Shown here one piece after another: positions 1 to 64,000 of a DNA stretch of 64,000 nucleotides. Numbering within the stretch: position 1 is the first letter of the stretch; every line of letters starts with the position of its first letter. This DNA comes from Prosthecobacter vanneervenii (GTDB taxonomy: Bacteria; Verrucomicrobiota; Verrucomicrobiia; Verrucomicrobiales; Verrucomicrobiaceae). Location of the stretch: NCBI RefSeq assembly GCF_014203095.1, contig NZ_JACHIG010000012.1, positions 62,001-126,000 on the forward strand, in the 5' to 3' direction. The notes beneath the pieces were generated by a model. That model did not search any database. It was not told where the DNA came from and saw nothing but the letters and a program-made list of their open reading frames with translations. The position numbers were made by a program, and so were the translations under genes.

Positions 1-25
1 GGTGAGCGTGACGAAGGATTAATAC

Positions 26-1150
26 TCAGGCGCGAGGCTTCAGATCTCGCTCGATGTCCTCACGATCGACGCGATTGCGCGCCTTGATCTTGTGGTCGCG
101 CTTGTTGCGGCGCTCGACGGTCATCTGGCGTTTCTTGCGTTGCTTGCGCAGCTTGGCGATTTCCTCTTCCAGCTTCAGGTAGCCTTCGTAGCGCTCGGCG
201 TCCAGAGTACCCGCCTCCACAGCACCACGGATGGCACATCCGGCATCGGAGCCGTGTTTGCAGTCGCCGTATTTGCACTGCCGGGCGAGTTCGTCGATGT
301 CGGCAAAGCGCTCGCGCAGCGTGGTCTCATTCGTCCACATCTGGACTTCCTTGATGCCGGGGTTGTCGATGATGATGCCACCTTTATCGAGCACCAGCAG
401 CTCTCGGGCGGTGGTGGTGTGGCGGCCTTTGCCGGTGATCTCGTTCACCTCGTCCACCCACTGCCAGTCCTCTCCCAGCAGCAGATTGACCAGCGCGGAT
501 TTGCCCACGCCGCTGGAGCCGATGATGGCCACGCTCTGCCCGCGCTTGAAGTAATCTTTCAGCACCTTGAGCCCTTTGCGTTTTTTGACACTGGTCACAT
601 GCACGTCGGCCTCGGCATTCAATGCACGGATGGAGTCTGCGGCCTCCTGGTTCTGGCTGTCGGGATAGAGGTCGGCTTTGTTGACCAGCACGACCGCCTT
701 GGCACCGCTGCGGGCGATGAGTGTGAAGTAGCGCTCCATGCGGCGCAGGCTGAAATCAGGACCCGCATCGGTCACGACGATGACTGCATTCACATTGGCG
801 GCTATGACTTGCTCCTCGGCACTGAAGCCGGAGGCCTTGCGGGAAAAGCAGGTCTGCCGTGGCAGGCGGGCGCGGATGATGTTGTCACCATCTTCGCCTC
901 CCACTTCCAGAGCCACCCAGTCGCCCACGGCGGGCAGGTCTGCATCGGTTTCGGCATCGTGATAAACTTTGCCGCTGAGGATGACCTCGAACTCATCAAA
1001 ACCCTTGGCACCGTCTTCCAGCAACGCGCCGTAGCTGATCTTGTTGTCCCGGATCAGGCGCGCAGGCTTCCAGCCTTGGGCATGGTAGGGCTCAAAATGC
1101 TTCGCAAAGAAGTCATTCCAGCCCAGATCGATGAGACTTAGCGACGCCAT
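26..1150 (-). CDS. rsgA: Ribosome small-subunit-dependent GTPase A
   Basis: This 374-residue protein is a circularly permuted GTPase that helps the late maturation of the 30S subunit in the cytoplasm. The permuted motif order is visible: an OB-like N-terminal region, NKAD (G4, residues 157-160), GSSGVGKS (G1/P-loop, 211-218), DNPG (G3, 263-266), then a zinc knuckle with C292, C297, H299 and C305. The C-terminal tail is very basic, as is usual for rRNA binding. The ATG start overlaps the end of the upstream opgG-like gene by 13 bases, so the two are probably co-transcribed. Length and motifs fit the family well, and I see nothing broken. Confidence 0.97.
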   Translation of the reverse strand: MASLSLIDLGWNDFFAKHFEPYHAQGWKPARLIRDNKISYGALLEDGAKGFDEFEVILSGKVYHDAETDADLPAVGDWVALEVGGEDGDNIIRARLPRQTCFSRKASGFSAEEQVIAANVNAVIVVTDAGPDFSLRRMERYFTLIARSGAKAVVLVNKADLYPDSQNQEAADSIRALNAEADVHVTSVKKRKGLKVLKDYFKRGQSVAIIGSSGVGKSALVNLLLGEDWQWVDEVNEITGKGRHTTTARELLVLDKGGIIIDNPGIKEVQMWTNETTLRERFADIDELARQCKYGDCKHGSDAGCAIRGAVEAGTLDAERYEGYLKLEEEIAKLRKQRKKRQMTVERRNKRDHKIKARNRVDREDIERDLKPRA

Positions 1151-2655
1151 TGATACATCCAGCGTTCGGAGATGACCTTCTTCTCGTCCTTCAGCTCCAT
1201 CATGATTTCCAGCAGATTGGTGGCCTCAGGGATATCGAGCTTAAAGAAGGCGCGCCAGCCGCCGGTCTCGTTGTTCCGCATCACGCGCTTGTCCAGCACC
1301 TTGCCTTCGCCACCACTGAGCACCACGTCAATGTCCGGCGTCCAGTCTTTGGGCTTGCCGGCTCCGTTTTCACCGCCTTTGGCAAAGTCGATCACATAGA
1401 GGTGGTCGTCTGAGTCCATCACAAAGCCACGGCGGGAGCTGATGACTTTGCAAAGCGTGCCAGGCTCGTGCTGGTCCAGCCAGCTGAGCTTGTACTCCAC
1501 CTTGAGAGGCTCCTGCGGGGTGGCTGGCAGGTTATCGGGCTTCCACATGGCCACGATGTTGTCCCAGGTCTCCTCGCCGCTGGAGAGCTCCACCAGCGTC
1601 ACTGCACCTTTGCCAAAGCCGCTGATGGGCTGCACCCACACCGCAGGGCGGCGGTGGTAGTTGGCCTCCAGATCCTGGAAGTTATTGAAGTCACGGTCAC
1701 GTTCGGCCAGGCCAAAGCCCTTCAGATTGCCGGTTTCAAAAATGCTCAGGCGCATGTCTCGGCTGACATCCAGCGGACGCCAGATGCTCGGACCGCCTTC
1801 GATCTCGATCTGCATGCCGTCTGAGTCGTGCACCTCGGGACGGAAATCGTAGGGCTTGGGGTGGGAGTTTTCACCAAACCAGAACATGCTGGAGAAGGGA
1901 GCGATGCCCAGCATCTTCACCGCCTTGCGCAGGTGCAGAGTGGCCTTGATCTTCATCTCGGTGCTGACGCCCGGGGTGGACTCAAATTCATAAGCCCCCG
2001 TGACACTGGGCCCATTGAGCAGGGCCAGGAGCTTGAAGGACTTGTCCCCCGGCTTGGACTGCTGAAACCAGAAGTGGGTAAAATCGGGAAACTCCTCGGG
2101 CTCACCGCCGATGGTGTTGACCGCCACACCACGCGCGGAAATGCCATAGCCGAGCTGGGTCGTCACCGCGCGGTAGTAACTGGCCCCCATGAAAACCATG
2201 AACTCAAAAGGATGCTTCACAAGAGAGTCAGGCGCCAGCACACGGAAGCCGGCATAGCCCACTGGATTTTTGGCGCCGGCAGGTACTTTGAGCTCGCCGT
2301 AGTCAAAGTGGCTGCCGTCAAAGGGCACGCCTGAGGTCTTGGTATCCTGGATATTGTAAAAGACGACGGGCTTCTTGAACATCCAGCCGGGGTGGAAAAA
2401 CTCCACGCGGAAGACATCGCCCTGATCCGCGAAGAGCGCCTTGTCACGCAGGAAGCGGATCTGCCGGTGGCCATCATATTTCAGCCCCTCAAAAAACGGA
2501 TCCAGCTGCTGGGAGGGCGCTTGATAAGGCTGCAACGCCAGCTGTGCGGCAACCTTTTCGAGATCGGCAAAGCCTTTGACCGATTCCAGGGTGACCTGGG
2601 CCGGGCTGGGAGATGCAGCTAAGATCAGGGCGGCAAACGGGAGGATGAATTTCAT
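1138..2655 (-). CDS. OpgG/MdoG-like periplasmic glucan biosynthesis protein
   Basis: This 505-residue exported protein has a signal peptide (MKFILPFAALILAASPSPAQ) and the MdoG/OpgG beta-sandwich architecture. Family hallmarks are the early segment with FADLEKVAAQLA and YDGHRQIRF, the SRGVAVNT-like motif (seen as ARGVAVNT), GEEPEEFPDF-like text (seen as GGEPEEFPDF), and late REGRPAVWVQP-like text (seen as YHRRPAVWVQP). In Proteobacteria OpgG shapes the beta-glucan backbone of osmoregulated periplasmic glucans with the glucosyltransferase OpgH. No opgH is in this window, so the substrate here is uncertain. It overlaps rsgA by 13 bases and lies 78 bases downstream of the DUF1080 pair on the same strand. 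Confidence 0.9.
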   Translation of the reverse strand: MKFILPFAALILAASPSPAQVTLESVKGFADLEKVAAQLALQPYQAPSQQLDPFFEGLKYDGHRQIRFLRDKALFADQGDVFRVEFFHPGWMFKKPVVFYNIQDTKTSGVPFDGSHFDYGELKVPAGAKNPVGYAGFRVLAPDSLVKHPFEFMVFMGASYYRAVTTQLGYGISARGVAVNTIGGEPEEFPDFTHFWFQQSKPGDKSFKLLALLNGPSVTGAYEFESTPGVSTEMKIKATLHLRKAVKMLGIAPFSSMFWFGENSHPKPYDFRPEVHDSDGMQIEIEGGPSIWRPLDVSRDMRLSIFETGNLKGFGLAERDRDFNNFQDLEANYHRRPAVWVQPISGFGKGAVTLVELSSGEETWDNIVAMWKPDNLPATPQEPLKVEYKLSWLDQHEPGTLCKVISSRRGFVMDSDDHLYVIDFAKGGENGAGKPKDWTPDIDVVLSGGEGKVLDKRVMRNNETGGWRAFFKLDIPEATNLLEIMMELKDEKKVISERWMYQWRR

Positions 2656-2733
2656 GCGGGAGGGGTGTGCTAGGATGCAGCACGCAGGATGCCAGTCAAC
2701 CAGTGTGCCACAAGATACCTGCAGAGATCCCCG

Positions 2734-3336
2734 TCAGGGCACCAGGCTGATCTTGAGCCCGCGGAACTCCAGCGCCCCGGCTTTCTCGCCCTCAGGGCCG
2801 CCAGATTCGCCCCCCAAGCCAAAGGTCAGTTTTTCCTCTGCAATACAAGGATGGCTGGCCGAAATCGTCTTGCCATCGATCGTTGCGGTGATGGTTTCGC
2901 CTTTGAAGACGACTTTCACCTGATGCCACACGCCAGCAGCCAGAGCATTTGGCTGTTTCAGCAGCTCGGCGCTCTCGCCTTTCTTCGGGTGCGCCAGGAT
3001 GCGCAGCTCACGGATGCTCATGACCAGGTGCACGATGTGCCCGCGGTCTTGGGAACCATTGAAGATGATGCCGGCAAACTGGGCTTTGCCCTCCAGACGG
3101 AACTCGCATTCGACGACGCCATCCTTGAGCGGGAATTTGCGCACCTTCACAGGCCCGTGACGGCGCAGTCCTGACTCAAACCCGCGCAGAATGCCATCCT
3201 TGGCCGTCCATGTGCCCAGGCCCCAGTACCAGTCTTTGGACAGGCCGTCGGCAAAGCTCTCTTCGAGCAAAGTCTTCACTTCGCCCCCATGGAGCTGAAT
3301 ACCCAGCAAAAGCATTAACCACACGAGCTGCCTCAT
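2734..3336 (-). CDS. DUF1080 (3-keto-disaccharide hydrolase-like) secreted protein, second of pair
   Basis: About 200 residues with a short signal peptide (MRQLVWLMLLLGIQLHGG). The rest is a concanavalin A-like jelly-roll of the DUF1080/3-keto-glycoside hydrolase superfamily, with the usual order of strands ending in a fragment like GALEFRGLKISLVP. I place the start at the ATG ending at 3336 because it overlaps the stop of the upstream DUF1080 gene in an ATGA arrangement and gives a signal peptide. A longer reading upstream in this frame is only the shadow of that neighbour. DUF1080 domains in Planctomycetota and Verrucomicrobiota are typically secreted and linked to glycan breakdown. The exact substrate cannot be read from the sequence. 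Confidence 0.85.
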   Translation of the reverse strand: MRQLVWLMLLLGIQLHGGEVKTLLEESFADGLSKDWYWGLGTWTAKDGILRGFESGLRRHGPVKVRKFPLKDGVVECEFRLEGKAQFAGIIFNGSQDRGHIVHLVMSIRELRILAHPKKGESAELLKQPNALAAGVWHQVKVVFKGETITATIDGKTISASHPCIAEEKLTFGLGGESGGPEGEKAGALEFRGLKISLVP

Positions 3337-3938
3337 GGCTTGGTCTCTCCGCTGATCTTGAGATTGCGCACCTTCACAGATTTCCCGGCAGCGAGCCAGC
3401 TCTGGCGCTTCGGCGTAGCCAGAAAGGCATGCTGCGCCTTGAGCTCCTGGCCGTCGAGATTGGCGGCCATCTGGTCGCCCTGCCACTCGACGCGCAGCTT
3501 GTGCCATTCGTTGGGCTTCACGGTCATCGGCAGCTTGGCGATGGTATGCGAGGGCTTTACGGAATCTTCCGCGATGCTCAAACTCGTGGCATTGACGACC
3601 ACACGGCCCACATGCTTGTCTGAATCACAACCGACCAGAAAGCTGCCCGGACCTTCGATCAGGAACTCCACTTCGATGGTGGCGCTGGCCAGCCCCACTT
3701 TATGATGCAGTACGGGGATGTGTTTCTGCTCCGGCAGATCCAGCACGCTGAGCACCCCGTCCTGAGGCGTCCATTTTCCCTTGGCGATGCTGAATCTGGC
3801 TTCCAGCGGACCTTTGAAATCAGGCGTGGCCAGAACTGGCAGCGTATGGTCATGCAGCAGCGGTTTGGCGTCTTCCGACAGAGCGGCGGATGAAACGAGC
3901 AGACCAAGAGAAACGGCGAAAAGATGGCGGAGGTTCAT
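3333..3938 (-). CDS. DUF1080-like secreted jelly-roll protein, first of pair
   Basis: This 201-residue protein has a clear signal peptide (MNLRHLFAVSLGLLVSSAAL). It has a concanavalin A/LamG-like fold related to its downstream neighbour: both end in an NLKIS-type strand and both carry a WH-[KQ]-[LV]-[KR]-V-[EV]-type strand (NEWHKLRVEW here, GVWHQVKVVF in the partner). The two genes overlap by four bases, so they are translationally coupled and probably arose by tandem duplication. The gene lies 11 bases downstream of the hydroxyacid dehydrogenase. A role in extracellular or periplasmic glycan handling is inferred from the family and the neighbouring PL6 lyase. Confidence 0.82.
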   Translation of the reverse strand: MNLRHLFAVSLGLLVSSAALSEDAKPLLHDHTLPVLATPDFKGPLEARFSIAKGKWTPQDGVLSVLDLPEQKHIPVLHHKVGLASATIEVEFLIEGPGSFLVGCDSDKHVGRVVVNATSLSIAEDSVKPSHTIAKLPMTVKPNEWHKLRVEWQGDQMAANLDGQELKAQHAFLATPKRQSWLAAGKSVKVRNLKISGETKP

Positions 3939-3949
3939 GGTATGATGGG

Positions 3950-4933
3950 TTAAGAGCGAACGCCGTTCACAATGTTTTCTAGCGGCTCATTGCGCACAGC
4001 CGCCAATGCGATGCGGGCGGAGGTGCTGCGCATCTCGATCTTGCTCTCCACGCTGCAAAAGGCGGCATGGCAGGTGGCGATGAGATTGGGAGCCGCAGCC
4101 TCCTCCTCGGAGCGCAGGGGCTCGTCTTCGATCACATCGAGCCCAGCCCCGGCGAGGCGTCCATCATAAAGCGCTGCCAGAATGGCGGTCTTTTTAATGA
4201 TGGCACCGCGTGCGGTGTTTACGACAAAGGAAGTGGGTTTCAGCAGGGCCAGCTCGCGCTCGGAAATCAGGTAACGCGTTTCTTCATTGAGCGGGCAGTG
4301 CAGCGAGAGCACGTCAGCCTGTGCGAGCAGTTCATCGAGGCTGCGGCAGCGAGTGATGCCGACGGCCTTGTCGGCCCCATTGGGCAGATAGGGATCGTGA
4401 AAGACCACGCGAAAGCCAAGCGCCTTGGCGCGCAACGCGGTGGCAGTGCCGATACGGCCCAGACCCACGATGCCAAAGGTGAGCGCGCTGAGCCGACGCA
4501 GCTTTGGTGTGACGCGGATGTTCCAGCCGAGCTGCTTGGCCTCGGCATCCAGCGGCAGGATTTGCCTGCAAAGAGCCATGGCAAGCGCGATGGCGTGGTC
4601 TGCCACCTCCTCGGTGCCGTAGTCAGGCACATTGCAGACGGCGATACCGCGTTCGCGGGCTGCGTTCACGTCCACACTGTCAAAACCCACGCCATTTCGG
4701 ATGATGGCGCGGCAGTTCTTCAACCGGGCGATGCCTTTGGCGGTGAGCGGCATGTTGTGCCAAATGATGATGGCATTCGCCTCGCACACCTCATCGGTCA
4801 GGTCGGCGTCGGTCTCACAGAGCGTGCGGCTGATGCGCGCCGCGCTGCCGATGATCTCGCGCTCGATGGTTGAGTCGGGGTCTCCCTGCGGCGAGGTGGT
4901 CCAGTCAATGATGGCAATGTGAGGTTGGGACAT
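3950..4933 (-). CDS. D-2-hydroxyacid dehydrogenase, C-terminal-binding-protein type
   Basis: This 327-residue cytoplasmic NAD-dependent dehydrogenase has the CtBP/phosphoglycerate dehydrogenase fold. The Rossmann glycine motif GLGRIG lies near residue 158. The catalytic triad of the family is visible as Arg in NTARGAI, Glu in DVIEDEPL and His in CHAAFCS. It reduces or oxidises a 2-keto/2-hydroxy acid. Its place between a PL6 lyase and two DUF1080 genes suggests processing of a sugar acid released from polysaccharide, but the substrate is not determined by sequence. Same strand as its neighbours, 64 bases after the PL6 gene. Confidence 0.9.
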   Translation of the reverse strand: MSQPHIAIIDWTTSPQGDPDSTIEREIIGSAARISRTLCETDADLTDEVCEANAIIIWHNMPLTAKGIARLKNCRAIIRNGVGFDSVDVNAARERGIAVCNVPDYGTEEVADHAIALAMALCRQILPLDAEAKQLGWNIRVTPKLRRLSALTFGIVGLGRIGTATALRAKALGFRVVFHDPYLPNGADKAVGITRCRSLDELLAQADVLSLHCPLNEETRYLISERELALLKPTSFVVNTARGAIIKKTAILAALYDGRLAGAGLDVIEDEPLRSEEEAAAPNLIATCHAAFCSVESKIEMRSTSARIALAAVRNEPLENIVNGVRS

Positions 4934-4997
4934 GATGGAAAGTGATGAAGCGTGTGAAATGAAGGTAAAGCGTGAATGCTTGGCGGTGCCTTGCAGA

Positions 4998-6494
4998 TCA
5001 AGGTGCGTCTGGGCCCACTTGATCCGGCGTCAAAGGTCCTCGAAGATCCACCTCATGGCTGAACTCCTCGGCTCCAAGATCAAGGGTGCCGCTGCGTGCA
5101 TGACCAAAGACATCCTCCTCGATCTTCGCTTTTTGTTTTATGGCGGCATCAATCGCCGGGCTCTGAGCTGTCAGCCTCCACAGGGCGGGATTTCCTTCTG
5201 TCTTCTTCATCAAGGGATCTTTAAAATGGAACCACTCTTTCCATGCTGCCGGGGAGGGCGACTCAGGAGCGAAGCCCAAATTGTCACTCGCTTTCAATGC
5301 GCTGATCAGACCCAGGCTCACGATGGGTGCAGGCATGGCCTTGGTGTGAACCACCACATTGTTGATGAAAACACAGTCCGTGGGCAGCTTGGTCCATTTC
5401 TTGTCCTCTTTCTCAAAGCCGAACTGCAGCGGAGCGCAGTCCACCCAAGTGTTAAAGGCGACCCAACACCGGGTTGGAGCTGTCGCGGTATTGTCATCGT
5501 ATTTCTTGCCGATGTTTTCGGTGGTGGGCGTGTCGTGCATGCCCGGCACCAGTGAAAAAGGAGCTTCATGACGTCGGCCGGTGAGACCCTGGAAGTAGTT
5601 GTTAAAGACACGATGCTCGAAACCAAAGAGCTTGATGCCGCCGAAGCCGGGACCGTCTTCGGTGGCGATGATGAAGTTTCCAGAAGCCACGCTGCGATTG
5701 CCCAGACGCATGCAGATGGCGCCACGGCAGTTGAGGATCGTGTTGTTGCGGACGATGTTGTCAGAGGATTTCAGGGACATGAGCTCGTCCTCTCCGCTGC
5801 AATGTTCGAGAAGATTGTCCTCGATCACTGTGAATGAACTGCACCCGGAAGCGCCGAGGTCATTGCCTCCGGTGCGGATGGTCTCATGGCCGTTCTCCCC
5901 TTTAGCAAAGACGACATCACGGAAGTGATTGTGGTCCACACGATCATGCTGGGAGCAAACCAGCGCTACGTCATCCCCACGCACAAAGACAGGGCTGCCG
6001 CGGTTGACTTTCCGCCCGAATGAGTTGTGGTCGATGCGATTTTCCCTGCTGTGGGCTCCGTCCACGGTCACCCAATGCTCCCAGTGGCGCGGCTTGGCAC
6101 GCTCGGCAGGGTGGAAGACATTGCGTGTCACACGCACGTGGTGGCAGTTTTCAAGCAGCACGGACTGCTGGTCGGCATCGTGTTCAAAGACAAAGCCTTC
6201 GAGCACTGCATGCTCGCACTCCTTGAGAATGAAGCCGGCCGCTCCTGCGATTACTGCTTTTCCACGATGCTGCGCCCGGATCGTGATGGGGTTTTCCGGA
6301 GTTCCCTTTTTCCCCACGATCTTGATCCCACCTTTCGTGGTGTAGGTGCCGTCTGCCACATCGATGACCGAACCGGGGACCAGGGAAGAGAAAGATTTGC
6401 TGAATGCTTCCATCGAATCGATCACCTCCGCACTGGCGACAGCGGCGCTCAGCAGCAGGATTGTCAGGAACAGGTGGTATGGCCTCGTCTTCAT
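4998..6494 (-). CDS. PL6-family polysaccharide lyase (alginate lyase/chondroitinase B type)
   Basis: This 498-residue exported protein has a signal peptide (MKTRPYHLFLTILLLSAAVA) followed by a right-handed parallel beta-helix. The core segment MSLKSSDNIVRNNT...MRLGNRSVASGNF is typical of PL6. The putative catalytic Lys (residue 242) and Arg (263) are 21 residues apart, the same spacing as K250/R271 of Pedobacter chondroitinase B. PL6 enzymes cleave uronate-containing chains (alginate, dermatan) by beta-elimination, giving unsaturated products. I start at the ATG at 6494, which opens the signal peptide. The 112 residues upstream in this frame overlap the DUF1501 gene and are not coding. The GntR-FCD regulator upstream fits a uronate theme. 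Confidence 0.9.
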   Translation of the reverse strand: MKTRPYHLFLTILLLSAAVASAEVIDSMEAFSKSFSSLVPGSVIDVADGTYTTKGGIKIVGKKGTPENPITIRAQHRGKAVIAGAAGFILKECEHAVLEGFVFEHDADQQSVLLENCHHVRVTRNVFHPAERAKPRHWEHWVTVDGAHSRENRIDHNSFGRKVNRGSPVFVRGDDVALVCSQHDRVDHNHFRDVVFAKGENGHETIRTGGNDLGASGCSSFTVIEDNLLEHCSGEDELMSLKSSDNIVRNNTILNCRGAICMRLGNRSVASGNFIIATEDGPGFGGIKLFGFEHRVFNNYFQGLTGRRHEAPFSLVPGMHDTPTTENIGKKYDDNTATAPTRCWVAFNTWVDCAPLQFGFEKEDKKWTKLPTDCVFINNVVVHTKAMPAPIVSLGLISALKASDNLGFAPESPSPAAWKEWFHFKDPLMKKTEGNPALWRLTAQSPAIDAAIKQKAKIEEDVFGHARSGTLDLGAEEFSHEVDLRGPLTPDQVGPDAP

Positions 6495-6549
6495 TTCAGG
6501 AAGGCGACAAACTGAGAAGCCTGCCAGTGTCTTCCAAAAAAACTCCTTC

Positions 6550-8004
6550 TCATGCGAGGATGTCTTTGATGACATGCCCATGCACATCCGTGAGCCGGCG
6601 TTTGATGCCGTTGTTGTAAAAACTGAGTTTCTCGTGGTCGATGCCCAGCAGGTGAAGCGCGGTGGCGTGCAAATCGTAGCAGTAGGCCGGGTTTTCAGCT
6701 GCCTTGGAGCCAAGGTCGTCCGTGCTGCCATAGGCGGCGCCGCCCTGAATGCCACCACCGGCCATCCAGGCAGTGAAGGCACCGGGATTGTGGTCACGTC
6801 CCTTCCCCTGAGCCGCAGGCTGGCGACCAAACTCGCTGGTGCAGATGACGAGCGTGCTGTCCAGCATGCCGTGAGATTTCAGATCTCTCAGCAGCGCCGC
6901 TGCTCCGGAATCGAGAACCTGCCCCCAGTAGCCATGGTCACGCACCAAGTCTTCGTGACTGTCCCAGTTGGGGCGAATTTTTTTGGCCATGGTATTTTCG
7001 GCACCGCAGTAGATCTGCACAAAGCGAACGCCGCGCTCCACAAGACGACGTGCCAGAAGGCACTGCCGCCCGAAGGGACCGATGTCCTCGTGATCGAGCT
7101 GGTAGAGTTGTTTGGTGAGACTTGATTCCCCATGCAAATCGGTGACTTCAGGCGCGCTGAGCTGCAGGCGCGCGGCCAGCTCATAAGCGGAGATCCGTGC
7201 CTCCAGCTCTGTATTGCCCGCACGCCCGGCGGCATGGGCGTGGTTTAGCGTCTGCAAAAAGTCGCGGCTGGCCTCCTCGGAATCGCCGCGCAGTTGCGCA
7301 AAGCTTTTCGGTGGAAACAGATCCGCGATGGGCGGTTTGCCGGCATCCGTCTGCAAGATGGTGCCCTGATGAACGGCTGGCAGGAATCCAGCGCCCCAGT
7401 TGATCCCACCCCCAGGCGGCAGACCACGAGGATCCGGCAGCACCACAAAGGCTGGCAGATTTTCGCTCTCGCTGCCGAGTCCATACGTCACCCACGCGCC
7501 CATGCTGGGAAAGCCGGGCAGGATGAAGCCGGTGTTGGCCATGAACATAGCAGGGCCATGCAGCGCACTCTTGCTCTGCATCGAGTGGATGAAGGCCATG
7601 TCGTCCACATAGGTGGCGAGTTTGGGAAACAGATCGCTGATCCAGCGTCCGCACTGGCCGTGCTGTCGGAAGGGCCAGTAGCTGCCCTGACAGTTGCCCG
7701 GCTTGGAGGCGAAGAACTGCACCTTGCCATCCAGATCGAAGGGCTTGCCGCTACGCTTTGCCAGCTCCGGCTTGTAGTCCCACGAGTCCACGTGGCTGAG
7801 ACCGCCGGGACAGAAGATCTGGATCACCGCACGGGCCTTGGCTGGTAATGGAGGCCGCTTGGCTGAGAGAGGATTCGTCGTAGCCTGCGCCTCGCTCAGC
7901 ATTGCAGAGAGTGCGACACCACCCAGCCCGCCCCCGAGTTCCCAGAGGAAATCACGACGGCTGACAGCTTTCTTGCGACGACGGCAGGGAAAGGCGGGTT
8001 TCAT
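6550..8004 (-). CDS. DUF1501 family secreted protein (sulfatase-like fold)
   Basis: About 484 residues starting with a twin-arginine export signal (RRKKAVSRRDFLWELGGG, near residues 8-25). The body is a DUF1501 alkaline-phosphatase-like fold common in Planctomycetota and Verrucomicrobiota, with the markers GGLSHVDSWD, SEFGRQP, GRDHNPGAF and HALGIDH-like text (seen as HLLGIDHEKL). The chosen ATG at 8004 lies four bases after the stop of the upstream cytochrome gene, so the two are coupled, as DUF1501 and PSCyt1/DUF1549/DUF1553 genes almost always are. Catalytic activity of DUF1501 proteins is not established. The fold and context suggest periplasmic action on sulfated or phosphorylated glycans. 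Confidence 0.92.
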   Translation of the reverse strand: MKPAFPCRRRKKAVSRRDFLWELGGGLGGVALSAMLSEAQATTNPLSAKRPPLPAKARAVIQIFCPGGLSHVDSWDYKPELAKRSGKPFDLDGKVQFFASKPGNCQGSYWPFRQHGQCGRWISDLFPKLATYVDDMAFIHSMQSKSALHGPAMFMANTGFILPGFPSMGAWVTYGLGSESENLPAFVVLPDPRGLPPGGGINWGAGFLPAVHQGTILQTDAGKPPIADLFPPKSFAQLRGDSEEASRDFLQTLNHAHAAGRAGNTELEARISAYELAARLQLSAPEVTDLHGESSLTKQLYQLDHEDIGPFGRQCLLARRLVERGVRFVQIYCGAENTMAKKIRPNWDSHEDLVRDHGYWGQVLDSGAAALLRDLKSHGMLDSTLVICTSEFGRQPAAQGKGRDHNPGAFTAWMAGGGIQGGAAYGSTDDLGSKAAENPAYCYDLHATALHLLGIDHEKLSFYNNGIKRRLTDVHGHVIKDILA

Positions 8005-8008
8005 AAAA

Positions 8009-10945
8009 TCAGTCGATGTACACAAACTCGTTCGCATTCATCAGCATGCGGCACAGCGCGAAGAGCCCCTGCTCCGTCACTAGACCTGTGGCAGCGTGTT
8101 GTTCCTCCTCGCTGGGCGCCCGCTGAAAGCAAAGCTGGAACGCACGGCGGATGGATGCTGCACGCGAGTCGGTTTCGTTTTCGATGCGAGTGGCGAGGCT
8201 GGCGGCCTGCTGGAGCATGAACTCGTTGTTGCTCAGCGTCAGCGCCTGCAGTGCGGTGGTGGTCTGCGCACGCGCTGGTGTCAGGTTGGCGGGATCAGGG
8301 CAGTCCAGGGTGGACATGAACTGATGCGGCGTGGTGCGCACCACAAAACGGTAGATGCTGCGCCTCAGCAACTCAGGCTTGTCAGGCGTGAGGTAGTCGT
8401 AGATGGGGGCATAAGCCTCGGTATAATTAAAATCGCGGTAGCCGGGGCCGCCCATCGCTGGGTTCAGGGTGCCGGCCACGCTAAGCACGGTGTCGTGCAG
8501 GGACTCGGCGTCGAGCCTGCGCGGATTCTGTCGCCAGAGCAGGCGGTTTTGAGCATCGATCCGTCCTGCCGTTTCATTCGGCGCAACAGACTGCTGCTGA
8601 TACGCGGCGCTCATAACGATGATCTTGTGCATGTGCTTCACGGACCAGCCGCCGCGCTGAAATTCAGCGGCCAGCCAGTCCAGCAGTTCTGGGTTGGAGG
8701 GTCTGTCTCCTCCGAGGCCGAAGTCGCTCGGCGTCGTGACAATGCCCTGTCCGAAATGATGATGCCAAAGCCGGTTCACGAGCACACGACTGGTGAGCGG
8801 ATTGGCCGGATGGGTGATCCACTCAGCCAGCAGGCGACGGCGCTGGCCCTCGGGCGTTTCGTTTGTGCCAAAGTCGCAGCTGGCGTGAGGTGCCCAGGCA
8901 AAGGCACCGGGCTGCACCTCTTGCTGTGGGTCTTCGGGATTGCCCCGCCGCTGCACCCTGACCACAGGCGGCTGCGCTTCGCTCACAACAGCGTACACTT
9001 TGGCCGGATCTGCCTGCGCTTTGAGACCTGCGTCCAGTCTGGCGGCCTGAGCGCGCAGTTGTTTCAGTTTGTCCTGATCGGAAGCCGTGAGCCTGCTGTG
9101 CTCCAGTTCGGGTACCAGGCGTGCATCGCCCAAAAACAGCAGGTCGCTGCCGATGCCGTCGCCACCATCCGTAGCGATAAGCGTGAGCGTTTTTGCCGCC
9201 GCCGGGATGGCGATGTCCAAATGCGTGAACTCATCTTTGCGCATCTTGAGCTTCTGAAACTTGCGCTCCGCATCGACATGCACGGTGAAGTCCGCACGCG
9301 AGGCCGCAGCACCGGCATCTGCACCAAAACCGAGCGCTGCCGCCAGACGCATGGCCCCTAGACCGCTGCTACGGCGGATTTTCACGAGGTCAAAGGTGAT
9401 GCCGCTGTTGGCATGCAGCCCGAGAATGGAATGATCTTTCTCTGCGTAATCAACTCCGGCGATTTTGGTGCTGCGCTGTGCATTTAGCGGGCCGTTTCTA
9501 ATAATGTCCCACGTATGACCGCCGGTGGCAGGCAGTCCTTTGACCTCCAGCTTGGGGGCCACGGGCACCGGGTTCCGGCCATCGGGAACAAAGACCCACG
9601 AGACAAAGCGGTCTGTGTCTGCCACCTCGGCAGGCCACTCGATGCGCTGAAGGCGATTCGTCTGGATGTCGCGGTGATATCCGAGCTTGTTCGCGGTCAG
9701 ATTACCAGTGCGCAGGTCGATGCCACGGCCTTTGACACCTCCGCCCACCATTGCTGCAAGATCCAACCCCTCCCCTGCCAGCTTGGCGATCTGCGCACGC
9801 GTCTGTGCCAGCTCCTTGCTCAGGCGCACTTTTTCCTCAGCCACGCGTTTAGCCTCCGCCACGTCCACATCGCGGTCTCCGCGTTTCACTCCGGCAAATA
9901 CGGCCCAGAGGCGGTAATACTCCTCCTGCGTGATGGGATCGAGCTTGTGATCATGGCAGCGTGCGCAGTTGATGGTGATGCCCATCGTCGAGGTGATGAC
10001 CTGCGTGACCATATCATCCAGATCGCCTGCACGGGCGGCGCGCCTGAGCATTTCGCTCTTGGTTTCCACCTGCCCCACAAAGTCCCACGGTCCGGCTGCA
10101 ACGAAACCGGTGGCAATGACAGCCTGCGGATCATTTGGAGCGATCACATCTCCTGCGATCTGCTCGCGGATGAACTGATCGTAGGGCTTGTCGGCATTGA
10201 GAGATTGGATGACATAGTCGCGATAACGCCATGCGTTTGGCCGCAGCTGATCGCGCTCAAAGCCGTGCGTGTCGGCATAGTGGGCGATGTCCAGCCAATG
10301 CCGCGCCCAGCGCTCGCCGTAGTGCGGGGAGCGCAGCAGTTCGTCCACCAGCTTTTCATAGGCCTGGGGATCGGCATCTTTCACAAACTGCTCCACGCGC
10401 TCTGGAGCAGGCGGCAGGCCGAGGAGGTCAAAGCTCAACCTGCGGATCAAAGTGCGCCGGTCAGCCTGCGGTGACATCGTGAGATTCTTCTCTGCGAGCT
10501 TGGCGTTGATCCATGAATCGATGGAGGCCTTTTGAGCCTGCGGAGCCACAGGCTGCACCGCCCAATGCTGCAGGCGCTTGTCGGTGGTCGCGGCCTTGTC
10601 GGCGGCGTTTTCAGGCCAGACAGCGCCCGATGCAATCCATGACTGGATCAGTGCGATTTGTGCTTTCGAAAGCGGATCCCCCTTTGGCGGCATGCGCTCA
10701 TCTTCCTGGGCGGAGGCGATGCGCTGATAGAGCAGGCTTTTGCCTGCATTCCCGGCCACGATGGCGGGTCCGTCGTGGCCACCTTTGAACGCAAATACCT
10801 TGGCGTCCAGCCGCAGCTCCCCTTTTTGCTTTTTTTCGCCATGACACTCCACGCAGTGCTGCTGGAGCAACGGTCGGATATCCTGATCGAAGTCAACAGC
10901 CCGCACGGATGCAGCTGCCATGAGGATGCAGAGTGCCGTTTTCAT
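8009..10945 (-). CDS. PSCyt1-DUF1549-DUF1553 (planctomycete-type cytochrome) protein
   Basis: This 978-residue secreted protein has a signal peptide (MKTALCILMAAASVRA) and then a planctomycete cytochrome C domain with the haem motif CVECH (C31, C34, H35). Next comes a DUF1549 region (LLRSPHYGERWARHWLD) that carries a second CxxCH (INCARCHDHK), a jelly-roll-like insert, and a C-terminal DUF1553 region (NRLWHHHFGQGIV, then the FLMSTLDCPDP-like segment seen as QFMSTLDCPDP). These modular proteins are hallmarks of Planctomycetota and Verrucomicrobiota and are thought to couple redox chemistry to extracellular glycan degradation. That role is inference. It overlaps the upstream gntR gene by four bases and precedes DUF1501 by four. 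Confidence 0.94.
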   Translation of the reverse strand: MKTALCILMAAASVRAVDFDQDIRPLLQQHCVECHGEKKQKGELRLDAKVFAFKGGHDGPAIVAGNAGKSLLYQRIASAQEDERMPPKGDPLSKAQIALIQSWIASGAVWPENAADKAATTDKRLQHWAVQPVAPQAQKASIDSWINAKLAEKNLTMSPQADRRTLIRRLSFDLLGLPPAPERVEQFVKDADPQAYEKLVDELLRSPHYGERWARHWLDIAHYADTHGFERDQLRPNAWRYRDYVIQSLNADKPYDQFIREQIAGDVIAPNDPQAVIATGFVAAGPWDFVGQVETKSEMLRRAARAGDLDDMVTQVITSTMGITINCARCHDHKLDPITQEEYYRLWAVFAGVKRGDRDVDVAEAKRVAEEKVRLSKELAQTRAQIAKLAGEGLDLAAMVGGGVKGRGIDLRTGNLTANKLGYHRDIQTNRLQRIEWPAEVADTDRFVSWVFVPDGRNPVPVAPKLEVKGLPATGGHTWDIIRNGPLNAQRSTKIAGVDYAEKDHSILGLHANSGITFDLVKIRRSSGLGAMRLAAALGFGADAGAAASRADFTVHVDAERKFQKLKMRKDEFTHLDIAIPAAAKTLTLIATDGGDGIGSDLLFLGDARLVPELEHSRLTASDQDKLKQLRAQAARLDAGLKAQADPAKVYAVVSEAQPPVVRVQRRGNPEDPQQEVQPGAFAWAPHASCDFGTNETPEGQRRRLLAEWITHPANPLTSRVLVNRLWHHHFGQGIVTTPSDFGLGGDRPSNPELLDWLAAEFQRGGWSVKHMHKIIVMSAAYQQQSVAPNETAGRIDAQNRLLWRQNPRRLDAESLHDTVLSVAGTLNPAMGGPGYRDFNYTEAYAPIYDYLTPDKPELLRRSIYRFVVRTTPHQFMSTLDCPDPANLTPARAQTTTALQALTLSNNEFMLQQAASLATRIENETDSRAASIRRAFQLCFQRAPSEEEQHAATGLVTEQGLFALCRMLMNANEFVYID

Positions 10946-11646
10946 CGTTTTGCTTTGGGCTTTGCGCCTGTCAGATCTCGTGCGGCTTCTTCCATGTGGT
11001 GCTTCATCGCCACAGCCGCAGCATCGGCATCATGCGCTGCCACAGCATTGAGGATGGCGGCGTGATGATCGATGGCACGCTGCCTGCCCACATTGCCAAT
11101 GGTGACACGGCGGCTTTCACGCCCCAGATCGGCCAGTGATTCCAGCATGAGCTTCAGGATCTCGTTTCCGCCGATGCGCGCCAGCGTGCGGTGAAAATCG
11201 ATGTCCGCCTCCACCTCGTCATCATGCGTCTCAGCCGCCACCAGGCGCTCATGCACGATGCGCAGCTGCTTCACATCGGCGGCTTTGGCCTTCAACGCCG
11301 CTTGTCGTGCGATCTCCGGCTCGATCGCCGCGCGGGCCTCGATCAACTGGCGCAGTCTCTCGGCCGCCTCAGGCAGTAGAATGGCCACCGAGCTGCTCAG
11401 CGGTTTGTGCAGCCGGTTCACCGCCCGGATACCACTGCCATGGCGGATCTCCAGCAGCCCCTGCAGTTCCAGACGCTTGGTGGCCTCACGCAGCACTGTA
11501 CGACTCACGCCCAGGCTCTCGGCCATCTGGCGCTCCGGCGGCAGCTTGCCATCACCGGCTTCGGCCTCATCCCGAAGCTGAAGCGCCAGACGAGAGCAGA
11601 CCTGCTCCACGAGCGACGGGGCGGATTTGAGCGGGGAAATAATCAT
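10942..11646 (-). CDS. GntR-family regulator, FadR/FCD subfamily
   Basis: This 234-residue DNA-binding protein has an N-terminal winged helix (residues about 10-75; PPERQMAESLGVSRTVLREA is diagnostic of GntR) and a C-terminal all-helical FCD ligand domain. The FCD domain shows metal-type positions in an IDFHRTLA segment and an HHAAILNAV segment. FCD regulators often bind organic acids or sugar acids (uronates, lactate, gluconate), and most repress their own operons. The gene heads the minus-strand polysaccharide operon with a four-base overlap. A PdhR-like inverted repeat lies directly over the start region at 11650-11671, so autoregulation is likely. The ligand is not known. Confidence 0.92.
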   Translation of the reverse strand: MIISPLKSAPSLVEQVCSRLALQLRDEAEAGDGKLPPERQMAESLGVSRTVLREATKRLELQGLLEIRHGSGIRAVNRLHKPLSSSVAILLPEAAERLRQLIEARAAIEPEIARQAALKAKAADVKQLRIVHERLVAAETHDDEVEADIDFHRTLARIGGNEILKLMLESLADLGRESRRVTIGNVGRQRAIDHHAAILNAVAAHDADAAAVAMKHHMEEAARDLTGAKPKAKR

Positions 11647-11649
11647 GCG

Positions 11650-11671
11650 ATTGGTAGGAGGTCATACCAAT
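11650..11671 (-). promoter_or_regulatory. Probable GntR/FadR-type operator
   Basis: There is a perfect 7-bp inverted repeat, ATTGGTA ... TACCAAT, with an 8-base spacer. Read on the gene strand, the left side is AATTGGTATGACC, which matches the TTGGT-N3-ACC half of known FadR/PdhR/LldR operators. It lies 4 to 25 bases upstream of the GntR start codon, where bound protein would block transcription or initiation. The target being this regulator's own promoter is inference from position. Confidence 0.7.
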
Positions 11672-11801
11672 TACGAAGATTTCAATTCATTCTTTCAGGC
11701 CAGATTTTCCATAGCCCTGCTTTCTCGCGCCAACCGCAGTTGAAACTTGAGCCTCCCCTCAATCGCGGGACAATGCCCGGTCCCACCTCCTGCCACGCCG
11801 C

Positions 11802-12494
11802 ATGCCATTCCGCGACACTTTGCTCAATCTCGCCATCACCTGTGTGCTGGTGCTGATCATCGTGCTTGTGGCCATCCTCATGAAGGAAAACCACCCGCTG
11901 CCACTGCAGACACCTGCCCCCGCAGGGGGCTTGGTGCCGGGAGGGCAGGTGCAGGCAGACCCAGGCCGCGCCCCCCTGCCGGAATTCAGGATCTTCCCGA
12001 AAGCCCGCCTCATCGAAAGCCGTGCCAATGAGGCCGACACGCTGCGCGTCAAGCTGAGCGACACCGAGGACGAGCACATCTTTGTGCTCTACTATGTGGA
12101 TGCGCTGGATGCCTCCCTGACGCACCCTCAACGCGTGCAGGACCAGGCGCGCTACTTTGGCGTGAGCAGCCAGCGGATCATCGAGGAAGGTCAGCGCGCC
12201 ACGCAGTATGTGACTCAGCTGCTCAAAGACCACCCTTTCACCGTGATGACACGCTGGGAAGAAGTGCCCGGACTCAGCCGCTATTACGCCCTGATCCTGG
12301 TGGAGGTCAGGCCCGGCAAAAAAGTGTATCTGGCCGACCTGCTGGTGCAGAACGGCTACGCCAGGTTGGGCGGCGTGACCTCCAGCCTTCCTGGAGACGC
12401 ACGCTCCATCAATGACTATGCACTCGAGCTGCAGGTGCTGCGCAGACTGGCACAGCAGAACAAAGCGGGCATTTGGGCAGCATCCAAGCTTTAA
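11802..12494 (+). CDS. Membrane-anchored SNase-like (thermonuclease-fold) protein
   Basis: This 230-residue protein has one N-terminal membrane helix (about residues 7-26, ITCVLVLIIVLVAIL) and a proline/glycine-rich linker. Its C-terminal domain resembles staphylococcal nuclease: a strand RVKLSDTEDEHIFVLYYVDALDAS, the middle VEVRPGKKVYLADLLVQNGYARL, and a terminal LEVLRRLAQQNKAGIWA-type helix (seen as LQVLRRLAQQNKAGIW). In SNase the catalytic residues are Arg-Glu-Arg. I do not see a clean R..E..R set here, so it may be a non-catalytic OB-fold derivative. It stands alone, with 155 bases upstream and an ArsR-fusion gene downstream. Confidence 0.75.
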   Translation: MPFRDTLLNLAITCVLVLIIVLVAILMKENHPLPLQTPAPAGGLVPGGQVQADPGRAPLPEFRIFPKARLIESRANEADTLRVKLSDTEDEHIFVLYYVDALDASLTHPQRVQDQARYFGVSSQRIIEEGQRATQYVTQLLKDHPFTVMTRWEEVPGLSRYYALILVEVRPGKKVYLADLLVQNGYARLGGVTSSLPGDARSINDYALELQVLRRLAQQNKAGIWAASKL

Positions 12495-12530
12495 AGCCAG
12501 GGCCGCACCGGCTAAAATTCTGGCATTGAT

Positions 12531-12550
12531 GTATCATCATACGTTGATAC
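12531..12550 (+). promoter_or_regulatory. Inverted repeat upstream of the ArsR-methyltransferase gene
   Basis: GTATCA and TGATAC arms are separated by 8 bases and end 12 bases before the TTG start. Nested ATCATC/GATGAT arms (12533-12538 and 12551-12556) extend the dyad. ArsR-family proteins bind short AT-rich dyads over their promoters, so an autoregulatory site is plausible. No experimental motif is matched exactly. Confidence 0.5.
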
Positions 12551-12562
12551 GATGATTCCACC

Positions 12563-13540
12563 TTGGCTTCCGTACTCAAATCCCTCAGCCTCATTGCCGA
12601 CCCCACGCGGGTACGGCTCCTTTTGCTGCTCAAGCAGGAGGAGCTGAGTGTGGCGGAGCTGCAGGAGGTGCTGTCCCTACCCCAGTCCAATATCTCAGCC
12701 CAGCTGGCCAAACTGAAGACCGCCGGGCTGGTAAGTGACCGCCGCAGCGGCAAGAACCGCCTCTACCAGCTGGATCAGCCAGGCACCAAGGACCAGCCCA
12801 CCCACGAGCATTTTCTCGCCCTGCTGGAGGCCGCAGGTGCTGAGCTGCGCGAGGTGGCCAAGGATGCCGACGCACTGCAAATCGTGCTGCGCAAACGAGC
12901 GCAGACAGCCAAGGCCTACTTTGACGCGCTGGCAGGAAAATTTGGCCGCCACTACATTCCCGGCCGTTCATGGAAGGGTCTGGGCGAGACGCTGCTCAAG
13001 CTTATGCCGCCGCTGGTCATCGCCGATCTCGGCGCAGGCGAGGGCACACTCTCCCAACTGCTGGCCGAGCGGGCCAAAAAAGTCATCGCCGTGGACAGCA
13101 GCGAAAAGATGGTGTCCTACGGTGCTGAGCTGGCGCAGAAGCATGGGTTCACCAACCTCGAATTCCGTCTCGGCGACATCGAAGCACCGCCCATCCCGCC
13201 GCTGAGCGTGGACCTCGTCTTTCTCAGCCAGGCGCTGCATCATGCGCAGAATCCAGAAAAGGCCCTGAAGGCCGCCTTCAGTATTCTGCGCCCGGGCGGA
13301 CGCATTGCGGTGCTGGACCTGCTGAAGCACCAGTTTGAGCAGGCGCGCGAGCTGTATGCCGATGTCTGGCTGGGCTTTTCCGAAAGCGATCTGCATGACA
13401 TGCTGACCAAGGCTGGGTTCAAAAAAATCGAGACCAGCGTGGTGCACCGCGAGAACAAAAGCCCGCATTTTCAGACCGTGCTGGCACTCGCTGAAAAGGA
13501 AAACCGACTCACTGCTTCGGGGCACTGGATGGGGTCTTAA
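12563..13540 (+). CDS. ArsR-type regulator fused to SAM-dependent methyltransferase domain
   Basis: This 325-residue protein has an ArsR winged helix at residues about 1-85 (LSLIADPTRVRLLLLLKQEE and SVAELQEVLSLPQSNISAQLAKL). It is joined to a class I methyltransferase domain whose SAM-binding loop is VIADLGAGEGTLSQLLAERA (near residue 152) followed by VIAVDSSEKMV. The architecture matches SahR-like regulators that sense S-adenosylhomocysteine and control methionine-cycle genes, and also ubiE-like fusions annotated as metalloregulators. No metal-binding Cys pair is obvious in the ArsR part. The start is TTG, because no ATG is in frame nearby. The 3' end overlaps the convergent beta-lactamase-fold gene by about 32 bases. 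Confidence 0.85.
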   Translation: MASVLKSLSLIADPTRVRLLLLLKQEELSVAELQEVLSLPQSNISAQLAKLKTAGLVSDRRSGKNRLYQLDQPGTKDQPTHEHFLALLEAAGAELREVAKDADALQIVLRKRAQTAKAYFDALAGKFGRHYIPGRSWKGLGETLLKLMPPLVIADLGAGEGTLSQLLAERAKKVIAVDSSEKMVSYGAELAQKHGFTNLEFRLGDIEAPPIPPLSVDLVFLSQALHHAQNPEKALKAAFSILRPGGRIAVLDLLKHQFEQARELYADVWLGFSESDLHDMLTKAGFKKIETSVVHRENKSPHFQTVLALAEKENRLTASGHWMGS

Positions 13541-15152
13541 CGCGCGGTGCAGGCATGGTCATGCCATTTTGAAAAAGTGTCAGTCCATTGATCTGTTTGT
13601 CGTCATCGCGCGTGAAAACCAGCGCCGCCGCCACCACATCGTATTCAAAGCGGTCAGGCATGGTTTCAAAGACCGGCAATTCGGGCTGGCCCTCCAGCTT
13701 CGCAAAGAGTGTGTATCCGCGCACGCAGATGGTCACCTTTCGCAGTCCCATCAGCGAATACTCGCCAGCATAAGGTTGCAGCGCCTTGGCAGAACGCAGC
13801 TTGTAATCCGGCGGAGGGGTGGCGCTGACCTTTGCGGTGATCTCATTGCCGTTTTGAAACAACGTCAGCGAGTGAATGACTCCCTCGCGCCGGTTAAAGG
13901 CAACCTCCGCCGCCACTTCCTTCATAAAAAAACGGTCTGGTGCCTTGGCAAAAAGCCGCAGAAACACCTGTCCGGTCAGCTTGACGAACAGACGGCCATC
14001 CTGGAGCTTCACGATGAAGCGCGAGTCGCGGTCGAGATCATACAGACCAGGGAACTGCTTCATCATCTCCGCAGAAAGGGTGATCTCTTTCTGGGTCGCA
14101 GGATCGACCGGTTTGACCGTGGATGTGCCAGCGATCACCTCGCTGCCAGCGAGGGTATTGTTGTTGATCAAGACGACACGTACGATCCCCTTGGCAGGGA
14201 TCACCTGCAGCCCGGAGCAGAACCCTCCGGTGCCACCGTCATGGTGCAGGGTGGCATCGCCGTCAAACTTCCCCAGCAGCACGCCCAGGCCAATCTGCCC
14301 TCCCATGGAAGCTGCGTCAGCCTGCGGCCGCAGAGCCAGCGTGAATGCCTCCTTCAGCGGAGTTTGATCAGGATGGAGCAACGCCTCTCCAAATGTCATC
14401 AAATCAGCCGCCGTGCTGCGAAGGGCTCCGCAGCCTGCCAAGGCGTCCATATGCCAGGGCTTGGCCTCCTTGCCGCCATCATGCGGTGTAGCCAGCCGCT
14501 GCTTGGATTCAGGATATAGGGCTGTGTCTTTCATTACCAGCGGCTGGCAAATTTTTTCCACCACCACCTTATCCCATGACTTTTGATAAAGCCCTCCCAG
14601 TAGATGCCCGAGCAGACCCACGCCGAGATTTGAATAGCTGAAGGAGAAAGGGCTTTCTCCATCCAATCTTGCGGTGGCGAGATAATTCCACAGGAGTTTC
14701 TCATCATAGTTTGCGTAAGGATCTTCCTCCACTGCACCGGCGATGGCATTGTCCGGCAGGCATGGCAGGCCGCTGGTGTGGGTGGCCAGTTGCTTGAGAG
14801 TGATGGCTGCCACACGCGGATCGGCAAATTTCACTTTTTCCTCCAGCAGACTGCCGATCGTGGTCTCCAGTGTCACTTTTTTATCCACCACCGCCTGTGC
14901 CAGCAGCAGTCCGGTGAAGACCTTGGAGATCGAACCGATCTCAAACACGATTTTTTCAGGCTTCGTGTCTCCAGTTTCAGGAGCCTGGCCCACCATGGCA
15001 TAGCTCACTTGGTCGCCGAGGCGCTCGCCAGTCACGATGCAGCCCGACGGCAAAAGCTTGGCCTTGCGCGCAGCGGCCTCTGCCAGAGCGCCCGCATGGG
15101 CGGAATGAGCCGCGATCAGCAAACCCGACAGCATCCGGAAAAGATTTTTCAT
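13509..15152 (-). CDS. Beta-lactamase-fold serine hydrolase (class C/PBP-like), exported
   Basis: This 547-residue protein has a signal peptide (MKNLFRMLSGLLIAAHSAHA). The beta-lactamase/transpeptidase-like domain carries the S-x-x-K motif (S74-I-S-K77 in EIGSISKVF), the Y-x-N motif (SYSNLGVG) and the HxG-type third motif (HHDGGTGG). Two tandem C-terminal beta-barrel-like lobes follow, each ending in INGLTLFQNG or IHSLTLFQNG, as in eukaryotic LACTB and bacterial esterase EstB relatives. It is more likely a peptidase or esterase than a resistance enzyme. The start is the ATG at 15152. Twelve extra upstream residues in frame spoil the signal peptide. Confidence 0.88.
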   Translation of the reverse strand: MKNLFRMLSGLLIAAHSAHAGALAEAAARKAKLLPSGCIVTGERLGDQVSYAMVGQAPETGDTKPEKIVFEIGSISKVFTGLLLAQAVVDKKVTLETTIGSLLEEKVKFADPRVAAITLKQLATHTSGLPCLPDNAIAGAVEEDPYANYDEKLLWNYLATARLDGESPFSFSYSNLGVGLLGHLLGGLYQKSWDKVVVEKICQPLVMKDTALYPESKQRLATPHDGGKEAKPWHMDALAGCGALRSTAADLMTFGEALLHPDQTPLKEAFTLALRPQADAASMGGQIGLGVLLGKFDGDATLHHDGGTGGFCSGLQVIPAKGIVRVVLINNNTLAGSEVIAGTSTVKPVDPATQKEITLSAEMMKQFPGLYDLDRDSRFIVKLQDGRLFVKLTGQVFLRLFAKAPDRFFMKEVAAEVAFNRREGVIHSLTLFQNGNEITAKVSATPPPDYKLRSAKALQPYAGEYSLMGLRKVTICVRGYTLFAKLEGQPELPVFETMPDRFEYDVVAAALVFTRDDDKQINGLTLFQNGMTMPAPRVKTPSSAPKQ

Positions 15153-15234
15153 TATCCCGAGGCTACAAAACTCCGCCGGAAACAGCAAGGCGTCTCATTG
15201 ACGCGGCACGCTTTCCCGCCTCCTATGCCCTACA

Positions 15235-16458
15235 GTGAAAGACACCCTGGAAGACATCGAAAACTTCGTCATCGACGTGGTGATCAACAATCGCCGAGGC
15301 ATCCGTGCATCATTGCTGCGCGTCGTGTTCCGGGGGCTTTCGGGCATTTACTCCGCTGCCGTGCGCACGCGGCTTTATTTGTACCGCCACCGCTACATTC
15401 ATGATCATCATCTGGGCGTGCCAGTCATCAGCGTGGGGAACCTCACCACCGGCGGCACTGGAAAAACTCCCGTGGTGGAGATGCTGTCAAAGGCCCTGCA
15501 CGAACGCGGCCGCCGCGTGTGCATCCTCAGCCGTGGCTACAAGAGCAAGCGGCAGAAAAAGCTGCCCTTCACAAAAAAACTGGCCGCGCGGCTGGGCTTC
15601 ATTCCCAAGCCTGCGGAGCCCCCGCCGCGCATTGTCTCTGATGGTGAAAAAGTGCTGCTGGACTCCCACAATGCCGGGGACGAGCCTTTCATGCTGGCCA
15701 AGAACTGCACCGGCATTCCGGTCGTGGTGGATAAAAACCGCGTGAAGGCCGGCGCCTTTGCCATCCAGCATTTTGGCGCGGACGTGCTCGTGCTGGATGA
15801 CGGCCTGCAGTACCTCAAGCTCAAGCACCGGCATGACATCGTGCTGATCGACAAAACTGCCGTCTTCGGGGTCAACGGCCACATGCTGCCGCGCGGCACG
15901 CTGCGTGAGCCGCCGCGCAGCCTGCGCCGTGCCAGCTACATTTTCATCACCAAGTCCGATGGCGACAGCGAGGATGTGGTGAAGCAGATCCGCCGCTATA
16001 ATCGAGCAGCTGAAATCATCGAGTGCCGACATCGAGCGATGCACTTTGAAAATATTCATACCGGCGAACGCATCCCCATTGACGGCCTGCGGGACAAGTT
16101 TGTCGGTGCGCTATCAGGCATTGCCGTGCCGGAGAGCTTTGAGAACGGCCTGCGCAGACTCGGTGCCAAAGTGGAGGTCATCGCACGCTTCGCGGACCAT
16201 CACCGTTTTCGCGGACCAGAGCTGAAAAATTTCATCGAGCGCTGCGTGCGACGCGATGTGCACTGCATGGTCACCACGGAGAAGGATTTTGTGCGCTTTC
16301 CCAAGCTGCCCGTGGCCGACATCCCTTTCTATTTCATGCGCGTCGAAATCGAGATCATCCGCGGCCGCGACATCTTTGACAAAATGGTGCGCCTGATAGC
16401 CGAACCGCGCCGTGTGCCGGCAGGGGTGCTTCCGGCAGATTTCATGGAGGCATCCTGA
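15235..16458 (+). CDS. lpxK: Tetraacyldisaccharide 4'-kinase
   Basis: This 407-residue protein has the LpxK hallmark P-loop VGNLTTGGTGKTPVVE near residue 67, followed by ILSRGYKSK. The mid-protein segment DVLVLDDGLQYLKLKHRHDIVLID and the late VTTEKDFVRFP motif are characteristic. LpxK phosphorylates the 4' position of the lipid A disaccharide at the inner membrane, so the organism makes lipid A. It is longer than the E. coli enzyme (328 residues), with an N-terminal extension containing the membrane-associated helix. The start is GTG. The stop overlaps the fdhD start by one base, giving a coupled operon. Confidence 0.95.
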   Translation: MKDTLEDIENFVIDVVINNRRGIRASLLRVVFRGLSGIYSAAVRTRLYLYRHRYIHDHHLGVPVISVGNLTTGGTGKTPVVEMLSKALHERGRRVCILSRGYKSKRQKKLPFTKKLAARLGFIPKPAEPPPRIVSDGEKVLLDSHNAGDEPFMLAKNCTGIPVVVDKNRVKAGAFAIQHFGADVLVLDDGLQYLKLKHRHDIVLIDKTAVFGVNGHMLPRGTLREPPRSLRRASYIFITKSDGDSEDVVKQIRRYNRAAEIIECRHRAMHFENIHTGERIPIDGLRDKFVGALSGIAVPESFENGLRRLGAKVEVIARFADHHRFRGPELKNFIERCVRRDVHCMVTTEKDFVRFPKLPVADIPFYFMRVEIEIIRGRDIFDKMVRLIAEPRRVPAGVLPADFMEAS

Positions 16459-17282
16459 TGAGTGCTGAAAATCCAGCCATGGCCGCCTTGCACCTGCACA
16501 AGGTGACGACCTCTGGTGCTGCAACTGTGGTGGATGATGTGACCGCACGCGAGGAGCCGCTGGAGATCCGCGTGGAGGGCCGCTCTGTGGCGGTGGTGAT
16601 GCGTACTCCGGGGCACGACGAGGAGCTGGCCTGCGGCTTTCTCGTGAGCGAGGGCGTGGTGAAAAATCCGCGCGACATCCTGGAGGTCTCCCAATGCCCC
16701 AGCGTGAACAACAAGCATGGCAACATCGTGGATGTGCTGCTGGGCGGTGCGGTGGTGAACTGGGACTCGCTCACGCGCCATGTCTTCAGCGCCTCCAGCT
16801 GCGGACTTTGTGGCAAGAGCAGCATCGAAAGCGTGTTTCAGCAGTTTCCCTCCGTGAAAGGAAACTGGCAGGTGGAACCACAACTCATCGCCAGCCTGCC
16901 CGACAAGTTGCGTGCGGCTCAGGAAACTTTTTCAAAAACCGGCGGTCTACATGCCAGCGGCCTCTTTGATCTGGAGGGTAATCTCATTGTGCTGCGCGAG
17001 GATGTGGGCCGCCACAATGCGCTGGACAAGATCCTTGGCTACGCGCTGCAGCGTGGCCTGCTGCCGCTGGACCGCCACATTCTGCTGGTGAGCGGGCGTG
17101 TATCGTTTGAGATCATCCAAAAGGCGCTGGCCGCAGGCATCCCACTGCTGGCGGCCATCTCCGCCCCAAGCAGCCTGGCCGTGAATTTCGCCCACGAAGC
17201 GGGTCAGACGCTGGTGGGCTTTCTGCGCGGAGAAACCATGAATGTTTACACGCATCCGCAGCGTGTGAAGATGTCACCATGA
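16458..17282 (+). CDS. fdhD: Formate dehydrogenase accessory sulfurtransferase
   Basis: This 274-residue protein carries the FdhD signature CGLCG with C115 and C118, and the segments EEPLEIRVEGR, HDEELACGFLVSEG, LHASGLFD, REDVGRHNALDKILG and VSGRVSFEIIQKA. FdhD takes sulfur from a cysteine desulfurase and transfers it to the bis-MGD cofactor of formate dehydrogenase. A desulfurase gene lies two genes downstream in the same overlapping operon, which fits that partnership. No formate dehydrogenase gene is in this window. Confidence 0.96.
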   Translation: MSAENPAMAALHLHKVTTSGAATVVDDVTAREEPLEIRVEGRSVAVVMRTPGHDEELACGFLVSEGVVKNPRDILEVSQCPSVNNKHGNIVDVLLGGAVVNWDSLTRHVFSASSCGLCGKSSIESVFQQFPSVKGNWQVEPQLIASLPDKLRAAQETFSKTGGLHASGLFDLEGNLIVLREDVGRHNALDKILGYALQRGLLPLDRHILLVSGRVSFEIIQKALAAGIPLLAAISAPSSLAVNFAHEAGQTLVGFLRGETMNVYTHPQRVKMSP

Positions 17283-17701
17283 AACAGGTACAGCTTGTTG
17301 TCTTCATCATCTGGGGGGCTTTGTGCAGTTCCCTCGTGCTTTATGCCGTGATGCTGAGCTCGATGACCTTTGCGCCGTCTCAAAGCGCCCCAAGCGCCAT
17401 GGGCCAGATCATAGCCCTCATAGCAGTCAGCGCCATGGCACTGAGCTTCCTCATGCGCAGGCTTCTGCTGGGTGGCTTCACCACTGGCGCGCTCGGTCTG
17501 GACGGTCCGCAGCAGCGCGGACGCTTCATCGCGGGTCACATCGTGGTCTTTGCCCTGAGCGAGGGCATCGGTGTGCTGGGATTTGTGAACGGCATTCTCT
17601 CCAACGGACAGGGCGATGCCTGGCTGCCCTACATCGGCCTCTCGCTGGCTCTCATGCTGCTGCACATTCCGCTGCCATCTCGTTTCAAACCCGCTGCATG
17701 A
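17279..17701 (+). CDS. Small four-helix membrane protein of unknown function
   Basis: This 140-residue hydrophobic protein has about four predicted membrane spans (residues about 5-28, 42-60, 80-105 and 112-130), with the polar text QRGRFIAGHIVVFALSEGIGVLGFVNG in the middle. I do not recognise a family. The GHIVVFALSEGIGVLGF segment resembles the paired glycine/acid helices of c-ring-like or transporter proteins, but this is weak. It overlaps fdhD at its start and the cysteine desulfurase at its stop by four bases each, so all are made together. A role in sulfur or cofactor handling is context only. Confidence 0.8.
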   Translation: MKQVQLVVFIIWGALCSSLVLYAVMLSSMTFAPSQSAPSAMGQIIALIAVSAMALSFLMRRLLLGGFTTGALGLDGPQQRGRFIAGHIVVFALSEGIGVLGFVNGILSNGQGDAWLPYIGLSLALMLLHIPLPSRFKPAA

Positions 17702-18819
17702 ACGGCTACTTTGACCACAATGCCACCACCCCAATGCACCCGGCCGCACGTGAGGCATGGCTGCGAGCGAGCGAGAGGCACTGGCACAACCCGTCGAGCC
17801 TCTACCGCGATGCCGGCATGGCCAGCCAGCAGCTGGAATCGGCGCGCGAACGGCTGGGCACGCTGATCGGCGCGGAGGCCGAGCGCATCGTCTTCACCTC
17901 AGGGGCCACGGAGTCCAACAACGCACTCTTTGCCACCCTGCCGCTCGACGCACACGTGATCATCTCCGCCATCGAACACCCAAGCGTGCATGAAGCTGCG
18001 CGTGGCCGTAACGTGGTGGAACTTCCGGTAAATACCGACGGCGTAGTGGAACCCGATACCCTGAGGAGCCACCTCTCCACCCACCGCCCCGCGCTCGTTT
18101 CAGTGATGGCCGCCAACAATGAAAGCGGGGCGCTGCAGCCCTGGCAGGAGCTAGCCGCACTCTGCCGCGAGCAGGGTGTGCTCTTTCATACCGATGCCGC
18201 ACAGTGGCTCGGCAAGCTCGACTCCGCTGATCTCGGCATCTGCGATTACATCACCGGCAGCGCACATAAATTTGGCGGCGGCAAAGGCTGTGGATTCCTC
18301 GTGCTGCCGCAGGAGGATTCACGCCTGGGCTTCATCCGTGGCGGCCCGCAGGAGCATGGGCGGCGCGCAGGCACGGAAAACTATCCTGCGGTGGAGGCCA
18401 TGGTCACTGCGCTGGAGACGTTCACTCCTCGTTTGAGTGAGGTCGCAAAGACGCAGAGTAGTCTGCGCGAAGCCTTCATCGCATCGCTGCGCGCACGCTT
18501 TGACTCCCTGCGGGTGATCAGCGAATCCGCCCCCCGTCTTTGGAACACCGTGCTGATGGTGATGCCGGAGCATGACAACCTGAAATGGCTCACAAGGCTC
18601 TCAAGACGCGGCTTCAGCATCTCCACCGGCTCGGCCTGCAGCTCTGGCAAGGAGGGCTCCTCAGTGGTGGTCACGGCACTGGGCGCAGATGCCGCAGAAC
18701 TCAGACGCGTGGTGCGCATCAGCAGCGGCTGGGACAGCACGGCGGAAGACTGGCAGGCACTTGCTGCGGCCTTCTTCGAAGTGCATGAGGAGCTAAACCG
18801 TGGCGGCAGGCCGCAGTAG
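17698..18819 (+). CDS. Cysteine desulfurase (NifS/IscS family)
   Basis: This 373-residue PLP enzyme removes sulfur from cysteine as a protein persulfide. Fold type I motifs are visible: FDHNATTPMHP near the N terminus, FTSGATESNN, the PLP lysine K191 in SAHKFGGGKG, and the catalytic Cys loop STGSACSSG near residue 315. The start is the ATG at 17698, which overlaps the stop of the preceding membrane protein gene. A longer in-frame reading upstream is the shadow of fdhD's downstream neighbour. Position suggests it is the sulfur donor for FdhD, but a general Fe-S or tRNA role is also possible. Confidence 0.95.
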   Translation: MNGYFDHNATTPMHPAAREAWLRASERHWHNPSSLYRDAGMASQQLESARERLGTLIGAEAERIVFTSGATESNNALFATLPLDAHVIISAIEHPSVHEAARGRNVVELPVNTDGVVEPDTLRSHLSTHRPALVSVMAANNESGALQPWQELAALCREQGVLFHTDAAQWLGKLDSADLGICDYITGSAHKFGGGKGCGFLVLPQEDSRLGFIRGGPQEHGRRAGTENYPAVEAMVTALETFTPRLSEVAKTQSSLREAFIASLRARFDSLRVISESAPRLWNTVLMVMPEHDNLKWLTRLSRRGFSISTGSACSSGKEGSSVVVTALGADAAELRRVVRISSGWDSTAEDWQALAAAFFEVHEELNRGGRPQ

Positions 18820-18825
18820 GCGGGC

Positions 18826-20241
18826 TCACATGCCCGGCTTTGGCCTGATCATAAGCACCAGCACAAGGGAGAGAACGCAGACCATCGCGAAGACACTGAA
18901 GATGACATTCAGTGGCACATGCATGTCTGACATTCTGCCAAAGCCCCAATCGGCCAGGCCGCCGCACATCATGCTGACGAAATTCATGAGGCCATAGCCG
19001 GTGGCGCGCAGGTGCGGGCGCACGATCTGGCTGAGGATGGGCATGTTGTTGCAGTCAAAGAAACCCCAGCCCACGCCAAAGAGGACGAGTGCGGCGATGG
19101 CCAGCGCGAAGGAATTCAGCGCAGGTGCATTGCCCACACCAAACATGGCCGGAATGATGAGCATCATGCCAATGGCGCTGACGTAAATACGGCCACGGTG
19201 ACTGCGACGCATCCAGCGATCCGTCAGCCAGCCACCAATGACTGCCGAGAGAAGCGCCGCCCCTTGCCAATAGAGTGCGGCGGACACACCCGCCTTCCCT
19301 TGGCTGATATTGAATGCTTGCTGCAGAATGGCGGGCATCCAATCCCGCACCACCCAAGCGGCAAGAGCCGGCAGGGTGAAATAGTACACGAGCAGGACGA
19401 AATTGCGATTCAACAGCAGCTCTTTGAGATTCCCCAACACACTGCGTGGCCCCCAAATGGCTGCTATAGCAATGAACAAAACAACTGGAACAGCCCAGCC
19501 ATGAAGCAGAACGATGCAAATCAAAAGCATTGTTCCTCCTAGGACCAGCAAGAGGAACAGCAGAAGCCAGTCAAACTTGACCAATTCGGTGGCACCATTG
19601 GTCTTGGGCGCTTCCGAAGTCGCCTCAGATTGGAACGGCGCATCGCGCAGCAGAAGAAGCAGCGGGATGGCGTAAAGCACGCCCGCGAGTCCGGTGAAGT
19701 CGAACATGAAACGCCAGCCGAGGGCCGGGGCATCGGCCACAAATCCGGCAAAACCGCCTGCCATCACACCACAGTAGATGCCCATCTGATGCACCCCGAT
19801 GGCGCGGGAACGCGTGCCGCCGATGTGATAGTCCGCGATCAAGGCCAGCGCTGCCGGAATGTAGAACGCCTCGCTGATGCCCATGAGCGTACGCGCCCAG
19901 TACAACTCATTGAAGGTGCCCACATGCCCCGTCATCCAGGTGATGAGAGACCACACAAACAAGCTGCCGCAGATCGTATACTTACGGCTGAAGCGGTCCG
20001 CAATGTATCCGCCGATGGGACTGCAGATGGAATACACCCATTTGAACGAGGCCAGCATATGCCCCCAGTTTTCCTCGGTGCCAATGTCTTTGATCTCCCC
20101 CATCACGGAGACTTTCATGGAGGCGATCATCTGGCGGTCCAGGTAGTTCAGCAGCGCCACAGGAAAAAGCAGCCCCACGATCAGCCATGCACGGCGCATG
20201 ACAGGTGATGAGGTGCCAGCTTGAGTTGGGGACAAAGACAT
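18826..20241 (-). CDS. MFS transporter, anion:cation symporter-like
   Basis: A roughly 471-residue transporter of the major facilitator superfamily with 12 predicted helices. Markers are LLNYLDRQMIASM after helix 1, the inter-helix GGYIADRFSRKYTI loop, GISEAFYIPAALALIADY in the fourth helix, and GGWLTDRWMRRSHRG at the repeat motif of the second half. The NYLDR text is typical of the ACS family, which includes hexuronate and glucarate carriers, so sugar acids are a reasonable substrate guess in view of the PL6 locus. The ATG at 20241 is preferred; an in-frame GTG lies five codons upstream. It converges on the cysteine desulfurase with 6 bases between. Confidence 0.88.
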   Translation of the reverse strand: MSLSPTQAGTSSPVMRRAWLIVGLLFPVALLNYLDRQMIASMKVSVMGEIKDIGTEENWGHMLASFKWVYSICSPIGGYIADRFSRKYTICGSLFVWSLITWMTGHVGTFNELYWARTLMGISEAFYIPAALALIADYHIGGTRSRAIGVHQMGIYCGVMAGGFAGFVADAPALGWRFMFDFTGLAGVLYAIPLLLLLRDAPFQSEATSEAPKTNGATELVKFDWLLLFLLLVLGGTMLLICIVLLHGWAVPVVLFIAIAAIWGPRSVLGNLKELLLNRNFVLLVYYFTLPALAAWVVRDWMPAILQQAFNISQGKAGVSAALYWQGAALLSAVIGGWLTDRWMRRSHRGRIYVSAIGMMLIIPAMFGVGNAPALNSFALAIAALVLFGVGWGFFDCNNMPILSQIVRPHLRATGYGLMNFVSMMCGGLADWGFGRMSDMHVPLNVIFSVFAMVCVLSLVLVLMIRPKPGM

Positions 20242-20422
20242 CCGCCCATTAACCACAGGGCTGTGCGTGCGGAAAGCCTGAATTCATGCTTCACCTTGAC
20301 CCGAGCATGACTTGGAGTGCACGAGCCGGCCCTCATGCCCGTCACAACCAATTTCCGCCGGGCTAATTCGGTATGCGGCGCTCGTTGCGACGCCCAGCCC
20401 AACCCACCACCCCTCTTCTGCT

Positions 20423-22534
20423 ATGAAACCTTTCATGCTAAGCCTTTGCCTGCTTTCACTTGCCTCCGCTCCGGCTGAAGAAGTCCGGCTGGAGTGGATG
20501 AGCACCGGCATGTACTACAAGGTCCACTACCACTCGCCAACGGTGACCAGATTTCTGCAGGAAAAGCCTGCGGAGATCGTCAAGGTGCCGGAAGGCCTTG
20601 TCAGTCCGCAGTATGTCCTTCTGGAAACAGGGCCCAAGAAACAGCGCAAGCTGCTGGGGCTCATTCTGGATCAGCGCTCGCCCAAGGAGGCACACATGTG
20701 GCTGGACGCGAACGGAGACGGAGACCTGACCAATGACCCCAAAGTCAAATGGGAGTCTGCGGTGCGTGGCCCAGAAGACAGGAAGATCATTTCATGGCAT
20801 GGTGAGGCCTCCGTGCAGATCAAATACCCTGACGGCACTCGGGACATGGGCCTGGCATTTTACCGCAACGGCTCCTCATCTGGCCCCGGCCCGCTCATCT
20901 ATCGCCGTGATTACGGCCGGAGCGGCAAAGTTTCGATCAGTGGTCGGGAAGTGGACATCTACCTCAGTGACGATTCCACCACAGGCGAATTCACTCCGGA
21001 GCGATCCAGTCTGTGCATTGACGTGAATGCAGACGGCCGGATCGAAACCAGATCAGAGCTGTTCCAGTTCAGAAAGCCTCTCGTTATCCAAGGTTCAGTG
21101 TTTGAGGCCAGGAGTCTTTCTCCTGACGGCTCCCGTTTTGAACTGGTGGCATCCAGCCAGAGTGCGGCCCAGGTGGCGGAGCAGAAGCAAAGCCAGGCAT
21201 CGGCCCAAATGACAGTTCAGCGCAAGGCGCAGGAGGCGGATCTCGGCAAACCAGCCCCAGCCTTTGAGGCAAAGACACTTGATGGCAAAATGGTGCGCTT
21301 TCCTGAAGACTACAAAGGTCGGCTGGTCATGCTGGATTTCTGGGCCACCTGGTGCGGCCCTTGCCTGAATGAAATGCCGGGACTACGAAAGGTGCACGAT
21401 GAATTTGCTGAGCACGGATTTGCAGTGCTGGGAGTGAGCCTTGACCAGGATGAAACAGCTGCAGGCCTTCCAGAGTTCCTCCAATCCCATGGCATGCGCT
21501 GGCCTCAGATCTGTGATGGAAAGGGATGGCAGGCTGATATTGCGCGGCAGTACGGTGTGCGCGGCATCCCCTCCTGCTGGCTCATCGATGGCGACACAGG
21601 TCGCATCGTCGCCACTTCAGTGGACCTCCGTGGCGAGGCCCTGCACGGAACAGTGAAACACGCACTGGCAAATCTGGGCAGGGAGATCAAGACCGGAACG
21701 CCCTCAGCAGAACCAAAAACAACGTCGGATGCGCCGTCCAGTCCCCTGACTGCGAAGGTGCAAAAACTGGCAGCTGAAGACGGCGTGATCTCCGCCGGGG
21801 CTTTCCTTTCTGCTTTGGCACATCCCAAGGCAGACAGCCTGGAGCTGATTCCGCCAGGCAGCACCTCCCTTCGCGGAAGGGAGATCGCCAAGAGGGCTGC
21901 GGCAGCCCATCTGCGCGTGGGATGGGTGTATCAATGCACCAAGTGCGACCGCTGGCACACAGCATTGTCAGGGGGCTACGCCATCGCGCCGGACACCGTC
22001 GTCACAGCACGCCATGTGGTGGCCCCGCCTGCCTCCATGAAACCAGGCTCGGGCCATCCCGTTGTCGTTCGTGGTGAGCTCGAAGTCTTGAAGATCAGCA
22101 GCGTTGTATTTGCAGATGAAGCAGGCGACACCGCCATCCTGCGCGTGGCCGCCAAGGATCTCCAACCACTGCCCCTGAGCCATGATGTGCAGGCAGGCGA
22201 CACCGCCTACTGCTTCAGCGATCCGCGGGATGTGCTGGGCCATTTCAGCTCCGGGATGGTGAACCGCCTGCATGGACCCGCCATGACGGACACTCCGGCC
22301 AGCCCGCTCCAGCAACGCATGGATGTAAGCGCCGACTGGGCGCCGGGCAGCAGCGGCTCCGCCATTCTCGATGAATTTGGCAACGTCATTGGTCATGTGG
22401 CGCGGATCCGCCCCCTCTATGGCAATCCGCAAGCGTCACCATCTGGATCGCGAGCCCCTGCCACTGCATTGATGACCCTCAACGAAGCCGTGCCTGCCTC
22501 AGTGGTGCTGGCCTTGATTGAAAAGAAAAAATAG
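20423..22534 (+). CDS. Exported TlpA-like thioredoxin fused to trypsin-like serine protease
   Basis: This 703-residue protein has a signal peptide (MKPFMLSLCLLSLASAPA). An N-terminal domain of about 240 residues contains an EF-hand-like dockerin-type loop (DANGDGDLTND). A TlpA/AhpC thioredoxin domain follows with active site WCGPC (C311 and C314) and the cis-Pro loop GVRGIPSCWLID. The C-terminal region is a trypsin-like domain with candidate triad H531 (VTARHVV), D569 (GDTAILRV) and S644 (GSSGSAI), preceded by a CxxC pair (QCTKCD). Fusion of a disulfide oxidoreductase to a chymotrypsin-fold protease is unusual. It stands alone, divergent from the MFS gene. Confidence 0.85.
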   Translation: MKPFMLSLCLLSLASAPAEEVRLEWMSTGMYYKVHYHSPTVTRFLQEKPAEIVKVPEGLVSPQYVLLETGPKKQRKLLGLILDQRSPKEAHMWLDANGDGDLTNDPKVKWESAVRGPEDRKIISWHGEASVQIKYPDGTRDMGLAFYRNGSSSGPGPLIYRRDYGRSGKVSISGREVDIYLSDDSTTGEFTPERSSLCIDVNADGRIETRSELFQFRKPLVIQGSVFEARSLSPDGSRFELVASSQSAAQVAEQKQSQASAQMTVQRKAQEADLGKPAPAFEAKTLDGKMVRFPEDYKGRLVMLDFWATWCGPCLNEMPGLRKVHDEFAEHGFAVLGVSLDQDETAAGLPEFLQSHGMRWPQICDGKGWQADIARQYGVRGIPSCWLIDGDTGRIVATSVDLRGEALHGTVKHALANLGREIKTGTPSAEPKTTSDAPSSPLTAKVQKLAAEDGVISAGAFLSALAHPKADSLELIPPGSTSLRGREIAKRAAAAHLRVGWVYQCTKCDRWHTALSGGYAIAPDTVVTARHVVAPPASMKPGSGHPVVVRGELEVLKISSVVFADEAGDTAILRVAAKDLQPLPLSHDVQAGDTAYCFSDPRDVLGHFSSGMVNRLHGPAMTDTPASPLQQRMDVSADWAPGSSGSAILDEFGNVIGHVARIRPLYGNPQASPSGSRAPATALMTLNEAVPASVVLALIEKKK

Positions 22535-22633
22535 TGACCAAGGCCTCCTCCAGACGGTTGCCAATGCAGAGCTGGCTCACGATGCGCCGCCCGGCATTTT
22601 CGCTCATGAACACTGGCCGCAATCCCAAGATAT

Positions 22634-22717
22634 GCCGACGAGCAAGATGACCAGCAGAAAGACCTGCACGGCAAAAAGATAGCCCGTATGGGGTGGCAGC
22701 ACCCAGCAGGTGGATGC
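22634..22717 (-). pseudogene. Decayed kdpD-like fragment
   Basis: An 84-base stretch just past kdpE translates on the minus strand to 28 residues that align with KdpD residues encoded at 24815-24898. By hand count 14 of 28 residues are identical, including CW, P-x-TGY and VFLL, and 53 of 84 bases match. The fragment is bounded by stops and shift-like breaks, and no catalytic part remains. It is probably the relic of a second DUF4118-type sensor kinase gene. The surrounding 22535-22776 shows no other convincing gene. Confidence 0.6.
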
Positions 22718-22776
22718 CGGCACAAACGGCAGTAAACAGCCGCAGAGAGGGCAATAAGAAGGTGTGGAAAAAGCGC

Positions 22777-23439
22777 TCAGCCTTCCTCCAGGCGATAGCC
22801 GATACCGGGCTCATTCTTGATCTCCAGGGATGAGCCCTCCAGCTTTTTGCGCAAGTGATTGGCATACACGCGCAGGTAGTGGCTCTGCTCTTCTGCCTGC
22901 GGTCCCCACACAGCACGCAGCAGCTGCTTCAAAGTGACCACCTTTCCTGCATGCCGCACCAGTTGCGCCAGCAGTGCATATTCGGTGGGAGTGAGCTTGA
23001 GCGGCTGCCCATGCAGCGCGGCCTCATGATGCACCGGGTCCAGCACCAGCGGGCCAGCCTTCAAAACAGCATCATCCAGCCCTCCATGCCGCCGCTGGAT
23101 GGCGCTCAGTCGCGCCATGAGCTCCGCCGTGCTGAAGGGTTTGCACACATAGTCATCCGCACCGGCGTCAAAAGCGGCCAGCTTGACCGACTCCTGGTCA
23201 CGCACACTCAGAATGAGCACGGGCACGCCGCTCCATTCGCGCAGCCGCTTCAGCACCTCCACGCCGTCCATGTCCGGCAGGCCGAGATCCAGCAGGATGA
23301 CATCCGGCTTGTGAAAAACAGCCTCCTGCAGCCCAAGCTGTCCCTTGTCCGCCTCCCTCACCGTATAGCCTTTGGACTCCAACGCCATGCGCAACAGACG
23401 GCGGATTTGGATTTCGTCATCAATGATGAGGGCGGTCAT
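22777..23439 (-). CDS. kdpE: Potassium-responsive response regulator KdpE
   Basis: This 220-residue OmpR-family regulator has a receiver domain with phospho-acceptor D51 (ILLDLGLPDMDG) and the K of VCKPFSTAEL. The C-terminal winged helix carries LTPTEYALLAQLVRHAGKVV and HYLRVYANHLRKKLE, the KdpE-type recognition segment. It receives phosphate from KdpD and activates the kdp operon at low potassium. It follows kdpD by 31 bases on the same strand and is the last intact gene of the operon. Confidence 0.96.
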   Translation of the reverse strand: MTALIIDDEIQIRRLLRMALESKGYTVREADKGQLGLQEAVFHKPDVILLDLGLPDMDGVEVLKRLREWSGVPVLILSVRDQESVKLAAFDAGADDYVCKPFSTAELMARLSAIQRRHGGLDDAVLKAGPLVLDPVHHEAALHGQPLKLTPTEYALLAQLVRHAGKVVTLKQLLRAVWGPQAEEQSHYLRVYANHLRKKLEGSSLEIKNEPGIGYRLEEG

Positions 23440-23470
23440 GGGGAGGTGAAAAGCAAATCTCCAGATTCGC

Positions 23471-26122
23471 TCATGCCATCTTATCCGCAGGATCGAAAAC
23501 CGGCACCCGGTTTATTTCGATCACAAATTCCGCACCTCCGCCCGGATGATTCCTTGCGGTGATGTCTCCTCCCTGCGCCTGCACAAAGCCGCGCGCGATG
23601 GCCAGCCCCAGCCCAGTGCCACCCACAGGCGAGCCCTGCACACGATAGAATTTTTCAAACACCCGAAGCTCGGTGCCGGCAGGCAACCCGAAACCATGAT
23701 CGCGAATGACCAACCTGAGCTGCTGGTCACGCAGGGAGATGCTGATTTCGATCCCCGTGCCTGGCGGCGTATAGATAGCGGCATTGTGCAGGATATTGGC
23801 CACGGACTGGGTCAGCAACGCATGGTCCAGCTTCAGCAGCGGAAAATCTTCCGGCACATTCAGCCGCACCTCGTGCGCAGACAAGGGTTCGCCCACGGCT
23901 TTCCGCGCTGCCGCAATGACATCTCGTACATCGCACCAGTCGAGGTTGGGCTTGAGAACATCGGATTCCAGCCGCGTCATCTGCAGCAAACTGTCCACCA
24001 CACGCTGCAGGCGCTGTGTGGCAGTGGTGATTTCTGTCAGATACGGGCTGCTTTGCCCCGCCATTCCTTCGAGCGAGGCATTGATCACGGCAATGGGCGT
24101 CTTCAGCTCATGCGAGACGCTGTCCAGCAGCGTGCGGTGCAGTTTCTCAGACTGAGCCAGCACCTCGGCATGGCTCACCGCCTGGATGAAGTGCTCCTTC
24201 TCCAGCACCAATGCGAGCTGCAATGCAAAGGCCTCGATCATCTGCCGCGTGGCGAAGTCGAGCCGCGTCTCCTGCTCAAACTGGAGGCCCAGGACGCCCA
24301 TGGTGGCGGTAGCCGTCTGCAGCGGAAACCAGGTGGCCTCGGACTCCGGCAGTGTATCGGTGAAGCGCCCGGCACACTGCTTGTTTTCATAGCTCCAAGC
24401 CACCACGCCCCACTCTTTGAGGCTCGGCTGGAAGGTGCTGGCCATATGCACGGCTTTTGGAAGGGAGCGGTCGTTTTCACGCACGATGAGCGCGCTCTGC
24501 ACGTGCAGCAGTTCATTGATGCTGCGCAGTGCCTCTGCCAGTCCCTTGGCAGGCTCTGCCGCCAGCGCGGCGCTCTGCGTCACACGCAGCAGCGCCCCGG
24601 TCTGGCGCGCACGCCTACGCTCAGCCTCCTCACGGGCACGCAGGCGGCTGGTCAGGCTGCCCATGCTCAGCGCCACGATGAAGAACATGATGAACATGAC
24701 CCAGTCCTCCGCCTTGTTGATGAGAAAAGTGAACTGGGGCGGAATGAACAGATAGTCCCAGCAAAGCGCGCTGATCGTGGCCATGACGAGCACGGGCCCG
24801 CGGCTGAGTCGCATGGCCGCCAGCACCACGCCCAGCAAAAACACCAGCGCCACAAACATGTAGCCCGTATAGGGAACCACACCCCAGCAAAGGCTGGCAA
24901 TGGTAAAGACAGCCACCAGCGCCCAGCTGTATTCGCCGATGACGGAAGCGGAATCCGCGTCCTGCAAAACAGCCGACGTGCTCTTCTCCGCAGCCGCCAG
25001 CGGCCGCACGACGCAGACGTCGATGTCACCGCTGCCTATGATGATTTGATCCGCCAGCGACTGCCGCCACCACGAGGGCTTGTCGGGCTTGCCCACCACG
25101 ATCTGTGAGACATTGCGCTCCCGAGCCACCTGCAGCAGTGCTTCAGAGATATTCTCTCCGGTCACGGACACGACTTCGCCACCCAGCTTGCGCGCCAGTC
25201 CGAGCGCACGCGTCAGCCGCTCCTGCTCCACCGGCGTGAGCACGCGGGAGGTCTCCACCCATGCTACGATCCACGGGCAGTTCAGCCGTGTGGCGGCACG
25301 GCGCGTCCAGCGAATGAGGCTTTCGGCATACGGGCTGGGGCCCACGCCCACGAGCAGACGCGCATTTGTTTTCCACGCGCTGCTGACACGTCTGGCGCGC
25401 CGGATGTCTTCAAGGTTGCGGTCGACCTGCTCGGCGGTGAAGCGCAATGCCAGCTCGCGCAGCGCAGTGAGGTTTCCCTCCTTGAAGAAGCCGCTCACGG
25501 CCTGCTCGGCACGCTCGCCGAGGTACACTTTGCCATCTGCCATGCGCTCCAGCAGCTTTTCTACGCTGAGATCGATGAGCTGGATCTCATGCGCGCGATC
25601 CAGGATGGAATCCGGCACCGTCTCCTGAATTGTGACCCCGCTGATCTGCCGCACGATGTCCACCTGGCTGTCGATGTGCTGGACATTGAGCGTGGTGTAC
25701 ACATCGATGCCCGTGTCGATGAGCTCCAGCACATCCTGGTAGCGCTTGGCATGGCGGGAGCCAGGGGCGTTCGTATGCGCCAGCTCATCCACCAGCACGA
25801 GCTGAGGCCGCTGCGCCAGCACGGCGTCGATGTCAAACTCCTCCAGAGTAAAGCCACGGTGCTCCAGCTTCCGGCGTGGCAGGACCTGCATGTCGTCCAG
25901 CAGCGCCGCCGTCTCCGATCTGCCGTGCGTTTCCACGATGCCGACCAACACCTCCACCCCTTCTTTCACACGCTGCCTCGCGGTCTGCAGCATGGCGTAG
26001 GTCTTGCCCACTCCTGGGCACATGCCGAGAAAGATGTGCAGCTTGCCGGATTTGGCCACGGCATCCGAACGCTGCACCTGCGCCAGCAGAGCATCGGGGT
26101 CGGGGCGTGTGTCGTCGTTCAT
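23471..26122 (-). CDS. kdpD: Sensor histidine kinase KdpD
   Basis: This 883-residue kinase senses potassium limitation and turgor-linked cues. It has the family's layout: an N-terminal KdpD domain with Walker A GMCPGVGKTYAML (near residue 33) and ELAHTN, a universal-stress-like domain (about 250-370), four membrane helices of the DUF4118 type (about 395-500), a GAF-like region, HisKA with phospho-accepting H671 in SHELKTP, and an ATPase domain with GGTGLGLAIARGF. Length is normal (E. coli KdpD has 894 residues). It begins 11 bases after kdpC and is collinear with the transporter genes. Confidence 0.97.
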   Translation of the reverse strand: MNDDTRPDPDALLAQVQRSDAVAKSGKLHIFLGMCPGVGKTYAMLQTARQRVKEGVEVLVGIVETHGRSETAALLDDMQVLPRRKLEHRGFTLEEFDIDAVLAQRPQLVLVDELAHTNAPGSRHAKRYQDVLELIDTGIDVYTTLNVQHIDSQVDIVRQISGVTIQETVPDSILDRAHEIQLIDLSVEKLLERMADGKVYLGERAEQAVSGFFKEGNLTALRELALRFTAEQVDRNLEDIRRARRVSSAWKTNARLLVGVGPSPYAESLIRWTRRAATRLNCPWIVAWVETSRVLTPVEQERLTRALGLARKLGGEVVSVTGENISEALLQVARERNVSQIVVGKPDKPSWWRQSLADQIIIGSGDIDVCVVRPLAAAEKSTSAVLQDADSASVIGEYSWALVAVFTIASLCWGVVPYTGYMFVALVFLLGVVLAAMRLSRGPVLVMATISALCWDYLFIPPQFTFLINKAEDWVMFIMFFIVALSMGSLTSRLRAREEAERRRARQTGALLRVTQSAALAAEPAKGLAEALRSINELLHVQSALIVRENDRSLPKAVHMASTFQPSLKEWGVVAWSYENKQCAGRFTDTLPESEATWFPLQTATATMGVLGLQFEQETRLDFATRQMIEAFALQLALVLEKEHFIQAVSHAEVLAQSEKLHRTLLDSVSHELKTPIAVINASLEGMAGQSSPYLTEITTATQRLQRVVDSLLQMTRLESDVLKPNLDWCDVRDVIAAARKAVGEPLSAHEVRLNVPEDFPLLKLDHALLTQSVANILHNAAIYTPPGTGIEISISLRDQQLRLVIRDHGFGLPAGTELRVFEKFYRVQGSPVGGTGLGLAIARGFVQAQGGDITARNHPGGGAEFVIEINRVPVFDPADKMA

Positions 26123-26133
26123 GACCTCGGGGA

Positions 26134-26718
26134 TTACTTCAAAGCATCAAGGCTCAGATTCAACTTTAATACGTTCACTCCGGCATCGCCGAAGATGCCA
26201 AGATCAGGCTTGGCGGTATTTGCCGCGACCAGTTCCTTCACTTTCTCCACGCTGAGACTGCGCGCCTTGGCCACACGGACGGCCTGCAGCACCGCATTCT
26301 TCACGCTGATGTGCGGATCGAGGCCGCTGCCTGAAGCGGTGACGGCATCCGCAGGCACAGCCTCTTTGTCGCTGAAACCGTTTTCAGTGCGATACGCCGT
26401 GATGCGCTCCTTCAACGCATCATTCAGCTTTTGTGAGGTAGGGCCCAGATTGCTGCCACTGGAACTGGTGGCGTCATAGCCCATGCCCGCAGCGCTGGGG
26501 CGCGGGTGAAAGTACTGAGCGCCGGAGAAGTTCTGCCCCAAGAGCGAGGAGCCGCGCACGACGCCGTCTTTGTCGGTGATTAGGCTGCCGTGGGCTTTGC
26601 TCTTGAACGCAGCCTGGGAAATGCCGGTGACAACGAGGGGATACACACCGCAGGTGACCGCTGCAAGCACGAGCGTGGCGGAGATGGCAGGACGGAGTTC
26701 TGAAAAGAGAGCTTTCAT
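26134..26718 (-). CDS. kdpC: Potassium-transporting ATPase subunit C
   Basis: This 194-residue subunit has one N-terminal membrane helix (PAISATLVLAAVTCGVYPLVV) and a periplasmic domain containing the conserved GSSLLGQNF, YFHPRPSAAG and ASGSGLDPHIS motifs. KdpC stabilises the KdpFABC complex. I set the start at the ATG at 26718, four bases after the kdpB stop. The longer in-frame reading would run into kdpB and lacks family support. It carries the usual C-terminal VNVLKLNLSLD helix. Confidence 0.96.
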   Translation of the reverse strand: MKALFSELRPAISATLVLAAVTCGVYPLVVTGISQAAFKSKAHGSLITDKDGVVRGSSLLGQNFSGAQYFHPRPSAAGMGYDATSSSGSNLGPTSQKLNDALKERITAYRTENGFSDKEAVPADAVTASGSGLDPHISVKNAVLQAVRVAKARSLSVEKVKELVAANTAKPDLGIFGDAGVNVLKLNLSLDALK

Positions 26719-26722
26719 GGGA

Positions 26723-28744
26723 TTAAGCGAGATGAAGGGTGGCAACGATGACATCAATGGCCTTGATGCCGATGAAGGGAACGACGACACCGCCGAAGCC
26801 GTAGATGAGCAGATTCCGCTGGAGCACGGCGGCAGCGCCCATGGGGCGATAGGGCACCCCTTTCAGCGCCAGCGGGATGAGGGCGATGATGATGAGCGCA
26901 TTGAAGATGACGGCGCTCAGGATGGCGCTCTGCGGGCTGGCCAGGCCCATGATGTTCAGCGGGCTGATGGCCGGAAAGGTGGCCATGAGCATGGCCGGAA
27001 TGATGGCGAAGTATTTCGCGATATCGTTGGCAATGCTGAAGGTGGTGAGCGAGCCGCGCGTCATGAGCAGCTGCTTCCCGATCTCGACGATCTCGATGAG
27101 CTTCGTGGGATTGCTGTCGAGATCGACCATGTTGCCCGCTTCACGCGCGGCCTGCGTGCCAGTGTTCATGGCCACGCCCACGTCGGCCTGGGCCAGGGCG
27201 GGAGCGTCGTTGGTGCCGTCTCCAGTCATGGCCACGAGGTGCCCCTCCGACTGTTCGGCACGGATGCGGCGTAACTTGTCCTCGGGCGTGGCCTGGGCCA
27301 TGAAGTCATCCACCCCCGCCTCGGCGGCGATGGCGGCGGCGGTCATCGGATTGTCTCCTGTGATCATGACGGTGCGGATGCCCATTTTGCGCAACTGGGC
27401 AAAGCGCTCCTTGATGCCGCCCTTCACCACGTCCTTGAGTTCCACCACGCCGAGCACCTTGTTTCCGTCACACACCACGAGCGGAGTGCGTCCCGCACGA
27501 GAGGCGGTTTCAACAGTCTTGGCAATTTCAGGCGGATACACGCCGCCCTGAGACTCGACATGATTTTTGATCGAATCCGCCGCGCCTTTGCGAATGCTGC
27601 GACCGTCCAGGTCCACACCACTCATGCGAGTCTGTGCAGTGAAGGGGATGAAGGTGGCATGCGGTGCGGCGAGCTCGCGGCCGCGCAGGTTGAACTTGTC
27701 CTTGGCCAGCACCACGATGCTGCGGCCTTCTGGCGTCTCATCTGCAAGGGAGGCCAGCTGCGCGGCATCGGCCAGCTGCTGCTCCGTGATGCCAGGCGCA
27801 GGGCGAAAATCTGACGCCATGCGATTGCCGATGGTGATGGTGCCTGTCTTGTCCAGCAGCAGCACGTCGATGTCTCCCGCAGCCTCCACGGCACGGCCGC
27901 TGGTGGCCATGACATTGCGGCGAATGAGGCGGTCGATACCGCTGATCCCAATGGCGCTGAGCAGGCCGCCGATGGTGGTGGGGATCAGGCACACGAGCAG
28001 CGCAATGAGCACCGGCGTGGAGAATTCCACCGCCGAGTAGATGCCGAACGGACGCAGCGTGATGCACACAAGCAGAAAGATGAGCGTCATGGCGGAAAGC
28101 AGGATCGTGAGCGCGATCTCGTTCGGCGTCTTCTGGCGCTGTGCGCCTTCCACCATCGAGATCATGCGGTCGATGAAGGTGTTTCCCTTCTCCGAGGTGA
28201 TGCGGATGACGATGCGGTCGCTGATGACGCGCGTGCCGCCTGTCACGGCGCTTCGGTCACCGCCGCTTTCGCGGATGACGGGAGCGGACTCGCCGGTGAT
28301 GGCAGCCTCATCGACGCTGGCGATGCCTTCAATGACTTCGCCATCGGCGGGAATGACATCGCCGGTCTCACAAACGACGAGGTCGCCTTTTTCCAACATG
28401 GGAGCGGGTGTCTGCATCTCGATGCCATTTTTCAGTTTGCGAGCAATGGTGTCTTTTCTTGCGGCACGCAGGCTGGCCGCCTGCGCCTTGCCACGACCTT
28501 CCGCCACGGCTTCGGCGTAGTTGGCAAACAGCACGGTGAACCACAGCCAGATGCTGAGTTGGGTGATGAAGCCGTGGTCGGCCTTGCTGGTGAAAATGCT
28601 CACGGTAGTGAGGACCGCACCCACGAGCGTGACAAACATGACGGGATTTTTCACCATCAGGCGCGGGTCCAGCTTCTGCAGCGCCCCGCCGACAGCGGGG
28701 ACGAGGATAGAGGCATCAAAGAGAGAGGTGGGTTTGTGTGACAT
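26723..28744 (-). CDS. kdpB: Potassium-transporting P-type ATPase subunit B
   Basis: This 673-residue P-type ATPase energises KdpFABC. The phosphorylated aspartate is D298 in DKTGTIT. The actuator motif ITGES and the hinge [21 protein letters not shown] are present, and seven or so membrane helices surround them. Length matches E. coli KdpB (682 residues). It lies between a porin-like gene (41 bases) and kdpC (4 bases). Confidence 0.98.
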
Positions 28745-28785
28745 GGGGGTAGGGCCTTGGGCCTTTTGAGTTCAATGAATGAGTG

Positions 28786-29844
28786 TCAGGAAAAACGGAT
28801 GCTGAAGGATGCCAGGAGGGAGGTGCTGCTGCGCAACAGGGAGTCTCCGCGCTGAAAGGCCGGAGAGCTGTTGCGCAGGTATCTCATCTCCACGCGGAAG
28901 AGCAGATTCTTGCTGATCTGGCGGTCCACATTGAATGACACGCCTGTGAGGGCAGTCCTGCCCGGCAGGCTTACGATGACCCCGGAGGCGTCGTTATACT
29001 GCTCCACGCGGAAGGCTGTGGCCCAGCGGTCATCCAGCTTCCAACGCAGGATGGCATTGGGCGACCACCACAGGTTGTTTCCGCTGGTGGCACGCTGCTG
29101 CCAGCCGATGTCGCAGCCCAGATACATGCTCACAGCACTGCTCAGCACCAGGTGCGCATACAGGTTGTTAAAGTAGCGCATGCGGCGCTGGTCATCTGGA
29201 AACTCGCTGCCGGCATAAGTGCTCCAGTTCAGCAGCAGACGGTCATGGGGAGTCCACGCCACCTTGGTGCCAAAGCCCGGCAGGCTGTTGCCCGCCAGCG
29301 GGCGCACACGTTGCCAGCCATCCACCACGAGAAACGCCAGCTCCCACTCTTTCTTCGGCTTCCAGGTCAGGCGGCCGCCGGTCAGGAAGTAAGGGGAGTT
29401 TTCCGCCATGAGGCTGCGGCTAAGCGTGTAGTTGTCCGCGCCGATCGCGCTTTCAAAACCGATGTGCGAGCTGAACTCCCCCACATCCAGCCACAGGGTG
29501 CGGCTGCGGTTCAAAGCGACACCGACATAAGTGTCGTAAAAGTGCTGCAGCAGATCAGGTTCCGCAGCCAGGTTGATACGAGAATACGTGCCTGCCATGA
29601 GCCCCAGGCTGGCGTGGTACCAGCCGCCATTAAGCTCGACCTGGATGAGCGCCAGATTGACAGCCGGTGCATCGGTGGTGGTGTGGTTGTAGAGAAAGCC
29701 AGGCCTGCGATGGTTCACGGGCTCGTTGAAGTCGTAGCCATAGTAGGTGTCCGCATAGCCTTTGTAGGCCACGGTGACCGCGTCGCTTTCTGCGCGCGAC
29801 ACGAACGGCGCGAGCAGGAGCAGGCTGAAGAAATGTGCTTTCAT
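28786..29844 (-). CDS. Outer-membrane beta-barrel porin within the kdp operon
   Basis: This 352-residue protein has a signal peptide (MKAHFFSLLLLAPFVSR). It then shows alternating hydrophobic/polar strands typical of a beta-barrel (YKGYADTYYGYDFN, WYHASLGLMAGTYS, NNLYAHLVLSSAVSMYLG) and ends in Phe-Ser after SFSIRFS, the outer-membrane assembly signature. It is related to the putative outer-membrane barrels (OmpL/BBP2 type) found in some kdp operons of Bacteroidota and relatives. Its place between kdpA and kdpB suggests a pore for potassium across the outer membrane. The ATG at 29844 opens the signal peptide; upstream in-frame residues overlap kdpA. Confidence 0.85.
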   Translation of the reverse strand: MKAHFFSLLLLAPFVSRAESDAVTVAYKGYADTYYGYDFNEPVNHRRPGFLYNHTTTDAPAVNLALIQVELNGGWYHASLGLMAGTYSRINLAAEPDLLQHFYDTYVGVALNRSRTLWLDVGEFSSHIGFESAIGADNYTLSRSLMAENSPYFLTGGRLTWKPKKEWELAFLVVDGWQRVRPLAGNSLPGFGTKVAWTPHDRLLLNWSTYAGSEFPDDQRRMRYFNNLYAHLVLSSAVSMYLGCDIGWQQRATSGNNLWWSPNAILRWKLDDRWATAFRVEQYNDASGVIVSLPGRTALTGVSFNVDRQISKNLLFRVEMRYLRNSSPAFQRGDSLLRSSTSLLASFSIRFS

Positions 29845-29875
29845 GGTGCGAGACCCACGTGGTGAACTGGCAGAT

Positions 29876-31588
29876 TTAAAACAAACGACCTTGGGTTGTG
29901 AGGAAGTGCTCCACCACAGGACCCAGCGCGAGCGCGGGCAGGAAATTGAGCGCACCGATGAGCAGCACGGTGCCGATGAGCAGCACGGTGAAGGTGGCGC
30001 CATTGACTGGAAAAGTTCCGGCGCTCGGAGGCACGGCCTGCTTGCCCGCGAGCGATCCGGCAATGGCCATGATGGGAACGATCATGAGGAAGCGACCTAT
30101 GAGCATGGCAAGGCCCAGCGTGGTGTTATACCACGGTGTATTAGCGGTGAGACCTGCGAAGGCGCTGCCGTTGTTGCCGGTGGCTGAGCTGAAAGCATAG
30201 AGCATCTCGCTGAAGCCATGCGGTCCGGCATTGTTCAGGCCCGCCATGCCCCAGGCGCTCACGCAGGCCCAGGCGGTGAAGCCCAGGATGCTGAGTGTGA
30301 GGATGAGCAGCGTCAGCATGGCCAGCTTTACCTCCCTGGCCTGGATCTTCTTGCCCAGATACTCCGGTGTGCGTCCCACCATGAGACCTGCGATGAAAAC
30401 TGCGAGGATGACAAACACAAGCATGCCGTACAACCCGGCACCGACACCGCCGATGACCACTTCTCCCAACTCGATCATAAAGAGCGGCACCAGCCCGCCG
30501 AGGGCGGTGAAGGAGTCGTGCATGGAGTTCACCGCACCGCAGGAAGCCGCCGTGGTGATGGTGGCAAACAGGGCTGAATTGAAAACCCCAAAACGCACCT
30601 CCTTGCCCTCCATGTTGCCATCCGCGGCGGCTACGCCGAGCTGCTGATGGATGGGGTTTCCCATGGCCTCATAGTGGGCACACACAAGCACACCGCCGAC
30701 AAAGAGCACCATCATGGCAGCCCACACAGCCCAGCCGTGCCCTTGGTTCTTTACCATGCGCCCGAGGTAGTAGGTCAGCGCGCTGCCGATGGCGAAGATC
30801 GAGAGCATCTGCACGAAGTTGGAAAGCGGGGTCGGATTTTCGAAAGGATGCGCTGCATTCGCATTCATGAAGCCGCCGCCATTGGTGCCCAACATTTTGA
30901 TGGCCACCTGCGAGGCCACCGGCCCCTGGGCGATGACCTGCTCCGCACCTTCCAACGTCTTCGCCTTGGTGTAGGCGTCAAAGTTTTGAATCATGCCCTG
31001 TGAGACCAGGAAGATGGCAAACACCAGGCAGATCGGCAGCAGGAGGTAATACGTCACACGCACCAGATCGGCCCAGAAGCTGCCCACCGTCTTAGCCGAG
31101 CTGCGGGAGATGCCACGCACCAGAGCTGCGGCGATGCCAATGCCCACGGCGGCGGAGGTGAAGTTGTGAAAGGTCAGCCCCACCATCTGCGAAAAGTAGG
31201 ACATCGTGGCCTCGCCGCCATAGCTCTGCCAGTTGGTGTTGGTGGTGAAGCTGACAGCCGTGTTGAAGGCCAGGTGATGACTCAAGGCAGGAAAGCCCTG
31301 CGGATTCAGCGGCAGCACATCCTGCAGGCGCAGGATCGCATAAGTGAAGACCACGCCCACGAGGCTGAAGGCCAGCATGGCAAAGGTGTACTGCAGCCAG
31401 GTCTGCTCACGCCTGGGGTCCACGCCCAGCAGCTTGTAGCTGAGATTTTCCAGAGGCTTGAGCACCGGGTCCAGCCAGGTGCGGCCGTCGGCGTCCAGCA
31501 CCTGCACGAGGTAGAGGCCCAGCGGCTTGGTGATGAGGGCCAGGAGGCCGATGAAAAGAGCAAATTGCAGCCAGTCGGTGGAGTGCAT
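29876..31588 (-). CDS. kdpA: Potassium-transporting ATPase subunit A
   Basis: This 570-residue channel-like subunit has about ten membrane helices. The selectivity-filter loops of the SKT superfamily are visible, notably GTNGGGFMNANAAHPFENPTPLSNF, FNTAVSFTTNTNW and SSATGNNGSAFAGL. KdpA supplies the potassium pathway of the KdpFABC complex in the inner membrane. It follows kdpF by 15 bases and precedes the porin gene by 31. Confidence 0.98.
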   Translation of the reverse strand: MHSTDWLQFALFIGLLALITKPLGLYLVQVLDADGRTWLDPVLKPLENLSYKLLGVDPRREQTWLQYTFAMLAFSLVGVVFTYAILRLQDVLPLNPQGFPALSHHLAFNTAVSFTTNTNWQSYGGEATMSYFSQMVGLTFHNFTSAAVGIGIAAALVRGISRSSAKTVGSFWADLVRVTYYLLLPICLVFAIFLVSQGMIQNFDAYTKAKTLEGAEQVIAQGPVASQVAIKMLGTNGGGFMNANAAHPFENPTPLSNFVQMLSIFAIGSALTYYLGRMVKNQGHGWAVWAAMMVLFVGGVLVCAHYEAMGNPIHQQLGVAAADGNMEGKEVRFGVFNSALFATITTAASCGAVNSMHDSFTALGGLVPLFMIELGEVVIGGVGAGLYGMLVFVILAVFIAGLMVGRTPEYLGKKIQAREVKLAMLTLLILTLSILGFTAWACVSAWGMAGLNNAGPHGFSEMLYAFSSATGNNGSAFAGLTANTPWYNTTLGLAMLIGRFLMIVPIMAIAGSLAGKQAVPPSAGTFPVNGATFTVLLIGTVLLIGALNFLPALALGPVVEHFLTTQGRLF

Positions 31589-31603
31589 GGTGAAAGCAGC
31601 AGG

Positions 31604-31687
31604 TTAGAATTTTTCCGGACGCAGCATCGCCACCATCAGGTAGGCGAGCAGGGCCAGGGCGATGAGCCCGACGAGGATGGTTTCCAT
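31604..31687 (-). CDS. kdpF: KdpF small membrane subunit
   Basis: A 27-residue ORF too short for standard callers. It reads as METILVGLIALALLAYL followed by MVAMLRPEKF. One membrane helix and the terminal RPEKF match the KdpF family, whose members end in RPExF or PExF. KdpF stabilises KdpFABC. It sits 15 bases before kdpA and 12 bases after the preceding 27-residue ORF. Confidence 0.93.
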   Translation of the reverse strand: METILVGLIALALLAYLMVAMLRPEKF

Positions 31688-31699
31688 GGTGGCGAGGGA

Positions 31700-31783
31700 T
31701 TAGAGGGTTTCGCATCCTCGTGTGTAGAGTCCGCAGAGCAGAAAGAACGCTACGGTGATGCCGAGGTAGATGAGGTCATTCAT
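31700..31783 (-). CDS. 27-residue membrane ORF at the head of the kdp operon
   Basis: An ATG-started ORF of 27 codons reads MNDLIYLGITVAFFLLCGLY then TRGCETL. It has one predicted helix and a charged tail. Similar tiny proteins with a YLGxTxxFFxLCxxYxRxCExL-like pattern precede kdpF in other genomes, but I cannot confirm this by search. It is not KdpF, which follows 12 bases downstream. Equal length, spacing and position argue that it is made and may be another small Kdp partner or a leader peptide. Confidence 0.72.
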   Translation of the reverse strand: MNDLIYLGITVAFFLLCGLYTRGCETL

Positions 31784-31788
31784 GGCGT

Positions 31789-31806
31789 GGTGGATGTTGA
31801 TCCACC
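31789..31806 (-). promoter_or_regulatory. Hairpin just ahead of the kdp leader ORF
   Basis: A 7-bp perfect stem GGTGGAT/ATCCACC with a four-base loop ends five bases before the start codon of the 27-residue ORF. As RNA it could influence ribosome access; as DNA it may be an operator. No function is demonstrated. Confidence 0.45.
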
Positions 31807-31856
31807 GCCACGATGCGCGATTCCCGGATGCTGCCGAGTTAAAGGCGGGACTTGAT

Positions 31857-31878
31857 GCGTTAAAAAAGCGTAAAAAAG
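31857..31878 (-). promoter_or_regulatory. Candidate KdpE box: T-tract direct repeat
   Basis: On the operon strand two T6 tracts follow one another at 11-base spacing as CTTTTTTACGC and TTTTTTAACGC. E. coli KdpE binds a T-rich site of similar look (TTTATACTTTTTTTACA). The repeats lie about 75-95 bases ahead of the first kdp ORF, after the kup stop. No strong hairpin precedes them, so a kup terminator is less likely. Confidence 0.5.
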
Positions 31879-31883
31879 AGAGA

Positions 31884-33833
31884 TTAGATCTCCACCTGCT
31901 GGCCGAGCTCGATCACCCGGCCCACGGGGATCTGGAAGTAGGTCGCAGGCTGCTGCGCCAGCTTGCTGGCAAAGGCAAAAAGGTGCTCGCGCCAGCGTGC
32001 CATGCCGGGCTTATGGCTGGGCACGATGATCTCACGCCCGAGGAAGAAGGTGGCTTTTTCAGCCTCCACTTCCAGGCCATGGTTGGCGCACTGCCTCAGC
32101 AGACGCGGCACATCCGGCTTTTGCATGAAGCCGTAGCGGCCCGTCACACGCCAGAAGCCATCGGAAAGCGCCTCCACCTGCACGCGGCGCCCCGGGGTCA
32201 CCCAAGGCTCGTCCTCGGTGATCAGCGTCATGAAAATGACGCGCTCATGGATGGCGCGGTAGTGCTTCAGGCTGTGCAGCAGAGCGATGGGGGTGCGCCC
32301 GCTGGTGCTGGACATAAAGATGGCCGTGCCTGGCACCATGACTGGCGGGCGGCGCTTGAGGCTCTCGCACAGTGTTTCCTGGCTGAGCGCGCTTTTTTCC
32401 ATAGAGGCACGCACCAGACGGCGGCCCGTGGCCCAGGTCGTCATGAGTGTGAAGATGAGCACACCAACCACCAGCGGGAACCAGCCGCCGTCGAAGAACT
32501 TCACCAGATTGGCGCTGAGGAAGGCGATTTCGATCACTCCAAAGATGAAGCACAAAGCCACCGTCTTGAGCAGCGGCCACTTCCACAGATGCCGTGCAGC
32601 AAAGTAAAACAGGACCGTGGTGATGAGCATGGTCATCGTGACTGCGACACCGTAGGCGGCGGCCAGGTTGGTGGAGTTTCGGAAGGCCAGCACCAGCGCC
32701 AGGCAGGCCAGCATGAGCAGCCAGTTTACCAGTGGGATGTAGATCTGACCGCGTGCATGCTCGGAGGTATGGCGGATGCTCAGGCGCGGCAGGTAGCCCA
32801 ACTGCACGGCGCTAAGTGTGAGCGAGTAGGTGCCAGTAATCAGCGCCTGGGAGGCGATGACCGTGGCAGCAGTGGCCAGCAGCACCATCGGCAGCGTGGC
32901 CCAGTGCGGTGCCATCTGGAAGAAGGGCGAGTGCGCCGCTTCCGGGTTCTTCATCAGCAGCGCTCCCTGTCCCAGGTAATTCAGCGCCAGCGCCGGCAGC
33001 ACGAGCGAAAACCACGCACGCCGGATGGGCCCGGCGCCGAAGTGGCCCATGTCGGCATACAGCGCTTCGCCACCAGTCACAGCCAGAAACACGCTTCCGA
33101 GAATCACAAATGATTTGTGCCCACCCGTGGTCAGGAAATGCCATCCATGCAGCGGATTGAAGGCTGCAAGGATCTCCGGGCCGCTGATCAAATGAGACAC
33201 GCCCAGCGCCGCCAAGGATACAAACCACAGGCCGGTGATGGGGCCAAAGAAACGTCCCATCTTCGCCGTGCCCAGAAACTGCACGGCAAAGAGCGCGATC
33301 AAGATCACCATCGTAATGCCCATGATCAGCAGCTCCATCTTCTCATCCCACAAAGCGGCGGCACCGGCGTCCGTCGGCGCGCTGCCCAGCAGGCCGCCAT
33401 CTTTTAGACCCTCCACTGCGCTGAGCACGGAGATAGCTGGCGTGATGATGCCGTCTCCGAACAGCAGCGCCGCCCCAAAGAGCCCGAGCAGCACGATGAC
33501 TGCGCGGCGTTTCAGGACCTCGTCCATGCCGTGGGATGCCAGCGCCATGAGCGAGAGAACGCCACCCTCCCCCTTGTTGTCCGCACGCAGCACGAAGACC
33601 AGATACTTGATGCACACCAGCACGATCAGCGCCCAGAGCACCAGGGAGATGACACCCAACAGGTTGTCATGCGTGGGCAGCACGTGGTGCGGGCTGTGCG
33701 GGCTGAAGCACTCCTTCAGCGTGTAAATGGGGCTGGTGCCGATGTCTCCAAAAACCACCCCCAGCGCCGCGATCACGAGCGTGGTGGTGGAGAGCTTCGG
33801 ATGATGCCCGGTCTTTTCAGTAGCGTCACTCAT
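31884..33833 (-). CDS. kup: Low-affinity potassium transporter
   Basis: This 649-residue KUP/HAK/KT transporter has about 12 membrane helices in the first 430 residues and a cytoplasmic tail. Diagnostic text includes GDIGTSPIYTLKECFS near residue 30, ALYADMGHFGAGPIRRAWF, LNYLGQGALL, and the tail segment PGTAIFMSS. The family imports potassium, usually with protons. The gene is adjacent to and collinear with the kdp operon, with 100 bases between, so two potassium uptake systems are encoded together. Confidence 0.97.
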   Translation of the reverse strand: MSDATEKTGHHPKLSTTTLVIAALGVVFGDIGTSPIYTLKECFSPHSPHHVLPTHDNLLGVISLVLWALIVLVCIKYLVFVLRADNKGEGGVLSLMALASHGMDEVLKRRAVIVLLGLFGAALLFGDGIITPAISVLSAVEGLKDGGLLGSAPTDAGAAALWDEKMELLIMGITMVILIALFAVQFLGTAKMGRFFGPITGLWFVSLAALGVSHLISGPEILAAFNPLHGWHFLTTGGHKSFVILGSVFLAVTGGEALYADMGHFGAGPIRRAWFSLVLPALALNYLGQGALLMKNPEAAHSPFFQMAPHWATLPMVLLATAATVIASQALITGTYSLTLSAVQLGYLPRLSIRHTSEHARGQIYIPLVNWLLMLACLALVLAFRNSTNLAAAYGVAVTMTMLITTVLFYFAARHLWKWPLLKTVALCFIFGVIEIAFLSANLVKFFDGGWFPLVVGVLIFTLMTTWATGRRLVRASMEKSALSQETLCESLKRRPPVMVPGTAIFMSSTSGRTPIALLHSLKHYRAIHERVIFMTLITEDEPWVTPGRRVQVEALSDGFWRVTGRYGFMQKPDVPRLLRQCANHGLEVEAEKATFFLGREIIVPSHKPGMARWREHLFAFASKLAQQPATYFQIPVGRVIELGQQVEI

Positions 33834-33848
33834 ATAACGTGATGTTCA

Positions 33849-33863
33849 CCGGGCGGCGCCCGG
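33849..33863 (-). promoter_or_regulatory. GC-rich hairpin in the kup leader
   Basis: A CCGGGC/GCCCGG stem of 6 bp with a three-base loop ends 15 bases upstream of the kup start on the coding strand. It lacks a following T-tract on that strand, so it is not a typical terminator for ppnP. A leader structure is possible. Confidence 0.3.
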
Positions 33864-33954
33864 CCTCCAGTAAGCACCCCTTGATGATGACGGGGCAGAA
33901 AATATGTAAAGAAGATGACATGCAGCAATGGCACACCACCCGCAGCTCCGGGAA

Positions 33955-34284
33955 TTAATCCAGGAAAGAGCAGATGTACTCGCAGATGCCTGAGCTGACA
34001 GTGATGTCGAAGCCGCTGTTCGCAGGGACATCAAAGTACTGGCCGCCGGAGTAGGTCACCGGGGTCTCGTTGCCGTCGATTTTGACGACGCACTCGCCTG
34101 CGACGATTTCCATGCGCTCAGCCTTGGCAGTGCCAAAATGAAAGTCGCCGGGGTAAATGAGGCCCAGAGTTTTTTTGCTGCCGTCAGGAAAAAGGATGCT
34201 GTGGCTGACGACCTTGCCGTCGAAATAAACGTTGGCCTTCGTGACGGCGGTGACTCCGGAAAATTCTGCGGGGATGGCGGACAT
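33955..34284 (-). CDS. ppnP: Pyrimidine/purine nucleoside phosphorylase
   Basis: This 109-residue single-domain cupin matches PpnP (formerly YaiE/DUF1255). Characteristic stretches are ANVYFDGKVVSHS, FPDGSKKTLGLIYPGDFHFGT, AERMEIVAGECVVKI and QYFDVPANSGFDI. PpnP phosphorolytically cleaves a broad set of nucleosides. The length is near the family's usual 94, with a slightly longer N terminus. It stands alone on the minus strand, upstream of kup. Confidence 0.94.
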   Translation of the reverse strand: MSAIPAEFSGVTAVTKANVYFDGKVVSHSILFPDGSKKTLGLIYPGDFHFGTAKAERMEIVAGECVVKIDGNETPVTYSGGQYFDVPANSGFDITVSSGICEYICSFLD

Positions 34285-34463
34285 GAGTCATGTCAGGTAA
34301 GCACAATTAGCCCGCTCAGCAAGCCCTACCGCTGCGATTCAGTCTCATCAGCAGCCCCGGTGACAGCGTCTTAAGCCGGTTACGCGTTACAATTCCCCGG
34401 TGCAGCTGCCAATACACTGTTGACCTCGGGCGTCGGATTTGTTGTGCTGGCCAGCGCCACCCG

Positions 34464-35996
34464 ATGCGCGTCCAGCTTCATCGCCTTCATTTCAGCCGCC
34501 TGCTTCTGGGCTGCGCCATGATGCCTTGGACGGTGCTGGCGCAGAGCATCGCGCTGCCCTGGAGCGGGCATGGGCATGATCCGCAACACACCGCCCTTTC
34601 CCAAGTCGCCTCCAAAAGCATGCAGCGCATCCTTTGGCAGACACCGGTGGATCTGGCGCCGCAGTATGTGGGCACCACGCTTTACGCACATTACGGATCC
34701 CCGCTGATCACACGGCAAAACACCGTGATCTTTCCGGTCAAGACTGGGGCCAATGACGGCTTCCGCATCGAGGCGCATGATGCCGTGACAGGCGCCCTGA
34801 CATGGACGCTGCCCACATCCTACACGCTGCCGCCGCACAACTGGGTGCCACCTCTCGGCCTTGCCCTGACGCCCAAAAACCGCCTCTATTACGCGGACTC
34901 CGGAGGCACGGTGTCTTACCGCGATACACCCGACGCAGCCTCCGGTGCCACGGGCCGGATAGCTTTTTACGGCACGTCAAACTACACGGCGGATGCCGCC
35001 ACCCTCGATGCCAATGTGCGGATCAACACGCCCATCACCGCAGACCGCTACGGCAATATCTACTTCGGCTTCATCGTCAGCGGCACCACCACTCCGGCGC
35101 TGCAGAGCGGCATCGCACGCATCGCCGAAGACGGCACCGGTACCTGGGTCAGCGCGGCCGACGCGGCGGGCGACTCCTCAATCCTGCGCCTGCCACACAA
35201 TCTGGCCCCTGCCCTGAGCAACAACCACAAGACGCTCTACCTCGCAGTGATGGATGGCAACAGCTTCGGCTACCTGCTGGCGCTGGACAGCCGCACGCTG
35301 GCCACCACGGGCAAGGTGCGGCTCAAGGATGCGCTGAGCCCCACTGACGATGCGCGCCTGCTCGATGACGGCACCGCCACGCCCATGGTCGGCCCGGATG
35401 GCGATGTGTACTTCGGTGTGTTTGAGCATTCCTGGGGCGTGAACCACTACCGAGGCTGGCTGCGGCACTACGACGCGACCCTGACGCAATCCAAGGCATC
35501 AGGCGCATTTGGCTGGGACCACACTCCCTCCGTCGTGCCAGCCGCGCTGGTGCCGACCTACCACGGCACCTCCAAGTACCTGCTGCTTTCCAAGTACAAC
35601 AACTACGCCGGCGTCGGCGGAGATGGCATCAACAAGCTGGCCGTGCTGGACCCGAATGACACGATGGCCGATTCCGTGACCGGAGCCACGGTGATGAAGG
35701 AGATTCTCACCATCACAGGCCCCACGCCGGACGACGAGTACTCCTACATCCCCGGCGCTGTGCGAGAGTGGTGTGTGAATACCGTGGCCATCGACAGCGC
35801 CAAGAAGTCCGCCATTGTGCACAGCGAGGACGGCAAGGTGTACCGCTGGGATTTCAAAACGAACACGCTCATCGAAGCGCTTACGCTCACGCCGGGAATC
35901 GGCGAAGCCTACACCCCTTCCGTCATCGGCGTGGACGGCACGATCTATGTCATCGCCAACGCCATTCTCTTCGCCATCGGGGAGGCCGCGCCATGA
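34464..35996 (+). CDS. Secreted PQQ-like beta-propeller protein
   Basis: This 510-residue protein has a cleavable N terminus (RLLLGCAMMPWTVLAQS). Repeated blades resembling PQQ-binding propellers follow: GSPLITRQNTVIFPVKTG, LALTPKNRLYYADSGG, NTPITADRYGNIYFGF, TPMVGPDGDVYFGVFEH and TPSVIGVDGTIYVIANA. No PQQ ligands or enzymatic motif are evident, so a structural or binding role is as likely as catalysis. The stop overlaps the next gene by four bases, implying that both are made together. The 179 bases upstream show nothing recognisable. Confidence 0.72.
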   Translation: MRVQLHRLHFSRLLLGCAMMPWTVLAQSIALPWSGHGHDPQHTALSQVASKSMQRILWQTPVDLAPQYVGTTLYAHYGSPLITRQNTVIFPVKTGANDGFRIEAHDAVTGALTWTLPTSYTLPPHNWVPPLGLALTPKNRLYYADSGGTVSYRDTPDAASGATGRIAFYGTSNYTADAATLDANVRINTPITADRYGNIYFGFIVSGTTTPALQSGIARIAEDGTGTWVSAADAAGDSSILRLPHNLAPALSNNHKTLYLAVMDGNSFGYLLALDSRTLATTGKVRLKDALSPTDDARLLDDGTATPMVGPDGDVYFGVFEHSWGVNHYRGWLRHYDATLTQSKASGAFGWDHTPSVVPAALVPTYHGTSKYLLLSKYNNYAGVGGDGINKLAVLDPNDTMADSVTGATVMKEILTITGPTPDDEYSYIPGAVREWCVNTVAIDSAKKSAIVHSEDGKVYRWDFKTNTLIEALTLTPGIGEAYTPSVIGVDGTIYVIANAILFAIGEAAP

Positions 35997-36787
35997 GGTG
36001 GATGCTCTGTCTGCTGCTGTGCGGCCAGACGGCCTTTGCCGGACTGACACTGACGCTGAATCCCGTGGCGCAGCCCGTCTCGGCAGGTGCGGAGGCGCTC
36101 TTCAGCGGCACGCTGACCAACACCAGCGCCACTGACCGCGTGTTTCTCAACGACCTCACGGCCGCCTTCACCGCCGATCCGCAGAGCGACACCGCGCTTT
36201 CCAGCAATGCCTTCTTTGCCAACGTCCCCGGCATTCTGCTGCCGGGAGAGACCTACTCCGGCCCGCTCTTCCGCATCTCCTTGAGCAGCACCTCACCAGC
36301 GGCCAACTACACCGGCAGCATCACACTTTTAGGCGGCACTGACATCACCGCCAGCGGCAGTCTCGCCACAGCTGCCATCACCGCGCTGGCCACACCCGTC
36401 GATCAATGGCGCTACCAGACCTTTGGCGACAGCGCAGGCTCGGCACCCGCCGCCGACAGCGCCGACTGGGACAACGACGGCACGCCCAACCTGATGGAGT
36501 ACGCCCTGGCCCTCGATGCCCTGGTGCCTGACACCCAGCTGCTCCCCGCCCCGGTCCTGCTCAGCGACCACCTCACCCTCAGCTACGTACCCTATGCCAC
36601 AGATGTGAGCTACACCATCGAATCCTCCACCGACCTCCTGCAATGGAGCACCTCGGACGTCGAGGCCATCACCCTCTCCAACCCGCAGCCACCCGCCCTG
36701 CTGACCTTTCGGCAAAAGAGCACCCTTTCGCAGCTCGGCCGGGGGTTTATGAGGCTGAAGGTGACGCGAGTGAATCCGGGGCCGTGA
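35993..36787 (+). CDS. Secreted protein with verrucomicrobial DNDG-type C-terminal region
   Basis: This 264-residue protein has a signal peptide (MRWMLCLLLCGQTAFAG) and an Ig-like beta-rich first half. A C-terminal region with DWDNDGTPNLMEYALALDAL follows, then a strand-rich tail (LTLSYVPYATDVSYTIESSTDL). Such DNDG/LMEYAL segments recur near the C termini of exported Verrucomicrobia proteins. The ATG overlaps the preceding stop, and no catalytic motif is visible. The first 75 in-frame codons upstream belong to the preceding gene's shadow. Confidence 0.75.
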   Translation: MRWMLCLLLCGQTAFAGLTLTLNPVAQPVSAGAEALFSGTLTNTSATDRVFLNDLTAAFTADPQSDTALSSNAFFANVPGILLPGETYSGPLFRISLSSTSPAANYTGSITLLGGTDITASGSLATAAITALATPVDQWRYQTFGDSAGSAPAADSADWDNDGTPNLMEYALALDALVPDTQLLPAPVLLSDHLTLSYVPYATDVSYTIESSTDLLQWSTSDVEAITLSNPQPPALLTFRQKSTLSQLGRGFMRLKVTRVNPGP

Positions 36788-37588
36788 TTACCCGCCTGTG
36801 GCGCTCTTTTTACGAAGCACCTGCCTCTCTCTGAATTCGACCAGCAATTCCTGAAACTCCTCTTCTTTGATTAATTCGGTTTTACCATTCAGTCGGCCGA
36901 CCACCCGCAGCCCTTCGGAATTTGGTCGTGATGACCAGACCACGGGCAGATAGCCCGAATCGGTATCTCGCAAGCCTTCCCCGACGTAGATAAGAGGTTC
37001 CAAAGGCTCATCTTGATCCAGGGCCACCATAAAGATTTCCGGGTCTGCGGCGAATTCCGCAAAAGTGTCTGGAAACCGGCCCCCATGATCATGCGCATAC
37101 CATTTTGCAAGAGACACCACCTGCATCGCATACCTCTCCGCAACCACCAAAGAAGACATGTCGTCCTCCACACCCAAATTGGGCAGACGGAACAACCAGC
37201 CTATCTGATGCACGATGCCAACTGCGGCGATGCTGGTGCAGAACATGACGATCAGCACAGCACACCAGACAAATGTGTGCCGCCAGGCCCACTGCCATTG
37301 GGTGACCAGCCGCCGCATGAGCCCCTGCATGCCGAGCATCCCCAACACCAGCGCCCCCAGAGAGCACAGCAGCAGTTCCGCATTCATGTGGACCCGTGGT
37401 ATGACCCCTCTCAAGTAGAGCACCCAGCCCAAGGCCAGGCGCACAGGTGGCTCCAAAAGAACGAACGACTGGTTCAGGAGGAACAGCAGCACTGACAGAA
37501 CGAGCCAGAGAATCAGCAGCCGTTTCAGCCATCTCCGCCCCGCAGGCGATCTTGTCGGCACGTCCTCCTTTGTCTCCGCGGTGTTCAT
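36788..37588 (-). CDS. Membrane protein with pseudopilin-like C-terminal domain (1)
   Basis: This 266-residue protein has about three membrane helices (near residues 24-45, 85-105 and 120-140). Its soluble tail carries SLAKWYAHDHGGRFPDTFAEFAAD and ends in a strand/helix pair (RVVGRLNGKTELIKEEEFQELL). The tail resembles the globular part of type II secretion pseudopilins and related verrucomicrobial proteins. No GFTLxE-type prepilin cleavage motif exists, so it is not a pilin itself. It overlaps its neighbour by four bases. Confidence 0.65.
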   Translation of the reverse strand: MNTAETKEDVPTRSPAGRRWLKRLLILWLVLSVLLFLLNQSFVLLEPPVRLALGWVLYLRGVIPRVHMNAELLLCSLGALVLGMLGMQGLMRRLVTQWQWAWRHTFVWCAVLIVMFCTSIAAVGIVHQIGWLFRLPNLGVEDDMSSLVVAERYAMQVVSLAKWYAHDHGGRFPDTFAEFAADPEIFMVALDQDEPLEPLIYVGEGLRDTDSGYLPVVWSSRPNSEGLRVVGRLNGKTELIKEEEFQELLVEFRERQVLRKKSATGG

Positions 37589-38268
37589 TGCCCAAGCTCC
37601 TTCCGCACGCGTTCATCGAGTGCCGCCGCGTTCATCTGCACCACGGAGCCATCCGTGAGGAGCGCCCATCGCTTGGCACCATAGGAGGCGGGTTCATAGA
37701 CGAGCACCCGGCTTGAAGCACCAAACCTCTGACCCGGCATGTAGATGAGCCACTGTGAGTCGGGGCTCGCACCTTTCCACAGGGACTCATTAAATTCGCT
37801 CACGTAGGCATGCGCAGGCAGTTTGCCATTGTGTTTGGCGGCGTAGTCCTGCAAGGCGTCGCGCAGCGTTTCCAGCCAGTGTTTGCGTGCGGCGTCCAGC
37901 CACGGCTGGGGCGCGCTATCAGGCGACTGCAGCTTGTAGGTGTAGCCGTTCTTCGCCCATGCGCCGGGCGTCATCAGCTCTCGCGCACCCGAGATCATGG
38001 TGAGCACAAAGTAGAGAAACAAGCCCGCCACCACCAGCAGCGCAAGCGAGCGCCGGAAGGTCAGCCTGGGCATCCACGCAAAGTCCTGGGCCAGCAGGTT
38101 CCACAGTTGGCGAAAAATCAGCGCACAGAGAAGATAGACGAAAAGGAAGAACGAAATCGCATCGAGACGCGCCCTGGCCACATCCGAAAGCTGAGGCGAA
38201 GGCATGCCGGCGAACGCCGGAGCCACCGTCACAAGCATTGCTACCGCTGTTGCTTTCCACACCTTCAT
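37585..38268 (-). CDS. Membrane protein with pseudopilin-like C-terminal domain (2)
   Basis: This 227-residue protein starts with a signal-like helix (KATAVAMLVTVAPAFAG) and has two further membrane helices (about residues 38-55 and 78-95). Its tail (RDALQDYAAKHNGKLPAHAYVSEF, then VYEPASYGAKRWALLTDGSVVQMN) has the same layout as the next gene's tail, with which it overlaps by four bases. The two look like diverged paralogues. Function unknown; no prepilin peptidase site is present. Confidence 0.65.
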   Translation of the reverse strand: MKVWKATAVAMLVTVAPAFAGMPSPQLSDVARARLDAISFFLFVYLLCALIFRQLWNLLAQDFAWMPRLTFRRSLALLVVAGLFLYFVLTMISGARELMTPGAWAKNGYTYKLQSPDSAPQPWLDAARKHWLETLRDALQDYAAKHNGKLPAHAYVSEFNESLWKGASPDSQWLIYMPGQRFGASSRVLVYEPASYGAKRWALLTDGSVVQMNAAALDERVRKELGQ

Positions 38269-38323
38269 GGCCGCAGGTTATTCAGAATCCACAGTGACAT
38301 ACAAGACTGAAGTGGTGCCGTGA

Positions 38324-39049
38324 TCACTCCCACACCCCCAGCTTCACGAGCTGCTTCGTGGCGGCGCCGGCCCAGTCGCGGTTGGCGGCGGGGCTGGCGG
38401 GGCTGGGGTGGAGGACGCGACCGGTTTTGAAGCTGCCGCCCATGACTTCCTTGGCGCGATTGGCACGCTCTTCGGCAAAGGCCCCCACGCCAATGACCCA
38501 CTTGGGCTGCAGCGCGGCGATGACAGCGCGCAGGTGGGCGTCGCAGGCTGCCTCCATGACTGTGGTTTCGGTGGCGGGAAGTTTGTCCGGCGTGAAGTTG
38601 CGGCCACTGGCCTCGATGAAAACCAGCGGGCAGTAGTTGGCCACGAAGTGGTCTTTGAAAAACGATTCCGCCTTGCCAAAGCGCTGGGCAAACAGCCCCC
38701 ACAGCCGACGCCCGCTCACCTCGGATTGCGGGCAATCAAAGCCCACCACCGGGCGCTTGGGGTGCTCGCGCTCTGGCTTGCCCACAGGCGAGCAGATACC
38801 CATCCAGTCGCGCACGGCGGCGATCTCGCCAAAGGGCACACCCGTCTGCGTCATGCCAAAGGGGCCGGGGTTCATGCCCACCAGCACCACCTTTTTCCGG
38901 CTGCTGCCAAAGCGACGCAGGTAGGTCTCATGCGGCGTCCAGGCGTAGTCCAGCGGCTGATAGACATACTCCACCGGCGCGGCAAAGCGCAGCGGACGCA
39001 GGGTTTCACGCAAATCACGGGCGGCGGAGACAAGGGCATCGGCAGGCAT
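38324..39049 (-). CDS. SMUG1-type uracil-DNA glycosylase
   Basis: This 241-residue protein matches the SMUG family of uracil-DNA glycosylases. The catalytic loop is GMNPGPFGMTQTGVPFGE (near residue 58), followed by the ANYCPLVF strand and the HPSPASPAANRDW motif, where His contacts the base. SMUG1 removes uracil and 5-hydroxymethyluracil from DNA. The gene is divergent from the HtrA-like gene across 90 bases, with no obvious partner. Confidence 0.9.
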   Translation of the reverse strand: MPADALVSAARDLRETLRPLRFAAPVEYVYQPLDYAWTPHETYLRRFGSSRKKVVLVGMNPGPFGMTQTGVPFGEIAAVRDWMGICSPVGKPEREHPKRPVVGFDCPQSEVSGRRLWGLFAQRFGKAESFFKDHFVANYCPLVFIEASGRNFTPDKLPATETTVMEAACDAHLRAVIAALQPKWVIGVGAFAEERANRAKEVMGGSFKTGRVLHPSPASPAANRDWAGAATKQLVKLGVWE

Positions 39050-39139
39050 TCCTGCATGAGATGCGTGGAGATTCGCCGAGTCAAGACGCGCAAAAAGAAC
39101 TCGTATCCAAAAACGGGCCCGCTAGACTTTGCCTTCGTA

Positions 39140-40111
39140 ATGCGCAAAAACCTGAGCTTCGGAATTCTGACGGCTGGCTTTCTCACGGCCTCATCCCTGT
39201 TGGCGGAAAACGTCAAGATCGTGCTCAAAAACGGAGCCGAGCTGCGCGGCGAGGTGCTCAAGGACCGCGAAGACGCCGTGGTGCTGGACCTCGGCCACAA
39301 CGTGCTGACCATTCCACGCACAGAGATCTCCATCTATGAAAAGGCCTCCGCCACTGCCGCCAAGACAGCCGCCGTGATGGGAGAAGACATCTACTATGTG
39401 GAGCCTGCGCGCGAGGCCATGACGGTGGAAAAGAACGTCCAGCGTGTGGCGGAGTCCGTGGTGCAGATCCAGACCGCCTCCGGCCTGGGCTCCGGCTTCA
39501 TCATCAACAAGCTCGGCTACGTCATCACCAACCAGCACGTCATCGCCGGAGAGCGCGAGATCACCGTGGTGGTTTACCGCAAAAAGCCCGACGGCCTGGA
39601 AAAGCAGCAGTTTACCAAGGTGAAGATCATCGCCATGAACGGCTTCCTCGATCTCGCCATCCTGCAGATCGACGACGCTGGCGTGGACAAGCTCCCCTTC
39701 GTCCCCATAGGAGACTCCGACCTCCTCACCCAGGGGCAGGATGTTTTTGCCATCGGTAGTCCGCTGGGCCTGGAGCGCTCAGTTTCCAAAGGCATCGTCA
39801 GCATCCGCGCGCGTGAAAGCAGCGGCCGCTGGTACATCCAGAGCACCACGCAGATCAATCCCGGCAACTCCGGCGGCCCGCTCTTCAATGCGCGTGGCGA
39901 GGTCGTGGGCGTGAACAACATGAAAGCCGCAGGCGTAGGCGTCGAAGGCCTGGGGTTCTCCATTCCCGCCAATGTGCTGAAGCTCTTCCTGAAAAATCGC
40001 GAGGCCTTCGCCTTTGATCCGCGCAATCCCAACAGCGGCTTCCGCTACCTGCCGCCCCCCTCTCCTTCGCAGGAAAAAACAAAGCCCGATTCTGTAACCA
40101 CCGGCGGCTGA
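39140..40111 (+). CDS. HtrA/DegP-like S1C serine protease without PDZ domain
   Basis: This 323-residue exported protein has a signal peptide (MRKNLSFGILTAGFLTASSL). A small beta-domain follows (VKIVLKNGAELRGEVLKDRE to ISIYEK), then a trypsin-like domain with triad H133 (TNQHVIA), D171 (LDLAILQI) and S244 (NPGNSGGPLF). Length and the end at residue 323 show no PDZ domain, which the DegP/DegS family normally has. The N-terminal beta-domain may replace it as a sensing module. The in-frame extension to 38408 overlaps the antisense SMUG gene and is rejected. Confidence 0.88.
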   Translation: MRKNLSFGILTAGFLTASSLLAENVKIVLKNGAELRGEVLKDREDAVVLDLGHNVLTIPRTEISIYEKASATAAKTAAVMGEDIYYVEPAREAMTVEKNVQRVAESVVQIQTASGLGSGFIINKLGYVITNQHVIAGEREITVVVYRKKPDGLEKQQFTKVKIIAMNGFLDLAILQIDDAGVDKLPFVPIGDSDLLTQGQDVFAIGSPLGLERSVSKGIVSIRARESSGRWYIQSTTQINPGNSGGPLFNARGEVVGVNNMKAAGVGVEGLGFSIPANVLKLFLKNREAFAFDPRNPNSGFRYLPPPSPSQEKTKPDSVTTGG

Positions 40112-40153
40112 TGCTTCAGGTAAATAGCAGACCGCTATCTCTTCCCTCCTCTT

Positions 40154-41995
40154 ATGAAACTCCCCTCTCTCTCACTGTCCCTGCTGCTGGCCGGGATCCT
40201 CCCCGCCTCCGCCGCCGACCCGCTGGAGCAATGGTACAACCTGATGCCGAAGAACACCGTTGGCGTCATCGCCGTGAAAAACACGCCCGAACTGCTCGCC
40301 GACTGGGACAAGAGCAGCTACGCCAAATTCATGCAGGACGAAGAGGCCAAACGCTGGATGGCCCCCATGCACAAGGACGGAGACGCTCCTTGGGACAAGT
40401 TCTTCAAGGACACCTACGGCCAGAGCATGCACGACACGCTCAAAGACTACCCTGGTGCCGTGGTCAGCTATCTGGTGGTCAACGACATCGCGGACTTTGA
40501 AAAAAAGAGCCCGCCCGCTGTCTCGCTGTGCGAGATCGCCGGCAAGCAGAAGGAGATCGAGGCGCATAAGCTCGCCGAGGTGGAATCTAAAAAGAAGACA
40601 AACCCGGATATCAAGCTGCGCACCGAGGACATCAGCGGCGTGAGCGTGCAGATCGCCTCCGCTTCGGATGCTGCGGACGCACCGTGGGTCACGGCATGGG
40701 CGGTGATCGGAGATGTGATGGTGGAAACCAATGCGCGCTCACTCATGGAGTACATGATCGGCGCCCTGAAAAACAACGCTGGTGATCCTCCCGGCCTGCA
40801 GCACGAGCACCTGGCACGCATCAGCCAGATCACCAATGGCAGCGGAGACATGCTGGTCTATTTCAATGGTGTGAAGCTGCTCGATTACGCCGAAAAAGCG
40901 CTGACCGCCGCTGATGAGGCCAAAAAGAAGAATGCAGAAAAGCCGAAGGGGTTCAGCATCGACATCAAGCCCAAGACGGTCATGGACATGCTGGGCGCGC
41001 AGGAGTTGCAGGCCGTCGCGTTTTCCACAGAGTTTACTGACACGCAGTCGCGCATGGACGTGACCATTCTCCACCCACAGAAGCCCACCGGTCTTCTCTC
41101 CCTCATGCGCGGCTCCGCCAATGAGGTGGCCCTCCCTCCCTTCATGCCCGCAGGTGTCATGAGCGCCAGCGTCTCCCGGGTGGACATCGGTACTGTGTAT
41201 GACGCCATTCTTGGCATGGTCGGAAAGCTGGGTCCCATGGCCATGATGGTGGCCATGCAGCTCCCTCAGCTGGAAGCTCAGATGGGTTTCAAGATCCGCG
41301 ATGATCTCTTTGGCAGCCTGTCAGATGAAGTCGTCCAGGTTCAGGATGGCGTCGGCACCAAGGAGAGCCAGGTCACGGGCTTCAAGATCAAGGACGCCGC
41401 CAAACTGGGCGGGGCGTTGGACGCGCTCAAACGCTTCGTCGGCGCAGGCTTTGGCGCATTTGAAGAGAGCGACTACCTCGGCTACACCATCAATACCCTC
41501 AAAACCTCTCAAACAGCCAACGCCGCCACAGAGGTTTCCTACTGCAACACCGGCAAGTACCTCCTCATCTCCGTGGGCGGACAGGACACCCTGAAAAAGG
41601 TGCTGTCCCGCATGAAGGATCCCTCGGGCCCCAGCATCTGGGACAGCGCCCATGTGCAGAACCTGCTCTCCCTGGCTCCCAAAAACTACAACAGCGTGGG
41701 CGTGACAGATGCCGGACGCCTTATGAATTTCCTGGCCACCACCGCCGCCACTCTGGAGAGCAAGTCCGGAGCCAAGGCCAAGGCTGCCGCCAAAAAGAAA
41801 GGCCCGGGCAAGAAAGCCCTGGCCCCGGATGAAACCCCTGCCGCGGCTCCGGCTGCCAGCAGCTGGTTTGACCCGAACGCACGCCCCTCCAACGAGACCT
41901 TTCAGCGCTATTTTGGCAGCCTGCTGAATGTCAACTATGCGCACCCAGATGCCATCCAGCTGCACTACCTGACCACCCCTGTCGAGGCAAAGTAA
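40154..41995 (+). CDS. Large exported protein, DUF3352-like
   Basis: This 613-residue protein has a signal peptide (MKLPSLSLSLLLAGILPASA). Its repeating alpha/beta body resembles verrucomicrobial DUF3352-type proteins, with blocks such as MPKNTVGVIAVKNTPELLADW and DKFFKDTYGQSMHDTLKDYPGAVVSYLV. A late lysine/alanine-rich linker (KAKAAAKKKGPGKK) follows. It begins 42 bases after the HtrA-like gene on the same strand. Function is not known; periplasmic location follows from the signal peptide. Confidence 0.7.
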   Translation: MKLPSLSLSLLLAGILPASAADPLEQWYNLMPKNTVGVIAVKNTPELLADWDKSSYAKFMQDEEAKRWMAPMHKDGDAPWDKFFKDTYGQSMHDTLKDYPGAVVSYLVVNDIADFEKKSPPAVSLCEIAGKQKEIEAHKLAEVESKKKTNPDIKLRTEDISGVSVQIASASDAADAPWVTAWAVIGDVMVETNARSLMEYMIGALKNNAGDPPGLQHEHLARISQITNGSGDMLVYFNGVKLLDYAEKALTAADEAKKKNAEKPKGFSIDIKPKTVMDMLGAQELQAVAFSTEFTDTQSRMDVTILHPQKPTGLLSLMRGSANEVALPPFMPAGVMSASVSRVDIGTVYDAILGMVGKLGPMAMMVAMQLPQLEAQMGFKIRDDLFGSLSDEVVQVQDGVGTKESQVTGFKIKDAAKLGGALDALKRFVGAGFGAFEESDYLGYTINTLKTSQTANAATEVSYCNTGKYLLISVGGQDTLKKVLSRMKDPSGPSIWDSAHVQNLLSLAPKNYNSVGVTDAGRLMNFLATTAATLESKSGAKAKAAAKKKGPGKKALAPDETPAAAPAASSWFDPNARPSNETFQRYFGSLLNVNYAHPDAIQLHYLTTPVEAK

Positions 41996-42017
41996 GCCCC
42001 CACCTCCGCCGCCTGCC

Positions 42018-44279
42018 ATGCGCCTTCATTTCCTGCCACTGCTTCTGGCAACCAGCGCCCTCGCCGAAAAGCCTGAGTTGTACTTTGACGGGCCGGAGAT
42101 TGTGAAGCTCGACTGGAATACCTCCAGCCCGCGCGCCGCCGACTTCAATGGCGATGGTCTCACCGACATCGCCATCATCAACTCGGCGCGCGCTCGCATC
42201 GAATTCCTGCTTCAGCGCAAGGATGGCGTGCAGCCCGGCACTCCTGAAAAGACCACCCGCGCCGACCGCTGGAATCCCATCCTGGAAGTCTCCCGCTTTG
42301 ACAAGCAGCCGCTCGTCATTGGCCATGCCGCCATGGCCCTGACCATCGGGGACTGGAATGGCGACAAAAAGACGGACATCGCCTTCATCACCGATGAGGA
42401 CAAGCTGGAGCTGCGCATGCAGGACGACAAAGGTGCCTGGACTGCCAAGCGTGAGTTTACACTCGACTCCACTGCAGACGACACTGAGGTGCTGGCCGCA
42501 CGCGATCTGAACGGCGACGGCCGCGACGACATCGCCCTGCTGACCAGCACGCGCCTCATGGTGCTGCTGCAGACCAAGCCCGGCGAGTGGGCGGAGCCGC
42601 AAAACTACGCGCTGGGAGAGAGTCGCTGTGCAGGGCTGAACTGCGCAGATCTGAATGAGGACGGACGCGCAGACATCTTCTACACCGCACCGGAGGGAGA
42701 TGCGCTGCTGGTGCGCCTCCAGCATGAAGGCACCACCTTTGGCGAAGAATGGCGGCTGGAGATCCCCACTTCCCGCCACTGGCTGCATGCCATGCGCCTG
42801 GGTGGCAAACAAACCGGCGTGACCTGGATCCAGGACGGAACGGGCATGGTGGAAGTAGCCAAGCTGGCCCAAGGTGCCGCTGAACCGAATGCCGAGCGCG
42901 CTGCCACCATCCGCTATGCCATGCCTCCCACCGAATCCAAAAACGGCGCGGTGGCCTACGGCGACCTCACCGGAGATGGGTACGCGGATGTCGTCATCTC
43001 AGAACCCAAGGCCGCGCGCGCCTGGCTGTTTCAGGGCAGCGCCAGCGGCACCTTCAAAGAAGGACGTGAGTTTCCCATTCTCAGCGGAGTGGAATCCCTG
43101 GCCATCGCTGATGTGGATGATGACAAGAAAGCCGAACTCGTGCTGCTCAGCCCCGGAGAGCAGTCCATCGGTATCGCCCGCTGGCACAGCAACCGCCTGT
43201 CTTATCCCGAAATCATCTACCAGGCCAAAGAGGGCGAGACGTTGCTTACGCTCACAACAGACTCAGCAATCCTTTGTGTAAGCGAGATCAAGTCCAAGCC
43301 GCAGCTCATCACCCTGCGCAAGACTGCAGGGGCCAAGGGCTTCACTGCCACCACGCAGGAGCTGGCCGTCAAAACCGGCCGCATCAGCGGCATCCGCGTC
43401 GTCGATGCCAACCAGGATGGCCGCAGCGACATCGCGCTGTTTTCCAATCTCGGCCCGCTGCAGCTCCTGCTGAGCACCACAGACGCCAAGTCCCCCTTCA
43501 AGCGTGTCGAGGGCATCCCCGACACCTTTGTCAGCAAGCTCGCTCCCGCCGCGCTCTCCACGGGCGATCTCGACGGCGATGGCAAGGCGGAGATCATCAT
43601 CGCCCATCAGCAGCTCGCGCGCGCCTTCAAGGTGGATGCCGATGGCAAGGCGAACATCGTGGAGCAGTTCAATGCGCACGATGCCTCCGCAGAGCTGCAC
43701 AGCGCGCTCGTCTCCCGCAAGGATGGCAAGGTCTCTGTGCTGCTGATCGATGCAGCGCACAGCAAGCTGCACGAACTCACCGCCGGTGCCGACCGCGTCT
43801 ATCGCGCCGACCACACCCATGCCCTCCCCGCCATGATACCGGAGCAGTGCGTGCTGATGAATGTGGAGAAAAGCACCCGCCTGCTGCTCCTCGGCAAAAC
43901 CAGCTTTCAGCTCTCCCCGCTGGATGGCACCACCCTCAGGCTGGACACCGTGGCTTCCTTTGACAGCGAGCTGAAGGACACCTCCCCCTCCGATCTCCTG
44001 GCCGCGTCATTCTCTGGGGAAGACGTGGACGACCTGGCCCTCATGGACACCTCCAAGAGCCGCGTAGTCGAGATCTTCCAGCCCGCCACAGGGCAGAAAT
44101 GGGACAGCGCCATGTACTTCCGCGTTTTCGAAACCGACCCCCACTTCCGTGGCAAGACCGGCCTGGAAAACGAGCCCCACGACTACACCGCCCTCGACCT
44201 CAACGGCGACGGCCACCTGGACCTCTGCCTGCTCACGCACGACCGCGTGCTGCTGTATGTGCGGAAGAAGCCAAAGTGA
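42018..44279 (+). CDS. Secreted FG-GAP/VCBS repeat protein
   Basis: This 753-residue protein starts with a short signal (MRLHFLPLLLATSALA) and is built from FG-GAP/VCBS blades with calcium-type loops. These include ADFNGDGLTDIAI, GDWNGDKKTDIAF, RDLNGDGRDDIAL, ADLNEDGRADIF, GDLTGDGYADVVI, DANQDGRSDIAL, GDLDGDGKAEIII and LDLNGDGHLDLCL. The eight or so loops suggest one propeller or more. Integrin-like propellers bind ligands or are parts of surface structures. It follows the DUF3352-like gene by 22 bases. Confidence 0.82.
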   Translation: MRLHFLPLLLATSALAEKPELYFDGPEIVKLDWNTSSPRAADFNGDGLTDIAIINSARARIEFLLQRKDGVQPGTPEKTTRADRWNPILEVSRFDKQPLVIGHAAMALTIGDWNGDKKTDIAFITDEDKLELRMQDDKGAWTAKREFTLDSTADDTEVLAARDLNGDGRDDIALLTSTRLMVLLQTKPGEWAEPQNYALGESRCAGLNCADLNEDGRADIFYTAPEGDALLVRLQHEGTTFGEEWRLEIPTSRHWLHAMRLGGKQTGVTWIQDGTGMVEVAKLAQGAAEPNAERAATIRYAMPPTESKNGAVAYGDLTGDGYADVVISEPKAARAWLFQGSASGTFKEGREFPILSGVESLAIADVDDDKKAELVLLSPGEQSIGIARWHSNRLSYPEIIYQAKEGETLLTLTTDSAILCVSEIKSKPQLITLRKTAGAKGFTATTQELAVKTGRISGIRVVDANQDGRSDIALFSNLGPLQLLLSTTDAKSPFKRVEGIPDTFVSKLAPAALSTGDLDGDGKAEIIIAHQQLARAFKVDADGKANIVEQFNAHDASAELHSALVSRKDGKVSVLLIDAAHSKLHELTAGADRVYRADHTHALPAMIPEQCVLMNVEKSTRLLLLGKTSFQLSPLDGTTLRLDTVASFDSELKDTSPSDLLAASFSGEDVDDLALMDTSKSRVVEIFQPATGQKWDSAMYFRVFETDPHFRGKTGLENEPHDYTALDLNGDGHLDLCLLTHDRVLLYVRKKPK

Positions 44280-44280
44280 T

Positions 44281-44298
44281 GCAGGCACTCCTGCCTGC
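44281..44298 (+). repeat. REP-like hairpin, copy 1
   Basis: A GCAGGCA / TGCCTGC stem of 7 bp with a four-base loop (CTCC), followed by AAAACGAG, lies one base after a stop codon. A similar sequence (stem GCGGGCA / TGCCCGC, loop ATCC, then AAAGAGCG) is at 61557. The two stems differ by compensating bases, which indicates a conserved palindrome and not chance. A right-hand arm like the one at 61594 is missing here. Confidence 0.65.
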
Positions 44299-44401
44299 AA
44301 AACGAGCCTCCCAAGATATTCGGCACCGATAACGCCCCGCATTCCACGATCTCATTTCACAGGCTTGCACAGGCTGAAAACCTGACTGACATCATGGCTT
44401 C

Positions 44402-45682
44402 ATGAAACGCCTCTACCGCAACGCCCAGATCGCCAGCGAAGACAGCCCCAAGCTCCAGACCGCCGACGTGCTCGTCGAGGGAGACCGCATCATCGGCGTA
44501 GCCGCAGGCATCAGCGGAGTGGAGAATGCGGAGATCATCGACTGCACCGGCCGCATCCTGCTGCCCGGCCTGTTTGACATTCACGTGCATGCCCGCGAGC
44601 CGGGGCAGGATGACAAGGAAAACATCGCCAGCTGCGCCGAGGCCGCGATCAATGGCGGCGTCACCGGCTTTGTCATGATGCCCAACACCTCCCCCGCCAT
44701 CGACAACGCAGGCGTGGTCCGGAGCGTGCTGGAAAGCGCCCGCCGCACGCGCATCGGTCCCGGCATTTACACCAGCGGCGCCATCACCAAGGGCCGCAAG
44801 GGCGAAGAGCTGGCGGGCATCGCCGGCATGAAGGCCGCAGGCTGCGTCATGCTCACCGATGACGGCTACGCCGTGGACAATCCCCAGGTGCTGCGCCGTG
44901 CCATGGAGTACGCGCGCGACTACGACCTCCCGCTTGCCAGCCACTGCGAGCTCAAGGCGCTCAGCGGCAAGGGTTGCATGCACGAGGGCAAGATCAGCTA
45001 CGCACTCGGCCTGCCAGGCATCCCCAGCATCAGCGAGGAGATCTGCATCTCCCGGGACATCCGGCTGGCGGAATACACCGGCGTTCATCTCAACATCCAG
45101 CACGTGACCACCGCCGAAGGCATGAGCACGATCAAGCGCGCCAAGGACCGCGGCATCCGCGTCACCTGTGAGATCGCGCCGCATCATCTCATGTTCAACC
45201 ATGAGCACATTGGCGACTACGACACGCACTACAAGATGAATCCCCCGCTGCGCACGCCGGAGGACAACGCAGCTCTGCTCCAGGGACTCAAGGATGGCTG
45301 GTTTGATGTCATTGCCACCGACCACGCGCCGCACACGCCGTTTGAAAAGAACCAGGACTTTGCCAGCGCACCCTTCGGTATCACCGGGCTGGAAACCGCT
45401 CTCGTCTCCCTCTATGACCGCTACATCTCCAAGGACATCCTTGACTGGGGCCTCATCGTCAAGCGCTACAGCGCCGAACCCCGCCGCCTCATGAAACTGG
45501 CCCCCGTGCCAGTGAAGGAAGGCGGCACTGCCGAATTCATTGTCTTCAATCCCGCCCGCACCACCACCTTCAGCCGCGCCTTCATGAAGTCGAAGAGCAG
45601 CAACACCCCCTTCCTTGATCAGACGCTTCAGGGCATGGTGGAGCGCGTGGTGTATCGCGGTGAGGAGCTGCTGACGCGCTAG
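44402..45682 (+). CDS. pyrC: Dihydroorotase
   Basis: This 426-residue class I dihydroorotase has the metal-binding DIHVHAREPGQ motif near residue 60, NTSPAIDN, the Asp-containing MLTDDGYAV, and the late ATDHAPHTPFEK motif. It closes carbamoyl-aspartate to dihydroorotate in pyrimidine synthesis. No pyrB is adjacent. It converges on the response regulator gene, whose stop lies one base beyond its own. Confidence 0.95.
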   Translation: MKRLYRNAQIASEDSPKLQTADVLVEGDRIIGVAAGISGVENAEIIDCTGRILLPGLFDIHVHAREPGQDDKENIASCAEAAINGGVTGFVMMPNTSPAIDNAGVVRSVLESARRTRIGPGIYTSGAITKGRKGEELAGIAGMKAAGCVMLTDDGYAVDNPQVLRRAMEYARDYDLPLASHCELKALSGKGCMHEGKISYALGLPGIPSISEEICISRDIRLAEYTGVHLNIQHVTTAEGMSTIKRAKDRGIRVTCEIAPHHLMFNHEHIGDYDTHYKMNPPLRTPEDNAALLQGLKDGWFDVIATDHAPHTPFEKNQDFASAPFGITGLETALVSLYDRYISKDILDWGLIVKRYSAEPRRLMKLAPVPVKEGGTAEFIVFNPARTTTFSRAFMKSKSSNTPFLDQTLQGMVERVVYRGEELLTR

Positions 45683-45683
45683 C

Positions 45684-46346
45684 TCACGCCAGGCCCAACG
45701 TGCGCGCCATCAGCGCCGCACTGGTGCGGTCCGGCACCTGCAGCTTGTCCAGGATGCGGCTCATGTAGTTTTTCACCGTGCCTTCAGTGAGGCACAGCGC
45801 AGTGGCGATCTCCTTGTTGCTCATGCCACGCACCAGATGGCGCAGGATTTCCTCCTCCCGCTGGGAGAGCTGGCTGGCGATTCGCTTCTCCTCGCTGCTC
45901 AGAGGGCTCGGCTGAGAGAGGCGGTTAAACTCGGCCACCACATGAGTGGCCACCGATGGGTGCAGGTAGGTCTGGCCTTTGGCGACGGTGCGGATGGCCT
46001 CCACCAGTTGGTCCACCGGGGTGTTTTTCAGCACGTAGCCGCAGGCACCTGCACGCAGCGACTCAAACACATTCTCTTCCTGGTCAAAAATGGTCAGCAT
46101 CAGCACGCGCACCTCCGGATGCGCGGCACGGATTCGGCGTGTGGCCTCCACACCATTCATCACCGGCATGCGCAGGTCCATCAGCACCACATGCGGCTGA
46201 TGTTCGGCAGTCAGCCGCAGCGCTTCCTCCCCGTCAGCCGCCTCGGCCACCACATGCACCCGGCCGTCCAGCCCTAGCAGCTGGAGCATGGCCTCACGAA
46301 AGGGGGCCTGGTCATCCACGAGAAGAGTTTTGATGCGTGTGGTCAT
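45684..46346 (-). CDS. NarL/FixJ-family response regulator
   Basis: This 220-residue regulator has a receiver domain (phospho-acceptor D57 in VLMDLRMPVMNG, and the K of VLKNTPVDQL) and a LuxR-type helix-turn-helix (LSQREEEILRHLVRGMSNKEIATALCLTEGTVKNYMSRIL). I start at the ATG at 46346, four bases after the kinase gene's stop, which matches pairs that are translationally coupled. It is probably activated by the upstream kinase. Its targets are unknown, but a palindrome upstream of the operon is a candidate. Confidence 0.95.
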   Translation of the reverse strand: MTTRIKTLLVDDQAPFREAMLQLLGLDGRVHVVAEAADGEEALRLTAEHQPHVVLMDLRMPVMNGVEATRRIRAAHPEVRVLMLTIFDQEENVFESLRAGACGYVLKNTPVDQLVEAIRTVAKGQTYLHPSVATHVVAEFNRLSQPSPLSSEEKRIASQLSQREEEILRHLVRGMSNKEIATALCLTEGTVKNYMSRILDKLQVPDRTSAALMARTLGLA

Positions 46347-46350
46347 AGTT

Positions 46351-47649
46351 TCATGCTGGTATGACCATGCGGCAGCAGCCTCCGCCTTGCAGATCGGTTC
46401 CTGCGAAAAACTCACCATTAAGCAGAACCGCGCGTTCACGCAGGCCGCTCAGCCCATGCCCGCTCTCCGGGCCCCTGCTGAAGCCCCTGCCATTGTCCGC
46501 AACACTGAGTGACACGTATTTTTCCGAGGTGAAGTCGAGATGCACCACGATTTCCGAGCCCCCTGAATGGCGGCAGGCGTTTGTGATGCCCTCCTGGGCG
46601 CAGCGGTAGAGCGACATCTCCACCAGCGCCGGAAGGGGGCGCGATTTTCCAGATTGCTGCAACACTAGTTTGAGCCCAGGCCGCTCTGCGGCAGTGATCA
46701 GCTTTGTGAGGCTCTCCACCAACGCGCGCTCGGCCGACGCTGCGACGCGCAGAGTGGAGATGGAGCGGCGGATCTCCGCCAACCCCTCGCGGCTGGTGCG
46801 CTGCGCCTTCTGGATCGAATCCAGTGCCTGGGTGGGAGACTCGCGCATCAGCGCCTCCGCCACTTCCAGCTGAGCACCCACCACAGTGAAGTTGCGACCC
46901 ACCGCATCATGGATCTCCCGCGCCAGCCTGCCGCGCTCCTGCTCGACGGCTTTTACAGCCGCATGATCCGCTTTCAATTCCAGCCGGGCGTTGGCTGCAC
47001 GCAGCTCTTCGGCCATACGCGCCGTGCTGAGCCGCTGCCGCGAGGCCTGCGTCATCGCAAAGGCACAGCCCATGATGAAGACACTCGTAGTGAGCTGACC
47101 GCACATCCAAAACAAGGCCGACTGATGACCTCGCACTGCATTTTCATGGACCGTGGAGACAAACAATGTTCCGATGAGCACCAGGATCATGTGCACTCGC
47201 CGCCTCAGCAGCACCCCCGCAAAACCCGCCGTAGGCATCCAGAACCACTGCTGCAGCCCGATTGGATTGAAGGGACCTGCGAGGTGAGTACATGCTGCAG
47301 CCATCAGAATCTGCACTCCAAAGATTCTCGCGATGCTTCCCGCGTTATTTACCAGCGCACAGTCTAGGCAATTTTCTGAAAAAACATTGTGCAGCAACCG
47401 CCGGAGATGATACAGATTCCAGCCAAACACCAGCAGGCCGCAAACAACGAGCAGCCATGCATCAAAAAGCATTTTTGCTTCGGCCAGCAGCCAGCCGATC
47501 CATACCACTGGCATCAGGCTGACCCATGTCAAAATCGCGCTGGCAACACAGGCCATCCACCGGGCTGAGAGGTACTTTCCTTCCTGACACGCACCTTCTT
47601 CCTTTGTGACTCGTTGATCCGATTGTTTTGACACCTCTTTTGAGACCAT
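46351..47649 (-). CDS. Sensor histidine kinase, HisKA_3 type
   Basis: This 432-residue kinase has about five or six N-terminal membrane helices (residues about 28-200), an alpha-helical linker, a HisKA_3 dimerisation segment with the phospho-His in RLAREIHDAVGRNF, and a HATPase_c domain with ADNGRGF and GLSGLRERA. This architecture is typical of NarX/DesK-like kinases paired with NarL-type regulators. The stimulus is unknown. It is followed by its regulator with a four-base gap. Confidence 0.93.
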   Translation of the reverse strand: MVSKEVSKQSDQRVTKEEGACQEGKYLSARWMACVASAILTWVSLMPVVWIGWLLAEAKMLFDAWLLVVCGLLVFGWNLYHLRRLLHNVFSENCLDCALVNNAGSIARIFGVQILMAAACTHLAGPFNPIGLQQWFWMPTAGFAGVLLRRRVHMILVLIGTLFVSTVHENAVRGHQSALFWMCGQLTTSVFIMGCAFAMTQASRQRLSTARMAEELRAANARLELKADHAAVKAVEQERGRLAREIHDAVGRNFTVVGAQLEVAEALMRESPTQALDSIQKAQRTSREGLAEIRRSISTLRVAASAERALVESLTKLITAAERPGLKLVLQQSGKSRPLPALVEMSLYRCAQEGITNACRHSGGSEIVVHLDFTSEKYVSLSVADNGRGFSRGPESGHGLSGLRERAVLLNGEFFAGTDLQGGGCCRMVIPA

Positions 47650-47702
47650 GCAGGCGGTTAACTTTCACAGATTTCTCCCATCCGCTAATATTCCTAGCAG
47701 TT

Positions 47703-47718
47703 CATGACTTAAGTCATG
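47703..47718. promoter_or_regulatory. Perfect 16-bp palindrome upstream of the two-component operon
   Basis: CATGACTTAAGTCATG is fully self-complementary and lies about 55-70 bases ahead of the kinase start on the minus strand. NarL-family regulators commonly bind short palindromes, so this is a candidate autoregulatory site. The whole 47650-47932 stretch is otherwise noncoding and locally AT-richer than its surroundings. Confidence 0.5.
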
Positions 47719-47880
47719 CTGATGAAGCCTATCTTGCGCCTATTGTTGCTGGGCATGGCGACAAATTAGAAACGTGACCTAAACAGCTCAACTTCTGAAG
47801 ATGCTTCATGAACTTATTTTTCATCATGCGACATAAATACTATGACACCTGTTCAATCAATTCTTCATTGAGTGATCGGC

Positions 47881-47904
47881 CCTCAATCCCCGCTTGAATT
47901 GAGG
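47881..47904 (+). promoter_or_regulatory. Inverted repeat ahead of ispA
   Basis: CCTCAAT / ATTGAGG arms of 7 bp with a 10-base spacer end 28 bases before the ispA start. It may be an operator or a leader hairpin; nothing in the sequence identifies the protein involved. Confidence 0.35.
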
Positions 47905-47932
47905 TGGACTCGGGGCTTCAAAATACCCTTTC

Positions 47933-48817
47933 ATGTCCGACCTCAAAGAATACCTCTCCCAGCGCTGCCATTTTGTGGATGCCGCGCTGAACCGCCTCAT
48001 CCCTGATGCCGACACCCGCCCGGCCACTCTGCACAAAGCCATGCGACACAGCATGTTCGCAGGCGGCAAGAGGCTGCGCCCCATCCTTTGCCTGGCAGCG
48101 GCTGAGGCCTGCGGCGGCTCCATCGATGATGCTATCTACAATGCCTGCGCGGTCGAGTGTCTGCACACCTACTCCCTCATTCACGATGACCTCCCCTGCA
48201 TGGATGATGACGACATGCGCCGCGGCGTACCCACCTGCCACAAAGTCTATGGCGAGGCCATGGCGCTGCTGGCTGGAGACGCGCTGCAGGCGCTGGCCTT
48301 TGAGCTCGTCACCCGCACGCCCATCGCGCCGCTGCATCCAGTCGCGGTGATGGTGCTGGAGCTGGCCCGCACCGCAGGCAGCCTGCACCTCGTAGGCGGC
48401 CAGGTGGCCGATCTGGAAGGTGAAGGCAAAAAGCTGCCGCTCGAAGACCTGCGCTTCATTCATGAAGGCAAGACCGCCGCACTGCTGACCACCAGCGTGA
48501 GGCTCGGTGCCATGAGCGCCAACGCCAGCGAAGAGCAGATGCAGGCGCTGCATGACTTTGGCATGGCCACCGGCCTGGCCTTCCAGATCATCGACGACAT
48601 CCTGGACGTGACTCAGACGAGCGAGAAACTCGGCAAGAGCGCCGGCAAGGACGTCGAGGCAGAGAAAAGCACCTACCCCGCGCTGATGGGCCTGGATGCC
48701 TCCCGCGCCGAAGCCCACCGCCTCACCGAAGCCGCCAGCCGCGCACTCGATGTGTTTGGAGATTCCGCCGTCAGATTGCGCCAGCTCGCGGACTACCTGC
48801 TGAACCGGGATTACTAG
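47933..48817 (+). CDS. ispA: Short-chain polyprenyl diphosphate synthase (farnesyl type)
   Basis: This 294-residue all-alpha prenyltransferase carries the first Asp-rich motif DDLPCMDDDDMRRG (D85 onward) and the second DDILD in FQIIDDILDVT, plus GGKRLRP near residue 45. The insertion between the two Asp pairs (DDxxxxD) is the bacterial FPP type. It condenses IPP with DMAPP/GPP. The gene stands alone and is followed by a terminator hairpin. Confidence 0.93.
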   Translation: MSDLKEYLSQRCHFVDAALNRLIPDADTRPATLHKAMRHSMFAGGKRLRPILCLAAAEACGGSIDDAIYNACAVECLHTYSLIHDDLPCMDDDDMRRGVPTCHKVYGEAMALLAGDALQALAFELVTRTPIAPLHPVAVMVLELARTAGSLHLVGGQVADLEGEGKKLPLEDLRFIHEGKTAALLTTSVRLGAMSANASEEQMQALHDFGMATGLAFQIIDDILDVTQTSEKLGKSAGKDVEAEKSTYPALMGLDASRAEAHRLTEAASRALDVFGDSAVRLRQLADYLLNRDY

Positions 48818-48845
48818 AATCGGTTGTTTTTTAAATGACATGTAG

Positions 48846-48874
48846 CCTCCCGGCTCAGCTGCCGGGAGGGTTTT
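48846..48874 (+). terminator. Rho-independent terminator of ispA
   Basis: A 9-bp GC-rich stem (CCTCCCGGC / GCCGGGAGG) with a six-base loop is followed by GTTTT, 28 bases after the ispA stop. The convergent VWA-like gene ends at 48894, so the hairpin may also limit read-through on that side, where no T-tract follows. Confidence 0.85.
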
Positions 48875-48893
48875 ACGAATGATCGGACCGCTG

Positions 48894-50090
48894 CTACTGC
48901 GCCGCGATCTTGTCCTTCTCCTTCTTCTTCGGCGGCTCTTCGGACTGCGTCTGAATGACCTCGCCGCCGGAGGGGATCACGAGCTCATCGCGCACCTGCG
49001 CAAAAGAACGCCCTTCGCGTGAGGCGTGGATGTAGAGCTTCTGCTTGCGCTTCTTGAGCGTCTTCAAAACTGCCTCCATCTGCTCGGACTCCACCTTGTC
49101 CATGAAGTCGGCAAACCAGTAGATCGTGTCAGCCTCCATGACCTCCTTCGACATCAGCGCAGTCCAGGCGTAGGTGATGCCGTTGAACTCCACAAACCAG
49201 GTGTTCCGGCGCTGGCTCATCATGTCATAGATGGCCTCCAGCGGCATCGGCTTGGCGGGGTCATACTTGAGTTTCTTGCGCTCTTCCTTGGAGATCTTGA
49301 GCGGGGTCTTGCCCTCCCATACCTGCCAGAAGGTGCGAAACTTGTCGCTGCTCACCGGATTGATGTCGTCGTCGATCTTCTCCTTCGGCTTCACCAGCCC
49401 GCAGCCAAAGTAGAGCACCAGCGGACTGCCGTAGGCCACCTTGTCCAGCTCCTTGGCCACCAGCGGGAGAAACTTGGTCATGGAGCGGGAGACATCCATG
49501 ACCACGGCGATCTTGCGTGTGTCCTTGAGCTCTTTCCCAAACATCATCAGCGGCTTGAAGGCGCGCCCGGACATGGCTCCCATTCCCACTCCGCTGCCAA
49601 AACCGCCGCCTGCTCCGGCAGTGCCGAAGCCGGTGCTGCCGAGCTTGTCACCGCCGGCCAGGGAGGAAAAGTCCGGCATGTCCAGCATGGCTGGCGGAGC
49701 CTCCGGCAGTGTCAGCGCGGCGTCGATGCTGGTGGAGATCAGGCGCTGCTGCGGCATGGACTTCTGCACTTTTTGCTGCCGCTTCACCTGCACCTTGTGC
49801 GCCAGCTCTGCAGAGGCCTTCGCTCCCTGCTGCGTGCCACCGCCGGGCAGGAAGTCGATCTGCTTTTCATACACCTTGGAGGCAAACACAATAAACCCAG
49901 CCGCCACGACCAGCCCCACATGAAACAGGATGCTCAAGGTCAGCGACCCGCCGCCTATAGAGCGCCACAGCCGCACCAGGCGGTTGGGCTGCCTGTAGGT
50001 CTTCACTGCCCTGGCTCCGGGAGCGTGCGCCCCCACGACCTCTGAAGGCGATCCATCCTCGGACTCAAGTATCTCGGTAGTTGGATCCAT
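48894..50090 (-). CDS. VWA-like membrane protein, envelope
   Basis: This 398-residue protein has a short cytoplasmic N terminus, one membrane helix (about residues 55-75, LFHVGLVVAAGFIVFAS) and a periplasmic part with a Gly-rich linker. A degenerate von Willebrand A domain follows, beginning IAVVMDVSRSM, where the DxSxS metal site is visible. The Lys-rich end (PPKKKEKDKIAAQ) is unusual. Similar TM-VWA proteins are common in Verrucomicrobia; their partners are unknown. It converges on ispA. Confidence 0.75.
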   Translation of the reverse strand: MDPTTEILESEDGSPSEVVGAHAPGARAVKTYRQPNRLVRLWRSIGGGSLTLSILFHVGLVVAAGFIVFASKVYEKQIDFLPGGGTQQGAKASAELAHKVQVKRQQKVQKSMPQQRLISTSIDAALTLPEAPPAMLDMPDFSSLAGGDKLGSTGFGTAGAGGGFGSGVGMGAMSGRAFKPLMMFGKELKDTRKIAVVMDVSRSMTKFLPLVAKELDKVAYGSPLVLYFGCGLVKPKEKIDDDINPVSSDKFRTFWQVWEGKTPLKISKEERKKLKYDPAKPMPLEAIYDMMSQRRNTWFVEFNGITYAWTALMSKEVMEADTIYWFADFMDKVESEQMEAVLKTLKKRKQKLYIHASREGRSFAQVRDELVIPSGGEVIQTQSEEPPKKKEKDKIAAQ

Positions 50091-50156
50091 GGCGGTATCC
50101 CGCTCTAAACGGGGCCGTCCGCTCTTTCTTCGGCTATTTTCCAGAATTCTTCTGGA

Positions 50157-50789
50157 TCATTGAGGTTGAAAGAGTTGATCCAAACCGCCACTCAGCTTTT
50201 CCGGTGGGCCAAAATTCAGCAGCAGGGTGGATCCATCCCCTTGCACCACTCTGAAGCCTAACAGCCGCCTGCCGCCGGGCTCGATCTGCATGTCCAGCTG
50301 GCGCAGGTATTTTTTGATCAGCAGGGGGCGCGGCACCATGGCCACCGTGGTGTAGCCGGGCTCCTGCTGGGTGATCTTGAGCGTGAAGTTGTTCGTCAGA
50401 GACTCGGTGTCCATCTCCCGCCCGCTCAGAAATTTCATCCACATGCGCACGCGGCTGTCGTCGGACTTCAGGGTCTGCCACGGGCCCTCGGGGCTTTCCC
50501 TCAGATGCACGGACTCCTTGTCAAAAATGAGTGTGGATGCCGCAGGCGCGCCCAGTTCCAGCCGGAAACGCCCGTCCGCCATGCGCCAGAAGCGCCCGCT
50601 GGTGTGCACCGGCTCCTTCAGCGCCGGGGTGGTGCGCGTCTGCTCAAAAGCCACCTTGATGCTGCCGATTTCTTTCTGCGCCGCCATCCAGGCCTGCATC
50701 ACCGGTGGGATGGAGGAGGAATCTGGCGCCGCGTGGGCAGACAGGGACAGCAGAAAGGTGAAGACAAAGATGATCGGCAGACGAATCAC
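50157..50789 (-). CDS. LolA-like outer-membrane lipoprotein carrier
   Basis: About 210 residues with a signal peptide (VIRLPIIFVFTFLLSLSAHA, initiated at GTG at 50789) and a LolA-type periplasmic half-barrel. Characteristic text is AFEQTRTTPALKEPVHTSGRFWRM and GRFRLELGAPAASTLIFD. LolA ferries lipoproteins to the outer membrane. The alternative upstream GTG at 50885 would spoil the signal peptide, so I reject it. It is divergent from fabF. Confidence 0.82.
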   Translation of the reverse strand: MIRLPIIFVFTFLLSLSAHAAPDSSSIPPVMQAWMAAQKEIGSIKVAFEQTRTTPALKEPVHTSGRFWRMADGRFRLELGAPAASTLIFDKESVHLRESPEGPWQTLKSDDSRVRMWMKFLSGREMDTESLTNNFTLKITQQEPGYTTVAMVPRPLLIKKYLRQLDMQIEPGGRRLLGFRVVQGDGSTLLLNFGPPEKLSGGLDQLFQPQ

Positions 50790-50907
50790 CCCACAGCCAG
50801 ACACCCAAACCGCCCTGTTCTCAAGCGTTTCGCGGCCATGATTTCCCTTGCCCCCCCGTGCAAACCGTGTTCTCTGACCCTTCACCCCAACCCCCTACTT
50901 CACACAC

Positions 50908-52152
50908 ATGAGCGAACGTCGCGTCGTCATCACCGGCATGGGAGCCATCGCCCCCAACGGAAACAATAAAGATGACTTTTGGAAAAACCTGGTGGCAGGC
51001 AAGAGCGGGATCCGCCGCATCCAGTGCATGGACACCGAGAAGTATGACTGCAAGATCGGTGGAGAAGTGGTGGACTTTGACCCCACGCCCTTCTACAACA
51101 ACCACAAGGATGCCCGCCGTGCGGACCGTTACTTCCAGTTTGCCATGGCAGCCTCCAAAATGGCAGCCAAGGACGCCGGTCTCAACCCCGACAGCCTTGA
51201 CCCCCACCGCGTGGGCGTGATGGTGGGCAGCGGCATCGGCGGTCTGAGCACCATCGAGACCCAGTATGAGATCCTGCTGAACAAGGGCCCGAACCGCGTC
51301 TCCCCCTTCCTGATCCCGATGATGATCACCAACATCGCCAGCGGCATGATCGCGGCGGAGTACGGCTTCATGGGGCCGAACATGGTCATCGTGACCGCCT
51401 GCGCCACCTCCAACAACAACATCGGGGAAGCCTGGCGTATGATCAAATTTGGCGATGCCGACGTGATGATCGCCGGTGGTGCCGAGGCCTCCATCCGCCC
51501 CTGCGGACTCGCCGGCTTTGCCAATATGAAGGCCCTGAGCCTGCGCAATGACGAACCCGAGCGCGCCTCCCGCCCCTGGGACAAGGACCGCGACGGCTTT
51601 GTGATGGGCGAAGGCGCCGGTGTGGTGGTCATTGAAGAACTCGAACACGCCAAGAAGCGCGGTGCCACGATCTACGCCGAGCTGGCTGGTTACGGTGCCA
51701 CGGCAGACGCCTACCACCTCACCTCCCCGCATCCGGAAGGCCTGGGCGCCGCCAAGTGCATGGAAATGGCCCTGCGCCACGCCAAGATGAACACCACCGA
51801 TGTGCATTACATCAATGCGCACGCCACCTCCACCCCGGTGGGAGACCTGTGCGAGCTGCGCGCCATCAAGCGCACCTTTGGCGAATACGCCACCAAGGGC
51901 CTGCTCGTCTCCGGCACCAAATCGATGACCGGCCACCTCCTCGGCGCAGCCGGCGGCGTGGAGCTCATCGCCTCCGTCATGGCCATCAAGGACCAGGTGA
52001 TCCCACCGACGATCAACGTCGAAAACCTCGACCCCGAAGTGGACGTGGACATCGTGCCAAACACCGCCCGCCCTGCCAAGGTGGAAGCCGCCCTGAGCAA
52101 CTCCTTCGGCTTCGGCGGCCACAACGCCGCCCTGCTGATCAAGAAGTTCTAA
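50908..52152 (+). CDS. fabF: 3-oxoacyl-ACP synthase II
   Basis: This 414-residue condensing enzyme of fatty-acid synthesis has the catalytic Cys C165 in VTACATSNNN, the two His in NAHATSTPVGD and KSMTGHLLGAAGG, and the C-terminal NSFGFGGHN. It extends acyl-ACP with malonyl-ACP. It is the usual length. A terminator follows directly. The 115-aa lolA-side and other antisense readings are shadows. Confidence 0.97.
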   Translation: MSERRVVITGMGAIAPNGNNKDDFWKNLVAGKSGIRRIQCMDTEKYDCKIGGEVVDFDPTPFYNNHKDARRADRYFQFAMAASKMAAKDAGLNPDSLDPHRVGVMVGSGIGGLSTIETQYEILLNKGPNRVSPFLIPMMITNIASGMIAAEYGFMGPNMVIVTACATSNNNIGEAWRMIKFGDADVMIAGGAEASIRPCGLAGFANMKALSLRNDEPERASRPWDKDRDGFVMGEGAGVVVIEELEHAKKRGATIYAELAGYGATADAYHLTSPHPEGLGAAKCMEMALRHAKMNTTDVHYINAHATSTPVGDLCELRAIKRTFGEYATKGLLVSGTKSMTGHLLGAAGGVELIASVMAIKDQVIPPTINVENLDPEVDVDIVPNTARPAKVEAALSNSFGFGGHNAALLIKKF

Positions 52153-52171
52153 GACTGAACTGGAATCTCCA

Positions 52172-52204
52172 GATGGGTGTGGCGAAAGCCCACCCGTCTT
52201 TTTT
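52172..52204 (+). terminator. Rho-independent terminator of fabF
   Basis: A GC-rich stem GGGTG(T)GGC / GCCCACCC with one bulged T closes on a GAAA tetraloop, extended by GA-TC pairing and followed by a run of six T. It lies 20 bases after the fabF stop. Confidence 0.88.
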
Positions 52205-52227
52205 GTGCCTGCGGTGGGAGTCCTCTC

Positions 52228-53424
52228 CTATCGCGTCACCGCCAGCTCCACATCCTTCGCGCCTTCCACCACATCCAAGGTCCACTCGCCCGCGCCGGGC
52301 TTCTGCTCCTTCGTTGTCGCGGTGCCGTCCGCTGTTTCCAGACCGGGCACATCAGCAGCGCTGTAGCTCACGGTCAGCTTCACTTTACCCACGATCGGGC
52401 CGGTCTTTTCATCCAGCTTGAACTTGCCGCCCATCACACGTGCGCAGGCCACCGGTGCGGAGGGATCGTCTGAGGCAAAGATCACACTGCCCCAGCTCAC
52501 GGGCTTGCCGTTCACCGTGACCTTGCCGTTGATGGCGGTGCGCTTCATCGGCTTGAGAAAGCCCTGGTTCCGCAGCCAGTCACGCAGATGGCCGCTCCAG
52601 GTGCCAAGCACGGGATCGCCCAGGAAAAGGCCCACGCCATGCGGACCGGGGCGGTAGATGTGCAGCTCGGCGGGCACTTTGTTTTTGCGGCAGGCCAGGT
52701 AAAAGGCCACGGCGTTTTCGGCAGGCACCACAGTGTCCTCATCGGTCTGGAAGATGAAGGTGGGCGGAGTATTGGCCGTCACGCGCGTCTCGGTGCTCAC
52801 ATGTTTGGCCAGTTCGTCGTTGTCGTTCGGGCCCAGCAGGTTTTTGCGCGAGCCCTTGTGTCCGTAGTCCTCGATCATCGAGATGACCGGGTAAGTCGGC
52901 GCAGCCACATCAGGACGGGCGCTGACTTGATCAATGGCATCATTCGTCATGCCCTCGGGTTTTTCATCAAACATGGTGGCCGCCATGGAAGTCAGATGCC
53001 CGCCAGCGGAAAAGCCGATGATGCCGATGCGGTTCGGGTCGATGCCGTACTCTTTGGCATTGGCCCGCACATGGCGGATGGCGCGCTGCACATCGATGAG
53101 CTGCGTCGGAAAGTGGTACCCCTGGCTTCCGAGACGGTAGTGCAGCACAAAGGCGGAGACGCCCAGGCCATTGAACCACTTGGCCACCTGCACGCCCTCA
53201 TGATCCGCCGCCAGCCCGCCGTAGCCACCGCCGGGACATACGACGAAGGCCGCTCCATTCGCCTTGTCCTTGGCTGCCGACCACACGTTGATGAAGGGCT
53301 GGTCTTTGTCCTCCGTGCCTCTGGCTCCTGGAGCGCCTTCGGGCCAGAGCTTCACCTTGGTGGGCTCGGCGTGGCCGAGGGAGGTGAAAAAGAGGGCGGC
53401 GGCAAAAAGAGAAATCTTGTTCAT
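52228..53424 (-). CDS. Exported alpha/beta-hydrolase, acetyl-xylan-esterase-like
   Basis: This 398-residue protein has a signal peptide (MNKISLFAAALFFTSLGHAE) and an esterase/lipase fold. It has the oxyanion loop CPGGGYGGLA, the nucleophile elbow GFSAGGH, an acid in the TDEDTVVPAENA segment, and a His in GPHGVGLF. It resembles the BD-FAE/Axe-type esterases that strip acetyl or feruloyl groups from plant polysaccharides. A C-terminal region of about 90 residues (WGSVIFASDDPS to ELAVTR) looks like an added beta-domain. It is divergent from the isomerase gene. Confidence 0.88.
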   Translation of the reverse strand: MNKISLFAAALFFTSLGHAEPTKVKLWPEGAPGARGTEDKDQPFINVWSAAKDKANGAAFVVCPGGGYGGLAADHEGVQVAKWFNGLGVSAFVLHYRLGSQGYHFPTQLIDVQRAIRHVRANAKEYGIDPNRIGIIGFSAGGHLTSMAATMFDEKPEGMTNDAIDQVSARPDVAAPTYPVISMIEDYGHKGSRKNLLGPNDNDELAKHVSTETRVTANTPPTFIFQTDEDTVVPAENAVAFYLACRKNKVPAELHIYRPGPHGVGLFLGDPVLGTWSGHLRDWLRNQGFLKPMKRTAINGKVTVNGKPVSWGSVIFASDDPSAPVACARVMGGKFKLDEKTGPIVGKVKLTVSYSAADVPGLETADGTATTKEQKPGAGEWTLDVVEGAKDVELAVTR

Positions 53425-53475
53425 GCGGGTGGAAGTCTGTTAATCCTGTCCACTACAGCCGTTCTTTCATCCGTC

Positions 53476-54396
53476 ATGATCTCACGCCGTCATTTTCTTT
53501 CCACCAGCCTCGGCGCTCTCAGCGTCTCCACCCTGCCCGCCATCGAGCCCATCAAGCGCCCCGGCAAGAGCCGCATGCAGCTCGGTGTGGCCGCCTACAG
53601 CTTCCGCGACTACTTCCAGTGGATGCGCGACAAGGAGCAGAAGCCGAAGGACGGCAAGCCGCAGTGGAGCATCCTCGATTTCATCGACTGGTGCGGCGAC
53701 AACAACGTTCCCGGCGCAGAAGTGACCAGCTACTTCTTCCCGAAGGACGTAGATGAGGCATTCCTCCTGGAAGTGAAACGCCGCGCCTATCTGCGTGGCG
53801 TGCAGCTGGCAGGCACGGCGGTGGGCAACAACTTTGCCCTGCCAAAAGGTGAGAAGCTGAGCGAGCAGATCGCCTACACCAAGAAGTGGATCGACCACTC
53901 CGCCATCATGGGCGCACCGCACATCCGCGTGTTTGCCGGACCGCAGCCGAAAGACCTCACGGAAGAGCAGGCCGTGGCCAACTGCCTGGAGTCCTACCAG
54001 GAGTGCCTCGACTATGCCGCCAAGAAAGGCGTCTTCCTCGGCCTGGAAAACCACGGCGGCATCGTGGCGGAGCCGCAAAACCTCATCAAGATGGTGAAGG
54101 CCGCCAAGAGCCCCTGGGCCGGCATCAATCTCGACAGCGGCAACTTCCACACCGAAGACCCCTACGCCGATCTCGCCAAGATCGCCCCGTATGCCGTGAA
54201 CGTGCAGCTCAAGATGGAGATCAGCCGCAAAGGCGCCAAGAAAGGCGAAAGCGAGCCCAGCGACGTGAAACGCGTGATCCAGATCATGCGCGACGCCAAC
54301 TACCAAGGCTGGTTCACCCTCGAGTTTGAAACCAAGGAAGATCCCTTTGTCCGCGTGCCCGAGATCTGCGACATGCTGCGCCCCTTGTTGGCCTGA
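53476..54396 (+). CDS. Exported TIM-barrel sugar isomerase/epimerase-like protein
   Basis: This 306-residue protein has a twin-arginine-type signal (MISRRHFLSTSLGALSVSTL) and a xylose-isomerase-like TIM barrel. Metal-site text includes LENHGGIVAEP, AGINLDSGNFHTEDP, and FTLEFETKEDP. These proteins act on sugars; the exported form is common in Verrucomicrobia. I start at the ATG at 53476; the longer in-frame reading to 52588 is the shadow of the esterase. Its stop abuts directly the first unit of the 10-bp repeat array. Confidence 0.88.
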   Translation: MISRRHFLSTSLGALSVSTLPAIEPIKRPGKSRMQLGVAAYSFRDYFQWMRDKEQKPKDGKPQWSILDFIDWCGDNNVPGAEVTSYFFPKDVDEAFLLEVKRRAYLRGVQLAGTAVGNNFALPKGEKLSEQIAYTKKWIDHSAIMGAPHIRVFAGPQPKDLTEEQAVANCLESYQECLDYAAKKGVFLGLENHGGIVAEPQNLIKMVKAAKSPWAGINLDSGNFHTEDPYADLAKIAPYAVNVQLKMEISRKGAKKGESEPSDVKRVIQIMRDANYQGWFTLEFETKEDPFVRVPEICDMLRPLLA

Positions 54397-54446
54397 GTTT
54401 GCGTTGGTTGGCAGTTGTTTGCGATGGTTTGCAGTGGTTGAATGAG
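54397..54446 (+). repeat. Left arm: tandem 10-bp repeats (GTTTGCRRTG type)
   Basis: Five consecutive 10-bp units in exact register: GTTTGCGTTG, GTTGGCAGTT, GTTTGCGATG, GTTTGCAGTG and a degenerate GTTGAATGAG. The array begins immediately after the isomerase stop codon. The last 10 coding bases of that gene (GTTGGCCTGA) also fit the register. The reverse-complemented right arm at 54863-54912 carries the same units, so together they frame the four-helix-bundle gene. Confidence 0.85.
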
Positions 54447-54491
54447 GCCTTGGGCGCGCTTTGCGCCTGAGGTTCTTGATTGCTGCAGACC

Positions 54492-54869
54492 ATGAGAAAA
54501 GAATTCCCCTTTGAGAAGCTGGAAGTCTGGCAGGATGCCCGGAAGCTGGTCCGCTCCGTGTATGAGTGCGCAGGTGCATTTCCATCCGCAGAGCGCTTTG
54601 GCCTGGCCAGCCAGCTCACCCGCGCCTCAGTTTCTGTGGCCAATAATCTGGCCGAGGGCAGCGGGCGCTCCAGCCTGAAAGATCAGGCTCACTTTTCCAG
54701 CCAGGCCTACAGCTCCCTCATGGAGACAGCGTGCGATCTCATTCTCTCCAACGACCTTGGTTTCACCTCCAGAGAGGCCACCGATCCCATCCTGAACCAG
54801 GCCTACGACCTCTCGGTCCGCATTCACAATCTCCGCGAATCCCAGCTCCGCCGCTCCTCTCAGGCTTGA
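54492..54869 (+). CDS. Four-helix-bundle protein (23S rRNA-intervening-sequence/Avd-like)
   Basis: This 125-residue protein has the S23/IVS four-helix-bundle signature. It begins with FEKLEVWQDARKLVRSVYE, has NNLAEGSGRSSLKDQAHFSSQ in the middle helix turn, and YSSLMETACDLIL. Solo members of this family occur inside 23S rRNA intervening sequences or as lone chromosomal genes. The Avd accessory protein of diversity-generating retroelements has the same fold. No reverse transcriptase or template repeat is nearby. The start is the ATG at 54492 (an in-frame TTG lies four codons earlier). It is framed by inverted arrays of 10-bp repeats. Confidence 0.9.
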   Translation: MRKEFPFEKLEVWQDARKLVRSVYECAGAFPSAERFGLASQLTRASVSVANNLAEGSGRSSLKDQAHFSSQAYSSLMETACDLILSNDLGFTSREATDPILNQAYDLSVRIHNLRESQLRRSSQA

Positions 54870-54912
54870 AACCATCGCAAACCACTGCCAACAACTGCAA
54901 ACCACCGCAAAC
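54863..54912 (-). repeat. Right arm: inverted tandem 10-bp repeats
   Basis: On the minus strand, outer to inner, the units read GTTTGCGGTG, GTTTGCAGTT, GTTGGCAGTG, GTTTGCGATG and a degenerate GTTTCAAGCC that covers the four-helix-bundle stop codon. Paired outer-to-inner with the left arm, 33 of the first 40 bases match. Shifted one unit, a 20-base block matches 19 of 20. The array ends six bases before the glgE start codon. Confidence 0.85.
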
Positions 54913-54918
54913 CCCGCC

Positions 54919-56862
54919 ATGTCCCACGCCCCTACCGTCGTCATCGAAAACTTCTACCCCTGCCTCGATGGCGGGCGGCATCCGGTCAAACGTGTCATTG
55001 ATGAAACGCTGGATGTCTGGTGCGACATCTTCAAAGACGGACATGATGTGATGAGTGCGGTGCTGCGCTGGCGCACGGCGGGCTCCAAACGCTGGTTTGA
55101 GGCTCCCATGAAGCTGCTGGAAAACGACCGCTGGCATGGCCAGTGCCGCTTTCCCAAAGCCGGACGCTGGGAGTATGTCGTGGAGGCCTGGGGAGACACC
55201 TTCCGCTCCTGGAAGAAGACCTTCGCCGTGCGCGTGCAGGCCAAGGATCCCGACGTACCTGTGGAGGCCCAGGAAGGCGCACGCCTGCTGCGCGAGGCCG
55301 CGAAGCGCGCCCGCTCTGCGGGCACCGCCGCCAAGCAGCTCGAAGACTTTGCCGATGTGCTCACCTCCTCCAAGCCTGCAGACCTCATGGACGTGCTGCT
55401 CTCCGAGGAACTGCAGAGCCTGATGGACCAGTACCCGGACCGCTCCCAGTCCACGACCTCAGACACCCTGTGCGCCACCGTGGAGCGCGAGCGCGCACGC
55501 TTCTCAGCCTGGTATGAGTTCTTCCCGCGTGGCGCCGAGGGCCGCAGCGACAAGCACTCCACCTTCCGCGACTGCCTGGGCCGTCTTGATCACGCGGCGC
55601 ACATGGGCTTTGATGTCATCTATTTCCCGCCGATTCACCCCATCGGTGTCACCGCACGCAAAGGCAAAAACAACACCCTCACTGCCAAAGAGGGCGATGT
55701 GGGCAGCCCATGGGCCATCGGCGGCCCGGCAGGCGGGCACTACAACATCGAGCCCGCGCTCGGCACCGAGAAGGACTTTGTCTGGCTGGTGAAGGAGGCC
55801 AAGAAGCGCGGCCTCGAAATCGCGCTCGACTTTGCGCTCAACTGCTCGCCAGATCATCCCTATGTGAAAGACCACCCCGAGTGGTTCTACCAGCGCCCGG
55901 ACGGCAGCATCCGCTACGCGGAGAATCCGCCGAAGAAGTATCAGGACATCTATCCGCTGAACTTCCACTGCGACGACTGGCGCAACCTCTGGAAGGAACT
56001 CATCGCCGTGGTGCAGTTCTGGGTGGACCGCGGCGTGAAGATCTTCCGTGTGGACAATCCGCACACCAAACCCGTCGCCTTCTGGGAGGAGCTCATCGCC
56101 ACCATCCAGCGCAAGGATCCGGACGTGCTCTTCCTGGCCGAGGCCTTCACCAAGCCGAAGATGATGCAGGTGCTGGGCAAGGTGGGCTTCACACAAAGCT
56201 ACACCTACTTTACCTGGCGCGAGGACCGCCAGTCCCTGACCGAGTACGCCACCGAGCTGACCCGTGGCGATATGCGCTGGTACTACCGTGCCAATTTCTG
56301 GCCCAACACCCCCGACATCCTGCCCGGCCACCTGCAAAATGCGGGCGGGCAGATGTTCCGCATCCGCGCCGCACTGGCCGCCACACTCTCCTCCACCTGG
56401 GGCATGTACTCCGGCTACGAGCTCTGCGAAAACGACCCCTACCCCGGCAAGGAGGAGTACAACAACAGCGAGAAGTACGAACTCAAGCAGCGCGACTACA
56501 ACAAGCTCGGCAACATCACCGGCTTCATCCGCCAGCTGAACCTCATCCGCCGCGAGAACCCGGCGTTGCATCTCTACGACAACCTCCGCTTCCACCACGC
56601 GGACCACGCCCAGACACTCTGCTACAGCAAGGCCACGCCTGACTTCAGCAACCGCATCCTTTGCGTCATCAGCCACGATGCCCACCACCCCGCCATCGGC
56701 ATGGTGCATCTGGACCTCAGCGTCCTCGGCCTGGATGGCAGCCGCCCCTACAAGGTGACCGACCTGCTGCACAACCAGACCTACGAATGGCGCGGCGCGG
56801 ACAACTACGTGGAACTCCGCCCCGGCGGCACCGCGATGCACATCTTCCGCGTGGAGCAGTGA
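54919..56862 (+). CDS. glgE: Alpha-1,4-glucan:maltose-1-phosphate maltosyltransferase
   Basis: This 647-residue GH13_3 enzyme transfers maltose from maltose-1-phosphate to glycogen-like glucans. An N-terminal beta-domain precedes the (beta/alpha)8 barrel. Family text includes FSAWYEFFPRGA, DVIYFPPIHPIG, ALDFALNCSPDHPYV, the nucleophile D379 in FRVDNPHTK and the acid E408 in FLAEAFTKP. Length fits GlgE. The companions treS, pep2 and glgB of the GlgE pathway are not in this window. Confidence 0.95.
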   Translation: MSHAPTVVIENFYPCLDGGRHPVKRVIDETLDVWCDIFKDGHDVMSAVLRWRTAGSKRWFEAPMKLLENDRWHGQCRFPKAGRWEYVVEAWGDTFRSWKKTFAVRVQAKDPDVPVEAQEGARLLREAAKRARSAGTAAKQLEDFADVLTSSKPADLMDVLLSEELQSLMDQYPDRSQSTTSDTLCATVERERARFSAWYEFFPRGAEGRSDKHSTFRDCLGRLDHAAHMGFDVIYFPPIHPIGVTARKGKNNTLTAKEGDVGSPWAIGGPAGGHYNIEPALGTEKDFVWLVKEAKKRGLEIALDFALNCSPDHPYVKDHPEWFYQRPDGSIRYAENPPKKYQDIYPLNFHCDDWRNLWKELIAVVQFWVDRGVKIFRVDNPHTKPVAFWEELIATIQRKDPDVLFLAEAFTKPKMMQVLGKVGFTQSYTYFTWREDRQSLTEYATELTRGDMRWYYRANFWPNTPDILPGHLQNAGGQMFRIRAALAATLSSTWGMYSGYELCENDPYPGKEEYNNSEKYELKQRDYNKLGNITGFIRQLNLIRRENPALHLYDNLRFHHADHAQTLCYSKATPDFSNRILCVISHDAHHPAIGMVHLDLSVLGLDGSRPYKVTDLLHNQTYEWRGADNYVELRPGGTAMHIFRVEQ

Positions 56863-56868
56863 TGCACC

Positions 56869-57657
56869 ATGAAATGCCGCGAAAAGCTGCTGCTCTCCCT
56901 GCTGGTGCTTTTGCTTGCAGGGATGTCGCTCTCATGGCGGCTTGAGTCTAGCAGCAAAGCGGCTCCGCTGGGGCATGATGCCACCTTTGTGATCAAGACG
57001 ATCACGGGTGCCAAGAAGGTTGAGATCCAACTCGTCTTTTTTGATGAGAAGCAGTGCACCCTGCGAGTGGCGGTGAATCCCAGCCGCCAGATGGCAGCGC
57101 CTCTGAATGAAATCGCAGCAGAGGCCAAGGCCCTGGCTGTGTGCAATGGTGGCTACTTCCATGTGGACAATCTCACCTCCGACGGGCTCGAAATCGCCGA
57201 TGGCAGACGAGCAGATGAATTCCGCCGCAATGCTGGCTGGGTCGGTGCGCTGATGGTCCGTCAGGACAAGCCGTCGCTCATTTTGGAAAAGGAGTTTCAG
57301 GACGCGCCAGACATCAGCGACTTTATCCAGTGCAGTCCCTGGCTGGTGGATGAGGGGCAAATCTGCCCCGTGCTGAATCCCAGCCAGGACCCGCGCAACC
57401 GCCGCACTTTCATCATGACCGATGGCGCTGGACGCTGGGCCATCGGTGTGTGCAATGGAGTCGGGCTGCATGAGCTTGCAGGCATTCTTGTCACGCCTGG
57501 CATCATCACCGAGATGAAAGTGAAGCGAGCGCTGAATCTCGATGGCGGCCCCTTTACCGGCCTTTGGTGCCGCAGCGCCGATGACCGTGAGCATTTTGAA
57601 AAGCCCGGCTGGGAAGTGCGCAACGCCATCATGGTCCTGCCGCGAGATTCAAGGTGA
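56869..57657 (+). CDS. Phosphodiester glycosidase-domain (NAGPA/DUF2233) exported protein
   Basis: This 262-residue protein has an N-terminal membrane/signal helix (LLLSLLVLLLAGMSL) and the phosphodiester glycosidase domain. Hallmarks are AVCNGGYFHVDNLTSDG, VGALMVRQD, TDGAGRWAIGVCNG and ALNLDGGPFTGLW near the C terminus. The domain removes GlcNAc from phosphodiesters in the human uncovering enzyme; bacterial versions may act on wall or lipid-linked glycans. The gene is six bases after glgE. Confidence 0.88.
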   Translation: MKCREKLLLSLLVLLLAGMSLSWRLESSSKAAPLGHDATFVIKTITGAKKVEIQLVFFDEKQCTLRVAVNPSRQMAAPLNEIAAEAKALAVCNGGYFHVDNLTSDGLEIADGRRADEFRRNAGWVGALMVRQDKPSLILEKEFQDAPDISDFIQCSPWLVDEGQICPVLNPSQDPRNRRTFIMTDGAGRWAIGVCNGVGLHELAGILVTPGIITEMKVKRALNLDGGPFTGLWCRSADDREHFEKPGWEVRNAIMVLPRDSR

Positions 57658-57741
57658 GCTGCGGCGGCTTTGCTCTCGTTGAAGATAGATTTCAGATTCC
57701 AGTCTGTATTGGTGAAGCCTCCGCCAGACGGCCCCTTCCCC

Positions 57742-60201
57742 ATGCTGAAGCACCTTTGCTCCCTCCTCGTTGTCGCCCTGCTTGCCTCGCCTCACTCGCT
57801 GAGTGCTGCCGATTCGATCATCGTCGAAAAAGGCAAGCCCCATGCGGAGATCGTCATCTCTGACAAACCCGCACGCATGACGAAGCTGGCGGCGAAGGAG
57901 TTGCAGCAGTACGTGGCCAAGATGTCCGGCGCGACTCTGCCTGTCGTCACAGAGCGCACGCCGGGAAAATCCGCCATCTTTGTAGGCATGAGCCGCCACA
58001 CGGAGGCACTGGGCCTTGCGACACAGACGCTCCAGCACGGTGCCTTCCGTATGGCATCCGGCGAGGGCTGGCTGGCTCTGCTGGGTGCGGACAAGGACTA
58101 TGTCCCCATCGAGCCCTGGGGCCGCAAGCGGGACAAGAACGAAACCGCCCGCGTGAATGCCGAGTGGGACAAAATCACGGGGGACACCTTTTGGAACACC
58201 GCCAGCGAGCTCTACCAGCGCTACCACCCGGAGCTCGACATCTGGGAGATGGATGATGCAGGCACCTTCAATGCCGTGAATGAATTTCTGCGCGGCCTCG
58301 GCTGCCGCTGGTTCGCTCCCGGAGAGATCGGCGAGGTGGTGCCAAAGGTTGCGACGATTCCGCTGCCGCAGGTGAACCGCACCGTGACGCCGGACTTTGG
58401 CTTCCGCCGCTTTTCCTACTACACGCAGCACACGGGCATTGGCGACAGGGCGCTATGGGATCTGCGCCTCGGCCTCAACTTTGGCGCGGAGATCGCGGGC
58501 TTTCCACAGATCTGCCACGGGCTGAAGTTTGTCATCATGCGCGAGGAGATGAAAAAGGCGCACCCGGAGATGTATCTGCTGCAGGAGGGCAAACGCAGCA
58601 CTCGCAGCGAGGGCGTCCCCAATCTGCTCTCTCCGCTGCTGTTTGAAAAACAGGTGAAGCATGTGCGCGCCATGTTTGACCACTTCCACGAGCCGATGCA
58701 CAACATCGACCTCGTGGACGGCTACAGCGGCCTGACCTCCGACGATCCCGCGTGGATGGCGCAGCTCACACCGGAGCGCGGCTGGAGAGGCACCATGTCC
58801 GACCACGTGTGGGGTTACCTGAACCGCGTGGCGCTGGAGGTGAATCGCAGCCATCCCGACCGGCTCGTCAGCGCACTGGCTTACGGGGCCTACACACAGC
58901 CGCCGCAGAAGATTGAAAAGCTGAGTCCCAATCTCGCGCTGATCGACGTGCGGCACCGCCAGGAGTTCTGGGACGAGGCCAAATGGAAGGAGCGCCGCCA
59001 ATGGCGCGCCGAGTGGCTCAAGAAACTGCCGTCAGGCAAGTACATCAGCTGGGACTTCTGCACCAATGCACGCCCCGAGCAGGTCGGACGTCCGGTGGTT
59101 TATACGCAGCAGATCAGCCGGGACCTGCGCGAGCTGAAAGGTGTCAGCCTTGGCGAACTGGTGGAAATTTATGCGCACCCCACAGACAAGGAAAAATCCT
59201 TCGGCTACAACGACCTCGCCATCGAGCATCTCAATCTCTATCTCACGGCCCGGCTCTACTGGGATGTGAATCAGGACGTGAATGCGCTGCTGGCAGATTA
59301 TTTCACCAGCTACTACGGCAGTGCGGCAGAGGCAATGAGGGCCTTCATCACCCATGCGGAGGCCAATTGGATGCACATGAACACCGATGCGGCAAAGATC
59401 GGCGAGTCTCTGGACCTTCTCGCCAAGGCCAAGGCCGCCGCCGATCCGGCCAGTCTCCCCGGCCGCCGCATCCGGCAGATCGCGGACCTCATGAAGCCAC
59501 TGGAAGCCCTGCGGATGCAGCTCAGCCGCAAACGCGAAACGGATCTCTCCTATCGCGTGCTTGAAACGTCCAACACCGGCGCCAAACCGCTCGGCAGCAA
59601 GCCGCTCGATGGGAACGTGGACAAAGCCTGGTGGGGCGAGGTACGCATCGCGCCGCTGATCAAGCTGCGCCCTGAAGACACGCAGCCCAAATGCAGTAGC
59701 AGCTTCCAGATCCAGCGCGATGGCAGCACGCTGCACATCGGCATCGTGTGCCTGGAGCCGGACATGAAGAGACTGCAGATCAGCACGACTCAAAACGACG
59801 ATCCGAAGCTGCTGGACGGCGACCACGTCAGCCTGCTGATCGAAACATCCTCGCGCAGCTACTACGAGATATCCATCAATCCAGCCGGAGCCGTGTATGA
59901 TCTCGACCGCGCCACTGGTGGACGTGGGCTCGGCTGGAGCAGCGGCGCGCAAGTGGCCGTGCATCGCGGCTCGGACCGCTGGAGCATCGAGATGAGGCTC
60001 CCGATTGTCGGAGACGAGGCTTTTGTGCTCGACCCCACCAAGGGCATCGATGGCTCGCGGCCCACCGAGCTCTTCCCATGGCACTTCAATCTCGGCCGCA
60101 ACCGCGTGCGGCACGGCAAGGCAGAGCGCACCGCCTACTCACCCACCGGCAAGACAGACCTGCATGTGCCCGAAAAGTTCGCCAAGCTCTGGGGTCGGTA
60201 A
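57742..60201 (+). CDS. DUF4838-containing exported protein, glycoside-hydrolase-like
   Basis: This 819-residue protein has a signal peptide (MLKHLCSLLVVALLASPHSL) and an N-terminal GH67/GH20-like alpha/beta domain (AAKELQQYVAKMSGATLPVV). The DUF4838 middle region follows (FLRGLGCRWFAPGEIGEVVP, FGFRRFSYYTQHTG). The C-terminal beta-rich part (DGNVDKAWW to GWSSGAQVAVHRG) resembles a CBM9-type sugar-binding domain. A glycan role is suggested by the fold; substrate unknown. I start at the ATG at 57742, which opens the signal. Confidence 0.83.
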   Translation: MLKHLCSLLVVALLASPHSLSAADSIIVEKGKPHAEIVISDKPARMTKLAAKELQQYVAKMSGATLPVVTERTPGKSAIFVGMSRHTEALGLATQTLQHGAFRMASGEGWLALLGADKDYVPIEPWGRKRDKNETARVNAEWDKITGDTFWNTASELYQRYHPELDIWEMDDAGTFNAVNEFLRGLGCRWFAPGEIGEVVPKVATIPLPQVNRTVTPDFGFRRFSYYTQHTGIGDRALWDLRLGLNFGAEIAGFPQICHGLKFVIMREEMKKAHPEMYLLQEGKRSTRSEGVPNLLSPLLFEKQVKHVRAMFDHFHEPMHNIDLVDGYSGLTSDDPAWMAQLTPERGWRGTMSDHVWGYLNRVALEVNRSHPDRLVSALAYGAYTQPPQKIEKLSPNLALIDVRHRQEFWDEAKWKERRQWRAEWLKKLPSGKYISWDFCTNARPEQVGRPVVYTQQISRDLRELKGVSLGELVEIYAHPTDKEKSFGYNDLAIEHLNLYLTARLYWDVNQDVNALLADYFTSYYGSAAEAMRAFITHAEANWMHMNTDAAKIGESLDLLAKAKAAADPASLPGRRIRQIADLMKPLEALRMQLSRKRETDLSYRVLETSNTGAKPLGSKPLDGNVDKAWWGEVRIAPLIKLRPEDTQPKCSSSFQIQRDGSTLHIGIVCLEPDMKRLQISTTQNDDPKLLDGDHVSLLIETSSRSYYEISINPAGAVYDLDRATGGRGLGWSSGAQVAVHRGSDRWSIEMRLPIVGDEAFVLDPTKGIDGSRPTELFPWHFNLGRNRVRHGKAERTAYSPTGKTDLHVPEKFAKLWGR

Positions 60202-60258
60202 GATTTTCCGTCACCAAATTCCTGGTGAGATATGGACGTCTGCGCGCGTTCGGAAAAG

Positions 60259-61521
60259 ATGCGCCCAGCCATTTTCAGCCTTCTTCTCCTCGGCCTGCTC
60301 TCTACCGCCTCCGCCGCAGAGCCGCGCTGGTACAAAGGGAACACGCACACGCATTCCCTCTGGAGCGACGGCAATGATTTTCCGGAGATGATCACGGACT
60401 GGTACAAGCAGCACGGCTATGACTTCCTGGCCATCTCTGACCACAACGTGCTCCAGGCGAAAGAGGTGTGGATGAGCGAGCCCGCCATCGAGAAGCGCCG
60501 CCGCATCCTCGGCAAGACGACCATGGAAAAGTACCGCGCCCGTTTCGGTGATGAATGGGTGACCACACGCGTCAAAGACGGCGTGACCGAGGTGCGGCTT
60601 AAGAAGCTGGAAGAGTACCGCCCCAAGTTTGAAGAGCCGGGCAAGTTCCTCATCATCCAGGCGGAGGAAATCACGGCAGGCTTTGGCAAGATCCCCATCC
60701 ACCTCAATGGGGTGAACCTGCGTGAGGAGATCAAGCCGGTGAAGGATCTGAGCAGCATCCAGGAAGTGATGCGCGCGAATCTGAAAATGGTGAACGAGCA
60801 GTCGCAGCGCCTGGGCATTCCCATGCTCTCCCATATCAATCACCCGAACTTCAGGTGGGCGCTCTCCGCCGAAGATCTGGCAGCGGTCCTGGAAGAAAAC
60901 TTTTGGGAGATCTACAACGGACACCCCACCATCAACTACCCCGGCGATGCCTCGCGCATGGGTCATGAAAAGATCTGGGATGTGGCCAACACGCTGCGCA
61001 TCTCCGAATTCAAAGCCCCGCCGCTCTACGGCGTGGGCACGGACGACTCCCACCGCTACCACGGCGAGGAAAACGGCCCTGGCCGCGGCTGGGTCATGGT
61101 GCGAGCCGCCAGCCTGGATCCCGCCGAGATCGTGAAGGCGATGAAGGCTGGCGACTTCTACGCCTCCTCCGGCGTGACGCTGGACGATGTGAGCTTCAAG
61201 GACGGCGAGCTGCGCATCCGCATCCACGCAGAGCCCGGTGTCACCTACAGCACACAGATTCGCGGCACGCTGCCCGGCTACGATGCCACCACACGCCCGG
61301 CCCCGCCCGTGGCCGATGACCTCCATCCGCCGCGCCTGCTTTACTCTGACGACATCGGCAAGACACTGGCCACCATCGAAGGCACGGAAGTCGTGTGGAA
61401 GCCGAGCGGGAAGGAGCTCTACTTCCGCGCGGTGATCACCTCATCAAAGCCATACGCGAATCCCTCTTTCGAAGGCCAGAAGGAGATGGCCTGGACGCAG
61501 CCGATAGGGTGGAAGAAGTAG
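60259..61521 (+). CDS. PHP-domain (CehA/McbA-type) metallohydrolase, exported
   Basis: This 420-residue protein has a signal peptide (MRPAIFSLLLLGLLSTASAA). Its PHP-type domain has metal ligands in NTHTHSLWSDGND, FLAISDHNVL, and HINHPNFRWALS, as in the CehA/McbA family. That family hydrolyses phosphodiester or carbamate substrates in other bacteria. The C terminus has an immunoglobulin-like strand run. It is followed by a REP-like hairpin. Confidence 0.87.
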   Translation: MRPAIFSLLLLGLLSTASAAEPRWYKGNTHTHSLWSDGNDFPEMITDWYKQHGYDFLAISDHNVLQAKEVWMSEPAIEKRRRILGKTTMEKYRARFGDEWVTTRVKDGVTEVRLKKLEEYRPKFEEPGKFLIIQAEEITAGFGKIPIHLNGVNLREEIKPVKDLSSIQEVMRANLKMVNEQSQRLGIPMLSHINHPNFRWALSAEDLAAVLEENFWEIYNGHPTINYPGDASRMGHEKIWDVANTLRISEFKAPPLYGVGTDDSHRYHGEENGPGRGWVMVRAASLDPAEIVKAMKAGDFYASSGVTLDDVSFKDGELRIRIHAEPGVTYSTQIRGTLPGYDATTRPAPPVADDLHPPRLLYSDDIGKTLATIEGTEVVWKPSGKELYFRAVITSSKPYANPSFEGQKEMAWTQPIGWKK

Positions 61522-61551
61522 GGGTGATGTTGTGACGTTCGGCAGCCCGAA

Positions 61552-61614
61552 GTAGTGCGGGCAATCCTGCCCGCAAAGAGCGCGTTCACCACGGGGCAGG
61601 ATTGCCCGTGCTAC
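61552..61614 (+). repeat. REP-like palindrome, full copy 2
   Basis: Two 21-base arms (61552-61572 and 61594-61614) are inverted with 19 of 21 bases matching, across a 21-base spacer. The left arm also holds a self-hairpin GCGGGCA-ATCC-TGCCCGC (61557-61574), which recurs at 44281 with compensatory changes. It lies between convergent genes and may act as a bidirectional terminator or a REP-type repeat. Confidence 0.7.
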
Positions 61615-61638
61615 TTAGCCATGCACCATCGGGAAACT

Positions 61639-62238
61639 CTACCTGATCCGCATCCCCTGCATCCGCCCCTGCATGCCTTCCAGCATCGGAGCCATCTCCA
61701 GCTTCATAGAAAGCGGGGCCTCCTTGAAGAAGAGGCCCATGTCCTTGGTGAAGTTCTTTTCAAAGCTGGCGGGGTCCTGATCCAGCAGCATCTGCATTTC
61801 AGGATTCTTCGCGGCCTTCTTTTTCATCTCGCGCTGGATGCCGCCGATGATGCGGCGGCGGTCCTCCGCAGGGAGCTTCTCTAGGCCCTTCATCACCGCC
61901 TTGAAGTTCTCTTCCACGGTGCGGCCCACGTATTCGCCCTTTTCTTCATCGGTCAGGGATTTGGTAAAGCGCTCCATGGTTTCCAGGCCGTCCTCGCGCA
62001 TCTGGTTGCGCTGGCTGAAGTCGAGCTTGAGCACGGAGGCGATGACCTTGTCGAGATAGGCTTTCCGCTTCGACTCCGAGAGGTTTTCATCCTCCAGCCA
62101 CGGGGCCTCGGCCATCAGCGCCAGAGTCTTTTCCGGTGAAAAGACCGAGTCCTCCGTGACCCACATGACCACGCCCACTCCGGCCCACACGAGGACGAGA
62201 AAAGCGGCGATCTGGAGCCAGAAGCGTTGGAGCGGCAT
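61639..62238 (-). CDS. Conserved hypothetical membrane protein with coiled-coil tail
   Basis: This 199-residue protein has one membrane helix (about residues 8-27, IAAFLVLVWAGVGVVMWV) and a charged helical rest (LSESKRKAYLDKVIASVLKLD; EDRRRIIGGIQREMKKKAAK). I recognise no family. It lies six bases after murJ on the same strand, so it is probably co-expressed with peptidoglycan precursor export. Confidence 0.7.
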   Translation of the reverse strand: MPLQRFWLQIAAFLVLVWAGVGVVMWVTEDSVFSPEKTLALMAEAPWLEDENLSESKRKAYLDKVIASVLKLDFSQRNQMREDGLETMERFTKSLTDEEKGEYVGRTVEENFKAVMKGLEKLPAEDRRRIIGGIQREMKKKAAKNPEMQMLLDQDPASFEKNFTKDMGLFFKEAPLSMKLEMAPMLEGMQGRMQGMRIR

Positions 62239-62244
62239 GATCCG

Positions 62245-63915
62245 CTACTTTTTGCCAAAGCGGCGGCCTAGCAACGAGAGAAATTCCCCGGCTTCCTCCA
62301 CCTTGAGGATTTTGGTGACAGCAAAATACGCTGCGGCAGAGGCGGCAATGCTGATGCCCAGCGTGGCGCAGCGCAGCACAAACTGGAGATGCGCCCAGTC
62401 GGACATGATGCTGCTCTTGGCGGCGATGCAGATGGCAGACATGGCCGCGATGCCCACCAGCAGCCTGCCGAGCGATTGCATGAGCGGACCCGTTTCGAGA
62501 CCGGAGGCAAATTTGCGCATGCAGAGGTAGAGCGTGAGGAAATTGAGCGAGAGCCCCACCGCCGTGGCCCAGGCCAGCGCGGTGTGGTCCCAGTGGAAAA
62601 CAAAGACGGTGATGGAGTTCACCGTGGCGGTGAAGACGATGACGCCGATGCTGACCACCATGGGAATGAAGCGGCGGTTGATGGTGTAAAACGCAGGCTG
62701 CAGCACCTTGATGGCAGCGTAGAAGATGAGACCAAAGGCGTAGGCCTGCAGCGGTGCCGCGGTGTTGCGCACGTCCGAGGCGTTGAATTTCCCATGCTCG
62801 AAAATCACGGAGATGATTTCCTCTGAAAGCAGCGTAAGGCCCACGGCGCAGGGCAGTGTTAGGAAGAGCACCAGACGCAGCCCCTTGGCCAGCGCGCCAC
62901 GGAAGGCGGGGGTAATTCCATCGGTGGCCAGGCGCGACAGCATGGGCAGCGTGACGGTGGCCACGGCCACGCCAAACAGGCCCAGCGGCAGCTGCTGCAG
63001 ACGCTGCGCATTGGCCAGCCAGGCGAGAGATTTTTCATGCCCGTCGGTATAGGAGGCGAAGATGGAGTTGAGCAGCACCGCCACCTGCGTGCCGCTGGCG
63101 GCCAGCATGGAGGGCCACATGAGGTGCAGCACCTCCTTCACAGCCGGGTCTTTGCAGCCGAAGTCGAAACGGAAGCGGAAGCCCACACGACGCAGCGAAG
63201 GAAGCTGAATGCCGAGCTGCATCACACCGCCGATCAGCGTGCCGATGGCGAAGCCGGTGAGGCCCTTGTCGGTGACGTGGCCATGGCGGAACCCGGGATC
63301 AATGATCCACGCCAGCACCACGCCGCCAACAATGCAGCCGAGATTAAAAAATGCCGAGGCCACGGCAGGGATGAAAAAGACCTTCTTCGAATTCAGCATG
63401 CCCATGACCAGCGCCGTGACGGACACCAGCGCGATGAAGGGGTACATGATCTGCGCCAGCCAGGTGCCGAGCACCTTGGCCTCCTCGCTCAGACCCGGCG
63501 TCAGGATGCGGAAAAGGATGGGTGCCAGCGCCACACCCGCAATGGCCACGAGCGTCATGAACCACATGGAGAGGGAGATCATCTTGCGCCCGAGCACCCA
63601 CGCGGCCTCGTCGCCCTCAGTCTTCATCTTCTTGGAGAAGGTGGTGACAAAGGCCGTGGAGAGAGCGCCTTCGGCAAAGAGATCTCGCAGCATGTTCGGC
63701 GTGCGGAAGGCGGCGGTGAAGATGCCGGTGTAGGCGGAGCCGAAGAAGCCATTCAGCATCTGGTCACGCACCAACCCGAGCACGCGGCTGCACAGGATGG
63801 CAATGGAGACCACGCCGGTGGAGCGGGCCGTGGCACCGGTCTCCGGCTTGGCGGCCGCTGGGCTGGCCTCCGGTTTGCCTTCTTTCATCGGCTCTGATGG
63901 AGATGCGTCATTCAT
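62245..63915 (-). CDS. murJ: Lipid II flippase MurJ
   Basis: This 556-residue MOP-superfamily flippase has about 14 membrane helices. The N-terminal RVLGLVRDQMLNGFFG and FRTPNMLRDLFAEGALSTAFV motifs are diagnostic of MurJ/MviN. The second half carries MLSRLATDGITPAFRGALAKGLRLVLF. It flips undecaprenyl-linked lipid II to the periplasm for wall synthesis. A 30-residue low-complexity N-terminal extension (SEPMKEGKPEASPAAAKPE) precedes the usual start. Confidence 0.95.
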   Translation of the reverse strand: MNDASPSEPMKEGKPEASPAAAKPETGATARSTGVVSIAILCSRVLGLVRDQMLNGFFGSAYTGIFTAAFRTPNMLRDLFAEGALSTAFVTTFSKKMKTEGDEAAWVLGRKMISLSMWFMTLVAIAGVALAPILFRILTPGLSEEAKVLGTWLAQIMYPFIALVSVTALVMGMLNSKKVFFIPAVASAFFNLGCIVGGVVLAWIIDPGFRHGHVTDKGLTGFAIGTLIGGVMQLGIQLPSLRRVGFRFRFDFGCKDPAVKEVLHLMWPSMLAASGTQVAVLLNSIFASYTDGHEKSLAWLANAQRLQQLPLGLFGVAVATVTLPMLSRLATDGITPAFRGALAKGLRLVLFLTLPCAVGLTLLSEEIISVIFEHGKFNASDVRNTAAPLQAYAFGLIFYAAIKVLQPAFYTINRRFIPMVVSIGVIVFTATVNSITVFVFHWDHTALAWATAVGLSLNFLTLYLCMRKFASGLETGPLMQSLGRLLVGIAAMSAICIAAKSSIMSDWAHLQFVLRCATLGISIAASAAAYFAVTKILKVEEAGEFLSLLGRRFGKK

Positions 63916-64000
63916 GTGAGTGTGATGCGTGATTCAAACTGGGCGTATGGACCAAGCGCGGATTTGGAGTGCGGCTGCGCAGTGAGGAACGAACGAAGCT

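Follow-up and report, generated by a model that had tools for sequence, protein, structure and literature searches.

An IVP gene framed by inverted tandem arrays in Prosthecobacter vanneervenii, probably one copy of a small mobile element

In the 23S rRNA IVS of Coxiella, the S23p ORF lies in the loop of a 28-bp inverted stem and is preceded by GACAGAT heptamers; transposition or mobility is one of several hypotheses for the origin of IVSs, and in the part of the source available to us that origin and the function of S23p are called unknown or unclear (PMC4990558). The S23p protein of Xanthomonas is a pentameric ring (PMC4990558). REPIN-RAYT systems occur as several independent families per genome (PMC3116915). 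Heptameric repeats, among them GGGAATC in Xanthomonas and GGGGAYT in Nostoc, are over-represented in many bacterial genomes and have received little detailed work, and one X. campestris strain holds 70 inverted GGGAATC pairs; the available part of this source treats heptamers as G-quadruplex repeats and does not contain the words "four helix" (PMC4692102).

A first-pass annotation of the locus described here knew of no described element with its layout, which was too strong a statement given the similar Coxiella 23S IVS (PMC4990558). The copy at 54397-54912 resembles 23S IVSs in that a terminal inverted repeat encloses its IVP ORF in a loop; it lies outside any 23S rRNA gene, between a TIM-barrel gene and glgE. 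We consider it probable that this interval is one copy of a small mobile element, made up of an IVP gene and inverted degenerate arrays, and propose that the IVP protein drives it with a host partner.

Layout of the locus and its protein

The window is the whole stretch of DNA that was analysed, 64,000 nucleotides of the P. vanneervenii contig NZ_JACHIG010000012.1 (positions 62,001 to 126,000). The locus and its neighbours are laid out as follows.

53476..54396, + strand: target flank on the upstream side, a host gene for a xylose-isomerase-like TIM barrel (approximate start codon)
54397..54439, + strand: left terminal array, with four well-defined 10-bp units (GTTKGCNNTK type)
54440..54491, + strand: leader, from the left array to the start codon
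54492..54869, + strand: IVP/S23p four-helix-bundle gene, 125 aa (TIGR02436, PF05635)
54870..54912, - strand: right terminal array, the left-array unit inverted
54919..56862, + strand: downstream host gene glgE, target flank

Profile searches matched the upstream neighbour to PF01261 (6.9e-28) and the downstream neighbour, GlgE with its start at 54919, to PF11896 (2e-52). The left array abuts the TGA of the upstream gene (54394-54396) and is followed by the leader, which contains a short GC-rich hairpin (GGGCGCGCTTTGCGCC region), and by the IVP gene (ATG at 54492, stop at 54867-54869); the right array starts immediately past that stop codon and ends 6 bp short of the glgE start, so that the fit between isomerase stop and glgE start noted in the first-pass annotation is confirmed. 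Its inverted 10-bp arrays are also present at the coordinates it gave, and its five clean units per side become four good ones and one doubtful. The left units read GTTTGCGTTG, GTTGGCAGTT, GTTTGCGATG and GTTTGCAGTG, followed by a poor fifth (GTTGAATGAG) at 54437-54446; the right units, reverse-complemented and taken from outside to inside, read GTTTGCGGTG, GTTTGCAGTT, GTTGGCAGTG and GTTTGCGATG, with a poor innermost unit (GTTTCAAGCC). The pairing counts given earlier were reproduced (33/40 outer-to-inner, 19/20 with a one-unit shift), and the arms 54397-54439 and 54870-54912 are 84% complementary over 43 nt, with an arm-to-arm score of 51 against a maximum of 25 among 400 dinucleotide shuffles of the flanks. 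In a sliding periodicity test the right arm (22) exceeds the 99th percentile of control stretches (21) and the left arm (19) falls below it; the inverted pairing of the arms is stronger than their periodicity alone.

The gene between the arrays encodes, as first proposed, a 125-residue four-helix bundle, which matches PF05635 at 102.8 bits (cut-off 33.8; 1.5e-29) and TIGR02436 at 92.2 bits (cut-off 24). Its predicted structure has a mean pLDDT of 97.4, and the top Foldseek match is S23p 2gsc (E 3e-7 to 4e-6, TM 0.84-0.89 by query length), followed by 2rld and then by Avd chains of DGR complexes (4dwl/8ub; probability 0.94-1.00, E 0.13-1.1, identity 6-15%). The predicted kinship of IVP to Avd is thus at fold level only. 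After length and stop filters the protein set held 96 sequences, and 71 of the 80 broad-set proteins passed the filters of the conservation analysis. Residues Q41, R44, S48, N52, E55 and E78 are conserved in 91-100% of 168 sequences, and the first five of these share one helix face, judged by spacing; this near-invariant polar face (Q/R/S/N/E/E) stands out from the otherwise variable 125-aa protein (54492-54866). Profile searches of the IVP protein gave PF05635 and TIGR02436 only, with no nuclease, transposase or recombinase domain seen, and no partner enzyme was identified in the genomes analysed. PADLOC phage-defence profiles gave 0 families at E<=1, and one query of 50,697 phage records found no IVP.

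Arrays around IVP genes in other genomes

IVP genes are present in 34 of 37 genomes (the own genome and its relatives), with 147 matches, from which 114 loci were taken and 113 scored, one having too little flank. Flank complementarity exceeds the 99th percentile (24.6) of 339 random-position same-locus controls at 86 of the 113 loci and lies above every one of these controls at 83. Under a stricter control built from arms of different loci, which includes some genuinely related arrays, 71 of the 113 loci lie above the 99th percentile and 88 lie above the 95th. A broad set of 80 loci, out of at least 303 confirmed candidates in a one-genome-per-species collection, spans about ten phyla by record titles (Bacteroidota, Planctomycetota, Omnitrophota, Spirochaetota, Cloacimonadota, candidate phyla and others); at 52 of these loci complementarity is above 26, the 99th percentile of 320 controls, and at 25 it is above the highest control (39). 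The arm threshold is missed by 27/113 loci in the relatives and 28/80 in the broad set. Gene and inverted flanking repeats therefore form one unit across a broad bacterial sample, and the arrays that were sought around related IVP genes are present there, as expected if the arrays and the gene belong together.

Compared in direct orientation, the identical flanks pass at 19/113 loci in the relatives and 6/80 in the broad set, and the direct match is stronger than the inverted one at 10/113 and 6/80 (L290, L040, L043, L050, L055, L139 and others). Some of the top flank scores may stem from duplicated or misplaced flanks. The own genome has five IVP genes, each framed by arrays by eye and each with a different unit, of which three pass by score (51, 62 and 40) and two, L002 (22) and L003 (21), fall below 24.6. 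Our confidence in the mobile-element reading is lowered by the direct-orientation minority and by these two loci. Direct instead of inverted flanking repeats at a minority of loci would suit an ordinary host gene lying beside simple-sequence repeats that arose by polymerase slippage, with no element at all, as would the slippage-like perfect runs in the own genome (C1:1366677) and in G019; we hold this reading to be very improbable, since slippage accounts neither for the framing of one gene family by inverted complementary arrays nor for clean occupied and empty sites, and site A (below) contradicts it.

In a sample of the own phylum the IVP family is found in 103/145 genomes. Plasmids gave 33 records with an IVP match, of which ten were examined and later also L300, L301, L308 and L312. 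Short-unit arrays are visible by eye in 10/10 cyanobacterial plasmid copies and score above 26 in eight; L287 scores 19, and L290 scores 10 because its 7-mer arrays are in direct rather than inverted orientation.

The periodicity of the flanks exceeds the 99th percentile of 676 control stretches in 34/113 left flanks and 32/113 right flanks, and on both sides at 18 loci, so that tandem character is numerically weaker than inverted framing. Periods of 7 or 14 account for 27 (left) and 28 (right) of the passing flanks, followed by 8 and 10. The unit thus varies by locus, 7 bp being commonest and 10 bp that of the window copy, and the suggestion that ten bp matters as one helical turn is not supported, since the arrays that pass the periodicity test are mostly built of 7-bp units. 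Units were also compared between loci, using every pair with similar proteins and 400 sampled pairs from each other class. Among 118 pairs with at least 50% IVP identity and dissimilar neighbours, 35% have an array in common (score >=30) and 65% of the pairs at these unrelated sites do not reach that score; the share falls to 0.25% among 400 pairs at 35-50% identity and to 0.5% among 400 distant pairs (>=50% against distant, Mann-Whitney p 1.6e-24, the pairs not being independent). Loci with the same protein subfamily tend to have the same array unit, at unrelated sites too.

IVP genes lie mostly in operon-like settings. Both neighbours are co-directional with IVP at 58/72 broad-set loci and 67/109 loci in the relatives, and both are opposite at 4/72 and 12/109, these being the loci at which both neighbours were called (as the longest ORF, which is error-prone in GC-rich DNA); as a baseline, 11/39 genes in the window have both neighbours on their own strand. 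Where arms are good and neighbours co-directional, the median distance from the upstream stop to the left arm is 0 nt (broad set, 38 loci) or 4 nt (relatives, 51), and from the right arm to the next start it is 6 or 11 nt, respectively. With the element removed, the median gap is 9.5 nt, compared with 49 nt for 179 other co-directional pairs from these loci (p 5.6e-7). The short residual gap and the start at the stop codon indicate that tight co-directional operon junctions are favoured, a preference that may come from targeting or from selection for read-through expression. L004 and L005 in the own genome (C6:141737 and C8:307519) have an IVP element at like junctions with differing units, in operons of what we take, by eye, to be a MoxR-type ATPase gene followed by a DUF58-type gene.

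The orientation bias is also in line with an RNA-level element, in which the transcribed arms pair into a stem, RNase III cuts it as in the 23S IVS, the stem is under selection and the protein handles RNA. RNase III excision of the Coxiella IVS has been demonstrated (PMC4990558), and the 521-nt sense strand of the window copy folds better than 100/100 shuffles (z -4.57), with a long terminal stem. Any inverted repeat would give such a z-score, and the arm mismatches have no G-U excess, the counts being 74 G-U to 81 A-C for the relatives (p 0.63, 86 loci) and, in the opposite direction, 54 G-U to 76 A-C for the broad set (p 0.065, 52 loci). The G-U test is not final, since young insertions would not yet display selection. 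Selection on a sense RNA stem was on these counts rejected as the favoured account, the RNA-stem reading offered earlier losing its footing with it, and an RNA-level element survives as a rival that we judge unlikely. Copying between arms at the sequence level, or DNA ends recognised by a protein, would fit better.

Gene-less inverted arrays are scattered through the own genome. With up to 2 mismatches allowed, the window unit has 76 occurrences there, grouped in 30 clusters (4 matches in the control), with + then - arrays in 5 clusters besides the window locus, so that dispersed miniatures with inverted repeats sharing the gene-flank repeat, a trait of REPIN-RAYT systems, are found in this genome. 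The exact pattern of the unit pair GTTKRCNNTKGTTKRCNNTK has 91 copies in the own genome against 1 in the control and up to 205 elsewhere (16 in that genome's control), and is absent from 8/39 genus genomes. Among the first-sampled 24 genomes, arrays are present in 11/11 with a matching gene among the clustered proteins and also in 7/13 genus genomes with no such match. A second unit, GAATGNCGAATGNNGAATGNC, is found in 20/37 genomes (0-152 copies, controls 0); it has 0 exact matches in the own genome, where L004 has a degenerate form. Near-identical runs of 10-bp units (GTTTGCGGTG, GTTGGCGGTG) at C1:1366677-1366756 of the own genome (L009) and at C5:465908-466027 of G019 have no inverted partner among the nearby arrays listed, as if slippage expands arrays. 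At L023, L007 and L032 (own genome C4:330301, C1:1166019 and C10:40413), AAGTTTA-like and CTCCTCTTCC-like arrays lie near GTTTGC arrays, as if elements insert side by side.

Occupied, empty and gene-less sites

Mobility, which the first-pass annotation could only infer, is supported by insertion polymorphism on plasmids, one clean 5-bp duplication, and occupied, gene-less and empty states of one chromosomal site. Site A, on conjugative cyanobacterial plasmids, is occupied in Trichormus variabilis plasmid C and in Scytonema, and empty in Microchaete and Nostoc linckia plasmids that are 97.9/97.7% identical to the Trichormus plasmid; the insert is 428 bp, and GTAAT is present once in the empty site and twice in the occupied one. 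By eye, Nostoc C052 has a decayed copy at this site and Brasilonema a gene-less hairpin. Across the unrelated sites A, B and C the elements share 78-83% DNA identity over about 420 bp, two plasmid sites with elements related to that of site A are empty in relatives, and a fourth plasmid site is occupied by another IVP subfamily. An IVP element is also present at the cas10-cmr3 junction of Picosynechococcus 7003 and not in 7002, and behind an integrase gene in Calothrix and not in three relatives. Sites C and E have approximate duplications only (TTCTA bearing a 1-nt indel; an exact ATG, or TAATG at 1 mismatch), sites B, D and F (90-95% identity) lack a clear one, and the duplication is clean at 1/6 sites (A). 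Precise occupied and empty states with duplication are thus seen for related copies, the window copy itself excepted.

IVP genes lie between cas genes on the cyanobacterial plasmids of L286, L288 and L290 (cas10^cmr3, cas6^cas4), and they look like insertions rather than CRISPR components. A figure legend in a CRISPR survey includes "23S rRNA IVP" among its abbreviations (PMC10910872). As a caution, IVP genes in operons, CRISPR ones included, may be insertions and not functional partners.

For the glgE site, 30 loci were taken out of the 37 genomes with a match, and 1 of them was unread: nine are full copies, five have arrays without a gene, two are remnants, one is empty (same neighbours, no arrays) and 12 have no isomerase end upstream. 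The isomerase end lies no more than 170 nt from the IVP gene in 8/9 full copies (L148 is the exception). The isomerase^glgE interval is therefore not fixed among relatives, and an empty site, which it had been proposed to look for, was found. Five of the nine full copies are of GC type in both arms (L152 with one AC-type unit) and four of AC type in both arms with few GC-type units, and by eye the type tracks two protein subclades. In the AC-type glgE copies L146, L149, L158 and L160, an additional inverted copy of the unit is visible by eye between the left array and the IVP start, giving three arrays around the gene. A strict correspondence of the dispersed GC or AC variant with that of the gene copy was not seen; in G005 the gene is of GC type and 102/172 dispersed pairs are of AC type. 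Across the full copies the median dN/dS is 0.063 (29/36 pairs usable, dS near saturation with a median of 2.0), which points to strong purifying selection on the IVP protein at this site. In the leader of a prepilin-like gene, a gene-less copy is found at 10 loci and is absent at 17, two of 29 being unread; no stop codon interrupts the 45 codons covered there. Some of the absences of the element in Verrucomicrobiota could reflect loss.

DDE transposases typically leave short target duplications. Such duplications would suit a reading in which MITE-like array ends are moved in trans by an unrelated transposase and IVP is cargo of benefit to the element or the host, as would the Y1 transposases of 35/37 genomes and the own-genome places of the window unit, where those with no gene outnumber the single one with the gene. 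One gene family nevertheless lies within arrays of many differing units across the broad sample, the array unit tends to follow the protein, and G026 has IVPs and no Y1 match, so we think a passenger role rather unlikely. Y1 transposases were set aside as a discriminating candidate, being too common.

The co-directional bias and insertion at stop codons in operons are compatible with a transcript-linked path, in which an RNA copy would be reverse transcribed and inserted by a host or DGR-type reverse transcriptase with IVP acting like Avd. The IVP fold resembles Avd in DGR complexes, a kinship stated in the part of PMC10053308 available to us, and the own genome has 3 RVT_1 matches elsewhere. 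Against this, RVT_1 is absent from 16/34 IVP-bearing genomes, 11 of them at least 90% complete and among them G005 (99% complete, 6 IVPs) and the single-contig G028 (7 IVPs), and the likeness to Avd is at fold level, at the low identities given above and Foldseek E of 0.13 or more. A resident reverse transcriptase as a requirement was rejected on the 16 genomes, and a retro-element is in our estimate quite unlikely.

Preferred reading and comparison with known systems

In the preferred reading, a mobile element driven by IVP, the IVP protein is a candidate for moving the element. IVP, of the ring-forming S23p type and related to Avd in fold, would recognise its own arrays, as DNA or as a folded single strand, and, together with a host partner enzyme, deliver them to a target that is nicked or cut. 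Gene-less copies would be mobilised in trans, a route also proposed for REPINs and RAYTs; the IVP gene would be expressed by host read-through, and the 23S rRNA IVS would represent an insertion of this element into an rRNA helix. This is possibly a new class of transposable element. A fuller version, in which the class has array ends, a four-helix ring as mobility protein and operon stop junctions as target, and is the source of heptamers and rRNA IVSs, is put forward tentatively, as something we would sooner doubt than affirm. If it is true, the Q/R/S/N/E/E face acts in strand transfer or in recruitment of a host enzyme, and much enigmatic heptameric repeat content, together with rRNA IVSs, is traced to IVP elements; one element family could then unite these repeats and IVSs. 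The occupied and empty plasmid pairs make the element testable in cultured cyanobacteria.

Heptameric repeats resemble the arrays in being degenerate 7-bp tandem arrays that are mostly intergenic, in the part of PMC4692102 available to us. The S23p structure 2gsc comes from X. campestris, the species with inverted GGGAATC pairs, and a link between heptameric repeats and IVP elements is our inference. The STRR of cyanobacteria are heptameric repeats, and Elhai in 2008 and Vioque in 1997 reportedly worked on cyanobacterial repeats.

The 23S IVSs of Coxiella, Leptospira and others are like the window element in that terminal inverted repeats form a loop around an S23p/IVP ORF, and the Coxiella IVS measures 428 nt by RACE (PMC4990558), the site A insert 428 bp. 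They are known within rRNA genes, whereas window-type elements lie between protein genes with arrays on both sides and, unlike 23S IVSs, vary in unit by locus and have gene-less dispersed forms and insertion polymorphism. Five 23S motifs, used with no positive control, were not found in the IVP loci examined in the relatives and the broad set. In a search of open-licence PMC papers, no title or abstract described an IVP element that is free-standing and ends in arrays; the anatomy is thus known in rRNA, and a free-standing mobile family with array ends appears to be undescribed in the literature searched.

The Avd of DGRs has a fold similar to that of the IVP protein, whereas the window element has a single gene, PF05635, and no reverse transcriptase. 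Like REPIN-RAYT systems, IVP elements combine dispersed inverted-repeat hairpins with one gene that has the matching flank repeat. RAYT is a tyrosine transposase, whereas the window gene is a four-helix bundle with PF05635 as its sole match and there is no Y1 between the arrays; REPIN ends are palindromic REPs, whereas window-type ends are degenerate tandem arrays; and, unlike REPIN-RAYT, the IVP element has a target duplication at its clearest site. By analogy, REPINs may serve as the closest working model for IVP elements.
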